Shown: one piece after another, positions 1 to 64,000 of the stretch
How positions within the stretch are numbered: the stretch's first letter is position 1
Layout of the letters: every line of letters begins with the position of its first letter
Origin: Malus domestica
Lineage: Eukaryota; Streptophyta; Magnoliopsida; Rosales; Rosaceae
DNA length: 64,000 bases
Assembly (NCBI RefSeq): GCF_042453785.1
Contig: NC_091665.1
Coordinates: 31,335,001-31,399,000 of the forward strand
Reading direction: 5' to 3'
Notes under the pieces: model-generated
What the model was told of the DNA's origin: nothing
Databases searched by the model: none
What the model saw: only the letters and a program-made list of their open reading frames with translations
Made by a program: the position numbers and the translations under genes

Positions 1-39
1 GGAAGCCATGGTTTGGGTTCAGATGGGTTTGCTGGGATC

Positions 40-106
40 GAATTCGAAGAGAGGGAGGCTACAGGAGGGAGGAACGAATTCAAAGAGAGGGAGGCTACGG
101 GAGAGA
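40..106. repeat. Short tandem direct repeat, 36-bp period
   Basis: Two adjacent copies of a purine-rich unit beginning GAATTC and containing AGAGAGGGAGGCTAC start at about 40 and 76. The surrounding reading frame (13-366) is open for 117 codons, but it runs into the MITE at 171-345 and looks like no known protein, so I do not call a gene. Confidence 0.6.
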
Positions 107-170
107 GAGGAAGGGTAGACAGGGGAATTAATGAAAAAGATGAGGGGTATTGTTGTCCAAAAAATTATAA

Positions 171-345
171 ATTTGTGTTCCATGGGATGGAACAACCCGT
201 TCCAGGGGGGTATGTGGAACCAAAATTTAACCCATTTTCGTTCCGTGGGACAGGCGTTCCACACAATTTAAGCACACCAAACGTGGGACGGAACGCATCC
301 GTCCCACTCTGTTCCGTCCCGTCCCACGTACCAAACGCACCCTCT
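171..345. repeat. MITE-like repeat, GGGACGGAACG family, copy 1
   Basis: A segment dense in GTTCC/GGAAC and GGGACGGAAC motifs that can fold on itself. It ends in CCCACGTACCAAACG. A second, diverged copy lies at 14389-14570 with the same order of motifs (TTTGTGTTC, CACCAAACGT, CCCACGTACCAAA). I see no coding capacity. The superfamily is not proven; the CAAACG flank style suggests a hAT-like MITE, which is inference. Confidence 0.55.
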
Positions 346-478
346 GTGAACATCTCTATTTATTAAAGATAAAATGACAAAAACATCCTCAATTATTGTC
401 AAATTATTTTGGCCAATTGTTTATTAAATTAAGGGTATTTTTGTCATTTTTGTCCTTGTTTAATATAGATTTTCAAGC

Positions 479-605
479 AATGACCAAAATGATTTACGGT
501 GGACAAACTCAGGAACCACTTCTATCGATTTCAAATCTTCGAGACTAAAGTAAGGAGTTATAACAATCTCAAATACCAGTTTGGCTAAAATGCCTTTTTT
601 CCATT
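479..605. repeat. Relic of the foldback element end (see 2604-3601)
   Basis: The stretch from TGACCAAAATGAT through CACTTCTATCGATTT to GGCTAAAATGCC follows, base group by base group, the right terminal 120 bp of the foldback element ending at 3601, with about a quarter of positions changed. It is an old, broken copy of the same family. Confidence 0.6.
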
Positions 606-2594
606 AGTTAGGATTTGTGCTTTCAATTACTCTATTTCACAATAATTTATGTTGTGTTTTGATAAATTTAAACTAGCAGATGCCCACACACATTGTGTGT
701 TAACAATTTCATTTCATTTTGTTTTTTATTATGAAGTGGGATAAGTTTTTAAAATTCTAAAAAAAAATCAGTTATGAGAATTAGGATAATGATGTTCTTC
801 TAACGTGGGAATAGCTTTTATTTTATTTTTAGTTTTTAAATACGGCATGTTATACTAACTTGACTATGAGGTTGCTGTAAAAACAGCAAAATTTATGTTC
901 ATGTAATTACTAAATTGCCTGTATTTTTTACTTGATTTCAGTTTGGTGAGGGGGTTAAAATGATAATTTCTTGAAGTTTTGGTTGACAAACTGGGTTTTA
1001 TTAATAGGTAGTGTAGATTAAGATAAGTTATTTTATACTTAAAGAAACTAATAAGTTTCACATTAAAATCGGTTATTTTATACTTAAACAACAATGTATT
1101 ATATTGCTACAAAGGATGTTAATAAAAGTGTTTTTACTAGAACTGCTTCTAATCATGTTTTTTAAGACACAATTTCAAACAAGCCCGTTATATCTATTTA
1201 TAACTCATCTGAGTTTAAATGAGTAAAAATGCCACAAAACCGAGTTTAAAAGAAAATTGACAAGGCATGTACCAAAAATAAAAAATATATATTTGGGTTT
1301 AATGGGCTTCGAAGAAAGAAATGACTTGGCATTACTACGAGTGGTACTCAAGTTTCGTCTATAGACTAGACACCCATTAATTTTATTTAAAAGTACAATG
1401 ACTCTTATACTCGTGTATAAAAAAACTACCAAAATGAGCTTAATGATTTCTTAAAGAAAACAATTATTTTCTTTGGACAATGTAGTCACCAAACGACTGA
1501 TGAATTTCACGACTGTTGAATTTTACTTTATCGTGCTTATTTAATTCACGTTGTCATGCTTCTCTGAAAGTGTACTCAAATAGCACGATGAAAAACATAG
1601 CGACAATCTTGAAAACAACAACGTAAGTTTTTTGCATTTACTTATTCTATTCTTAAGTTCATATTCTTTGTGATGATGTTGGATACACCATAGTTTGTAA
1701 GAACCTTGTTGGATTAATACCCCAAATCCAGATGGTATGCTCTGCAATCAAATTGACATTTTTTTTAAAGGAATCAAATAAAGAAACAAATTTCAAATCG
1801 AGTCTTCTTAGAAGTTTAGTAAATTATTTTGAGTGTCTAAAGAAATGTGTGAAAGTAAATTGAGTTTCCAAAGAAAGAAAAAAAGTTGTCCAAAGACAAA
1901 ACTTGAGTGTACGGAGAACCACTCCAATACTTTACCCAAAAACAAATGAGGTGGGATCTGAGATGGGTTGCAATACCGAACAGGATGAGGCAATTGGGCT
2001 TTTTGATATATTTAGAAGGATTTAGCTACCAACCCGACTTCTAACCTTGTTTGCTTTGGAAAATGGTTTTCACACTTCCTTTGTACACAGTACACTATTG
2101 TTTTTGTTTATCTTTGTCTTCGATTTTTTTTTTTTTTCATTTAAATGTCAAGGATAAACAAAGTTGTGTAATGGGAGAAAAAAGTAAACATGAATTAGTT
2201 TTTTACTTTGTGTTGTTCGTTCTCCTTTTGTATTTACATATGCATATCACAGTTACAAAATAAAATAAAATACGATAAAACTTATATATATATATATATA
2301 TATATAAGTGAAAGAGGATGGAAAACTAATACCAAAATAATTATTTGAAATTTATATATTGATCTTAATGGTAATATTATTATCGAGATTTTATTTGGAA
2401 GAGAATTGTTTATTTGTTAATACAGATCAATATGATTCTGTGTTGTCAATAGTATTTGTGTGTCATGTGTGTTTTTCTTATAAAGTAATGTTTATGCAAC
2501 GATTTGTCAATATGCAATGATATTTATCAATAACTGATTGTGTGTTGTCAATACACGCATAATATATTTGATGGTGTATTTTTCTTATACAATA
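606..2594. other. AT-rich intergenic DNA, no gene seen
   Basis: About 2 kb of A+T-rich sequence with only short, shadow-like open frames and no domain I recognise. It holds poly-A/T runs and a (TA)n microsatellite at about 2283-2306. No promoter or RNA gene could be supported. Confidence 0.6.
2283..2306. repeat. (TA)n microsatellite
   Basis: About 12 perfect TA dinucleotides in AT-rich intergenic DNA. Confidence 0.9.
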
Positions 2595-2603
2595 TTTATA
2601 CTA

Positions 2604-3601
2604 GGGTAAATTGCCAAAATGGTCCCTGAGATTCCAAATCGATAAAAGTGGTCCCTAAGATTGTCCACCATCCATCATTTTGGTCATTCTATTAAAAATT
2701 CTGTTAAGTGTCCGGAGCTCTTGGCCCGAAGTTTGAGCAATTTTCAAAGCTTCGTAACTCAATCGTTTCTTAACCAAATTCGACCCATAATATATCAAAA
2801 TTAAGATAGGAAAGTGTAGAATAAGATTATACCTATTTCAAAGCCCAATGGTTACCGGAGATTACTGGAAAATAGCCTCAAAATTGACTGGTCCGAGTGA
2901 AAACTTGAAAACTCGCTGGAAACTGGGTAAACGTTAAACGTTCATAACTTCTTCATTACTCAACGAAATCAAGTGATTTAAAAACTAAAATCATACTTCA
3001 CGATGAGACGAAGAGAATGGTACCTTTTTAGATGGATAAATCTCCGTGGTTTGGCCGGAAAACGGCTCGAAATTGGCTAACTCGAGACCAAGACATCCAC
3101 TTTTGAGCCGTTTTTCGGCCAAACCAAGGCGAGTTAGCCATCGAAAAAGGTACCATTCTCTTCGTCTCGTTGAGAAGTATGATTTTCGTTTTTGAATCAC
3201 TTGATTTCGTTGAGTATTGAAGAAGTTATGAACGTTTAAAGTTTACCTATTTTCCGGCGAGTTTTCAAGTTTTCACTCGGACCAGTCAACTTTGAGGCTA
3301 TTTTCTGGTAATCTCTGGCAAACATTGGGCTTTGAAATAGGTATAATATTATTCTACACTTTCCTATCTTCATATTGATATATTATGGGTCGAATTTGGT
3401 TAATAAACGATTGAGTTATGAAGCTTTGAAAATTGCCTAAATTTCCGGCCAAGAGCTCCAAGAAACTTAACGGAGTTTTTAACGGAATGACCAAAATGAT
3501 GGATGGTGCACAATCTCAAGGACCACTTTTATCGATTTGGAATCTCAGGGACCAATGTGATGAGTTATGCAAATCTCAGGGACTATTTTGGCGATTTACC
3601 C
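2604..3601. mobile_element. Mutator-type foldback element with 9-bp target duplication
   Basis: A 998-bp near-palindrome. It begins GGGTAAATTGCCAAAATGG and ends with the inverse, GGCGATTTACCC. Both sides carry the identical 9 bp TTTATACTA (2595-2603 and 3602-3610). The two arms of about 450 bp pair almost throughout and meet at a loop near 3060-3110, which contains ATTCTCTTCGTCTCG and its inverse. The right arm carries one extra repeat of the terminal 'GTCCCTGAGATT' unit. There is no transposase frame, so it is non-autonomous. A 9-bp duplication with long inverted arms is the signature of Mutator-like foldback elements (established knowledge); the family name is inference. Confidence 0.85.
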
Positions 3602-3624
3602 TTTATACTAAGGTGTAGGGATTT

Positions 3625-3745
3625 TGCATGTAGTCCAATATCTTTGTGGATAGGATGTTGAGTTTCCACTCATGCGTCATGGATTTGAAACTCTCTCTTT
3701 CCTAACTTATTGTAATGGTTTCGAACCCTCCCCCTCCCCTTAAAG
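3625..3745 (+). repeat. SINE-like repeat, copy 1
   Basis: The core GTAGTCCAATATCTTTGTGGATAG, followed about 45 bp later by GGATTTGAAACTC and a tail rich in A and G, recurs on the minus strand at 15645-15765 and 45945-46045. The spacing of a box-A-like and a box-B-like (GTTCGAAAC-type) segment suggests a tRNA-derived SINE. That assignment is inference; the three-copy homology is seen directly. Confidence 0.5.
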
Positions 3746-4576
3746 AAAAAGAAAAAAGAAAAAGAAAAACTAAGGTGTAGGAAGTTTGGGTTAAGCATAC
3801 AACGTACAAAGTCATTTTAGTGAACTCATTATGACTATGTATGAGAATTAAGCTTAAGACCTACCAGTTACAAGTAGAGAAAAACATTACAACAAGTAAT
3901 ATATTTTTGTATTTTTAATCACCATAAAAATTTAAAGACGACCTAATTCTTTAATGCTCACAAATTTTGAGTGATGACTCAAGTTTTGAACCACAAAATT
4001 AATGAACAAGCATATATATATATTTAACCTTTTGGGTTACAAATTATAGAACATAGCAGTTGTAGTGTCCGTTAACAATAAGCAAACATTTGTTGGCCTA
4101 ACTATTTTGAAAGATTTTATGCTCTATTCACAATGAATGTATGGATTAAGTTAAACCATTCCTAAACCACAATTATCAACCATCGTACGTACTCTCTTTC
4201 TTATCCTACTTAAGTTGCCAAATAAATACATGATATATATCGATAAGGCAGTAGTTAAATACCTAATTTAATTAATATCTTTAGCTCCATACCATGATGT
4301 GTGGTCAAGAAGATTAAACTCAAAGATAACCATTTTAGTACGTTTTCTAAAACTATTTACTGATGATTTGTAGCCAAATACACAATACACTTGGCAGCCG
4401 TATGTGGGATGGATGACAAAATGTACAAACCAAAAACACCCTGAGTTGAAAAATCTTTTGCACTAATTTATGACATTATATTAGTGATTTTGCATGCCTT
4501 CCCAATAAATTATGGTTAAAACCATTTCACGTCGGAATAGACCATTGAGGTTATGAACACAAGTTATGTAGTATTT

Positions 4577-4735
4577 AAGGGGTGTGATATCCACATACCC
4601 CTTTTTACTTCTCCCACACTCTTTTGATTTTCGGCCGTTGGATCGGATGAATTGAAGAAAATCAACAGACAAAAATTAACAAGGGGTGTGTGAGAAGTAA
4701 AAACGGATGTGTGGATAGCACACCCTTACCCTATA
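4577..4735. mobile_element. MITE with GGGGTGTGxTATCCACA inverted ends, copy 1
   Basis: The left end AAGGGGTGTGATATCCACA and the right end TGTGGATAGCACACCCTTA are inverted repeats that pair for about 40 bp (including CTTTTTACTTCTC / GAGAAGTAAAAA). The middle carries GGATCGGATGAATTGAAGAA. Older copies lie at 18287-18430 and 30590-30740. Non-coding. Confidence 0.7.
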
Positions 4736-5761
4736 TTAATTTACGTGTTCTAATCAGAATAAAAGACATAGCTAATATATCTTATTTTAAAAAAGAAAAA
4801 AATTAAATTTACTTATTATAATTTGAGTCGAATAATAACATCAAAATACTAGTATTCTGAATAGACTCAAAAATTGCTCTTCGAAGAAGAGAAAAAGTCA
4901 AAACAATTTGTTTAAGGTTTTCTTGGCCGCTAGAGAAGAACAAACTTTGAAGCTCAAAGTAAAATAAAGTGCCAAAATTATGTGGCAGGTGTGTTTTCTA
5001 TTCCAAATTAATCAAAACCCATCCCTCAACAATCCAACAAGTTAGGATACATCTGACGACAACTCAAGGGTTTTATTGAAGCTCTCATTACTTAAGTCGC
5101 ACGCTTCAGCATGTTCAATGAGAGACGGACACGTAGACACCATGAACAAATTACAAAAGTGCTTCTCTCTCTTCTAGGGTTATAGTTCTTAAACCCGTAA
5201 AACTTTTGGATTAAGACCTAACACAGGGCGAAAAACCCTAACAAATACAGTGAACCAAATTTTCTTCGATGTCATGGACAAACAAACATACCGGTATTCT
5301 AATCCCACTGGTCCTGGTGCATGATATAAGTGTGGATGCTTCATCTTTATTTGATTGAATTAATGTTAATTTGCCTAGGCTATATCTTATCCTTTACGTG
5401 ACCCTTAAGCCAATCAAAGCTTTAGAAATAAAGGACAAGATATACACTATTACATAAATCGAAACTGTATTTTCTCAAAGAACAATGTTAGATAGTTCAG
5501 ATTGGCAAATGATGTGTACATATCATGTCAATTAATGAATTTACCTCATCGTATGTTAGTTATGTGAATCATTTGCTACATCATATTGTTCACTAATGTA
5601 GTATAACAATGTGATTTCCCTAATATTATTCTTTCTCAAAAATCGTGGAGTGTTCAAATGAATACGCAAGGTGCAAGCATATATATATATATTATATGTC
5701 AAAAGTGGATAACGTACGTTTGCATGGTGACATGCATGAGCCATCCCATTTTAATTGGGTG

Positions 5762-5767
5762 ACATAC

Positions 5768-5818
<51 letters not shown>
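5762..5818. repeat. Compound (ACAT)n(TA)n microsatellite
   Basis: About four or five ACAT units run directly into about 19 TA dinucleotides. A highly variable marker type of locus. Confidence 0.9.
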
Positions 5819-5821
<3 letters not shown>

Positions 5822-6860
5822 CTATGCTATGATCAACACATAAAACATACGATAAATATATATTTTATTAAGTAAAACTATTTGGACCAATCAGAGCATG
5901 TATATCTAAATAGCACCATTCTATATTATTGCAAGGATAAAATAAGTGTGCATATCTCAATCCGAGCATATGCCCCGCACGTTAGAGAGTAAAAGTTGGG
6001 AAAATCATGTTCCGGTCTGTATATAGGGCATGGTTCTTATTAAGAGATGTGTATTATATTGTACTTGATTCAAAACCACAATCCTAGCGATTTTTACCTC
6101 TCGAATATAAAGTTCAAATGTGATAAGGGATTGACTGATACCAATCGAGTATTAATTTACAATACCTTTTATATTGACAATAGATCAACCACTCAAATAC
6201 CGACAATGTATTAGGTGTTCTGGATTATTATATCTAGTACCCAAAAAAATTTCCCAATACGAAGTTTAAAAGGATTCAATTGAAATTTTGAAAGTGTTTA
6301 AAATTTTATGAGTATTCAGTCTAAATTTTGAACAAGTTTTATAGAACTCTATACAAATCCAAGTGCCTTAATCAATTAGAATTTTAAGAGATTTTGAAAA
6401 ATTCCATAAAAATCTTACTAGTACAATGAGGATTTTTAAAAAGTATGAAGGTTCGGGTGTATAATCATGAACTAATTTTAATTTTTTTTTAAATAATAAT
6501 TTTGGTAGATCTTCCAAGAATTTCTTAGTTTATTTTAACCCTTGGCAAATCATGCTTCTATAGAGTCCATTTAAACCCATCGAACCTTCATACATTTAAA
6601 CTATTTCATGCATTTAAAATAGTCTTTTAAATCCAAAAAGTTGAACCGAATTAATCTATATTTTTCAAATATTAACTAATACATGCAACGACTTTAGGTG
6701 GTAACATAAGGGATGCATGGCGCAGAAAGTCATAGACCGGCCAAGAGATCATTTCGTCTGAATCTGTCAATGTCCGAGAACCCATACCTCAAGAGCCCTT
6801 CCTTATACAAGACGACACAGTACACAACAACCGCCGCCAATACCCTTCTCTTCCGCTGCC

Positions 6861-6869
6861 TATAAATAC
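6861..6869 (+). promoter_or_regulatory. TATA box of the polygalacturonase gene
   Basis: TATAAATAC lies about 340 bp before the chosen start codon. Transcription would then begin near 6890-6895, giving a leader of about 310 nt. A start there falls just after the in-frame upstream ATG at 6883, which would keep that longer N-terminal extension out of the protein (inference). Confidence 0.65.
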
Positions 6870-7203
6870 CAACGGAAATCTCATGACATTCTCATCAAAT
6901 TCAAATCATCATCACTTGGAATACATCAAAATCCATACATTTCTAGCTACAAACCTAATTACGTTTCCAATATCCCATCACATTGCATTCCTCAAAAATA
7001 TTATCAGCCTTCAGTTGGGGTTTATTATCCTTTGTGACCCTTCTGTTTGTAATTTGTTCGCTTTGAAAGACGATTTATTAGGTGTTTCTAGGCCTTGTGT
7101 CATCTTGCAATTTCTTTTGGTAGTCCCGTATCTCACCAAAAAAAATTATTACCGACCTTTTGGGTTATTCTGTCTCTCTTTTACACCAAAAAAGAAAGCA
7201 TCA

Positions 7204-9617
7204 ATGGCTTTACAAACACATTTGTTATGGTCATTTGTTGTTCTTTTTGTTGTTTCCTTTGGTACAACTTCATGTTATGGTACTAGTTTCCAGGAGGTCA
7301 ACTCTCTTCATAGTTACGTTGACCATGTTGATAAAGAGTCTGGCTACAATTCTAGGGCTTATCCTTCATACATGGACACTATTGAAGGTTTCAAGTTCAT
7401 GGAATTGATCAGGCCAAGACCTCAGCTCTTCAGTTCAAGGAAGCTCAACAAAATCACCAGTGGCATAGCGACATCATCAGCTCCGTCCAAAACGATTAGC
7501 GTTGACGATTTTGGAGCTAAAGGGAATGGTGCTGATGACACACAGGTATATACATTATACATGATGGGCTCATAGGCTTAATAATATCAGTATATTCATA
7601 TGGTGATGCTAACTGTAACAACCTTCTGGTTGCATTTCTGTTTATGTGAAAGATGTGTCTGTAATGTTTTGTACAAATTAGTAGTTAGTAATGCGTAGGT
7701 GTAATTTGGATCTAACCCATTAACGATTTACCGATCAGTAAATGTGATACAACTAGCAACACTTAAGTGTTTAATTTGGTTGAACCGAAAAAATAAAAGT
7801 TTATATATGAGTTTGTATAATATTGTTCAATTTTGTTTCTTTGTATGTGTTGGTTTAGGCATTTGTGAAGGCATGGAAGGCAGCTTGTTCTTCCAGTGGA
7901 GCAATAGTTCTTGTGGTGCCACAGAAAAGCTATCTTGTTGGGCCAATTGAATTCTCAGGCCCCTGCAAATCTCGACTTACAATGCAGGTAATTATTAATT
8001 CAGATAATTTGTGTGTTATCTATATGTGAATGTGAATTTGAACTATAAATTTTGAAGATTATAATTAACTAATATTGCTTAAATATTTGGACAAATTCAG
8101 ATTTATGGAACCATAGAAGCATCAGAAAACCGATCAATCTACAAAGACCTAGACCACTGGCTCATGTTTGACAACGTCCAAAACGTACTAGTTGTTGGTC
8201 CTGGAACCATCAATGGCAATGGAAACATATGGTGGAAAAACTCATGCAAAAGAAAGCCTCAGGTACGTATGTACTAATTAATCAAATTATTAGCTTTAAT
8301 TAATACTAATCATGTACTAATTACAATCTCCTTCATTGATTTACAGCCCCCTTGCGGTAAACAAGCCCCCACGGTACGTGTATATACGTACTTTTAATCT
8401 AAATTTTTATGTGAATTTTGATTAATGAAGCACGATTAAGTTTGGAACTAATTAAGGTTGTACATGCAATCTGCAGGCTGTGACCTTCAACAGGTGCAAT
8501 AACTTGGTGGTGAAGAATCTGAAGATCCAAGACGCTCAACAAATGCATGTTAGATTCCAAAACTGCTTCAATGTTCAAGCTTCCCGTCTCACAGTAACTG
8601 CACCTGAGGATAGCCCCAATACTGATGGAATTCATGTTACAAATACCCAGAACATCACTATCTCGAGCTCGGTTATAGGAACAGGTGTGACATAGCTCGT
8701 GATGCTTTCATCATTTTGGTATTTCGCGTTCGAAAAATACATATGATCATCTATACATTAAGATAAAAAAAATTAATCCATATTATACATAAGTTTAACA
8801 ACAATTTCTTCATTTGTGTTTTGAAGGTGATGACTGTATTTCTATTGTAAGTGGGTCTCAAAGAGTTCAAGCCAGAGACATAACTTGTGGGCCAGGCCAT
8901 GGAATCAGGTAATTTACAACCCTAGTCTCAAACTTCTTCAAAAAGTCATTCTGCAATTTCTCTCGTCAACATATAATCAATGATTATTTTCGTAGAGAGA
9001 AGTGTGAGATGACTTTTTTATAGTGCTAATAACAGCTAACCAGTAAATATTTCAATATATATTAATGGTGGTTTTAATTTTGTGATCAGTATTGGTAGCT
9101 TGGGAAAAGACGGCTCAATAGACCATGTTTCAGGAGTATTTGTGAATGGAGCTAAACTTTCAGGAACCGCCAATGGACTCAGGATCAAGACATGGCAGGG
9201 AGGCTCAGGCAGTGCAACCAACATTGTTTTCCAGAATGTGCAAATGAATGATGTCACCAACCCCATCATAATCGACCAGAACTACTGTGACCACATAACC
9301 AAAGACTGCAAACAACAGGTAATATTAACCAACTAATTAGTTTCTAATCATTCCGTTAATTTATCCGGCGACGAAACCCTAATAACTTTCTTGATCGTTT
9401 AACTTTGTTATGGCAGAAATCGGCGGTTCAAGTGAAAAATGTGTTGTACCAAAACATTAGAGGAACAGGTGTTATCGGCGACGCGATAACGTTTAACTGT
9501 AGCCAAAGTGTTCCTTGTCAGGGGATTGTGCTGCAAAATATTCAACTGCAGAATGGAAGAGCTGAATGCAACGATGTTCAGCCTGCTTACAAAGGAGTTG
9601 TCTCTCCAAGATGTTAA
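7204..9617 (+). CDS. Polygalacturonase (pectinase), close to apple ripening PG
   Basis: An endo-polygalacturonase of glycosyl hydrolase family 28 that cuts homogalacturonan in the cell wall during softening. Eight exons join in frame: 7204-7545, 7859-7987, 8101-8262, 8347-8373, 8477-8684, 8827-8908, 9090-9318 and 9417-9617. The product is 459 aa, the normal size for the family. Residues 1-26 or so form a signal peptide (LLWSFVVLFVVSF), followed by a propeptide; the beta-helix starts near ISVDDFGAKGNG. All four signature motifs are intact: NTDG (268-271), GDD (290-292), GHG (313-315) and RIK (348-350). Exon 4 is a 27-nt micro-exon (PPCGKQAPT). The protein strongly resembles the apple fruit-ripening polygalacturonase, which is recalled knowledge and not a search. 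Nothing suggests a pseudogene. It is convergent with the NPGR2-like gene. Confidence 0.93.
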
Positions 9618-10132
9618 AAACTAGAGCTCATAATTAAGGGCATTGTGAAATAGTTTATGCATTCTTGTACCAAATAGCACATAAATAATTGTTTGTTGGT
9701 TGGTTTGTAATTTTATGTTTAATTTGTCATGTACATAAACATATTCATAAAGAAAAAGATACAACCGTGTCTACTTTGTTGGAAGAAGTTCTGCGTTCAA
9801 ATATTGTGAACAAATGTTGATAAAAATAGAAAACAAAGAAAGTTCGAGTCAACTTGGCCCGACTAGCCTAACCCGAGTAACCTCTCTCCGACGAGAGAGC
9901 CTTCCAACCAAGGTTTCTCCACCATAAGGCTCGAATCGTTACTGTATTTTGGCTGTGGCCGGGATTCCTTATATCTCTACTTGTATCCCAGCCGTATGAC
10001 ACAGCCTGAGAATGGTTAACTCAACCTTGTCTGAAATCGGATTTTCATTTTCATTGTCTAAGAGGGCGTGTGTGGATGGGAAAGAAGTTCGAAGTTGACA
10101 GAAATGAAAGGTTTGCACAAATGTACGTGTGG
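9618..10132. other. Gap between two convergent genes
   Basis: The 3' flanks of the polygalacturonase (+) and the NPGR2-like gene (-). AT-rich near the first stop, with AATAAAT-like and ATAAA-like stretches that could act in polyadenylation. No open frame of note. Confidence 0.5.
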
Positions 10133-13100
10133 CTATCTGAAGGGTTCAACAGGAGCAGACTCTTCGAGAGAGAGTGCAGCCTTGAAACATTCAGCAGCCT
10201 CTAATGAAGAAGATGGCTTACCCTGAGATTTGTACAGTATACCAAGGTTATACCATGCAGAATGGTTCGATCTATCAAGGTTTAGTGCATTCAACAGAAG
10301 GCTTCGGATAACTGTGTGAGAGTGGTGTGAGCTGCCGCCAAGATGTCTGAGGACAACAGCCGTAGAGATCAAGCTCAGTACATGGGAGGGGTCAATATCC
10401 AGAGCTTCTGAATATGCTCTTAGAGATTCTTTATAGAGGCCCTTCCTTTCATGAAGTAAACCTGCAAAATGCACGAAGTTCCACATGATTAGAGCAGCAA
10501 AAGTTTCCGCAAACACAAATATACATAAATCCACTTGTTTCTTTCACAATTGTTAATGCTTTAAAACCACGATAACAAATTAATTAGTGAGCGATCTAAT
10601 CCTTACTAGACAAGGAAAATAGAACACTTTATCAAGATATTGATTACAAAAAGAAAAAAAAAAGAACACAAACACGGTGATTGTCTGATTATACCTGTGG
10701 CATGGCATCTGTCAGCAGAGTAAGCACTTCTGGATTTAGATTTGGCCAGACAAGCCTCAGCATCACGCCATTGTGAAAGATTTATATAGAAATATGCCAG
10801 GTCATTCCATATTTCCAAGTTCAACCTTCCAGATAAATCTCTGGTACTCTGTCATTAACAAAACAAACACGATTAATTGCAGTTGAACAATATTATCTGT
10901 AAAATCATATCAACGAGAGATGTCTAAGCTAACAAAAACTGTGTTTAGAAAACAGATGCATAATTATCCCAACGTTAATGTCAGTGTATCAAAAGAAGAT
11001 AATTTCGTGACCAAACACTCACATCCTAATCTGAGGACATGATTTATACGCCTACTTCTCCTATTCCTTTCAATGAAAAGCTTCATAAAAATTTGTATGA
11101 ATATGATATTTCAACTTAGCTGTTATTCCCTTTCGTTCTCTCATCACATCAAGGTTCCAGCATGCTAACTGGTTGTAAAACCCTTATTACTATCATTTGG
11201 TCAGAGACTCAGAGGTTCACGAGTAGCGATGATCATTCCAAAGAATAATTTCAGTATCCAAGGTATATGAAAAAAAATATCTACTCCCTAAACCGTTGTA
11301 CAGATAAAAAAAAAAGGAACCCTGTCTTTCAAATAGTTTGATTCAAATAAATGTGAAAATTAATCAAATGATGTCCCTTTGGAAGCTTCTTCCCGTAACC
11401 AAAGCTTTTATTCTCAACTTGAACAAAAGCAAGAATGTGAGTATAGGTTGCAATGGCATTTTTAAACTGACCCTGGGCAATTTGAAGTTTGGCTTTGGTT
11501 CTCAGTAGTTCTCCTTGTTCCCATTTCCCTGTCTGATCCAAAGCAGCCTCTATGATCGTTTCAGCATCCACAAACCGTTTCTGAGCTGACAGTATTCTGG
11601 TCAATAATAACCAACCTCTAACATTACAACCACCTTCCAGCTTTAGCATTTTCTTTGCACAATCAAGTGCAGCATCCAACTCTCTCTGCTCAGCATATTC
11701 TAGGCTGAGATGGTAAAGAAAAACAGGGTCACTCATTGTTGTCATTCTCCCAGAAGTTTCCAAGGCCTGACGTGCCTCATCCTGTCTTGTCACTCTCTCA
11801 CAATCAGCAATCGCTGATTTAGAATGCACAGAAAGTGATATGCCCAACAAACAAGTGGTGGTACTTTTCAAATGATCACATTTACCATCCAAACTTTCAA
11901 GGGCTCTGCAGGCAAATCCTACCCCTTCTTCTGCATGACGGGGACTGGGATTTTCCCCACATATCTTCGATGCCAATAACAAAGCTGGAAAACACATTGG
12001 ATCCTCGCTCTTAATCAACAGTTTCCTCAGTAAATCTAAAGCAACTGAATCCTCACCTGCTCCATAGTAGCAGAGAGCTAGCTTGTAAAACCTTTATTTC
12101 CGATCCATAAACCCAGGTAGCAGTTCTTCAACTTGATTAGCTAAAGCCATGGTATCCCCTGCTACAGACAGAGCAAACGAAAGATGATCTAAGATTGATG
12201 GATCCCATTGAATTTTTTGAAGAGAAACTTTTCTAAGTAGTATCATTAGCAGAAGAATAGCTTCTTCTATACTGTTTCTGGGTATGAATGAACTGTCCAT
12301 TTGGAAGCGTAGCTTTGGGGCGCTTGCTTCACACCCACTATACAGAAGCAAAACAGCAAAGTCCTTCTGAATCTTTGCAGTAGTTTCAACCTCAAGGTTC
12401 CGGTTATGGAGTAAAGCTCGTCGGTAAGACAAGATAGCTTCATGGAGACAATCAGACAATTTCCACAATTCTGGGAGCAACTCAACATTCTTGCTTATAA
12501 TCTCCTGCAATTTACAGTCAGCGCCAAAGTTTTGAGGCAAGCCATCTGGAAATGAAGATTCAACAATGTCCAGAACAACTTTGCAAGACTGAGCAGCTTC
12601 TGCAAGAATGATTAAAAATATACATAAGCCATGCAGTGATGGCCTGATTTCAAGCAAAGTACACATATTCCTTTGTTCATTTTACCCATCCTAGAATCCT
12701 AGGTAAAACACTCAAGACAATGGTGAAGCATAACAGAACATTATTTTAAACTGAATTGGTTTGACGGTGACAACATTACAAAATGTCACAAAACATATTT
12801 ATATTCTGCAAACAAGAATGAAAATGTGTAAATGCGCTTATTACCTTTAAACCTCCCAATAGCCTCCAATGATTTTGCCTTCAGAAATATCGCTTCAAGA
12901 AGTAAAGTAACAGCATTCATAGACAACGGCGGAGTAGAAAAACTTTGAGAGCGCCTTTTACGACGCTCACCTCCTCTGGCAAGGGTGATTTTTATCTTCG
13001 GAGTCAATGCACCAATATCTATTGCTTCAAATACATGTAAAGCAGCTTCTATGTTTCCTTTCTGATATTCGTATCTTCCTAATAGCGCTCTTGCTTCCTG

Positions 13101-13459
13101 AAAATTCAAAATTTATACCTTAAATTAAACAAACAACTTCCAAGGTCACCGTTAAAAAGATTACATAGCTACAGATAGTCAGGTTCTAGAAAACAAACCT
13201 CATAGTTCAAACAGCCACTCTCACGCAGAGATGATTCAGCTTCTTCTATATTGCCAGCTTTCAGTTTCTTTGTAGCCTCCCCAGCTCGCGACGAAGATTC
13301 ACTTGATTTATGATCCTTGGTTGCAATGGATTCATTTTCTGGAGGAACCATTTCATCTGCCGTTCTTAATTGCTCTCCTGAACGGAAACACTTCAGTACC
13401 TTTCTAAATTTCGAAGAAGGTTTACCCCTCCTCCCTGTTTCACTACTCCCCCTCTTCAT
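10133..13459 (-). pseudogene. NPGR2-like TPR protein, in-frame stop and lost splice donor
   Basis: A calmodulin-binding tetratricopeptide-repeat protein of the NPG1/NPGR family (no pollen germination related), best matched to NPGR2. Five exons on the minus strand: 13199-13459, 12845-13097, 11377-12599, 10695-10848 and 10133-10461. Together they make 740 codons, which matches the family length. Recognisable blocks are EEAESSLRESG and EARALLGRYEYQKGN (N-terminus), ILDHLSFALSVAGD (middle), WLLLTRILSAQKRF, SAWYNLGILYKSQGK and the C-terminal APVEPFR. There are two lesions. First, a TAA at 12094-12096 falls inside a conserved helix (DRK-stop-RFYKLALCYYGAGED) while the frame continues unbroken on both sides. 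Second, exon 3 should end at the AAG of KKLPK (11377), but the next bases are GG, not GT. The rest is well conserved, so the damage is recent, or the bases are assembly errors. Truncation would remove roughly the C-terminal half. Confidence 0.8.
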
Positions 13460-14220
13460 AATGCTTCACTATGCTCCAAAATCTTAAACCACCAAAACCA
13501 CCACCAACAATAACTCAGGAACTTTTATACGTAAAATCGAAATACAACGTTTAACTTGTAACTATTAGACCATGATCAAATTAAGATAAATAATCAATCA
13601 CGCAATCAAACACTAAACCTCGAACTTTTGCACATAATTACGATAATCACAACTAACTAATCCTGCATATAACCACATTTCCAACACTGGAAAAATAACA
13701 TACTTACTAATCAAAATTAACATACAGAAAATTCAAGAGCAATGATAAACACTTAAATTTAGAAAAATTCAATACCAAGACCCTAACTTTATCAATCACC
13801 ATATGACAACACCAATAAAAACAAAACCCCATTAATCCCACTTCAGAAACTCCAACAGCATCATCCAATTCCCGCCCCCCACCCAACAAAACCCCTCAAT
13901 TGGCACCATCCAGGACCAAAAGTCGAAACTTCACCATAAATTTCCAACACCACAGCCAAAACGACAATCCCAAACCCAAGAAATTGATAAAAACGACCTT
14001 TAATTGTACAAAACCCCGATAAAAAAAGCAATCAATCACCAATCACCTTTCGTTTTTGCAAAGCAGAAAAGCAGAGGAGGCCAATGCATTACTCCCACTA
14101 CAGTTTGATTCCAATTCCCTTTCTACCCTTCTGATTGCTTGCTTCGGAGTGTGATTTGGGGAAGACAAGGGCATTGAAATTTTTTGAATTGGAAGCGTGC
14201 GGTTGAAGATTTTGCCGAGG
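13460..14220. other. Leader and promoter side of the NPGR2-like gene
   Basis: No coding region. On the minus strand this is the 5' flank of the NPGR2-like gene and probably holds its untranslated leader, perhaps with a leader intron. No clear TATA box was seen. Confidence 0.4.
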
Positions 14221-14388
14221 GTTAAGAAATTGAGGGATTTAGAATTAAAGAAATAAAAGAAAGTTGGGGGTTTTTGGAAGTTGTATGCATATGGGACGGA
14301 ACGGGACGGTAAGGAACCGAGAGGAGAGGGAGTAAAAATGTTCTCGGATGGAAACAGGAGTAAGAAGAAGACGGAGATGTTATAACTT

Positions 14389-14570
14389 TGTGTTCTACGG
14401 ATGTGGGATGTGGAACGAGTCGTTCCAAGGAGGTGAGACGGAATGAAAATTCACCCAAAATTTGTCATGTGAAACAACGCGTTCCACCCATTTTAAACTC
14501 ACCAAACGTAGGATGGAATGTCTCGTTCCATTCTATTCCATCTCATCCCACGTACCAAATGATACCAAAG
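14389..14570. repeat. MITE-like repeat, GGGACGGAACG family, copy 2
   Basis: Diverged copy of the element at 171-345, in the same orientation. Shared anchors are TTTGTGTTC, CACCAAACGT and CCCACGTACCAAA. Related GGGACGGAACGGGACGG motifs at about 14292 suggest a further broken piece just upstream. Confidence 0.55.
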
Positions 14571-15065
14571 ACCCGCCGGTGTAGAATCTATTTACTTTTT
14601 ACCACGGCGGCTGAGGCTCATTGTTCGCCACGTGGAAAAACGGTGGCGTTTTATGACGCGTCGTTGGCGTTAAACGGGATTAACAACACCATTCCAAAGC
14701 CGGCTGTTATTTCTCATTCTTAACATTCTTTCCCGCTAATTTTCTTACGTATCTTCTAGATTACGTTGATGAAGGGTTAGACACATTGTCCTAACTCAAA
14801 TTATCAAACGTATATACTATTTAAACACACAAAATTAATTTTAGGTTGAATGTCGTATTTTAATATCGTTTTATAGTAGACAGTCAATGTGTTGAGTTGA
14901 CAATCTATGTACTTTTACAAAACTCAATATATGTATTCAACATGTTATGTTTAAACAATTTGATACGTGAGGAAGTATATTGAAAGTAAGAATCTCATCA
15001 ATAGGTAAACAATATATTTAACTATGGTCAGATTCGCTAATGTATGCAACATATACTCGTTGCAC

Positions 15066-15521
15066 CAGGGCCGGCCCTAAGTATTGAGGGGCCCTATGCA
15101 AAATTTAGATGGATGCCCTTCATTTTTTTTATAATTATTTTTTTCAATTTTTTCATCTATAGAACTAAACTATTACTAGTTACTACAACAAAAATAAGTT
15201 GTTTGATCGGCTATGTATTTTTCCTTACCTTCAAAGGTCCTGAGTTCGATACATGTTGGATGCGTTTTTGTTATCTTCTTTTTAAGTTTACAAATTTGCA
15301 AAAACTTATAATAGCAAAACAATATCATAGGGATTCGAACACAGCACAAGGTATATAAGGAAAAAGAGCTAAACCGCTAGCACTAGAACCACATATATAA
15401 TTGTTTTTTGCATCTAATCTATTTTATATGCATCTGTATACATGTAATGAAAATTTGGGAGCCCTTCTGAATCGGGGCCCTGTGCGGTGGCACCTGTTGC
15501 ACACCTTCAGGGTCGACTCTG
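15066..15521. mobile_element. Small hAT-type element with 8-bp target duplication
   Basis: The ends CAGGGCCGGCCCTAAG and (inverted) CAGAGTCGACCCTGAAG form short imperfect inverted repeats. The flanks are CGTTGCAC (15058-15065) and CGTTACAC (15522-15529), an 8-bp duplication with one mismatch. CAGGG-type ends with 8-bp duplications are typical of hAT transposons (established knowledge). The 456-bp body has no transposase, so it is non-autonomous. Confidence 0.7.
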
Positions 15522-15644
15522 CGTTACACATAAGTAGTAATTAATTAGCACAAATTTGAATTTCAATACCGAATTTCTTTTTGTCGTCTTGCATGCATCT
15601 GTTTATTTATTTATTTATTTTTTAAATAACTATTATTTTATTAA

Positions 15645-15765
15645 GGAAAAGGGGATGACTCAAAATTATTACAATAATTTAAAGAATGAGGAGTTTCGAA
15701 TATGAGACGCATAGATATAAACCCAACATCCTATCCACTAGGATATTGGACCACATGCTTATATT
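15645..15765 (-). repeat. SINE-like repeat, copy 2
   Basis: Read on the minus strand it gives GTGGTCCAATATCCTAGTGGATAG, then a TTCGAAACTCC box, then a T- and A-rich tail. It is the same layout as the copies at 3625-3745 (+) and 45945-46045 (-). Confidence 0.5.
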
Positions 15766-15769
15766 TTTT

Positions 15770-15895
15770 TTTGTACAACAACCCACACCCAAGACTTTGT
15801 TACAACTTACAAGTTTCAAAGGGCAAGAGGGAATTCGAACTCTGATCTTGAGTATAGAGGAAAATATTACCTGCCATTAGAGCTAAACACTTCGG
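15770..15895 (-). repeat. Second SINE-like family, copy 1
   Basis: Read on the minus strand: TTTAGCTCTAATGGCAGG (resembles a tRNA box A), then GAGTTCGAATTCCC (resembles box B), then AACAAAGTCTTGGGTGTGGG. The same box-B region and following segment recur at 16518-16640. A tRNA-derived SINE is likely but not proven. Confidence 0.45.
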
Positions 15896-16517
15896 TCTTG
15901 CATGCCTCTGTTTGTCATTTGATTCACTTTTGATTTATTCATCCTTGTGATTACAAACAAGAAGAGTAGGGCAACGAATTTTAAAGAAAAAAAAGTGCGA
16001 AAATCAATCCTTTTATTTTCAACACTATAGTATATTAACATCCTAACTACGATGCAATACTACTTTGTCATCCTTCCAAGCACTATAAAGTTAAGACTAT
16101 AGTTTTTTTTCTCTCTTCATTTCAAACCAAACTTAATTCGCTCATTCGCTACTTATAAAATAAATTTGTATAGAATATTGAAAAGAGGTTATAAATTTGA
16201 ATCTCTCAACTTTGTTTATTTCAAATCGAGAAATTAAAATAAAAATCTACTTACGATTCTAATTAAGTATATATGTTCCTCATATCAAAACAAAGTTATT
16301 TCTCTTTTGAGAGTAACCTAATCCATTAGTTATTTCGTTAGCATGTTATATTTTTATTAATTTCAATTCATTTATGTTAATATATCTCAAGTTCCATATC
16401 CTATTTGGAATATTACTTTTATGTGACAACTAATCATATTCAAATTGGACTACCCCTTTCACAAAGTATAAACTTTCAAGAGTGCATTGCACTTAGAAAA
16501 AGTCGTAACAAAGTTCA

Positions 16518-16640
16518 TGTTTTTGCCTACAACAACCCTACACCTAAGATTTTGTTACAAGTGAGATCAAACGGCGAGAGGAGATTCGAACTCCGATCTT
16601 GAGTGTAGCAGTAAATATTTCTAATTATTACAGCTCAATA
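16518..16640 (-). repeat. Second SINE-like family, copy 2
   Basis: On the minus strand it carries GAGTTCGAATCTCC followed by TTGTAACAAAATCTTAGGTGT, matching the copy at 15770-15895. The 5' part is more degenerate. Confidence 0.45.
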
Positions 16641-16820
16641 TGCTTTGTAAAAGTCAAATTTAATTGAACTTAACCAAATTATCATAATCTTTTCCTCTTA
16701 TTCAATTGTAGTATCACGAATCGAAGACAATCGTTTGCCACATCGGATGGTGTGAGTGAAATCATTTTTAGACAATATGAAGCACGTGGCACAAAAACTT
16801 ACATTAAATTGGGGTTAAAC

Positions 16821-17018
16821 AGGGGAATTGGATTCCATCCGGATCAATTCCTACATCTTAGTCATTCATCGTGTATCGTGTGGTTATAAATAATTCGATT
16901 TAAAATTAAACACAAATATTATCTGACGAAAATTGACCGTACAATATAACTATAAACGGCTAAGATGTGAGAATCCTTAAAATTCCCACAAAATGGATAT
17001 GGAGAGGATCCCTTTCCT
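16821..17018. mobile_element. MITE with GGATCC-containing inverted ends, copy 1
   Basis: Left AGGGGAATTGGATTCC...CTACATCTTAG pairs with the inverse of CTAAGATGTGAGAATCC...GGAGAGGATCCCTTTCC. The centre contains TAAAATTAAACACAAATA and GACGAAAATTGACCGTAC. A related copy lies at 19385-19611. Non-coding. Confidence 0.6.
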
Positions 17019-17160
17019 TAAACAGAATCTAATCCAAACCTTTTTTGACCTGCCAACTCCTAGCCTCCATATAAAGCATAGGGGTATTTACGTCATTCTT
17101 TACATCCGGGCATTCTCGTAGTTTCTTGTACAATCATGGGCAATCCTTCAACTCCACATC

Positions 17161-17170
17161 TATAAATATA
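17161..17170 (+). promoter_or_regulatory. TATA box of the EDA6-like gene
   Basis: TATAAATATA lies 460 bp before the chosen start codon. A start near 17190 would give a CT-rich leader (many TCTCTC runs at 17215-17275), a common plant leader style. Confidence 0.6.
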
Positions 17171-17619
17171 GAGAACCCAACCCCTTCTCCCATTCCTCAA
17201 TCATATTTGTTTTCCCCTCTCTCAGTTCTTCTCTCTCTCCTCAATCTTTCTCTCTCTAGCTTCTCTCTTCGATACAATCTTTCTCCAGATTCCGGCCACT
17301 TTGCCGTACGTCCGGCCACTTTCCCGTACGGCCTCTCCTCTCCCACCCAAATCTTATCTTCTTTTTTTCTTTTAATTTAAATTTTTTGTTTATTTGTTTG
17401 GTGGGTCCTGAATTTTTTTAAATTCCCTCTTTTGTCCCAGAGTCAGTTTCCTTTTTGCTGTGAAGTCACCGTTTTACCCCTCAATCGGTGACGTTTTGGT
17501 TTTTACTCCCAAAAACTTTTATTTTTAATCGGATTTGTTATCCTTCTTGGGTTGGATTTGTGGTCCATTTTTTTATGAACTGCTGCTGCACACGTGGCAT
17601 GCACACAGAGAGCGATCAT

Positions 17620-18048
17620 ATGAACACCAAAACGATGCGTTTGCCACCTCGTCGGATTTCGACGACCAATGCGTCAAATAATACCAACAGCAACAACAAG
17701 CGCAAGGAGAAGGAGGGTGACTTCGACGCGCTCCAGCGGACCAAGACGCTCAAGCTGTCCCCACCACCCCAAGCCAAGCCGTCCGAGCCAGCCCAGCCGC
17801 CCGGTCAGCTCCTGGCTGGCTATCTGGCGCACGAGTTCCTCACCAGGGGCAGCCTCCTCGGGCAGCCGTGGGACCCGTCCCGAGCCGAGCCGGCTCCTTC
17901 GGGAGTCAGCAGCAGCAAGATCGAAGCCGAGCCGAAGTTCGAGAGCTTGGAGAGATACGTGGAAGTCGCTGATTTGCTGAAAACGGAGGGGGCCCACTTG
18001 GCTGGCGTTGTGAATCCAACTCAGCTCGCTGGGTTTTTACAGTTGTGA
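17620..18048 (+). CDS. Small EDA6-like (embryo sac development arrest 6) protein
   Basis: A single-exon protein of 142 aa when started at MNTKTMRLPPRR. Earlier in-frame ATGs at 17599 and further upstream are possible, but the family begins close to the RLPPRR motif. A low-complexity Asn/Lys-rich N-terminal stretch is followed by a Pro-rich linker. Then comes a conserved block (LLAGYLAHEFLTRGSLLGQ, QPWDP) and a C-terminal block (YVEVADLLKTEGAHL, NPTQLAGFLQL). I recognise this layout from plant proteins annotated as EDA6/maternal-effect embryo arrest; their biochemical role is unknown. The coding part is GC-rich compared with its AT-rich surroundings, in keeping with a real gene. The minus-strand open frame over the same bases is a shadow. 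Confidence 0.8.
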   Translation: MNTKTMRLPPRRISTTNASNNTNSNNKRKEKEGDFDALQRTKTLKLSPPPQAKPSEPAQPPGQLLAGYLAHEFLTRGSLLGQPWDPSRAEPAPSGVSSSKIEAEPKFESLERYVEVADLLKTEGAHLAGVVNPTQLAGFLQL

Positions 18049-18222
18049 GGCAAAGGAGAGCTTTGTGGGGGACGCGCGGAGTGCAAGGATTAAAAATCCA
18101 TCTGGCATTTTTGGCTCCAAATATGGAAATTAGGATTTCTGTAGGGGGCAAAATGCAAAAGAAAAAATGTTTAGTAGTTGCAGGGGCTTTTAGGTAGGCA
18201 TTGCTTTATGAATGTGTGTCTC

Positions 18223-18284
18223 TCTCTTGTCATCCAAATGTATTATAAAATGTCCTCTTGTCATCCAAATGTATGATAAAATGT
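18223..18284. repeat. 31-bp tandem duplication in the EDA6-like 3' flank
   Basis: The unit containing CTCTTGTCATCCAAATGTAT and ATAAAATGTC occurs twice back to back with one or two differences. It lies 175 bp after the stop codon, probably in the 3' untranslated region or just after it. Confidence 0.75.
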
Positions 18285-18286
18285 CA

Positions 18287-18430
18287 TTTCAATTTAACAG
18301 ATCGTTTTTTAACCTTTTATACGCTTATCAAATTTTAATCGTTATATTGAATGAATTAAATAAAATTAAAAGATAAAAATTAATAAGAGATGTCTGAGAT
18401 AAAAGTAAGTGTATAAATAACGCTACCTGA
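18287..18430. repeat. Degenerate MITE, GGGGTGTG family, copy 2
   Basis: Shares the GAATGAATTAAATAAAA...GATAAAAATTAATAAG core and the trailing AAGTGTATAAATAACGCTACC with the element at 4577-4735, but is heavily mutated. Directly follows the tandem duplication at 18223-18284. Confidence 0.4.
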
Positions 18431-19384
18431 AAAACAGTTTACACATTCATTATTTATCCCCTTGCACTTCTCCTATTTCTAGCCACACGAAATCGAATGA
18501 ACCGAGGGTGAATTACGGGACATAAACAAGCAAAGGCGCGGTGTGCATAAAATAAGAGTGAGAATTATCTTCCATACGTTATTATCTGAATAATAGACAC
18601 CTATTTTTGTTACCTATCGATATACTCTCTAGTTTCAAAATAAATGATCTATAATTTTGTTGTGAGTATCAAGATCGCTAACCATGGAGTATTGATGGGT
18701 AAGAATTCAGAACACGGTGAGATACGTCAGTATTTAATCATAACTTTGAACAAGTGTTTCTCCACCTAATCTCTTTATTTCCATTTGTTAACAATCTTCT
18801 AAGAAAATAATTTGCTGTCTACAGTTCGTTTAGTTAGATTAATATCACAAATTTGTATGCAAATTACATTTATATCTTATGAAACAAAGTTCCATTTTCA
18901 GCCTTGCAACGCCTACATCGTCACAGTACTTAAGCCTTTGAGGTTTGGTCCTGCATAGGAGAGCTTCTTTTGTCCGGAACCCGGACAAAGCCTTTATTAG
19001 ATGGGGTGGGACCAAATTTTGGAAATCGACGGACTTGACAAATCAGGGAGGTGGGGTAGAGAGCGTGTTTTGTGAGTGGTCCGTCGAGGACACGTGGTCC
19101 AGCCTCCCTATTCAAAATTTTCTCTCCGCATAGGGGCGGAGCAACCCAAGGATCAAAACAAGGTCCCGGTCAGCTTCTCCTCTTCCAAATTCCTTTTAAC
19201 AAGACTTGGCTACTGAATTTTCAGCAGCCAATTTCTGCTTACCCCTAATTTCTAGTGGACACGTATTTAAATTTTGATTTTTTAATTAAAACTTGAACAC
19301 GTGTCCACACGAGATTGAGTATAAGCAAGAGAGGTTAATTCCAATTCCTTACCCTTCTTTCTAGTGTAAAATGCGCCTTTGTTG

Positions 19385-19611
19385 AGGGAAACAGATCCTC
19401 ATCATATCTTTCTTATGGGGATATCAGGGATCTCGTGATTGTTCATAGTATATCGTGCGGTCATAAATCATGTTAAACTATAAAATTTAAAATTAAATAT
19501 AAACAGTACCTAACGAAAACTGATCGCACGATTTACAATGAACGATGAACGACCACAATCAATGGATCTCTAGAATTCCCAAGAAAAGATCCGACATGAA
19601 TCATTTTCCCT
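19385..19611. mobile_element. MITE with GGATC-containing inverted ends, copy 2
   Basis: GGGAAACAGATCCTCATC at the left pairs with the inverse of AAAAGATCCGACATGAATC at the right. The centre (TTTAAAATTAAATATAAACAG, ACGAAAACTGATCGCACG) matches the centre of the copy at 16821-17018. Confidence 0.6.
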
Positions 19612-20445
19612 AGTTTAGAAGTACGTCTATGTGACGCCTAAAACACAAGCATCATTTTGCAACATTTATAAATATAGAGTTTACCTTAAACAGTAACAAA
19701 AACCAATATTAGAAATCCCACACCTAAAATAACATCTACATCCAAACACTTAAAGTCAGCTGAAGTAAATTAATCGGACGCCATACATTAATCCACCGAA
19801 CATTAGTTCAACAACAATATTAGCCGTCCAAGTTGCATGTACATCTATTTATTTTTTTAAATTTGAACTGAATAAATCAAAGGAAAACCAACGAACATAA
19901 ATGATTAGTGTATGGTTGTGATTGCTACATGCTGTAATTGTTGTGATTATACAATGTACAATATCCAGGTTTCTGTAGTCGTTACGTAGTTGGCGTTTGT
20001 TACCAGGAATCCCATCGCGAGCACCGGCCAGCAAGGCGGTCGGATTCGTCGCCACCACCTTGTTCCTCATACTTTTGGACGTTGGGAAGGAGAGTGCTTA
20101 ATGTGGTTGGGTAAGGAGGAAAAATTGGTTGTGCCTACATGTCGACTGGTTGATCTTCCTAAAGAAATCCAACGAAATAAACTTGCGCTGGCTTGTCGGT
20201 ATATCAAGATTTTAACCTCTTTCTGTTTAGTCCAACAAGAAATTTTTTTTATGCTCTTTCCCTCACTGTCTCCTTCTCCGTATGCATAAGCAAACATGAA
20301 ATATGAACAAAATCTTATCCTTTGTATCAATTGGGGAACATCTTTGCTCCACCAAAAATTGACTTGGAGAAAAGAGAGAAACGTACACTTTCTCATCTTG
20401 TCAATTTCTATCTTCCATCACCTTCTCTTTTGAGATTTTTATTGT
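19612..20445. other. Intergenic, no supported gene
   Basis: Open frames of 73-109 codons exist on both strands around 19849-20396, but they overlap each other and show no domain I recognise. I treat them as chance. Confidence 0.4.
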
Positions 20446-20454
20446 CTCAAGGAT

Positions 20455-20655
20455 GGAGGCAGATTGTTTGCCCTCATTTTACCATACCTTTCTCATCCCC
20501 TCCTATTTGTACGGTTACGGTTAAGCCACGTCAACATATCTTATTATCTTTATAAAAAAAATCAATATAAAATATTGACGTGACTTAACCGTGACTGCAT
20601 AATGTAGGAGGGGATGGGAAGGGCATGGTAATGAGAGGGCAGACAATCTGCCTCC
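20455..20655. mobile_element. Mutator-type MITE with 9-bp target duplication
   Basis: A 201-bp palindrome. GGAGGCAGATTGTTTGCCCTC at the left pairs with the inverse of GGGCAGACAATCTGCCTCC at the right, and pairing runs for about 90 bp on each side (CATCCCCTCCT, GGTTAAG, CACGTCAA). Both flanks carry the exact 9 bp CTCAAGGAT (20446-20454 and 20656-20664). The duplication length points to a Mutator-like MITE. Confidence 0.85.
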
Positions 20656-21174
20656 CTCAAGGATTCACTCACAACCGCGATCCATTTCCAATTGAAAAAA
20701 CATCTTCTATGCATTGATTTCCCTTAAAAAGAGGAATCCTCCCAACATCTATTTGATTTGGCGCAAATTTTCCAATGCATCCCTCATCAACAAAAGACTG
20801 TTTTAGAAAGATAAAATTTTTAGCACCACGAAAAGATGTTTTATAATGTGTTTAACAAGAGTTTTTTCAATGTGACCGGTACACGGGGTAGTACATCACG
20901 TGTCATTATATAAATGATGGGATATGTGTGCTAAAAAATTAATAACTTAAAAAATAAAATTTCCCACCACTTCTATTAAAACTCGTGGTGTACCACTTGT
21001 GTTCCCGTCACAAATAAAAATTTCTCGTGTTTAACCTTGAGCTTGCCATGAATTCTAATAGGATTAAGGAAACATAATATGAAAAAAAAAATCCTTAAAA
21101 CCTTAGAAAATTGATAAAACCTAGTGAATGTATAAACGTTGGAAGTTGACTTTAAAAAATCCATAATTTGTTGC

Positions 21175-21642
21175 GGTGTTTCGAGTTGGTGAGTATAGAT
21201 ATGGTGCTTCTACTGGGTCGGGTGTTCCTTGCATCACCACCTTCTCTTTGTTGTTTGCCTTTGTTGGCAGTGTTGCTCATGGATTCCCATGAGCTTCTTT
21301 CAATTGGCTGCAGGTTCTTTGTTGTATGTTGCTGTGCTAGGAGTGAAGCTTGGGATTGGATGCTGGTATCGATGAGGCAAGGCTTAATTAGGGGCAGAAT
21401 TTGTGTGGATCAACATGCACATCTGCTGTTTTGGTGGTTCCAGCAGTGGTTATGACGGAGGATGCAGCGGAACTGGCTGTTTTCAATTTTCTTTTGTTTC
21501 GGTCTCAACTTCTGGTTGGGCCACTGTTGTTTCTTTGTGTTTTTGGTTTTTGGGCCTTTTTGTTGTAAATTTTAGTCCTCTGTATTGTAAAATTTGTTGT
21601 TACTGGTAATGGATGTTACCTTGGATAAAAAAAAAAAAAGTG
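21175..21642 (+). mobile_element. 3' end of a LINE (non-LTR) retrotransposon
   Basis: A T/G-rich stretch ending TTACCTTGGAT followed by a 13-A tail. It contains the anchors GGGTGTTC, CACCACCTTCTCT, GGCAGTGTTGCTCATGG, CATGAGCTTC and TTTGGGCC. The same order appears on the minus strand at 39310-39770, so the two are copies of one family. A poly(A) end and 5' truncation are typical of LINEs. No intact frame remains. Confidence 0.5.
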
Positions 21643-22725
21643 ATAAGTCATGGGCACAATAGAGGTCAAATCTGCAATGCTTGACTTTCACTACCAAAAT
21701 TTACACCTTTCAATCAGATCAATTTACTTCATCATATGGATTCTACTTCAAAATAGCTCTGTTTCCTCTAAAAATCTGGCTCCCTCACTTGTTCTAAATT
21801 TTTCTTTCACGTCATTATTGAAAGAGAAAAAATTAGCGTCAATTGAGAAGTCCTTGGAAAACTTGAAAGAGCACTGTTTGTACCATAGGTGATCGATCCC
21901 GACACTACTAAGTCTTTGCTACGTGCTGAGGCAAGTCTACCAAAGCACACCTGCCGAAGGCCTGTCCTCCGAAGCACACATGGCGAATCAACTCACCCCC
22001 TCACTCAGCACTTAAGCTCCACGCCTCTTACCAAAGCCAACCAGCTAAAACACCAGTATCAGGTGACCGGAACATCTCTGCGGAGGCCCACTTCATTTCT
22101 AAGTTGATCCAAGGCTGAATCAATTTTGCACATCAACAATATCATAACTTTAAATACGTTAAAGAAAAAGATCTCGGATAAATGATCCTCGTGATGTTAA
22201 GGTAATCGGATGATAGACTTCGTGGTTAAAAAAATAAGATTTAAATTCTTGTGGTGTAATCTGTTAACAAATTTAGTCTAAAAGTAATTTTTTAGTTAAA
22301 TATCTATTAATGTAAGGGTAAAAATGTACTTTAACGTTGCATCGTCTTCTTCCTTGTCTCTGCTATATTAGAGCATCTTCAAAGAAGATGTCAAAATATC
22401 CATATAAGCTATAACAGTAATAAAAGACCATACTAATATTCTCCAACCTAAATGCTAATTCCTACGTAGAGCTGACATGGATTGGCAGCAAAGATGTTGA
22501 TGTCAAATTCTTCAAATATTTTTTTATTAATTTTTTTTATGGGAAACGCTGAAACTGAAGGCAAACGAAGAAGCCAGAAAGACCGAAGCTTGAATTTTGG
22601 AAAACCAGATAGAAAACAGAGAGAAGAAAAGCAGAAAGCCAAACGCAGAAGCCAGATGTAAGAAGGACTCCTCCTTCTTCAGCTTCTCTCCGCCGTACAC
22701 CGCACTAGTACTGGCGAGCACTCGG

Positions 22726-22885
22726 AGGTTGAATTTGATTGTATCAGTGTCGGGTTCGAATTGGGTGTGAGGGACTTGCGGGCGGGAAGCCTTTCTTGGT
22801 GAGGTTGCGTTTGATTTTATCAGCGTCGGGTTCGAATTGGGTGTGACTCACACCGTGTGAGGGACTTTTGGGAGGGAAGCTTGCA
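22726..22885. repeat. Diverged tandem duplication (about 75 bp, two units)
   Basis: A unit with TTTGAT...TATCAG.GTCGGGTTCGAATTGGGTGTGA...GAGGGACTT...GGGAAGC occurs at about 22730 and 22808. The second unit has a 12-bp insertion (CTCACACCGTGT). It lies about 220 bp before the MRL7-like start codon, so it may be in that promoter. Confidence 0.7.
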
Positions 22886-23099
22886 GAGCTTCCATGGCTG
22901 AAGGTGTGAAGTGAAGGTGTGAAATGATATCAAGTCGTTACATAAAAAAAAAAAAAAAAGCAAGCAATGTTCTTTTGATAATATAACAACCGACAGGAGG
23001 CGGGTAATAAAAAGGAGGGAAAAAGGAGAAAAGGAAAAAAGCGGTTGAGTTCGGTGAGGCATTTCCACAAACACTTGGGCTGCGGAAACAACCAATAAA

Positions 23100-24315
23100 A
23101 TGCTGCGCCATCAAACTTGTCTCCCGCCGATGCTACATATTTCCCCTCTGCACCGCACCCGCACTCTGAACTCTCTTCCTTGCTATGCTACTTCGAGAAA
23201 ATTCGATTCGGAGCCCGACCTCATAGCTCGCTCCAATCCGAAACCGAAATATCGCAGCCGTAAAGCGGAAACTTCTGAACACGAAGGTGAAGAGCCAGGC
23301 GAGACGTTTCCAGCGACGATTCCGAGAAAGCCGCGGCGCGGGCGCAGGAGCGAAGCGGCTGCGGTTGAAGATTACATGCGGGAGTCACTTGATCGGACGT
23401 TTGCGTCGATCAGAGAGCAGAACCCAGAAATTGTTGAGAAGAAAGATGAAGTAATGAAGAGGAAAGTGGACGATGGTGAGGAGGAGGATGAGGAGGAGGA
23501 GGGTTTTGGAAGGGAGAAGAGCATGGTGGTTGAGGAAGAGAGCAAGGATTGGCCGTTGGATGCCGATGTGGGGTGGGGGATTCGGGCGTCGGAGTACTTC
23601 GAGAACCACCCAATTCGAAACGTGGTGGACGACAATGGGGTTGAGATTGATTGGGAAGGCGAGGTTGAAGACAATTGGGTGAAGGAGATCAACTGCTTGG
23701 AGTGGGAGAGCTTTGCTTTTCACCCAAGTCCTCTTCTTGTTCTTGTTTTCGCGAGGTACAACAGAGCAAGCGAGAATTGGAAGGCGTTGAAAGAGCTCGA
23801 AAAGGCGGTCAAGGTCTACTGGAATGCCAAAGATCGATTGCCTCCTCGGGTATGCGTGTTTTCGACCTCGTTAATTTCCAATTTTGCAATGATTTAATTG
23901 ATGATCGTTGTTAAATTTACTAACTTTAGCACCAATTTGTGTTCTTGATCGATGAACATTGTTAAATCTAGTAACTTTACCTTCAATTGGTGTTTTTGCA
24001 TTCGACAGTCGGTTAAGATAGACATCAACATCGAGAGAGATTTGGCTTATGCTCTTAAAGTTAGAGACTGTCCTCAGATTTTGTTTGTACGAGGAAACAG
24101 GATCTTGTACAGAGAGAAAGGTTGGAAGTGGACTTGTGTCTTCCGATTAGTTTCTGTCAGTTGTTTGCAAGAATTACCATATTTTCTTGGTGTTATGTTT
24201 TGCTTTTGCAGAGATTCGGACTGCAGAAGAACTGGTTCCGATGATCGCGCATTTTTACTACAATGCAAAGAGGCCCTCCTGGATTGATGCCAATGAGTTC
24301 TCTTCGCCTTGCTAA
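23100..24315 (+). CDS. Chloroplast MRL7/SVR4-type thioredoxin-fold protein
   Basis: A homologue of the Arabidopsis MRL7/SVR4 family (thioredoxin-like fold, no redox CxxC). These proteins act in the plastid nucleoid and are needed for plastid-encoded RNA polymerase activity and chloroplast development. Three exons: 23100-23849, 24009-24120 and 24212-24315, giving 321 aa. The N-terminus is basic and Ser/Thr-rich, as in a transit peptide. A charged, Glu-rich middle (residues 120-145) precedes the conserved block starting [10 protein letters not shown], then [40 protein letters not shown] and the C-terminal [11 protein letters not shown]. The two paralogues MRL7 and MRL7-like cannot be told apart here by eye. 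All splice sites are GT/AG. Minus-strand open frames in exon 1 are shadows. Confidence 0.88.
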
Positions 24316-25900
24316 TGGCATTCTGGTACCTAAAATTTGCACCGATTTAGATTTGTTTTTGTTTCTTTATGCTTGGTTATCGGTCCTAATGAGTTTTGGC
24401 CTCAAGCAACGGATTATGTGCTGGTGAGATCGTTGGTTTACTTAGAAGTTTGAAGCGTGGAGCGTGATCGAAAGCAGGTTGCATTTGCAGGTAAAAGCTG
24501 TTGATCCCTTGGATATTGGTCTTGAATGAGTGTTAACATCGAGAAGAAGGTCTTAGAGGTTGCTGAAATGGTATGGATTGCCATGATGCAGCCACTACCA
24601 TCTTCACCATCCACAAAGAAGAATTGGAAACTTTACTAGTAGCCAAAAATTAGCAAACGAGGAAATTAGATGAGCATAACAAGCTCCTTGAAACCCTATA
24701 TGGATTCTTAACACTATTATTTGTTAGGAGATTTCTCGATCTTCATTTTTGTTTTCCATTTTATTCATGGATTTGTGTATTTATTTTGCTTTTTCATTTT
24801 TATGTCTTTTTTGAAGCTATTATTATTTTAGTGTCCAAGCAAGCAAATAAGTGGAACCCATTGTTGCCACATGGGCATTGAATGAATAAATGACTGGGAC
24901 TTAAAAATGTAATATTTTTAATAAGTTGGGTATTTGTTTGGCATGTTTAAAAATATTGAGATAAATTTGAAATAACACTAAAAGTTAGGGGATTACTAAT
25001 TTTTTTTGTTTTATAATAAAATAACTATAATGGATAAAACATATAATATATTTTTTTGAACAAAAATATATAATTTAAATTATATATTATAGTATTTTAT
25101 TAAACATTTTGATTTCTTTTTGGAACAATAAACATTTTGAAATTAAGAGATTGAAAGTATGAAACTTTGAGTTGAGTTAATTTGAAAATAATTTTTTATT
25201 ATTTGATCATGTTTATTAAAAAATTTCAATATAGATTTGAAATTTTTTCATTCGGTAATGGTTTAAATTGCAAACTGAACCAAACTAAATCACAACACTA
25301 GTAATTCAAGTATGTCGATTTTTAACCATTGTGATTTAAAATTTAGGCAAACCGTAATGTGCAACTTGGTGCACGATTTGAATCTAAAATTGAATAAATT
25401 GGTCCAGCCAAAAAAAAAAAAAAGTGATTTGAACTGTAAACGAAATAAGTTGGAGAAAAATACTCATACAATCCATCACTTTTTCAAAACTTGACTACTT
25501 TTTAAAATTTTCATAAAAATAATGAAAAAAATAGAAGAAAAAGAAAAAGAATCTTAATGAAACACTTATGTTACTATTTATTTTAAACGTTAAGGATATT
25601 TTTACCTTGAAAAGTCACTTCTGGTATAATTCACCTATATTTTTATTTTGTTTTTTGATTAAAACTAAAGTTTTTAAAAACTTTTCGTTAGTCATTCTAA
25701 AAAGAAAACTCAAATCGCAAAATAATAAAGCAACAAAATCATAAAATGAAAATACCTAAAACGGGTCAAAAGCAATTTTGATTTTGTTTTAATTAAAAAA
25801 AAAATAGAAGAAGAAAAAGCACTAGGGATCCCTTTCGCGTTCTCAATTCTCAGACGCAATCGCCTCTGCGTCCGGCAATCGCTCTCTCTCTCTCTCTCTG
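24316..25900. other. AT-rich intergenic DNA
   Basis: The MRL7-like 3' flank, then very AT-rich sequence. A degenerate copy of the TTTTCGTTAA MITE family is at about 25555-25700. A (CT)n tract at about 25885-25899 sits in the leader of the succinyl-CoA ligase gene. No coding region. Confidence 0.5.
25555..25700 (-). repeat. MITE, AACTAATGAAAA/TTTTCGTTAA family, copy 1 (old)
   Basis: Retains ACTATTTATTTTAAACGTTAAGG, the GATTAAAACTAAAGTTTT core and CTTTTCGTTAGTC of the family seen more clearly at 32927-33080, but is degraded. Confidence 0.4.
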
Positions 25901-25940
25901 CAGTTGTTGTTTGGGTTTTAGGGTTTGGGAGCTTGCAACA

Positions 25941-28900
25941 ATGGTGAGAGGATTACTGAAGCAGCTGACCTCCCGCTCTCTCTCCGTCGCCGGAAAATGG
26001 CAGCAGCAACAGCTCCGCCGCCTCAACATCCACGAATATCAGGTCTCTATCTGTGTGTATATTTCACTCGCACTTACAGTCACAACCAAACTCTCATATC
26101 TATCAGTCTGCGATCTGTTTCTGTTTTAATCCTCCATAAATTCTGGAAATTTGAAAAGGACACTTTTTCGATTTTTTGATAATATTCATTTGTTTCAATA
26201 AATATTTTTGTTTAATTTCGATTAGTTCATATAAATTTGCAAAGCTAACAGTACTGATCAGTGAAAAAGTAGAACTTTAAATTGTGTTATATTTTGGATA
26301 GTGTATATCAATCAAGTAATTGGGTTGGATTGTATTTGTGTGAGAATGTTGTTTGAAGTTTGATGATGAATGCCTTTCATTTTCGGTTGAGATCAGGGGG
26401 CTGAATTGATGAGCAAATACGGGGTCAATGTCCCGAAAGGTGTCGCAGCTGGTTCCGTCGATGAAGTCAAAAAGGCAATTCAGGATGCATTTCCCAAGGA
26501 AAGTGAGGTAATCATCGGAGATCATAGTCTTTTCATATTTAGATTTATGAATCCCCAGCTTGCAAATGGTAAACATGTGAAAGTTCGAAATTTGTTTCTC
26601 GTTATATCTTACTTTCTACGAAAACTACCATAGTGGCTTAAAAGGAGAGATGCTAACTTCAATTTTGGTGCAGTTGGTGGTTAAAAGCCAAGTCTTGGCT
26701 GGTGGAAGAGGCTTGGGAACTTTTAAAAATGGTCTCAAGGGTGGTGTTCACATTGTCCCGACTAACCAAGTTGAAGATATCGCTGGTATTAATAGCCATC
26801 ATTGCTAAATATGATCGGATTTTCATGGTTTTATCATTAACTATGGACTAAAAATATCTACTTTGGCTTTCGTACAATTTACTAGCATATGTCATTTGCA
26901 CTCTTGATTGGCCCTTAAGCAATGCATGCATGTTAGTTTACAATCAATCCGTGATGTGTTACTGTACGGTTAGTTTTCTATATGATTCAGGCAGTTGCAG
27001 CTTAGTAAATGCGGTTCTGCTTTGTCATCTTGTGATGCTTATTTATCTCCATTTATACTAATCGTGCAGGCAAGATGCTTGGGCAAATTCTTGTTACCAA
27101 GCAAACAGGTCCTCAGGGAAAAATTGTCAGCAAGGTTGGCAAAGCAATTTGTTTCAAGTTGTCCGTTCATGTTAGCTTGAAGCAATGCATGCATTATAGT
27201 TTCTGAGCTTTCACTTTTATTAAAATTTGGAATCTTTGTGGCCGAGGATTCCAAACTTTCACTTTTACTTTATATGAAATGATGCTTGGTGCTAAGAAGT
27301 CCCAAGCCACAAACTTTCTAGAACTAGTAAATCATAACTTCATTTTTACTCAGGCTTTGGTCTCTTTCCTTTGCTTGTACAGGTTTATTTGTGCCAAAAG
27401 TTGTCACTTGTCAATGAGATGTACTTTTCTATCATTCTGGATCGCAAATCTGCTGGCCCAGTATATTTTCGAACTCAGTTCTTTGTGTTTGCTGCAAATT
27501 TCTGATTATATATTACTCTGTCTTTGGTAACATAAGTTTTCATCAAAGTTGAGCTCTCTAAACTAAAGATGCTTAATTTTTATCCCATTTTCCAGCTTAT
27601 AATTGCTTGTGCAAAGGGTGGAACCAGCATTGAAGACCTTGCTGAGAAATTCCCCGATCAGATAATTAAGGTAGCCATCCTCATCTTTAGTTTTGATGCT
27701 GTAGCACTACTCTTTCCTTTTCTATATAGTTATTTAACTAGTTTCTTGTTTATCTTTATTTTTTGGTTATGTTGTTGATAGGTACCTATCGATGTTTTCA
27801 CCGGAATTACAGATGAAGATGCTGCAAAGGTTGTTGATGGTTTGGCTCCAAAAGGAGCTGATAGGAATAGTTCAATCGATCAAGTGAAGAAATTATATAA
27901 GCTATTCAGTGAGACTGACTGTACACTGCTGGAAGTGAGTATAAACTTATTGGTTCTAGTAACGTTACTATGTAAGCTTCCCAGTTCCAAATTATTCTGT
28001 TTCACATTTGTCTGACCTTTGATTTTGGACAGATCAATCCACTTGCAGAAACTGCTGATAACCAACTAGTAGCTGCTGATGCCAAGTTGAACTTTGACGA
28101 CAATGCTGCTTATCGTCAGAAAGAGATATTTGCTCTTCGCGATCCATCGCAGGAGGATCCCCGAGAGGTGTGTTGTCCTTTTCAGTGGATAGTCATCCTT
28201 GTGTTTGACCCCACTTTAAGCTGATTAGTATTATCAGCTTGTGCTCTCCATTTCCACTAATCATCCTATCTTCTTCTGTATAAAATTTTTGTCGGCATAA
28301 TTCATTTTTGTTCCATATGTATAATGTATATGCAGTATGTCCATTTCAAAATTTAGTGAGGATTTTTGCTGTTGTTAACAAAAAGTCTTGCACACATTTT
28401 ACTAATTTGAAATGGAATTTACTGTTTCTAATCATGACCTGGGTTGGGTAGGTTCGTACACTCCTCTTAAAACCCGGGTCAGCTTTTAATAGGTATTCCT
28501 GATTCCCACCCCCATTAAGTGTTGAGGAAAGTTGGGACTCATTAATAGGGATTATAAAGGTCCCATATTGTCTACTGGATATAGTATATCGTAAATCATA
28601 ATGAAGCCCACATGCCACAGATGAGCTTGTTTGCTGGAGATGCTTTGTCTAGGATGTTGTAGGTTTTCTGATACACGTACAACAGTATACCCTCTGTTTA
28701 ATTATTTTTCTCTGGTCTCTTTTACCTTTTGACAGGTGGCTGCTGCCAAAGCAGATTTGAATTATATTGGCTTAGATGGGGAGATTGGTTGCATGGTGAA
28801 TGGTGCAGGATTAGCTATGGCTACTATGGATATCATTAAGTTACACGGGGGAACTCCTGCCAATTTTCTAGATGTTGGCGGAAATGCTTCTGAAAACCAG

Positions 28901-29830
28901 GTGAGGATGTAGTCATAGGATTTGATGAACTGCTTGTTGGACCTTTTGTTTCCCACTGTCGTCATCAAATCTTTTCATTTCTAGTTTCATTTTCTCGTTT
29001 TTTATCTGTATCTATTGTGTGTGCCTTTGGATTTGAAATGGTTTACTAGATTGTGAAGTGCCGCGTGCACATCTGAGTGCTAACTCATGTTCGAAATATT
29101 ATTTTTTATTGTTCATTTTTCTGTTAACTAAAATGGAAATTTCTTAAAGCCCTTACGAAACCCGGATTTCTTTTGTCTCTCTAATTCTAGATTATGCGAA
29201 ACAGGTTGTTGAGGCGTTTAAGATATTGACTTCTGATGAGAAGGTGAAAGCCATTTTGGTCAATATATTTGGTGGAATAATGAAATGTGATGTGATTGCA
29301 AGTGGAATTGTCAATGCTGCTAAACTGGTTAGCAATACTGTTCTGTGTTTTTTTTCCCTTAAATTAATCTTTGTTTCACTAAAGTGAAACATCATTTTGA
29401 ATTACGCTTAAGAGATTGAATAATTGCGGAGGGAAAATACAATTTGGCACTTCCTTCCCATGAGGGAACGGGTGGAAATTGTTCTAGTTAATTGAGCTCA
29501 TAAACTCTAAATTTAACAGCTTCGCGTAATTATGTCCTCAATCTAGTTTTTATGCGGCGTTAACATTTGTTCATCCTTGTTCAAGGTTAAACTAGAAGTG
29601 CCGGTGATTGTTCGCCTTGAAGGTACCAATGTTGACCAGGGAAAGAGGATTCTCAAGGTACCATTAGAAACTTAATCCTGATGTGTCAGTAAAAACTGTC
29701 GGTATTATCCAAGATAAAATGGAAATTTTACTGTCTGTTAATGGCTATTCAGGAAAGTGGAATGGCGCTAATTACAGCAGAAGATCTGGACGATGCCGCT
29801 GATAAAGCGGTTAAAGCGCTGAAGAAATAG
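25941..29830 (+). CDS. Succinyl-CoA ligase [ADP-forming] beta subunit, mitochondrial
   Basis: The beta subunit of succinyl-CoA synthetase in the TCA cycle: succinyl-CoA + ADP + Pi to succinate + CoA + ATP, as a dimer with the alpha subunit in the matrix. Twelve exons join without a break: 25941-26042, 26397-26507, 26674-26785, 27070-27134, 27383-27460, 27596-27670, 27782-27934, 28033-28167, 28736-28900, 29205-29327, 29586-29657 and 29753-29830. They encode 422 aa, the usual length. The N-terminus ([13 protein letters not shown]) is an Arg/Ser-rich mitochondrial presequence ending near LNIHEYQ. The ATP-grasp domain follows ([14 protein letters not shown]). The CoA-ligase domain has [37 protein letters not shown] and [15 protein letters not shown]. 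All key glycine-rich loops are present. A housekeeping gene with no lesion. Confidence 0.95.
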
Positions 29831-30952
29831 ATCTCTCGATTCTCTTTCTAGTTACATATCGATATGATTCTTACTTCTGCGGTGGCACTGATGTGCTCTG
29901 TTTAGTTCTCTTGTTTATGAAAGTTGAAACTGCATAAAACACCATCTGCACAATTTGATGAGAAAATTGAAATTGCTTGAAGGTAAGTTTTGAGGCTCTT
30001 ATCTGTTGTCAACAAGGAAATTTCAATAATCCAGCTTTCTACAAGTTTATTCAAGTTCGTTCTTTTTCTGGTTAATGTTATCTGAGCTTGAATGCTGCAT
30101 TTCCGTGGTTTAGATTAATTTAAAGTAGAATATTATCGTTTTCAAAATAAAACTCCATGGATCATTATCAGATCTCTTTCAACACTAACAATATGTTTGG
30201 ATGAAGAAATTTAAGATTACTAAGGAATTTTAAAATGACGGAAATTGAAATGAAGGGGTTTTATTTTCTAGAATTTGTGAATTTTGTTGTTTGGTTAACT
30301 TAAAAGAAAATGGAATTGAAAACGGAATTTGTTAATTTTAAACTCCATATCATAGAAATTGGGAAATGACACCTATTTACATGGAATTTAAACTTGGAAA
30401 TTGGAGGCCCCAAACCAAGTTTTTTTTTCCACGAGGAAATTCTAAATTTCTATGTTATTAATCCAAACAAGAGAATTGATGCATGTCAATTTATAAATTA
30501 TGACTATCCAAATTCCAAGTTTATTTCCCTCATTCAAACATAGTATAATTATTTTAACAAAACACTTTAATTGCTACCTTTTTATCTTATGAAGGTGGTG
30601 CTATCCGCACCTGTTTTTATCTCTCACACACTCATTTTAATTTTCAAGCTTCAGATTGAATGAATTTAAGAATATCAACAGATAAAAATTAACAAGAATA
30701 TGATAAGTTAAAATGAAGGTATGAATAGCACTAACCTTTTTAATTTGAGTTCAAAGGTAATGTTGGTCTAAGTTGGGTAGAGCCGTGCTCTCTATCTGCA
30801 CCTTGGTTTGAATACATCTCATCGTAGTTTAGATTAAATAAAAAAGCGCTCAATTTTGTATTGTTTAGGTACAATATCAAGATTATTTTTCATGGTTTAT
30901 AATTTACAAGCACCACAACAAGAAAAAAATCTAATTACTAACAAGATGTATA
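29831..30952. other. Gap between convergent succinyl-CoA ligase and FAO genes
   Basis: AT-rich 3' flanks. A degenerate GGGGTGTG-family MITE lies at about 30590-30740 (GGTGGTGCTATCCGCACC, GATTGAATGAATTTAAG, AAAAATTAACAAG). No coding region. Confidence 0.5.
30590..30740. repeat. Degenerate MITE, GGGGTGTG family, copy 3
   Basis: GGTGCTATCCGCACC at the left and ATGAATAGCACTAACC at the right are the weathered inverted ends. The middle matches the element at 4577-4735. Confidence 0.5.
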
Positions 30953-33900
30953 TTAATCCTTGTCCAAAGATTGTGCAATCTTCTTGGAAATGCAATAAGC
31001 AGTGGATTCAATGGTGATCATTGGATTCACACCAACTGCAGTCGGAAGCAAACTTGCATCGCAAACAAACAACCCTTTTGCCTCCCAACTCTCACCATTT
31101 TCATCAACTCCTCCTTCCTCCTCAGTAGCCCCCATTCTGCAACTCCCCATCTGATGAGCAGATGAGTAAATTGTCCACAGCTCCTCCCTCGCGCTCGGCC
31201 CTGCGGAGGTGACAACCGTGTCCAAAAACTCCTCCAAGTCCTCCTCCTTAACCCCCTTGCATTTTATCCTCTGCCCGTCGTTTCGATATGTCCCCACTTC
31301 AACAGCTCCTGCTGCAATCAGGATCCTCAGAGCCTGCCTTAGCCCTGCTAGAAGATTTTCTTTGTCTAATTGGTCTAATGTGTAGTGGACCCTCCCCTCA
31401 CGCTTAACCACGCCCGAACTGCTGTCTCTCACCAATGCAAACAGGTTAGCTGTTCTTGCATACTTCTCCATCTTGTCCTTCATGTCAAGCCTTGAAATCC
31501 ATGGAGACAATGTAGCAAATGAGGCCGGCCCTAGCACAGCAGTCTCAATAATCGCGCGTGCATTTGCGGTCTCAGAAACCACTTTGTGGATTGAAGTGAT
31601 GATCCCTCCCTCATATTTTTTTCCCTTGAACTCCGATTCGTGTTGAGGAAAGTATCCCCAAGACAGCAGAACAGGGTGGAGGTGGAGGTTCCGGCCAATA
31701 TTCCGATTCTTGAGTCCACTGGAGATCATTAGAGGAGGAGTCAAGAGAGACCCACATGCTGAAATTGTCACTTTTGCCTCGATTTTCAGCTTCCTTTTTA
31801 TGTTCTTGCTCAAAGATGTTGCTTGCACCCCAAGGCATCGCTTTCTTCTACCTCCGTCATTGTCACTCTCGAGTATAAACTTCTCAGCTTTGCATCCGGT
31901 TAAAATCACCGCACCACATTCCACAGCATCGACTAGCCAAGTTGAATCGGTCCCTTTCTTGTCCCCTGTTGGACAGCCATAATTGCAGAAACCGCAGTAA
32001 TGATCTGCCGATGAGTTCCTTGGAACTGATTCAACTTTCAATCCAAGATTTTCGCACCCTTTTCGCAGAATTTGATTTTGGAAATTTTCTTCGGTGCAAC
32101 CCTCCGTGACACTGATCCTCTTACACACAATATCCATGGCAGATTGGTAATCCTCGCTTGCATAAAGTGGAATCTTATGATCTACAGACCACTCACGAAG
32201 AACATTATGTGGCGTTCTGATAGATGCAGACCAATTTACCGCAGAGCCTCCTCCAACTGTTGAACCGGCTAAAATCATTACCATCGCATCTACGGATGCC
32301 ATAATTCCACCAGATTCGTATAGCTCACTCATTGAAGGGCCTTCTAGAGAAGAGTAATCCTTCGGCACGAAATAGTTCCCTTTCTCTAGAACGACCACTT
32401 TTTGGCCAGATTGAGCAAGAACTGCAGCTGCAACTCCTCCACCACAACCCGAACCAACAATGACAACATCACAATTGATCCTGTGGATGTTGTTTGCTGC
32501 ATCGTCCGCCACTTCGAGGCCTTTCTTCGTGAGAGATTGGACGAGGGTAGAATCGCTTTCATACACGGTTTCTATGATTCCCTTATCAAGAGGTCTCTCC
32601 TTTGGGGTTTTAATCAATTTTTCTTTCTTGTCTAAGTCAAATCCAATCGCTTTCCATGCTGGGTTTCTTGAGTTTTCATCAATCTACAAACCAAGCAGCA
32701 AAAGAGGAACAAAAACTTTAATTTCTAATGGAAAAAGAGTGAAAGATGAAACAAGGACCAATATAATAATTGCAAGTGTGCACCAACTAAAGAAGCAGAA
32801 GTGGAGTAACGGAGTGAGTATAGAAGTATAAAAGTTAACAATATTGTCCTTTTGCTTTGCCCTATCATTATTCAAAGTCATGAGGGATGAAAGCAACCGA
32901 TGACATAAATTATCTAAATTAAATTAAGAAAAACTAATGAAAATGGCTTGAAAACTTTGAGTTTTAATGATAAGGACAAAATAAAGGGTAAAGTGAATAG
33001 TACCAGGATTGACTTTTTAGTGCAAGAATGTGGTTTTTCGTTAAAGTGAACAGTAACATGGGTTTTTCGTTAAAACTCCTATTAAATTATTTATCAAGGA
33101 AAAACAATGGCATAAGATAAGGGTCAAAACTGACATGCCTTACCTACACCGGCAACGACACTGGTATACCAAACTACTAATGCCAGTGAAGAAGCCAGAA
33201 ATCGAAATTAGAAGAGGCCTCTCAGTCATATGAAAGAAATTAGACAAAAAATAATATAACTAATGGGAGAAAAGGTTCACTTTTTGTAGTGGAATGAAAA
33301 GTTTTAATCAAAAGAGAGTAGTGGAGTCAAGAAAAAAAAATATTGAGATAATTATATCATAAGCACCGAACTTTAGTTCCTACTTAAGTTGAACAAAAGT
33401 TAATAATCATGGCTCAAAACTGCAGCTATGAAAATTGTATTTCAAGATATTCCTCCTCTATTCTATATGTGTGGGGTTCATTGTATAACAACACTGTATC
33501 ATAAAAAATGATGAACTAACTAAGGAAGGCTAGTTGATATAAGGCTTTGGTTTCATAACAATACTACTGTAAAACACTTTTTTTTTTTCAAGAGAAACAT
33601 AATAAAGTTAGCTGGGAGTAAAATCACAATATCACAAGTCAAAGAATGCAGAATATCCAACAAAAGGCACACAAACAGAAGCTACAAAGTAAAGATACTT
33701 CAGGATAGGCCTGGGCCTCTCTTGGTCCTCAAGTGACTCCGCCATTGACTAACGCACACACATCATTGTTATTAATTCGAAATACTGTCACAGGGTCGTA
33801 CTCAGTATAAGTAAATCTTTTTTACTGTGGTGCTAAATATTCAGATAGAACATTACCCTGGAGAAGAAGGTGTAGAAGCAGAACATTTTGACCACCATAA

Positions 33901-34781
33901 ACATCAATCTGATTGTGATGACAAGCTTTCCCCTTGACCATTTGTTGAGGACTTGTTCTCTTTTGTCCAATGACATTTCAGAGAATTTGTGAATGAATGG
34001 CCATTTCCAGTCAAAGCAAATTTTTCCACAAAGCAAAAATGTTCCTAATCTCAATGATAGCATCTTCAGAAATAGCCTCATTGCATCCACCGCTTCTGGT
34101 TGAGCTCTCTTCACTATCATTTCTGCTACCTGTTTTACCAAATACTGAACCAATTAATTAAGGAAAATACTTAGGCTATGTATTTCTAATTTTATAGGAA
34201 ATTACGGTTTGATACGTGTGCATAAATTCTTTTTTTCTTTAGTGATTTTAATGGGAAAATACTTGACTCCTTATCTTATCTTGTTTCTGTTTTTGGTGAG
34301 TTATTTGCGCATGCGTCAAACTTTGATGAAGAAGCCAAACAATATCCTTTTAGCGAGACTGAGTTACTTTTGCATACACGTCATACTCTAATGTAGAGAT
34401 AAAAGAAAGAATGATTCCTTACAAAACAATGTTTACTGATTAACCTAAAAAAATAATAAAACATAACAAATTGAATATTTTTCAAATCAAAAAGAGATAA
34501 AAGCCTTCCAATGAACTTTAACAGAATACAGTGAAACAAGATATGGAACTGACCTCATCTGGGATGGGAGGCTGAGAGCCAGAAGCTGTGTGGTAGGAGG
34601 AGGAGGAGTAATGAAGGGCTTGGTGGTCATCTGGGATTTCCTCCAATGAGAGAGGAGGTATAAGAGCTTCACAGATGGCAGCCAGTGATTGCATTTGAGC
34701 TGAAGAGAAACCATGGCTGAATTTGCTTTCCCTCCTTCCTCCTTTCAACAACGGATGACAACTGCTCTCCCTCCCCTCCAT
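30953..34781 (-). CDS. Long-chain-alcohol oxidase (FAO)
   Basis: A membrane-bound, FAD-dependent oxidase of the GMC family. It oxidises long-chain fatty alcohols to aldehydes with release of H2O2 (omega-oxidation, wax and lipid turnover). Three exons on the minus strand: 34554-34781, 33857-34129 and 30953-32683, all phase 0, giving 743 aa, as expected for plant FAO proteins. Exon 2 holds two hydrophobic segments ([13 protein letters not shown] and [15 protein letters not shown]). Exon 3 starts [15 protein letters not shown]. The Rossmann dinucleotide fold is [11 protein letters not shown] (about 240-250). The GMC signature is [13 protein letters not shown] (about 305-317). The catalytic region has [12 protein letters not shown] and the tail [14 protein letters not shown]. 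The large plus-strand frames over exon 3 are shadows. Intron 2 carries a MITE. Confidence 0.93.
32927..33080 (+). mobile_element. MITE, AACTAATGAAAA/TTTTCGTTAA family, copy 2
   Basis: The best-preserved of four copies. It begins GAAAAACTAATGAAAATGGC, continues CTTTGAGTTTTAATGATAAGG and GTGAATAGTACC, and ends TTTTTCGTTAAAACTCC. It lies in FAO intron 2. Relatives are at 25555-25700, 38890-39110 and 62045-62200. Confidence 0.65.
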
Positions 34782-34877
34782 ATCTCTCTCTTCTTTCTCT
34801 CTCTCTCAATAATAGGATTACTTTGGTGTTTTTTCAGTGTTGTCCTCGTAGGGGTGTGTCTTTGCCTCTTTGGCTTC

Positions 34878-34881
34878 ATAC

Positions 34882-34925
<44 letters not shown>

Positions 34926-34966
34926 ATATATATGTATGTATAGAGGGAGAGAGAGAGAGAGAGAGT
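34878..34966. repeat. Compound (TA)n(TG)n...(GA)n microsatellite in the FAO promoter
   Basis: A short TA run is followed by about 14 TG units (34893-34921), an AT-rich spacer and about 11 GA units (34943-34965). It lies 100-185 bp before the FAO start codon on the minus strand. A long TG run can adopt Z-DNA and is likely length-variable. Confidence 0.9.
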
Positions 34967-34969
34967 ATT

Positions 34970-35551
34970 TGCCGTGTGGAAACAAACAAATAAGAATTTG
35001 TGATACTCTAGAACAAATTGGAAACTCGTTTAAATCGAACACTCAAACCCATTCTAGAAAATAAAATAAAAAACTCATCAAATAGTTAGGAATATTAATT
35101 GTAAACCAAAATGTTAGGTTACCATATTTCATGATAGCAATATCTCTCGAATTGAAAAAACATAATTTGAGTAACCACGACAAGTGACCTAGTAGAAAAC
35201 TGTGAACAACTCCCTAAAGAAAAAAAAGGGAGGTCATGAGTTCGATATTTTGTAAGCTGTGAATTTGATTGATCATAGTTACAAGTAGGGTGAATTTCCA
35301 ACTATCCTCCTCCAAACACGGGCGGGGTGAATAACAGTGGTTCCCCATTTATTGTCCCTTTTTTTTGAAAAAAATGATTGAGTTGTTGAGCAATGAACAA
35401 ATTTATTTTTTTGTATTATACAGTGTGACAAGAAAATATTATATTAATCTAAATTTGTAACTAAATCGTAAATTATATTAAAAATTCAATATTTACGTAA
35501 AAAGTTTGACTCTCATCCTTCCCTTTTCTTAAATTCGAGAATAAGAATCAT
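34970..35551. other. Intergenic, nothing supported
   Basis: AT-rich sequence between the FAO promoter and the LTR element at 35557. Short frames only. Confidence 0.5.
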
Positions 35552-35556
35552 CTTGA

Positions 35557-35981
35557 TGTTGTAATGTCATATGTAGATGGCCCACATAAATAGTTCTTTA
35601 CTATTTATCTGTAAAAAAATTCGAAGAATTACTTTTTATTTGAAGATATTTTGTAAAGTAAATAGTGTTGCTACATTATTTCGTCAAATGAAAACCTCTA
35701 TAAAATGAGGTTCATTCTTCATTTGTTCATTGCATATACACAATTCAATATCAAAGACAAAGAAGAGAAAAGTAAAGAAGAGGGATTCAGGAGAAATTGC
35801 TAGTGAGCTGGGCTAGAGAGAAAAAAGAATAGTGAGAGTTATCTTTGTACTACTATTATTTTAGATAATGAGAGAAAGTACTGCTGCTGCCTGAAGACGT
35901 AGGCACACTTGCCGAACCTCATAAACATTGTGTCTCGTTTACTTTATATTCCACAACCCACATACCACCAATTTTACAACA
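35557..35981 (+). repeat. Left LTR of the 35557 element
   Basis: 425 bp, TGTTGTAATG to TTTACAACA. It contains CTATAAAATGAGGTTCATTC (TATA box, near 35700) and a TTTAGATAATGAGAG stretch where the transcript start region would be expected. Confidence 0.85.
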
Positions 35982-37094
35982 CGTTATCAGCACGATAAAC
36001 TCTCGCTTAAGTGCAAAACACTACACAGAATCCAAACCCAAAACAATGGTTCAAGATGACATTGTTCTTAGGTATGTCAAATTTTTATCTATTTTTTGTC
36101 TCTCTCACCATGCCAGAAGCGCCTTATTGAATCTTGGTGAGAATTGAAATTTACAATGACCTGTAGTCATCATGAAATGAGAAAACTCGTATTTGACAAA
36201 TGGTTTCCAGAGATCCAAAAGAATCTAATCGGACTTGGAAACCCAGATCGCATCGTTCTTGACGGATCTCGAGGACTCATGGTAATTCTAGCATTGAGTT
36301 TTATGCTACTCGACACCTATGGCTGCCATCTTTTGATGGCGTTGCAGTCCTCTGGTAGATGCCAACATCTTCATCGTCCCCAATTTTGTGACTCCCTGTC
36401 TAATATCTAATGCCAGAAGCGTTATCACCACCATTTTTTTTGGTGAAGAGATCGACGACGACAAAAGTTTTTATTTTGGTTTTGCTCCGCTGGCAAATTC
36501 CTGTATCCTAGCAGCGAGCCCCAATTTTGGGATTACCTTTGCTACCAAAGTGCTTAAAGCTCATTACCATACCTAAATAAATAAATAGAATAAAAATGGG
36601 GAGCCTGAGAGGTGTGGTTCTGGTTGAGCACAAAAAAAGAAATAAAAAAAGTGAATGATCAATCATTCACGTGGAAAAGATAAAAAAGGGGAAATGGGGC
36701 TAGATTTTTGGAATGGTTTATTGCACCATGTGAGAAGAACTGAAAAAAAAAAGATGGACACTTTATCATTGTCTTTTTTGTTTTGGCATATTATGTGAAT
36801 GATATTGGTTTAAAATCATATCACTAGTTTTATATTGGATAAATTACAAAAAACTACATCAACAATTGGTGTCACGACACTTTCATACTTCATCTTTCAA
36901 AATTGACAATGTCATACCTCATCTTACGAATTTGTGCCAATGCTATACCTTCCGTTAGCTTGGCGTGAATTTCTCAGTTAAATACTCACGTAGCTTGATC
37001 CGGAGCCCATTTTCTATTAAAAAATTATTAAAAACTAAAAACAAAATTAAATATTTTTAAATATTAAAATAATAAAGAAAAGTTAAAAAAAAAA

Positions 37095-37855
37095 AAACCA
37101 ACACTAAGTTCGTTCCCTTCCCCCCCTTCTCTCTCTTCTCCCCATCTTCATCTTCTTCCCCCTTCCTACAACTGCAACCCAGAAAAAAGAAGAGAGAAAA
37201 AAAAAAACCAATTTGTCTTCCCCGTTCCCCCCCCCCCACTCCCTCTTCTCCCCGCACCCAACCTCCCCACCTTTGCACCCACCCTTTGCACCCAACCTCG
37301 CACCCATTACCTGCAACCCATAAAAAAAAAAACCTAGAAAAAAACCCAGATCCTGTTGAGGTGGAATCAGGAAACCTTCGCCAGGTCAATTCCGAAGGTT
37401 GAGAACCTGGGCGAAGAGAAAATGGGGGAAATGGGTGTGGAGGGAAAATGGTGGGTGCCGGGGGAGGGGGGGTGAGACGGACGAACTAGGTTTCCTTTTT
37501 TTTTTCCTTCTCTCTCTTCTTCTTTTTCTACAGGTTGGGTGGAGGGGGGGAGGGATGGACGAACTGGGTTTGGTTTTTTTTTTTTTTTTTTTTTTTTTGT
37601 TGTTGTTTCTTCCTCTTCTTCTTCCTGGGTTTGTTGAGGGGGGGCAACTGGGTTGGGTTTTTTTTTTTTAATCTTCTTCCTCATCTTCCTCCTCCTTCTT
37701 CTTTCTGGGTTGCTGGGGGTTGGGTTTATGGTGGGGGGAAGGGGGCGAACTGGGTTGGGTTGGGGGTTTTTTTTTTTTTTAATTTTTCTTCTTCTTCTTC
37801 CTCCTTCTTCTTTCTGGGTTTGTTGGGGGGGGGGGACGAACTAGGTTGGGTTGGG
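37095..37855. repeat. Inverted C-rich/G-rich minisatellite inside the LTR element
   Basis: The left part (37095-37330) is pyrimidine-rich, with C runs up to about 12, TTCTTCTCC blocks and A-runs. The right part (37430-37855) is its inverse: repeated units of GACGAACTRGGTT, a T-run of up to about 20, CTTCTTC blocks, CTGGGTTTG and a G-run of up to about 12. The switch lies near 37330-37430. Four or so units are visible on the right. Long frames here are low-complexity artefacts. Confidence 0.75.
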
Positions 37856-38079
37856 GTTTGGCTAATACTTGCATCCCATTAAAATTTGGAGCACATGTGA
37901 ACCACATTCAAAAGCAAACACTTAAACTATCATGCATGGTATCAGATTACATCAACTTAGTAATCAGTCAGTTTGACGAATTCGAAATCAATAGGAGATA
38001 CTCTTTCGGGGGAGCATCCAAAACAGATCAAGAATTTAACGAAGTAACCAAAATTGACATATTACCATCTAAGGGAGAG

Positions 38080-38511
38080 TGTTGTAATGTCGTATATGGA
38101 TGGCCCACATGAATAGTTCTTTACTATTCATCTGAAGAAAAATCAAATGAATTATTATTTATGCACTATTTATTTGAAGAAATTTTGTAAAGTGAATAGT
38201 GTTGCTATATTATTTCATTGGATGAAAACCTCTATAAAATGAGGTTCATTCGTTCATTGCATATACACAATTCAATATCAAAGAGAAAGAAGAGAAAAGG
38301 AAAAAAAAAAGATGCAAGAGAAATTATCAGTGAGCTGGGCTAGAGAGAGACGAGAAAATAGTGAAAGTTATCTTTGTAGTCCTATTATTTCAAATAATGA
38401 GAGAAAGTATTGCTACTGTCTCAAGGACGTAGGCACACTTGTCAAACCACGTAAATATTGTGTCTCGTTTACTTTATATTCCACAGCCCACATACCACCA
38501 ATTTTACAACA
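38080..38511 (+). repeat. Right LTR of the 35557 element
   Basis: 432 bp. Aligns end to end with the left LTR with a modest number of substitutions and a 7-bp length difference. Confidence 0.85.
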
Positions 38512-38889
38512 CTTGACAAGTTTTTCAAACATGCTAATTGGCATTGTTGACCAATAAGGTGTTTAATTTAAGTGAGTGTGATAGCTATATATAAGAATCT
38601 TGCAACATGGGTTTGATTCTATAACACTATTATTACACTAGTGTGAGTTTAATATGTTGATATAACACTCTGAATTTAATAAATTGCACATGAGTTCAAC
38701 ATATTGGTATCAAACTCAAACTTTCCGGCACTCTATAAGAATGATTTGTATATGAGTGTTGAGTTCAATATATTTATATTACACTCATTTTCTTCGGCCT
38801 AATATGAATGACTTGTGATACCTAATTCCAAGATAAATTTTCTTTCCATAAATAAGTGAGTACTATTTTTTTCCTTCCTACCCATTGGA

Positions 38890-39110
38890 ATCGAAAAAAA
38901 AGATGGAGTTTTAACGAAATACTTCCGGTATTATTCACTTTTTACAGTAAAAATATCATTTTCGTTAAATCTGTGACTCGAGCTATTATCAAAAATGATA
39001 ATTTTACTGTAAAAAGTCATTCCTAATACTATTCACTTGCAATACATTTTTATCATTTTGATTAAAATTCAAAGTTTTCAAACATTTTTCAATATTTTTC
39101 CTAAAAAAAA
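38890..39110 (-). repeat. MITE, AACTAATGAAAA/TTTTCGTTAA family, copy 3
   Basis: Contains GTTTTAACGAAATAC, TATTATTCACTTTTTACAGT and, at the other end, TTAAAATTCAAAGTTTTCAAA. It has an internal partial duplication (ACTGTAAAAAGTCATTCC...ATACTATTCACTT). Confidence 0.5.
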
Positions 39111-39309
39111 TCAGCTTCCAAACTTAAATCTGTGACATTTAAAAAGTTATGGTCTCTCTCTATCTCTCAACTGTCCATTCAATAGTTCAATAGGACCATG
39201 AGGATGCATGGCGTATGATGCACTCCACAACTGCAATCTTTGGGAACCCACGGTCTGTGGAGGTGGTTAGCAATTTTGACTCGAGCTCTACGTTTTCCAA
39301 CAGAGTTCT

Positions 39310-39770
39310 TATTTATTTATTTTGAAAAAAAGCTTCTTCACATTTATAACAAACTAAAACATACATATAGGCATACCCAAGGCCCAAACAACACACATAA
39401 ACAAGCAAAACACGGGCCCAAAAAACAAACTACAAAGGGCCAACCAGAAGTTGAAGCCCAAAAAGCACAAAAGATGACAAACACCAGAAAGTTCTACACC
39501 AATCGCCGCCGATCGCGATCCGACCAAGTCCTCGTCCACAACCAAGCATCGCTAGAGTAATTGCAGCATCTCACCTCGATGAACGTTCTGAGCCCAGCCA
39601 CAAAGAAAGGAAAGCCAGCAAGTGGTTGGAAGAAGCCAACTATCAGGATGAAGTTCGTGGCAACCCACGAACAACACTACCAGAAAGGGCAAAGACAGAG
39701 AGAAGGTGGTGGTGTTGAACACCCGAGCCGGTGGGAACCCTCCCATGCATGAAGCATACTCCACAACTCC
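39310..39770 (-). mobile_element. LINE 3' end, second copy of the 21175 family
   Basis: Read on the minus strand: GGGTGTTC, CACCACCTTCTCTCTGT, CTGGTAGTGTTGTTCGTGGG, CACGAACTTC, then TTTTTGGGCCCG and an A-rich end. This is the same order as at 21175-21642 (+). 5'-truncated, no intact frame. Confidence 0.5.
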
Positions 39771-40204
39771 TACTTGATTATTTAACATCTTTTATTAATT
39801 GCCTACATAGATATTTTAGGGTTTCAGCTCTTGTTTAAGAGTATTGAGAGCTATTTACTACGACAAAAATTAACATTAGTTGTTCATAATACATTGGATA
39901 AAAGGCGGACTTATCCTTGGCTAAAGGCGTGGGTAAAATGCATATCTGTGCAAGGCTAATAGTCATTTGCTAACCTCATTTTGTACAGCTAATATCGACA
40001 AATGCACCTAAAAAGCTATTATCGATGACTATTATCAAGTTTTCTTATAGTAATCACGAATGCCCAAAATTGGCTAAAACAATGATCTAACGAGAGCTAT
40101 CCGCTACAATAAAATTAACATTAGTCACTACATAGAGTTGAATAAAAGAGAGGCTTGTCAATAACTAATGAGGTGGGTAAAAAGCATATCAATTACAAAT
40201 GAAT

Positions 40205-41040
40205 TACTATCAAAATTATTATTAATTTTTTTTTTGGAAACTGGAAATATCATTAACCAGGACCTAAACCAAAGACAGTCCAGAAAGCCACACAGGGCTA
40301 ACAACATCAGACATGAAAACAGAGAATAAAGGAAATAAACTACGACACGGAGGAGTATACGTGTCACCCTAAGACCCAGTTAACAAAAGCTAGCTTGGAG
40401 GGCATGGTAGCCCATCCTTGTTCAGAATACGAACAAACGAAGATGAGGGTCGTTGAACCTAGACTAAGTCGCTCATCTCCACACTAATATGGAACGCTAC
40501 ATAATCCGCCGCTTCATTGGCTGACCTTGGCACCCAAGACCAAACACACGAACTGAACGCCTCGCCAACCCCACGAATATCACACAACACCAGAAAAACC
40601 TCCTAAGATCCATGGTCAATGCATCCATTTAGCCATGATATTATCTCCTTGAAGTTAGATTCCACCACAATACTATGGAAGCCCCACTATCTCGCCATCA
40701 CACATCCCTCCAAAACACCCCTCACCACCGCGGCCAAAACACATGATGCACGGATCTTCTTCCTACGCACCGCCAAGCAGCAAGAGGTTGAATCCCGCCC
40801 ACTACTAACCCCCGAGCAAGCTTCCAGGAAGGATGAAGCAGCGAGGGACATGGCAAGCACAGTTCGCAAAGGGGAGGGTTGCCGTTAGTTAAAAACAGCA
40901 TCACATCTTGCCTTCCAAATGGACCAACAAGTAAACACAACGTATGACATGGTTCCCCTCCTATCCTCTACTTACTGGTCCCGTGTGATCATTCCAAATA
41001 CGTTGGAGCCATGAGTGGAGTGTAGACACCGAATCACTAT
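40205..41040 (-). pseudogene. LINE relic with RNase H domain
   Basis: The minus strand reads as the last part of a plant non-LTR retrotransposon. SIWKARCDAVF marks the end of the reverse transcriptase region. After it comes a decayed RNase H domain of the RVT_3 type (VVESNFKEIISWLNGC, WSWVPRSANEAADYVA). Stops and frame changes interrupt it (for example TAG or TAA after GCIDHGS and in SDLV-stop-V). A run of A on the minus strand near 40230-40220 may be the poly(A) end. Dead copy. Confidence 0.7.
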
Positions 41041-43910
41041 CAAAATTAATTGATGTCCTAATATTCATGACACATTTACAGGCACACTGCCAATGCCAGC
41101 CTTTTTCTATTTCTCTCCTATCGACATCAAATTAAATAGTAGACATGGCGGCCCCATTATTTATGATTCTACCGGCGTATACACCTCCATACTAACGTTT
41201 ACCATATCTGTAGAGATCTTTATTATGGATTACTTTTTTTTTTTTTGATCAAATATTATGGATTACTTCTAATAGTAAACACAAGCAAGTGTACCCGCGC
41301 GTTGCTGCGGGGTTTAGAAAATTGTTGAAAATGTAGAAAGTGTAGAAAATATATGTGTTAAGGAGTAGTGTTTAATATGTACATATATTACATTCGTGTG
41401 TTCTGATGGTCTTTACAAATATATAAATGAGTATAAATATTCATGATATTGCATTTAAAATAATTAATTAATTACCAAAAACAATACTACACAATGAGTG
41501 AGGATTATATCCCTATAAAATAACTGACTCACTAACTGCATCTTGACACTATACTGAGATGGTTTAATCTTGTAACACATGCTACCATCTTCATATGACA
41601 TTGATTGAACCTCACAAATATATAGACAAATCATGTGACATTTGGAATCACCTTAACTCTATATACTCTAACAAATTGAACCCGAAAACAGAAGGCCTTG
41701 AATTTCAGTGAAGTGTCAATAAGCTGTCCACAAAGTAGGGTGATCAAAGAACATATATAAAAGCATGCTAAAAATTGATATACCTCCAAATAGTTCTTCT
41801 CGTGGAAATAATTGATTTCAAGTGCCTGGTCAACGAGGCATGCTTTCTTCCCACACATTGCTTAACAATCCATGAACCCTGAGGAGAGAAGAATCAGTTA
41901 GAAGTTAAACCTTGAATTTCATATAAATCATCCCCCTTGATAAAACTCTGTAGCAAGGGTGTATCTTCGACTGGAGAATTCATCATATAGTATAGTGCCA
42001 AACCATAAGTAGTTGAACTTGGACCTAGTTCACATAGATAATTTGGTAATTAATGGCAGGCAACAGGGAAAAACTGCAAAGAATAATAGAAAAACCCATG
42101 AAAGACAGATTTACCTGAATGTTCACAATGAAGAAGAATTATCTCCTACCATGTGCTGCATATTTCAACAAAGGATTGCAAAAATTATGTAAAATGAAAA
42201 TTACGGCCATTTTTGTGCCAATTCAATGTTTTTTGGTAGCCCCATATGTAAAGTGGTTAGGAAAAATCTTAGTAATAAAGAGAAAAAAACAAATCAAATC
42301 AAATCCTCAAATAATGACCTGAACGATTCTACCTGCAAGGCCTCCAATATCATCTTCACGTGACATGCACTCCTAGATGCCAACTTGCTCATCTTCACAA
42401 TGCAAAAACTTAAATTATACACAAAATTAAGGTGCTTTCAGGGACATTCATAACCTCAAGCTATACTCGGTAACATAGAACCGGTAACATATGGGCATGT
42501 TATACTAAAAGCAATTAATTGAAACCATTGAACAAAAAAGAGCGAAAGCGGATAAAAACTTAGAATTTGAAAAAGTATTTGTTATGACATGAGCCATCAA
42601 TTTTCGCAAACTTTTTATATGTTTATCACGTCATAGGCATACAACAGACTGAAAGAAGGAAATTTGCATGTTATCTGTAAAAAGTATTTATAAATTTAGT
42701 GTGTAACTCAACATATAAGTAGATACCGGGGTTCTATCCGTAGTTCTACGTCAGTTCCTGTTCCAATGAAGTAAGAGATCCCCTTCACAGTTTATAATCT
42801 TCACATTATATTTGTGGGTAACATATATATTATCTCTTTATAGAGCACCAATAGTTCAACAAATTAGCAGATATATAATGTCTACTGCCTATTATGGTTA
42901 AGCTTTGTTCGAAATCATTGTAATATTACTTTGAACAAATATATTCCAATGATATAAATAGGGAATCTATAAACCATTATCGTACCTATTTGTAGAAAAA
43001 TGCAGTAAACTTTACTTGAACTGAAATATTAGTACTAAACAGACACACTTCACTCGCACTGGTATATTAAGATTTTGTAAAAACGCTTATTGCTCATATC
43101 CCAGCCGCTTTCTCTCTCTGCACAAAGCATACACAACTTTGATTGAGACCTGCTAACGAAAATTTGTGCACAACCCAGAATTTTGAAGGAAAAAAATATG
43201 AAAAATTAAATAAAACCCATTTATATTAAATCAAATATTTGAAGCAGAATCTTTACATACAATAGATGAAGAAGGTACCTGAGGTGCTGAGGAATAGTTT
43301 GAGACCAACATCGACGCCGACCTTTGCCGGAATCATCGCATAAACGTAGGAAAACTCTGAGGAGTATTAAAAAATCCTCATCGAAACCGTAACAAATCGA
43401 GGCATGCAACGGCTGTTTCTTGTTCCTGAGATGAAGGGGAGACGATTGGTCAAACGTTGAGGTCCGATTTGCCGGCTTTCAAACGGAAATAGCCCGTCGT
43501 CGTCAGCTGAGTCACGGAGGGAAGAGATATGGAGACTTGTAATAACACAAACAAAGGGAGGAATGGAGGAGCCCTCCAGACTCGGTGGGGATCATTTTCG
43601 TTCAAATTGAAGTGAGCAGGAATGAACAAATGGAGGAGGAAACTGAGTTTCCTTGCTGTGCTGTCGAAGAGAGTGAACGACAGCTCAATAACTCAACACC
43701 GAATGGCAGACATGTAATAACACAAACTAAGCAAGGGCAAAATCGGAACTACACTGTTCTTATGAACAGTGATTCAGTTGTTTTTGGGTTTTAGTATAGA
43801 TTGAATTTTTGGTGATAAGTGCTTTTTTACAAGCACTTTTATTAATAACACATCAACAAATTTCAGTTGTTTTGATAAACACAATTTAGATCTTAAAGAA
43901 GGAAATATAG
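41041..43910. other. Unexplained intergenic stretch
   Basis: About 2.9 kb without a domain I recognise. The part from about 41620 to 43560 is less AT-rich, with short frames on both strands. On the minus strand several positions look like GT/AG-bounded blocks (near 41800-41880, 42330-42400 and 43270-43420), so a spliced non-coding or fragmentary gene on the minus strand is possible but not supported. CCCGCGCGTTGCTGCGGGG near 41295 resembles the edge of an unidentified repeat. Confidence 0.3.
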
Positions 43911-43916
43911 GCAGTG

Positions 43917-45435
43917 TCCTAAAAGTTCGCGCCTAGCGCCATCTAGGCCCCACTTAGGCGCTAGACATACTTAGGCGCTAAGCAGCTGGCCACTGTCACG
44001 ATTAATTCCTAAGTGTTTAAAAAACAAGAAAGGCACCTAGACCAGCCTAGGCTCCCGTCTATTCCGCGACTCTCGCTTAGACATAAAATAGACAACTTTT
44101 ACTTTGTACTTTATTTTTTCGATAAATTGGAAATGGCTTGTTGCATACTTGGATGAACACTTATTATAAGTTTGTTTCCTATGTTTTTAATATGTTCTAG
44201 TACTTTTTAATTTAGAGAAATTTTATTTGAACTCATACAACCTATTTCTACCCCCAACTTACTCTCTACACCCATATTAATTTTAATTAAACCATCAATA
44301 TCTCTTTGAACCCAAATTTACTACCTAAATTACCCTTACAAACCCAATTCAGTATGTAAGTTTATCTTTACACCCATTGAGAAAATAAAAACACAAAATG
44401 AGTATTCTACAACTCATTCAAGACGTAAAGAGAACAATATATCTTACATATTTGTCTTGCACTTAATCCTTCTTTTGCTGCATATTTCTCATTGCTCTGT
44501 TTCTTCACCGAACCAACCCAAGCGTTGAGGTATTCAAAATATTTTTTAATTTGCACAAGTTTAGGTATCCTATGGGTTTCTTTCGCACCTTGTGCTCCGA
44601 ACAAGTTTATTGTTGAGATTTTACCAAGTATAATTACCCAGTTCAATTATTGATTTCAATAATCATTGATTTCAATTTTTTGCTCGAGTTATGGCTACTT
44701 CCTCTTAACAAAAAAGATTTGGTTCTGACATATATTTATCGGGACACTATCACTAAAAAAGATAATTACCATATATATGGATCTTTGAAAAACCTAGAAC
44801 ATGTGGGGGCAGAGAAACAAAATACCAAGAAATACATCATCCACCTTTTTTATCCTTGATTTCAATCCTATTTGCAGGCAATATACAACTGCTACTAAAG
44901 CCTAAACAAAAAGAATTGGAATCAAATAAAAAATTAACATAAATTGATTCATATTTTATTTGAAAGATTTAAAACTTCAAAATTATCATATATCCGTCAA
45001 AAAGAGCTTATTTCTCTCTTTGACAACGTCTTAGGATTTTAGCCAAAACAGAACGTAAAAAAATTATTGCGTGATGATAAGGGTTTAATTATTGGAGGTG
45101 GGTTTATCGATAACATTTTGATTTTTGTATTCATTTCATCTTGTACTTGATGGTAATTAGACAATAGGTCTAAGAAGACAATTCACAATTAAGATTTAAG
45201 TTGGGTGTAAAGTGCGGTTGTTTGGGTTCAAATAAAATTTCCCTTTAATTTATATGTCATTTTATTTTGCATTTTATGTATTCCAATACCATTATGTATT
45301 TTTTAGGTATAAGTAAACATTTATTTATATGTTATATAATAAATTAAGTTAAAATTAAAAAACAAACTAGGCCACCGCCTAGGCGCTAAGTCCTTACTCG
45401 TCGGTCCGACCAGCACCTAATGACTTTTAGTTGAG
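43917..45435. repeat. Repeat with TAGGCGC-rich ends, split by a nested element
   Basis: The left end (43917-44060) and right end (45365-45435) are rich in CCTAGGCGCTAAG and GGCGCTAG words and partly inverted to each other (CTAAAAGT at the left, ACTTTTAG at the right). The body is AT-rich. With the insertion at 44215-45243 removed, the body is about 490 bp. I could not find a target duplication for the outer element, so its class is open. Confidence 0.5.
44215..45243. mobile_element. Nested Mutator-type element with 9-bp target duplication
   Basis: The inverted ends are GAGAAATTTTATTTGAAC at the left and GTTCAAATAAAATTTCCC at the right, followed inward by CATACAACC / GGTTGTTTG. Both flanks carry the exact 9 bp TTTAATTTA (44206-44214 and 45244-45252). 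The 1029-bp interior has no transposase. It sits inside the TAGGCGC repeat and so is the younger of the two. Confidence 0.8.
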
Positions 45436-46180
45436 CCTATCTTACACAATGTAATTAAGATCATTTTGTTTAGCCAAATAGAGAAAAGCTTATGTTTTTT
45501 TATCGTATCAGAGTGTGTTGGCTTATGCAAATGGCCACACATGCTCCACATTATTCAATTTGTGTTACTTTTACCACATGTTAGGTTTGAAAATTCATCA
45601 CACATAAGGAGACATTAAGAGTATGCATCACAAATCGAAAGCGACCTTGCATGTGCTTAAAATAGGTGGACTACTTCTCATGGTGAAACCTCAACTTCCT
45701 TCAATATATACTTTTCCAGGAGATGCTTCTAAATTTTTTTTTGTCAAACACAAATAAAAGCATTTTTGGTTGTCGAAAAACACTTATAGCCCCTTCAAAA
45801 TATCGCAAACAAACCCTAAACCTCAGTGTTGGGAGAAAAAAATGGGCTTGTCGTGCCACAGTTATTAGACCCACCAAGTAAATGATGATATGTGCCTCAA
45901 TCCAAACCTAAACCCTTTTTTTCCAATATCATTAGGGAAATAGGGAAGAGTTTGAGACTATTACTATAATTTAGGGAAGGGGGAGTTTCAAATTAAATAG
46001 AAATCAAACTCTCTATCCACTAGGGTATTGGACTACATGCATAAAATCCTAAACCCTAGCTGTTTTGCGTTAAACCAGATCTCATCGGGAGTTGTTGTCA
46101 TACTCTTGTTTGAATTACAATACTTGTATCTCTTCTCTTGTAGTTTAATCTTTGTCATACACGGATTCATAAAGTAGCAT
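45436..46180. other. Intergenic, upstream of the ubiquitin-like gene
   Basis: Includes the third SINE-like copy at about 45945-46045. The promoter of the ubiquitin-like gene should lie in the last few hundred bases. Confidence 0.5.
45945..46045 (-). repeat. SINE-like repeat, copy 3
   Basis: On the minus strand: GCATGTAGTCCAATACCCTAG, then TGGATAGAGAG, a TTTGAAACTCC box and a tail that includes ATTATAGTAATAG. It matches copies at 3625-3745 and 15645-15765. Confidence 0.5.
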
Positions 46181-46189
46181 TATAAATAT
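46181..46189 (+). promoter_or_regulatory. TATA box of the ubiquitin-like gene
   Basis: TATAAATAT lies 73 bp before the first ATG, a good distance for a short leader starting near 46212. Confidence 0.6.
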
Positions 46190-46253
46190 CAATGACCTGC
46201 AAACTCGCTCCATTCATAGAGTGGTTGTTTTCGGCTAGATTCTCTGCAGTCTA

Positions 46254-48008
46254 ATGACAAACAAGATGAAGTTCAGACCCTACGACATACTGGTCAAGAA
46301 AACGTCCGACAGAGATATCATTATGTTCAAATTGAAGAGTTCAGATACTATCAAGCATCTCAAGGCCATGATCCAGTGCGTGGAAGGCGTGCCGGTGGAG
46401 CGACAAACCCTAGTTTACAATGGCAAAGTGCTGGATCGTGACAACGAAACCCTAGCAGCGTGCAATGTTGAAAGCTGGTCTACTGTTCATGCAATCTTTT
46501 GTTCTGAGAAAATCAATCCCAAAGTTGATGGTGTGAGTATCCATGTCAAGGTGCCGGGCTGGGGACCTGTTTTGGTGGACATAAAACCGTGGTTTACTGG
46601 CCGGGAGATTAAGGCGGTGACAGAGAGCGTGGTAGGGTTTGGTTTGGACGATTTCGTGGTGAGCCACGGTGAGGAGTTTGTAGAGGATTGCACGAGGATT
46701 AGTGAGTGCAATCTCAATAAGAACCTTTGTTTTACGTTGTTGCCGGTAGGGAATAGATTTCCGATTATCGCCCGTGGTTGCGGTTGGGAAGAATTGATAT
46801 CGGTGAGTGAATTGGATACCGTTCGTGATTTGAAGGAGATTGCTGGAAAGTTTGCTGAAGTGCAACTTGACAAACTATGGCTTTTTCATGGTGGCCATAT
46901 GGCTTATCTTGATGATGATGAGAAAACCCTAGGGTTTTACCATGTGAACAAGAGATCAACGATTTGGGTGTTCGGTTCTTCTTCGAAACTGTCCATCAAA
47001 ATGCCGCAGGTTGGAGAAACGATCGCGCTTAGCATCTACAAGGTCAGTTCCATAATGGACATCAAGCAATATATTTGTGAGAAGATGGGGATCCCATGTA
47101 CAAGTCAGAAACTTTTTTACAAGGGGCAGTTGCTTGATGAGGCTGAGTGCCTGAAAACCTACAACATGGAAAGGAATTGTGTTGTTTATGCAGTTTTTCG
47201 GTGTGGCGATCAAGCTGAAGAAGTTGAAGAAACAAGTTTAACATTTCGGAAGACACAGAGAAACTCGAAAGAATACCTGGTGAGGCACTCCCATTTCCAA
47301 GAACCGGAAAGAAAACCAGACCCAAAACCAGTGTACGATGAGGATTCATTTGAAATCAAGTTAAGTTCTTCGCATACGATTTATGATGTCAAGGTAATAG
47401 TTGAGAGCATGCTAGACCTCCCAATTAGTGACCAACAACCATACTGTCACGGCGAAACGCTAAACGATTGGGAAGTCATATCGGATTGCAACGTTACAAA
47501 TTGGTACTTTTCCAGCTCTCCATTAACAATCTACGTCCGAACACCCGATGTTACCGCACTGGGACTTCCAGCTAAGAGTTCGGACATCATTGACGATGTT
47601 TGGATCCCCCCACCAATGATTGAAGAAGTTAACGGGCAGCCATGTCTCTTCCTTGATGGCACTCGCCTCATGGGCACAAAAACACTAGCTCAGTACGGCA
47701 TACAGTCAGGTGCGGATTTATTGTTAGACTGTTTGGTGCAGATCAACGTGACGGGGCCAGACGGTACAATCACTAAGGTGGATGTGAACCCTTCTCACAT
47801 AATCAAGGCAGTGAAAGAGAAGATTGAAGAAATATGTGGCATCCCATATGGGATACAAAGCCTTACTTATGGTGACGAGGAACTTGACGACAACATGACT
47901 ATTGGGCAGTATGAGGCGCTGTTCGGCAGTCTATGGGCGCTAAGGTGGAAGTTTTCTCGTAGTTCTTGGTCGTTCTTTTGGCCTTCATACAATGCACTGC
48001 ACTGCTGA
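46254..48008 (+). CDS. Multi-module ubiquitin-like protein, no C-terminal Gly-Gly
   Basis: One intronless frame of 584 aa; a second in-frame ATG 12 bp on (MKFRPYD) could also be the start. I count about seven diverged ubiquitin folds in a row, at roughly 8-83, 93-168, 170-245, 247-320, 350-428, 428-497 and 498-572. The clearest keep the ubiquitin pattern 'DTIKHLKAMIQCVEGVP...QTLVYNGKVLDRD...L' (module 1), 'DIKQYICEKMGIP...QKLFYKGQLLDE' (module 4) and 'KAVKEKIEEICGIP...QSLTYGDEELDD' (module 7). No module ends in Gly-Gly, so it is not a polyubiquitin precursor and cannot be conjugated. A scaffold or binding role is only a guess. No acceptor domain of another kind is fused. The reading frame is intact, but I cannot tell from sequence whether the gene is expressed. 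Confidence 0.82.
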   Translation: MTNKMKFRPYDILVKKTSDRDIIMFKLKSSDTIKHLKAMIQCVEGVPVERQTLVYNGKVLDRDNETLAACNVESWSTVHAIFCSEKINPKVDGVSIHVKVPGWGPVLVDIKPWFTGREIKAVTESVVGFGLDDFVVSHGEEFVEDCTRISECNLNKNLCFTLLPVGNRFPIIARGCGWEELISVSELDTVRDLKEIAGKFAEVQLDKLWLFHGGHMAYLDDDEKTLGFYHVNKRSTIWVFGSSSKLSIKMPQVGETIALSIYKVSSIMDIKQYICEKMGIPCTSQKLFYKGQLLDEAECLKTYNMERNCVVYAVFRCGDQAEEVEETSLTFRKTQRNSKEYLVRHSHFQEPERKPDPKPVYDEDSFEIKLSSSHTIYDVKVIVESMLDLPISDQQPYCHGETLNDWEVISDCNVTNWYFSSSPLTIYVRTPDVTALGLPAKSSDIIDDVWIPPPMIEEVNGQPCLFLDGTRLMGTKTLAQYGIQSGADLLLDCLVQINVTGPDGTITKVDVNPSHIIKAVKEKIEEICGIPYGIQSLTYGDEELDDNMTIGQYEALFGSLWALRWKFSRSSWSFFWPSYNALHC

Positions 48009-48346
48009 CTAGCTTATCATCCTCAGCACGTCCGCTATGAGTAGCAGGAACCCGAGAATGCTGTGATTTTCTCTAGCTTATTTCATTCAATGTCCTGTTT
48101 TAGGTTTACAATCTCCCCTCCCTAGTATCGCATATAACCTTTCAGTTTATGCTTAAATCTTACAACTGAATGTTAATTAGGATTAAATCATAGTACAATT
48201 ACATGAAAAAAAATACCTGTGCTCACCAAATCGGCCGAAAATTTTCACTCCTTTTGTGTTTCCTTTTGGGTGTATGTGTGTTTTATGCTTTAAGAACTTA
48301 AGCATAAGAAGAGAATACATATCTTGAAAGAGATACAGCTCCATTA
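48009..48346. other. Gap between ubiquitin-like gene and phytochelatin synthase (convergent)
   Basis: 338 bp of 3' flanks. AT-rich, no frame of note. Confidence 0.6.
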
Positions 48347-51300
48347 TCACTTATCAGTCATGAGGAAGTGGATTTGCCGTCGCAAGTAGAAAACCTGCAA
48401 CGGGCAATCAATCCATGAGTTATCAAATCTAAGGTCTGTGCTTCTTACTGTGTGTGTGTCGTAAAATAATTAGGTTAAAAGGACTCCAGGCTACTCCCTA
48501 AAAGAGTGCTTTTGGGTAAATTAGGTCTTGGGTGCTAAACCGGTCAAACAATGAAGAAAAATTAGACTGGTAATAAATAGTTGAGGCTCCAAAGAAATAG
48601 AACTTACCTCCTCTTGAAGCAAAGTTGGTAGACAATCGGTTGATATGAGGCAATTGATTTCTGCCAGTAGCTTCGCTTCTCTAAGACCAGACCATGTTTG
48701 TTGAGGCAGAGCCAATAGAAGTACTGTTAGAACATCACCTGTAGATGGATGCATCCCTATGCAGCTACCTTGAAAATAAGAACACAAGCTGCTTGGTTCG
48801 GTTTGACATGAGGGAACCAGCATCTCAACTGCTTGTTCACCGCCATTTGTTGTTACAGTCCCCGACACCACGGTAACGGGCTTTTCACCATTGCACTTCA
48901 AGAGTTTCACGTCAGTTTGCCTACAGCATGCTCGATCAAATGAACTGACACTCCCGGAAAATACTTGTCCTCCTTGGCAACAAACATTGGCAGCAATTTC
49001 AGGCAATGTATCTTTACCACCTTGTGATATGTCTTTACAGATTGATTTAGAAGCCAACCATTCGCTTACGTGTCTGAAGAGTTCCGTTTCTCTTACTTGT
49101 TTTAATACCTCTTCCTGAAATGCCAATTAGAACCTCAAAATCACAAGTCCCCATCTATGTATTTCTTTTCATTTCAAGTATAAGAAGAAATGGACGGGTA
49201 TAGCTTAGAATGTCATCAATCTAACACTCTTTTGCTTTTCTGGAAAAAAGAAGAAGAATACGGGAACAGAAACAGAAAACCAGAATGCATGCATGAAACC
49301 ATGAATAAAGAAAGGGCTATAACAAACCTTGATAGCGAGCCTTCCTTTTTCCTCTTTGTCTAAGCTCAGATTCCCATCCTCTTGTCTCCGAACTTCAGCA
49401 ACCCATTTAATGAACTCTCTCAAGTCAGCAGGTGGTGATTTGAAGAAAACAGAGATTACATTCTGAACATCTTTTATATCTTCCGACTTCAACAAGAGAG
49501 GAACGTCTTCTGTTAAGTACTTCGCAATACTACTCCAACCTTCATGTCTGCAACTCTGGGGACAATTCACAGTTACAATAGGATCTAATATTTTATGGCA
49601 AGTGGAAATAGAATAATAAACCAAAAATGTGTAACCACGAAGGTTAAACAAATGTCTATTGTGGAAAGGTTAGCAATAGCAGTGTATATAGAAACAAACA
49701 GTGTGGATTTTGTATTCATCCAATTTTGATCATATCTAAGTTCATCCGAAGGTCTATTTGCATTCATCCGAGTTTAGTCATATGTATCTAAGTTTTTCCA
49801 CAAGGATACCAGTGTAATTCTGAAATTTGCACATGAAATATCACAGGAACTAGGTTACATAAAACAGATCGGCCTACAAGAGCAATACCACAGTGTAGAG
49901 AATAGACGGGCTTCTGTTAAGCCTTGAAATGATCATGTACCTGAAAGAGTCAAATTTTAGAACGTAAACGGTAGTGAAGTAATCAATAGGAAAACGATAA
50001 GGTCCCCACTGTAGAATTTAATACAAAAACTACAGCCTATGAGTCTATGACCCATATGAAAAGGTGCATTAACAACTACGAATTAAAGGAAGATATTATA
50101 CAAAGACAAAAAGTGAGCAAGAAATGCTACTGCAGTTTGAACAACAAAAGTCTATGATTATAAAGACCTGAACGCTTTTTACCCCGACAATTTAATATAT
50201 GGAACTTTAAAAGTGAAGGGCATACCCCCGACAATGTCCAGTTGCTTCATCAATAGTAGTCATTCCCTCCCAGAGAAGCGAAAGGGGAACCCAATGAGGA
50301 GGATATTTGAATCGAGCAACATCCAAAATGAGAACCATATCTGTTCCGGCGTGATAGCCACCAATCGGTGAAAAATGACCACTTCCAGTCTGTAACCAGA
50401 TAGAGCAGTGCTAATATGTCACTAATGATCACAAATACAACTCAATGATACAAGATAAAAAAAACTAACTCAATTTCCTAGATATGCAAAGACAAAACTT
50501 CAATGTGGAGACAACTCAGTGGTAGAAAGGATGAGTCTCACAAAACCTGGCTAAATGCAGCTCTGTGGTAAGATGTGATGACATGACAATCCTCTGAAGA
50601 AGTACATGAAATGACATGCTTACGAAATTCATCCACCGAACTTTCTTCGGTTCGTAATGCCTTCACTTCAGCTCCGTTGCAATGCGCCAAGCATGCAACT
50701 TTCCCGAATGTGATGCCTTCGGCTTTGACCTTTGCCAAAGGCTCACAGCAATCTAGCATTGAGTCATCAAACCATCTCCATGGGCCTAAGCTCACAAAAA
50801 GTCACAGGACATCATCAGGCAAATAAACAAAAGACCCATTGGGAGTGCTTATGTAGGTAGCACTTTTGCCGTGCTTTTATCATAAACATGTCAAAAAATT
50901 TATTATAAATCCACGTGCTTCTATGAAAAGCACCTTGAAAACTTGAAAGTGTTTCATGAAGCACCTGCTAGTTCAACGACCAATAATTGCTTTTAAGTTT
51001 TTATGCCAAACTTAGTCAGACACGTTTTTGATTGTCAAAAAGTACTTTTAGCTATTAAGAAGCAGTCTCAAACAAGCCCAAAGTATACGCCTTTATAATC
51101 CAAAGGGCATTTGGAGCACCAGAATTGAACAAAACCCTAAACCCAAATCCTAATTTAGCTCTAAAATCAAAAAGTACATTAGGGAAGTTGGGCAAATTGA
51201 GAAAAGCAATCACCTTTCCATTTTCTTCCGGGATCAATGGCGAGGGCGTTGAGGACGACGGCGAGGGTGGCCAGCCCGCAATAAGCAGGCTCCGACTGCG

Positions 51301-51446
51301 TTTGGTAGTAAGAGATCAACTTGAAAAACCCCTCCATGGTTCCATTTCCAAGAGCTTCAGTAAATAACTTCTGTAAAATGATAAAATTAAAATTCACATT
51401 CACACAGAACCAACCAAAAATACCCAAATGCAATTCATTATATTCT

Positions 51447-51477
<31 letters not shown>

Positions 51478-51554
51478 ACCTTTCCGTCTGGGGAAGCAAA
51501 TTCGATTGCAGGAGGAGAGGGAAGCTCCCGGCGGTAGAGGCCGACCACCGCCAT
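48347..51554 (-). CDS. Phytochelatin synthase, downstream copy
   Basis: Glutathione gamma-glutamylcysteinyltransferase, a cytosolic papain-fold enzyme that joins glutathione units into phytochelatins for cadmium and arsenic tolerance. Eight exons on the minus strand: 51480-51554, 51214-51370, 50547-50785, 50226-50389, 49889-49940, 49328-49555, 48608-49114 and 48347-48394, giving 489 aa. The catalytic triad is intact at the numbering of Arabidopsis PCS1: Cys56 ([10 protein letters not shown]), His162 ([12 protein letters not shown]) and Asp180 ([14 protein letters not shown]). The C-terminal half has the usual Cys-rich metal-sensing pattern (VCCQGGQ, ACCRQ). The last exon ends early and atypically ([12 protein letters not shown]). 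A GA microsatellite (51447-51470) lies in intron 1. Tandem with the copy at 52747-61691. Confidence 0.93.
51447..51470. repeat. (GA)n microsatellite in intron 1 of the downstream PCS gene
   Basis: About 12 GA units, 10-33 bp inside the intron from the exon 1 donor. Confidence 0.9.
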
Positions 51555-51689
51555 TAATCTCGAGGTGGGAATTCGATTCAGAAACAGGATTCGAATACGA
51601 AAGCGAGAGTGAGTGGGATTTGCAGAGTGAGATTACTCTCGAGAAAAAGTGCTTTTCTTCAGCTTTCGGGCTTTCAGCAAGCAAATAAT

Positions 51690-52746
51690 ATTCCGCCCTT
51701 TCTTTTTTTATTAAATTTTGAAAACGCCGTCATCATTCGTTGACCGTTTATTTGTGGCGGGTGACCAAATCCCCCTCTCTCTCTACCTCCTTCAACCTTT
51801 TTGAATTAAAAAACCCTAGACTCTTCCAAGGACGTACAGCTAATTTTGTGCTCTTTTCGCGATGCAGAACGACGTGCCGTTTGCGTTGGTGATCGCCCCA
51901 CGTTTTCAACATTGGAGCCGGTTGGTTTTTTTATGCACCAATATTAAATGGGGAATTCGATGTCAAATTATTTGGAAGCATATGATCTTAAGTATAGTCA
52001 TTTTGTAATATATGAGTAATGAAAAATATTCACATTTTTACAATTGTGATCATATTATTTATCAGAATAGTTATGAGTTATGACATATGACGATTGAAAT
52101 AAGATTTGGTGTTTTTAAGCCACAAAATTATCGATTTTCATTTCAGTTGTAATCATAGCCAACCCGTGGTTAAAGATACAATAGAAATAAGTAAACAAAT
52201 CAATTACAAGACTCATACTTACTTTTAGCATTTGAATTAATCGAATAAGAATAATTTAAAAAATAACCAGGAACGTGCACAGACAAAATATACGCGAAAA
52301 TAATTTCCCTCCCATATCGCCACTATATTTATATGAGCTCTTCAAGTACAAAACATGTATAGCTTCAATTGAATTTGCAACCCAATTCATCTTTGCACCT
52401 CAATTCTCAACAACTCCGTGCGAGTAGAGAGTCAGACCAAACTGACACAGGAAAATTGGGTGGCATTAGACTAAATTCAACCAAAAACCACAGTGATCAA
52501 GAATTTTGATCGTAAAATACAGTGCAAACATCCTAACATCGGTATTTCAGTTAGCACGCAGCTCAGCCAGCGGCTTCATCTGAGGGAAACAACCGGCTCT
52601 TTGCCATGACACTTCTTGATCATTCAGTTCTGTAATACCTATAGCTTTCTGCAGTGCCTCTACCTATCCGTAACTTGATAAGCATGCCTTTTTTGCTTGA
52701 TGTCAGTTGGCGATAACAGGAAAATCGGAGTAAACGTGAAAGAAGT
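51690..52746. other. Spacer between the two phytochelatin synthase genes
   Basis: About 1.1 kb. It holds the promoter side of the downstream gene and the 3' flank of the upstream gene. No coding region, and no repeat boundary found. Confidence 0.5.
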
Positions 52747-55700
52747 CTAAGCGAGAGGAGAGCCAAGATCTTCGTCTACCCTATCCTCTTGGCATTTCTT
52801 GAGGAGGTGGAGCTGGCGTCGCAAGTGCAAAACCTGTGCCAAACCAGTAGGAAATGTTATAGGATATTTGAAATAAAAGTCGGTGAAGATTTACTGGAAA
52901 AATTAGCTGAAAACTACAAGACATTTTAACTTTGTTGATGCACAAAACCGGATGGTCTTGGTACAACGTAAATCCGACCGTGAATCTGCATAAAATGTAA
53001 ATAACACAAGATGTATCGTGGTTCACCCCAAGGTTTGGGCTACGTCCACACTGATTGTATTATATTTCTCTGTTGAAGAGGGAGAGAGAGCTTAGAGCTT
53101 AGGGGATGTGAGGAGGCTTGGGAATGGCCTCCATGTTGACCTCCTCTAATTGTGAGAGCAATTCCACCCCTAAAGACTTTGCGCCAGCACCCAGCGCATT
53201 TATCCACTCAAATGAACAGTAATAGACTGGAGTGAACAGTAATAGGCCAAGGCATCTCCACCCCTAAAAAAATGCGCTGGTACCCAACGCATTTATTTGG
53301 TGTGTTTTTTTTTTTAAGTTTATTTCGGATAAGATTTTTAACCAATTTCAGATAAAATTTCAAATAAACTTAAAAAAAAATACACACTAAAATAAAATTA
53401 CATACTCATCAAATAAACCAAAAAAAAAACACACTAAAATGAAATTACATAAACTCATCAAATACACTTTATTCTTCAACCACAAGTTTTTTGGTATTTT
53501 TTTTTCACACAAAAAGTATATGAAAGCTTTGGTAGAAAGTGTAGAAAATATTGAAATGTGGTGTAAGGTGGAAGATGAGAGTTAGGTATTTATAGAAAAA
53601 ATAAATAAATTTTTATTTTAAATTTTATGTATTTTTTAATATTTTTTCTGTATGTTTTAATAAATTTTAATTAGTTAATTAACGTGGACCGTTGATCTGT
53701 GATCGGACGGTATATTTTAAAAGTAAAATTTAAATTTTTTTTACCGTTGGAAATCCAACGGTCTAGAAAAACTAGCCGTTGGAAATCCAACAGATATAAG
53801 AATGCCACGTCGCTAATGGGATCCGGAGCACAAGTGGGCTGACAGCCCTGTCGGCTACTCGCGGCAGCGCCTGCGTGAAGCGCACGCGCCAGGCAAACTG
53901 CCCAGCTTCTTGCTCAGTCTGTTTTGGGCTGGGCTCTTGCCCAGCTCGGGCTGGGTACCAGTCAAATTGAGGGGTGGACTTGGTTGACAGGGTGCTGGCC
54001 CTGTTTTTCTCCTGGGTCCTGGGCAAATTCCACTCCGGTGGAATTGCTCTGAGGGTGAGGGTCCTTTTATAGAATAAGGACTCCTCACTTATTACATATT
54101 TGCCCCTTCCTTTATCACATAATTACATTTAAGTCATCCGAGTATTTGTACGAGATCTAAATACGAGGCCCTAAATATGGTATAAACAAACTTACCTCTT
54201 CTTGAAGCAAGGTAGGAAGATTTACAGTGGAAACAAGGTTAGATATTTCTTTTGAAAGCTTCTCGTCTTTGATCCCAGACCATGTCCCTGGTGGCAAGGC
54301 CAGTAGAAGTGCTGTTAGAACGTCATTGCTAGCTGGATGCATCCCAATTGCACAAGAACATCCTGAATTTGTTTTTGATGAAGGAACAAGCACGTCCATC
54401 CTCTCCTCGGTTCCACCATTTACCACTGTCCCACTCACAACCGTGACTGGCTTGTCACCATTTGCCTTGAAGCATTTCACACATGTTTCCTGACAGCAAT
54501 ACACCCCCGAGAAGGCAGAGTTCCCCGACAAAATTTGTGCGCCTTGGCAGCAAACGCTCGCAGCAATGTTGGGCAAGTTTTCTTCATGACCGGAATATAA
54601 GTTTCCGCAGCATGAATGTGCTGAAGATAATAATTCTGCCACGTGTTTAAAAAGGCCAGTGTCATGGACTTGTCTCAGTACCTCCTCCTGCAAATAAAAA
54701 CTTAGGTATTGAGATTAGAACTAGAAAATTGTTTGGGGTTCTTAAGGATAAAAAACGGGACGATTTTATGCAGGAAAAGGGAAAACAAAGAAACTGAAAA
54801 TAAGTAAATGTGAAGCTCTAGAAGACAGATCACCTTGACAGCAAGCCTAGCTTTTTCCTCTAGGCTTAAGCTTTGGCCACCATCCTCTCGTCTCCGAACT
54901 TCTGCAACCCACTTGATGAACTGCCCAAAATAGGATGGGAGCGACATAAAAACAACAGAGAAAACTTCCTGAATGTCTTTCACCTCCTCCGATTTTAGAA
55001 GAAGAGGAACATCATCCATTAAGTATTTCGCAACACCAACCCAACTCTCATGCTTGCAGCTCTGCAACAGATCCCACAGAGAAATGGATAAATATCTTCA
55101 ACGATCATACAATAAGTAAGCAATCCAAGATTTTCGATAACTCCAGCACACAAACATAAATACTTTTGTCAAACACAACATAAGGGAGAGACGGCATACA
55201 ATAATGACAATTTAACAAATCAAAATACATCATATAGGTAGAGGTCATATTCACTAGGACAGGAAAAAGTATATAAAAAAATTAATAAGCTGCAGAGAAA
55301 AACATGCACATTCAGACAACCACAACGAACTGCCAATCATACCAGGGTATAAAGTTGTCCTGGCTCGCTGTGAGGCCTGGATATAAGCATGAACCTGCGC
55401 AAAAAATGGAATTCAATAATTAAGAATGTTATTAACATTCAATGCATCTCATTTCTAGCAAAAATATATAGAAATTGCTTCTGACATGCACATCCAATAA
55501 TTGGGATAATATCCAGTATAAAGGTAATATTCACTAGCACACACTAATGCATACCCTCTGCGTTGTCCAGTAGATGAATCAACATTATTCATGGCGTCCC
55601 AAAGAATTTTGAGGGGTACCCAATGGGGAGGATACTTAAAACGTGCAACATCCAAAATAAGCGCCATGTCTCTTTCAGCATGATAGCCACCAATTGGTGA

Positions 55701-58700
55701 AAAATGACCAGTACCCGTCTGCAGTAAAAATTTGATTCATACTAGTCAATACCTGATCAGCTTTCAAAGAACTGGGGAGTGTGACACAGGGTCATATAAG
55801 CAGAATCCATAAATGAGATAATCATCAGTATAGTGAATACTAATTAAAATTGAATTGACTAATGGTTCCACCAAAGAAATTGTCGAGCAGAACAGTAATA
55901 TAACCTGTTTGAGAACTGATCTATCGTATGAGGAGATCACATGACAATCATCAGAAGTAGAACATCTCAATACGTATTTACGAAACTCATCAATTGTGCT
56001 ATGATTTGTGCGAAAGGCTTCAACTTTTGCTCCAGCACAGTGAGCCAAGCAGACTAGCTTCCCAAATGAGATGCCTTTTACCTTGACAGTCTCCAAAGGC
56101 TCGCAGCAGTCTAACATAGATTCATCAAACCATCTCCAGGGTCCTGTGAGAAAGAACTCAGTTTTAATACATATAGATTATAGGATAATCAAGGCGTTTG
56201 CAAACTAGATGGAGGCAATAACGAGAGGCAACAACTGCTATAATGTGTAATGCATTTTATACTGCGTAAAGAATAGCATGGAAAAACATCATACAATACT
56301 AAAGTGTCACACTTGTAAGAGCTAACCAAGAACAAATTCTTAAATCCACCAAATGTTTCATCATTCTAAACATATACTCGATTGGACAATAAAGCAATTA
56401 GTCTAAGACAGTTTTATCATCAACAGCTCAGATTATAATGACCTGGACAATTTCGAAAGTCAATTGTGGAGCCAAAAAATAATCAAGAGGCGACACGTGG
56501 ATTTTTAGGTGAAGAGGACAAAATTACTCTCAAGACACACCGGGTTTCCTACACGCGAGCAGCGGAGAATCATCCATCAACCAAGTCAAGAGTGCCCAAA
56601 ATAGGTAACAAGTTCAAATTTATCTCATCCAACTTTACTGCATATCCTCTACAAGGAAATCATTCCATAACCTTCAAAACCTTCCATATAAATTAAATTA
56701 ATTAGGCTAATTAATGGATTAATTCCTAATTAATCCATTAATCACCAAATTAATTACCATTACACCTCAAAAAAATCCAAGGGCCGGCCATGCTCTATAA
56801 ATAGGACTCCATTTTCTTTCAAAGACTAGGTCGACACTCTTGCAAAACTCAAAAAACTCTCTAAACATTTTTCTCTCTAAATTCTAACTTTGGCATCGGA
56901 GGTTCTTCGGCCAAAGCCCCCCTCCATTCATCGTAGGCGCGTGAGGCTTTTGACCTTAACCAAAGGTGTTAATTGTTTTGTAGGTGTAATTTTGTCCAAG
57001 ATCAAGAAGGAAGAAATTTGCATCCAAAAATCGATGATTTCATTGAGAAAAGAGTCACACACTCGTAGAAGACTCTTGCATAAAAAGGTTTTTCTCTATT
57101 TTTTTAGTCCACTTGCATTTTTTCGTACGTTCTTATTATTAGAATTTTTTATTTGCAAAGATTCTTTAATAAAACGTAAAAGAGAAATACAATGGCTAGA
57201 AATTTAAAAAATTCCACGAGTGAAAATTTCAATATTCAAGAAATGAGACCGCGGCGATCCACGAGACTAAATGTGATCTTAGGGGGAGTGGCACCACCAC
57301 CACAAGGTTCCACCACGGTGGCTACCACGATAGCCACCCGTGGTGAGGTCGATGGTGTCACCACTACCATGACCTGAGTCGTGCCACCAAAGCAAGCCCA
57401 ACGCAAGCCCAATGCGTTGCCAAGCCGAGCCCAAGCCTCGCACTCGCGTGCATCACGCACCGAGCAGCCCACTCTTGCGACCCAGCCTGCTCCCGCCAAG
57501 CAGCCTACTCCCACGGCCCAGCCTGCTTCTGCCGGGCAGCTCACTCTCGTGGCCCAGCCTACTCCTATGACCCAGCCTGCCACCGTGGCCTCCTAAGCAG
57601 CCCAAGTCGGCCTAAGACTATCTCAACCATCTGGACCTACCATCAAGCCGGGGGCATTTTCACATTTCTTCGCAAATTTGACATTTCCTAACTCAAATCT
57701 CGCACCCGTAGCCTACCACACTTCCACTGCTCAAGGAGGCACATTCCTTCCAAGCTCTTCCAATCTAAATGGTGAACACTTGTCTCGACAAGTCATAGAG
57801 TTGATGAGCATCCTTGCACAACAGACAACCTTGGTGAATCAACTCTTGCAACGCACCGACATCCAACGTGCCTCGGATGAGGTGTCCCGAAGTAGGACAA
57901 GGGCAGATGAACCTCTCCACCAGCATCCCGGCAAGCAGCCCATCAACCAGCCACGATCCGAGCATTCTAGCAGTTTACGCTCCTACCTGGGTCCTTGGGA
58001 TAGCGTATACTCTCGTCTTAGCGCGTAGAGGAGCGTGCATTCCCGATCAAGCCCATGGACGAGCATACGTTCACGGTTGAAGTCACACTTCGATTATCAA
58101 TATGGACAACCTTTCAGGCGAAGTGTTCACTCACAACTAGGCTCGCAAGGAGTATTCTCCACCTCACATTGGAGTAGGCAGCATGGTAGACAGAGAGAAG
58201 CAGCCACTCAATCCGACTCAAGTTCAATCGATAGCCTGCGAGCAGCCTGTTTGCCTCCCAGGAACATGCCACATGCACCGCAATCGCGACATAGACAAGT
58301 CGATCATAGGGAAGAGTGGCCCAAACCCATAGGTCACGACTAGGGGTAGCCGAAAGTTCCACTGCCCCAGCAGAGGCAAATTCAAGAAGTTGCGAGGCTC
58401 CTAACTGAACGATTGCGCAATTTCTAACGTAACGAGCCTGCTGACGATGTGCTTCGACGAGACATGACCAACATAAGCATGTCACCATTCACAAATGAGA
58501 TTGAGCAGACAGATCCACCTCACGGGTTCACTATGCCTCACTTCACTCCGAACAAGGGAGACGAAGATCCGGATCGACATCTCAAGCACTACTGCAATAC
58601 CATGATCCTCTAAAGGAACAACGACGCGCTTATGTGCAAAATTTTTGCCACAACTCTACAAGGCGAAGCGCAAGATTGGTTTCATACTCTACCGCCGTAG

Positions 58701-61691
58701 CATCGTAAAAGACCCTAGGGAGACAATTCGCGATTATGTCAAGAGGTTCAAAGCTGAGAAGGCCAAGATTGTTGGCTGCAACGAGGAAATAGCAACGGCA
58801 ACATTCAGAAATGGGCTTCCCACCAAACATCCTTTATTCGGAAAACTGATCATGGGAGAAGAACTAACCCTAGCAGCTTCGTATGCTTTGGCAGAAAAGC
58901 ATGCATTATGGGACGAGGCCAAGCAATCTAACAAAAACGAGTCGGAAAAGAAGCACATGGAACGTTCCTCAACCAAAGAAGACTCAGGGCCTGAAACATT
59001 CACCAAGTTCACAGTTCCAATTGGCCAAATTCTCCGCAAGCTCAAGAATGAACCTTGGTTCGAACTGCTGCCACCCATGAAAGGCGATCTTACCAGACTG
59101 GATCATACAAAGTATTGCGCATTCCATCAAGGACTAGGCCACACTACCAACGGCTGCCTAAAGTGGAAATAGTACCTTGAGAAGCTAACCAATGAGGGTC
59201 GATGCGATGAGTATCTTGACAGGTCAACGAAACAGCCTACACAAGCAAGGGAAGTCTCCATCACCCCCTGAACCCCGTTTGGGCTTTTCCAAATAAGTTC
59301 GAAGTCTCAAGCAGCTCAACGAACAAGGCCTCGCAAGCCAAAGATTATCCAGTTTGATATGCAGTTTCTACCTTCCAGCACAATTGATTTATTTCTTTAT
59401 TGTCAATGAAGATTCAAGAAGTTACTCATAAGCCTGGCTCAACTGCTGTCCACAACAACTGCTCAAAACCCTTTTTAGGTTTGCTCTCCAGTGTGAGAGG
59501 ATAAACTAATTGCTCTTTAGTGCGAGAGGGTAAACCAATTCCCCGACACCCATATGGGTTTGCTCTCCAGTGTGAGTAGCCACTTTTGCACTTAATAGTT
59601 CACTCATCCAACACTTCATCTTCAACAGCTCTGATCTTGGCAGCTTTATCCTTGACTGCTCCATCTATGGCAGCTGAGAAATCAAACTCAAGCAGTTTCC
59701 TCATTTTTGGCAAGCAGCCCAGACATGGCAGCCCAAACCGTTGCCCATGCCACGCCACTTCCTCGGCCCATGCCGAGCTAATCCTTGGATTCAATCAAGC
59801 CGAGCAGCATAAGCAATGGCCCTTGCCACACCACCTCATTGGCCCATGACAAGACGACTCCTGGCCCCTGTCAGCCGACGTGCCGCACCACCCCGAAGGC
59901 TGCCCTATGGCAGCACCTCCCAAGAAGAAGACAAGGAGAATTAAGTTTTCCTTACATTGATGCGGCGCAGAGAAGACGAAGAAAGCAACGAAAGACGATC
60001 ATTTGCACGGGTAAGTGTAGAAGATTGCTAGGGGAGGGGGAACAAATATCCTCTAAGCTTTCTCTCTCTTGTAGGGTAGAATCACTCTCCAAAGTTGATT
60101 TAACAACCCACTTAAGGTGGACTTAAATAGGCTTTGAGAGAAATTTATTTCCCTTTCCTAGAAGGATCTAATTTCATATTAAAGAGGGAATTTACATCAA
60201 ATTAGGAAGCAGTCCTTAGTTTCCTAGAACAAGAAGATCTCTACACCTGCTGCCCTTTCTTACGAGCAGCCCACCAGGTGTGGGGGCATTTGTGGAGCCA
60301 AAAAATAATCAAGAGGCAACACGTGGATTTTTAGGTGAAGAGGACAAAATGACTCTCGAGACACACCGGGTTTCCTACACGCGAGCAGCGGAGAATCATC
60401 CATCAACCAAGTCAAGAGTGCTCAAAATAGGTAATAAGTTCAAATTTATCTCATCCATCTTTACTCCATATCCTCTACAAGGAAATCATTCCATAACCTT
60501 CAAAACCTTTCATATAAATTAAATTAATTAGGCTAATTAATGGATTAATTCCTAATTAATCTATTAATCACCATTACACCCCAAAAACATCCAAGGGCCG
60601 GCCACTCTCTCTTCCAAAGAGGGTCGGCCATACTCTATAAATAGGACTCCATTTTCTTTGAAAGACTAGGTCGAGACTCTTGCAAAACTCAAAAAACTCT
60701 CTAAACACTTTTCTCTCTAAATTCTAACTTTGGCATCGGAGGTTCTTCGACCAAAGCCTCCTCCATTCATCGTGAGCGCGTGAGGCTTTTGGCCTTAACC
60801 AAACGTGTTAATTGTTTTGTAGGTACAATTTTGTCCAAGATCAAGGAGAAAGAAATTTTCATCCACATCAATCTAGTCGGAATTTATCCAATAGAACTTA
60901 AATGGATACGATTAACAGGATGGCGAATATAACAAAACTTGACTTTGTCAATGAAATTTAAAATGCCATTCACTAGCTGGTCCAACAAAATGATACCTTC
61001 AATCATATTAGCTGATAAAACTTCAAACCTTACCTTTCCATTTCCTTCCGGGATCAATGGCAAGGGCATTCAAAACCATGGACAGGCTCGCCAATCCGCA
61101 ATAAGCGGGCTCGGATTGTGTCTGGAAATAAGAAATCAACCTATAGAAGTTCTCCATAGTTCCCCTCTGAATGGCTTCAAGAAAAAGCTCCTGCAATTCG
61201 AAAACCATCAAATTTAGTAACCGGAAAAAATGGTTCAGAACAGAAACACATGACAAGCAGGAAAATCATCCACTCCCTAGAAAAAAAACACAAGAACAAA
61301 CCATATAACGTGACTTAATGAACAACCTGCTAAATTCCCAAAAACACAGGCAGCCAAACAAATGTTGGATCATACATACACAGAACTCAAAATTCTTACA
61401 GAACTTTAACCGCAAACAAAAATTGGGGAAAATGACATATTCAGATTGTATTATAAAAGGGTATCTACAGAGAAATTAAAGTTTTAAGCTGTAATGCTAA
61501 ATGTTAAGCATCGCCAAAAAAAATAATAATAATAAAATATTGGGGGAAATTAAAAAATGAAAAATTTGAAGAAAAAGTAAGTAAAGGGGTGAGGAAGCTG
61601 CATCTGAAGGTTGTACCTTTCCCTGTAAGGAAGCAAATTCGACTGCCGGAGGAGAAGGAAGGGTTCGTCTGTACAGCCCCGCCATAGCCAT
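52747..61691 (-). CDS. Phytochelatin synthase, upstream copy, enlarged by two insertions
   Basis: Same enzyme family as the neighbour at 48347-51554. Eight exons on the minus strand: 61617-61691, 61034-61190, 55905-56143, 55555-55718, 55343-55394, 54834-55061, 54196-54687 and 52747-52833, giving 497 aa. The first six exons have exactly the same lengths and phases as in the other copy, so the two arose by tandem duplication. Cys56, His162 and Asp180 are conserved. The C-terminal region keeps Cys pairs ([25 protein letters not shown]). The last exon is longer than in the copy below ([17 protein letters not shown]). Intron 2 is 4.9 kb because of the retrotransposon at 56465-60867, and intron 7 is 1.36 kb because of the solo LTR at 52933-54188. 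All splice sites remain GT/AG, so the gene may still work. Confidence 0.92.
52933..54188. mobile_element. Solo LTR in the last PCS intron, with a nested insertion
   Basis: Begins TGTTGATGCACAAAACCGG and ends GGTATAAACA (TG...CA). Exact target duplication AACTT at 52928-52932 and 54189-54193. After removing the nested element at 53155-54050 the LTR is about 360 bp. No internal retrotransposon region or second LTR is seen, so it is a solo LTR. It stands seven bases inside the intron, directly next to the exon 7 donor. Confidence 0.75.
53155..54050. mobile_element. Element with AGAGCAATTCCACC inverted ends, nested in the solo LTR
   Basis: The left end AGAGCAATTCCACC and right end GGTGGAATTGCTCT are perfect 14-bp inverted repeats. 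The left half carries GTGAACAGTAATAG twice and the words GCGCATTTAT. The right half is GC-rich, with repeated GGGCTGGGC-like words. No transposase frame. The target duplication is unclear (about 3-4 bp at most). Confidence 0.6.
56465..57028 (+). repeat. Left LTR of the gag-only element
   Basis: 564 bp. It has a TATA box (CTCTATAAATAGGACTCC, near 56793). Its last bases read CATCCAAA where the right LTR has CATCCACA. Confidence 0.85.
57029..58464. other. Interior of the gag-only element, 5' part
   Basis: Short open frames, including Pro/Gln/Ala-rich repeats at 57381-57596 (QPTP- and QPA-type words), but no domain. The usual primer binding site directly after the left LTR is not seen. Confidence 0.5.
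58465..59172 (+). pseudogene. Broken gag of the LTR element
   Basis: The Retrotrans_gag domain is recognisable in pieces. In the frame starting 58465, the motif [17 protein letters not shown] follows an in-frame stop (TAA after TMIL). After about 58690 the frame shifts and continues as [35 protein letters not shown] and [12 protein letters not shown], ending in a zinc-binding-like [16 protein letters not shown] segment normally found between LPP and RDYVKRF appears deleted. No pol follows. Confidence 0.75.
59173..60290. other. Interior of the gag-only element, 3' part
   Basis: Non-coding. It carries two copies of TTTGCTCTCCAGTGTGAG and a third related TTGCTCTTTAGTGCGAG within 59480-59580. 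Pol domains are absent. Confidence 0.6.
60291..60867 (+). repeat. Right LTR of the gag-only element
   Basis: 577 bp. It contains a short extra segment near 60605-60625 (CTCTCTTCCAAAGAGGGTC) and lacks about 12 bp present in the left copy. TATA box near 60635. Confidence 0.85.
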
Positions 61692-62044
61692 GTTTTTAAT
61701 TTATTTATTTTTTAACTAAAAAAATTAAACAAATAAAACGAAGAAAAAAATTGTGGAAGAAAATCAGATCTGGGTAGGGCTGAGAAAATTGAAGAGTCAA
61801 CGTCAATGAATTTTCAAATTCTCGATTTGTCTGGTGCGTTGCTAGGGTTTTGGGTTTTGGGTTTTGGGTTTTGGTTCGGATCGGCGTCGTGGAAAATTCT
61901 CCGTTGCGTTCGATTAGGAAAGGAAACCCGCGTAATATACTGTTTCGAAATGCCACAGCTTTTAAAGTCTTCCAATCAATAATCAAACGGCAAGGATAAG
62001 ATTGTCGTTTTCTCGGGAAGGGGTTGTCATTGCAAATTAGTAAC

Positions 62045-62200
62045 TTTGACGAAAATTTCTCGGTACTGTTCATTTTAACGAAAAATCACATATTTACACT
62101 AAAAAATCAATTATGATACTATTCACTTTACTCTTTATTTTGTCCTTATCGTTAAAACTCAAAGTTTTCAAACTCTTTTCATTAGTTTTCCTTTGCAAAT
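62045..62200 (-). mobile_element. MITE, AACTAATGAAAA/TTTTCGTTAA family, copy 4
   Basis: Inverse orientation to the FAO-intron copy: GGTACTGTTCATTTTAACG, then ATACTATTCACTTTACTC, then TTTTCATTAGTTTTCC. Nearly full length. Confidence 0.65.
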
Positions 62201-62404
62201 TTGGTATATCCCAATTTGTGATTTTATTTTACTTTAAAATTAATATGTTAATTAAGCAAAAGGAATTACGTGACGTCTAATAAGTTAAGGACATTGTCCT
62301 TCTGGGATCTTCGATTGATGTAATCACTTATAAAAGAGTAGGGAAATCGAGTTAAAGATAAATGAAAGATTCAAATTTTTTTTGCAACCTCAAATGGAAA
62401 GTAG

Positions 62405-63210
62405 CAAAAGATTATAGCAGCTCTAGCGTGTGCTGGAGCCCGAGGGACAAGCGAGTGAACAGGGCCAGAGAGCCCGAGCAATCAAGTCCAGCGTGTGCTG
62501 GCAAGGGAGCCCGAGCAGGCCTGAGCTAGAGGTCGATAGAGAGTTACCAGCTCGGATTGGGTTTGATGCAAGGCTGACGTCGCCCTGACGTCATCCATGT
62601 TTTTTCTTCTATTTTGCCTCAACGTCAGTTAGATCTCAACCCACAAATTTGCCGGAGTTTGCTCCGAGGAAGTGACCAAAAACTGGGCAAGGTTTCAGAG
62701 AAATTGCAGGGGGTTAAACCTTTGGTTTCGAACTGGAAAAACACCACAAATCTTGTCCCAAGCAACATGAGGACATAATGAAACAAGATTTGCATAGAGA
62801 ACCTCACCTGGGTTCGAGTTTCAGATCTTGAAGCTCTCGGGTTCAATGGTGGTTTACACCGTGATGGTCCAATGACGCATGCAACGGTATAGCAAGGATT
62901 CTTTAGTCCCAAAGATTAAGGCTTCATGGTTTTGGAGTTTGATTTGTTTAATTTTCGAATAGGAAAGTGGGTGAGAAAGATGAGTGGAAAGAGAGGGAGT
63001 GACATGAGGGAGTGGAGAGGTGCATGGGAAATTCCAAGCAATTGCAAAAAATATTATTATTTTATTTACCTGTCGTCAGGGCTATTCAAGTGTAAGGGTG
63101 GAGATGCAAAAGGCAATTACTGTTCATTAAGGGCAATTACTGTTCACTAGGTGAATTAAATAGTGAATAACCCAAGGGGGCCTTTCCCACGGTGAAACTG
63201 CTCTTATGTT
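62405..63210. repeat. Relative of the AGAGCAATTCCACC element
   Basis: The right end (near 63110-63210) read inversely gives AGAGCAGTTTCACCGTGGG, then AATTCACCTAGTGAACAGTAATTG. This is the same end-plus-GTGAACAGTAAT layout as at 53155. The left part is GC-rich, with repeated AGCCCGAG and GTGTGCTGG words. The left boundary is uncertain. Confidence 0.45.
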
Positions 63211-63655
63211 GTAAAAGAAATATTACGGATTTGGCACTCCTCATATCGGATACACATACTTTTTAATATTGATTGACTTATATGCTCTAATATTAAATAA
63301 TTTTTTAAGTTGTATAAACTTTTTAAAAATATAATATTTTTCTAAATACACTATCATAACACGAGTACGTTTACCGGTTTGAATGTTTCACTCCCAACTT
63401 ATTGCAACTGATATTCGCATGTGATGCAAAAATTCAAAAATTCAAGTTGACAATGAGTTAAAAATTATCTTCAAAACGTATTGATTGATAAACAAGTGAA
63501 TGATTAGAATTTTCTTTCAAGATTGGATTTAAAATTTGGTTTAGCAATACCTAATCATCCAAAATTTGTATGAACTCAATCTATGATAAACAAGTGAATG
63601 GCTAATTTACCTATTCATATCGAAATACGGCAAGAATGCATTCCCTGAGAGAAAA

Positions 63656-64000
63656 GTGTGACAGCCCATCCCGAAATATTTTATCGATGGTGTGAAATGA
63701 CTTATATACCTTTGAGCGTTGAGTTGTGTGTGTAAATGGGCTAAGGTTAAGGGACCAATTGGTTCTATTCCTAATTAATTGGACCCAATTAGTACTAAAG
63801 GACTTAATGTTTTGTTTGATTGATTGCAAACTGGACCACACACACAATCATACCACTCTCGTTGACCCTTTCTCTCTTTCCTCCCTCTCGGATTTTTTTT
63901 CCATTTCCATACAACCATACGGACAACTCCTACCCTAGCTCTCCATTCACGAATTGAGGTTGTAGTTGGTGTTTTTGGAATCCTTGCAAGTCCAAGAGTC
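63656..64000 (+). other. Possible LTR start running off the window
   Basis: TGTGACAGCCCATCCCGAAAT begins at about 63656. It resembles the start of a common plant Gypsy LTR (recalled, not searched), and the following CT-rich sequence is LTR-like. The other end is outside the window. Confidence 0.3.

Follow-up and report, generated by a model that had tools for sequence, protein, structure and literature searches.

Two phytochelatin synthase (PCS) genes lie in tandem on the reverse strand of the window, the whole 64-kb stretch of apple DNA analysed here, and the upstream copy, PCS-B, carries an LTR element in intron 2 (Table 1). The predicted PCS-B protein matches both Pfam domains of the enzyme, Phytochelatin with an E-value of 9.3e-90 and Phytochelatin_C with an E-value of 4.8e-121. 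Its coding sequence is open through all 497 codons, and the seven introns of the gene model (7/7) are bounded by GT-AG. The catalytic residues of the enzyme, C56, H162 and D180, are in place: C56 and D180 were located computationally, and H162 was read within the GHFSP motif of the translation. Relatives of solved structure, as judged by sequence, comprise the sequences of five chains of Nostoc-type Alr0975. Intron 2 (61033-56144) measures 4,890 nt, or 482 nt once the element and one copy of its target-site duplication are subtracted; it begins at donor AAG/GTAAGG and ends at acceptor TTCTTTCTCACAG. A sequence-only reading of this DNA had proposed a phytochelatin synthase gene as host, an intron stretched from about 480 nt to 4.9 kb and PCS splice sites left intact, and the two Pfam domains, the open frame, the measured lengths and the splice sites of the gene model bear out each of these proposals. 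Upstream of the PCS-B start codon lies a short tandem array of GGGTTTT (4.3 copies, 61845-61874).

Table 1. Coordinates of the PCS genes, the two insertions in PCS-B and the parts of the intron 2 element, numbered from the first letter of the window.
Feature	Position	Strand	Remarks
PCS-B CDS	52747-61691	-	8 exons, 497 aa
PCS-B exons	61691-61617, 61190-61034, 56143-55905, 55718-55555, 55394-55343, 55061-54834, 54687-54196, 52833-52747	-
Tandem paralogue PCS-A	48347-51554	-	8 exons; intron 2 of 428 nt, element-free
LTR element in PCS-B intron 2	56465-60867	+	4,403 bp
Target-site duplication TCAAT, left copy	56460-56464
Target-site duplication TCAAT, right copy	60868-60872
5' LTR	56465-57028	+	564 nt; TATAAATA at 56796; decayed end
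Broken gag-like region	57192-59271	+	ATG at 57192
Post-gag internal stretch	59272-60275	+	no Pfam match at or above cut-off in any piece
G-rich stretch AGGTGTGGGGGCATT, candidate polypurine tract	60276-60290	+	by eye; directly before 3' LTR
3' LTR	60291-60867	+	577 nt; TATAAATA at 60636, directed at PCS-B exons 2 and 1, antisense to gene
TE-like insertion in PCS-B intron 7, solo-LTR-like, TG...CA	52933-54188		1,256 bp; AACTT at 52928-52932 and 54189-54193

The neighbouring gene, PCS-A, is complete, lies downstream of PCS-B on the same strand and shares about 63% protein identity with it. Exons 1-6 have equal lengths in the two genes, exon 1 after correction of its start. When intron 2 of PCS-A was compared with the emptied intron 2 of PCS-B, no significant homology was detected (best E-value 0.086). 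Since the two introns cannot be aligned, PCS-A shows that an uninterrupted intron of like size is normal, and does not serve as an aligned empty site. Convergent with PCS-A is a reading frame at 46239-48008, open for 589 aa, in which four stretches are ubiquitin-like.

Passages of PMC11879510 describe an ancient tandem PCS duplication, termed D1/D2, across core eudicots, and argue that such pairs are of early-eudicot age and that PCS copy number or dosage is constrained in plants. By the markers given there, AtPCS1 position 47 is F in D1 proteins and Y in D2 proteins, only D1 proteins have a C-terminal 471-478 stretch, and position 270 is mainly P or A in D1 and nearly always L in D2 (PMC11879510, in part). 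At position 47, nine residues before the catalytic C, PCS-B has F and PCS-A has Y, and a C-terminal tail is present in PCS-B and missing from PCS-A, as placed by a pairwise alignment without AtPCS1. Position 270, in an ungapped numbering that is unanchored to AtPCS1 beyond position 180, is L in PCS-B and P in PCS-A, the reverse of the rule. On position 47 and the tail, PCS-B would be the D1 member and PCS-A the D2 member, which probably makes the D1 copy the host of the intron 2 insertion.

Among apple genes, the same passages assign MD05G1193300 to D2 and MD10G1180000 to D1, and describe MD05G1193400, the D1 member of a neighbouring pair, as 94.3% identical to the D1 gene; its amplification failed in those authors' hands (PMC11879510). 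The window pair resembles MD05G1193300 (D2) and MD05G1193400 (D1) in that D1 and D2 are neighbours, a likeness of arrangement and not of sequence, and this offers a lead that it may be the PCS pair of apple chromosome 5. An in-frame ATG 33 codons upstream, as would fit the 33-aa extension described for MdPCS2, is absent in both genes; that form reportedly arises from splicing. The main text of PMC11879510 uses neither 'intron' nor 'transpos-', and no title or abstract opening among the CC-licensed PMC papers listed for PCS in apple, Malus or Pyrus, or for the three apple locus names, mentions a transposon in a PCS intron.

The element in intron 2 is inserted antisense to its host, with the element on the forward strand and the PCS gene on the reverse strand, and it is flanked on both sides by identical copies of TCAAT; an exact 5-mer at one fixed place would occur by chance with a probability of about 0.0012. 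Its extent, exact duplication and orientation are those first proposed. Its LTRs had been called clean: a pair is indeed present, but it is not quite clean, with about 5% divergence, three gaps and a 5' LTR that ends in AAA. The LTR alignment covers 551 sites, of which 95.1% are identical and 27 differ (18 transitions and 9 transversions), and contains gaps of 12, 26 and 1 nt. The TG...CA ends are kept in the 3' LTR, and the final CA of the 5' LTR has been lost (AAA instead of ACA). The tract adjoining the 3' LTR, AGGTGTGGGGGCATT, is by eye G-rich and not purine throughout. In elements of this kind, a tRNA primer-binding site with a TGG start adjoins the 5' LTR; a canonical site was not found here, TGG being absent from the first 150 nt 3' of the 5' LTR. 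One small deletion would explain the loss of both the 5' LTR end and the primer site. With no such site, normal priming would no longer work for this copy; its origin is shown by the LTRs and the target-site duplication.

The LTR divergence (K2P 0.051, standard error 0.010) places the insertion at 6.4 ± 2.4 My at a rate of 4e-9 per site per year, the rate applied to Rosaceae in a passage of PMC11197308; point ages over four rates range from 2.0 to 10.2 My. Searched against the 64-kb window at an E-value of 1e-3, the element matched nothing beyond its two LTRs and, within these, an AT-rich palindromic stretch that matches itself. Scans of the whole window with Rfam, at gathering scores, and for tRNAs gave no matches.

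The interior was described by comparing with Pfam, at E-values up to 1, every stop-to-stop piece that overlaps 56900-60400 and reaches 40 aa, 50 in all. In Ty3/Gypsy elements, the order of pol is PR-RT-RH-IN; none of the 50 pieces matched reverse transcriptase, RNase H, protease or integrase. The call of a gag-only element thus survives a check of 57029-60290 for reverse transcriptase and integrase among pieces of this size. One piece, 58606-59172, matched Retrotrans_gag below threshold (E-value 0.012; 16.3 bits, with a cut-off of 24.1 bits), and five others gave stray sub-threshold matches to unrelated families (DUF4081, DurN, Hexokinase_2, UPF0731 and Codanin-1_C). Of the claim that the element carries only a damaged gag, the absence of pol and the broken frame therefore stand, and the identity as gag comes from one sub-threshold match together with its place in the element. 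Searches for relatives of this piece yielded 50 pattern matches in non-plant genome contigs and three in viral contigs, with none confirmed in either set; as both collections are non-plant, this result says little.

From its ATG, the gag-like frame contains seven in-frame stops up to 58611, shifts to another frame between about 58606 and 58627, and meets a further stop at 59170; the last one, at 59269, may be where gag naturally ends. We asked how many stops decay since the insertion would have produced, using C/G transitions between the LTRs for calibration. Nine stops were observed against 3.8 expected (P = 0.016; allowing for rate uncertainty, 0.026). The count leaves out 58698, a stop of the first frame beyond the frame change, and uses a switch point, 58613 to 58627, of our own choosing. 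With lower counts, the corresponding values are 0.040 and 0.057 for eight stops and 0.090 and 0.113 for seven. The excess is no more than suggestive of an element that jumped with its gag already broken, in which case its proteins would have come from other elements.

TR-GAG elements are non-autonomous LTR retrotransposons with only gag, and their definition asks for an open gag frame. The intron 2 element shares with them the LTR-gag-LTR layout, the target-site duplication and the lack of pol, and its 4.4 kb falls within the first and third quartiles of TR-GAG length in PlantLTRdb, 3,608 and 8,054 bp (PMC10025401, in part). Unlike a TR-GAG, it has a gag interrupted by 8-9 stops and a shift of frame, and its primer-binding site is not recognisable. 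Because the gag frame is not open, we term the element decayed and gag-derived and do not file it under TR-GAG. LARDs and Ty3/Gypsy deletion derivatives have LTR ends around a non-coding or decayed interior and are moved in trans. The element is like them in having LTR ends around a decayed interior, and unlike them in that a weakly recognisable gag persists.

We consider it likely that a pol-less, gag-derived LTR retrotransposon, mobilised in trans, came to lie in intron 2 of the D1 copy, decayed there and is spliced out of a gene that still functions. Enzymes supplied in trans would have copied the element, which would have landed some millions of years ago in a probable D1 member of the tandem PCS pair and decayed after insertion. 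Splicing would remove it together with the remainder of intron 2, and PCS-B would stay functional. At most, we would expect the insertion to modulate the expression of PCS-B, either by intronic heterochromatin or by driving antisense transcription across exons 2 and 1 from its 3' LTR. As an event, this is an ordinary intronic LTR insertion; it is notable for the tandem pair to which its host belongs and for the second insertion in intron 7, both of which are new here.

The origin of the element admits another account, compatible with the rest of this reading, to which we attach appreciable weight, short of an even chance: an ordinary Ty3/Gypsy element may have lost pol by deletion in this copy. 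The weak Retrotrans_gag match would suit such an ancestry, and the missing primer site and the broken end of the 5' LTR suggest past deletions. However, beyond gag lie about 1 kb of sequence and a G-rich tract, and none of the 50 pieces shows a trace of pol, an observation from one copy and so not decisive. With only one copy of the family at hand, a private deletion of a complete element and a pol-less family look the same.

The second insertion accounts for most of intron 7, which measures 1,362 nt in PCS-B against 213 nt in PCS-A, and 101 nt when the insertion and one AACTT are subtracted. The right AACTT corresponds to positions +3 to +7 of the intron 7 donor, GTAAGTT; the insertion therefore hit the splice donor, and the duplication left the donor whole. 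The insertion looks like a solo LTR. Inside it are 14-bp inverted ends (53155-53168 and 54037-54050), and no clean target-site duplication was found for any element nested within it.

The reading frame and splice sites of PCS-B survived while the LTRs gathered 27 substitutions and three gaps. Applying mutation rates from this one LTR pair to the 1,494-nt coding sequence, we would expect 1.3 nonsense mutations and 3.9 indels since insertion under neutrality; no stop and no frame break are seen. The probability of this outcome is 0.019 with frame-breaking indels only and 0.005 with all three gaps counted (in-frame indels would escape notice), and about 0.033 and 0.014, respectively, with rate uncertainty. 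Because mutation presumably runs faster in silenced elements than in genes, the test overstates the constraint on PCS-B. The open frame speaks against loss of function, and PCS-B most likely kept working.

On the PCS-sense strand of the element, no cryptic donor with at least 7 of the 8 consensus bases was found; the other strand has one. AATAAA occurs five times on the PCS-sense strand versus once on the other, counts taken without a chance control, and early polyadenylation could result from the five. The TATAAATA of the 3' LTR faces PCS-B exon 2 across 398 nt. A modest regulatory effect of the insertion on PCS-B is possible. The sequence-only reading had raised altered splicing and silencing that spreads into the gene as outcomes; these may or may not occur, and both the surviving frame and splice sites and the lack of a near-consensus donor on the PCS-sense strand speak against a strong effect. 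The arrangement is like that of TE-bearing heterochromatic introns described for rice and Arabidopsis in passages of PMC7145194 and PMC4417168, in that a TE occupies an early intron and its host gene may be expressed, here as judged from the DNA alone.

A stronger effect seems unlikely to us. Under it, the D1 copy would be expressed less or not at all, owing to heterochromatin in an intron near the promoter, premature polyadenylation or antisense RNA that starts in the 3' LTR, and the gene would be becoming a pseudogene while its D2 neighbour suffices. PCS-B does carry two insertions, in the second intron and at the intron 7 donor, and both the TATAAATA aimed at exons 2 and 1 and the five sense-strand AATAAA could act in this direction; yet the coding sequence is open and the splice sites are present, where loss would otherwise be expected, and the sense strand is without a cryptic donor of 7/8 consensus bases. 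Heterochromatic introns in rice are longer and concentrated towards gene 5' ends according to a passage of PMC7145194, but intronic heterochromatin is also described in actively transcribed genes in parts of that source and of PMC4417168. MD05G1193400, the D1 gene of a like pair, failed to amplify (PMC11879510, in part); such a failure has many causes, however, and MD05G1193400 may or may not be PCS-B. Going further, we regard it as quite improbable that, in this plant's lineage, the two intronic insertions made the D1 gene of an ancient pair, kept over a long time, weakly or conditionally expressed, a natural change of dosage at a locus for metal detoxification in which antisense transcripts starting in the 3' LTR would act as a switch. 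That a mis-assembly put the element into the gene is highly improbable, since repeats are in general prone to mis-joins but specific support was not seen here, the duplication is exact at both ends, and the flanking intron sequence runs to the expected splice sites.

A PCS copy whose introns hold large insertions, next to an uninterrupted neighbour, would offer a natural within-locus control for the effects of intronic transposons on a stress gene. Elsewhere in the window, an LTR-like pair at 35557-38511 is 84% identical, has a TGTTG start and a spacing of about 2.1 kb, and is accompanied by a CTTGA duplication, located when start and end offsets were varied over a small range. A GMC oxidoreductase gene region with 576 aa open spans 30953-32683. 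Near the start of the window, a near-perfect palindrome of about 935 bp (2620-3554), with arms of about 458 nt that are 90.6% alike, represents a potential large hairpin or foldback element.
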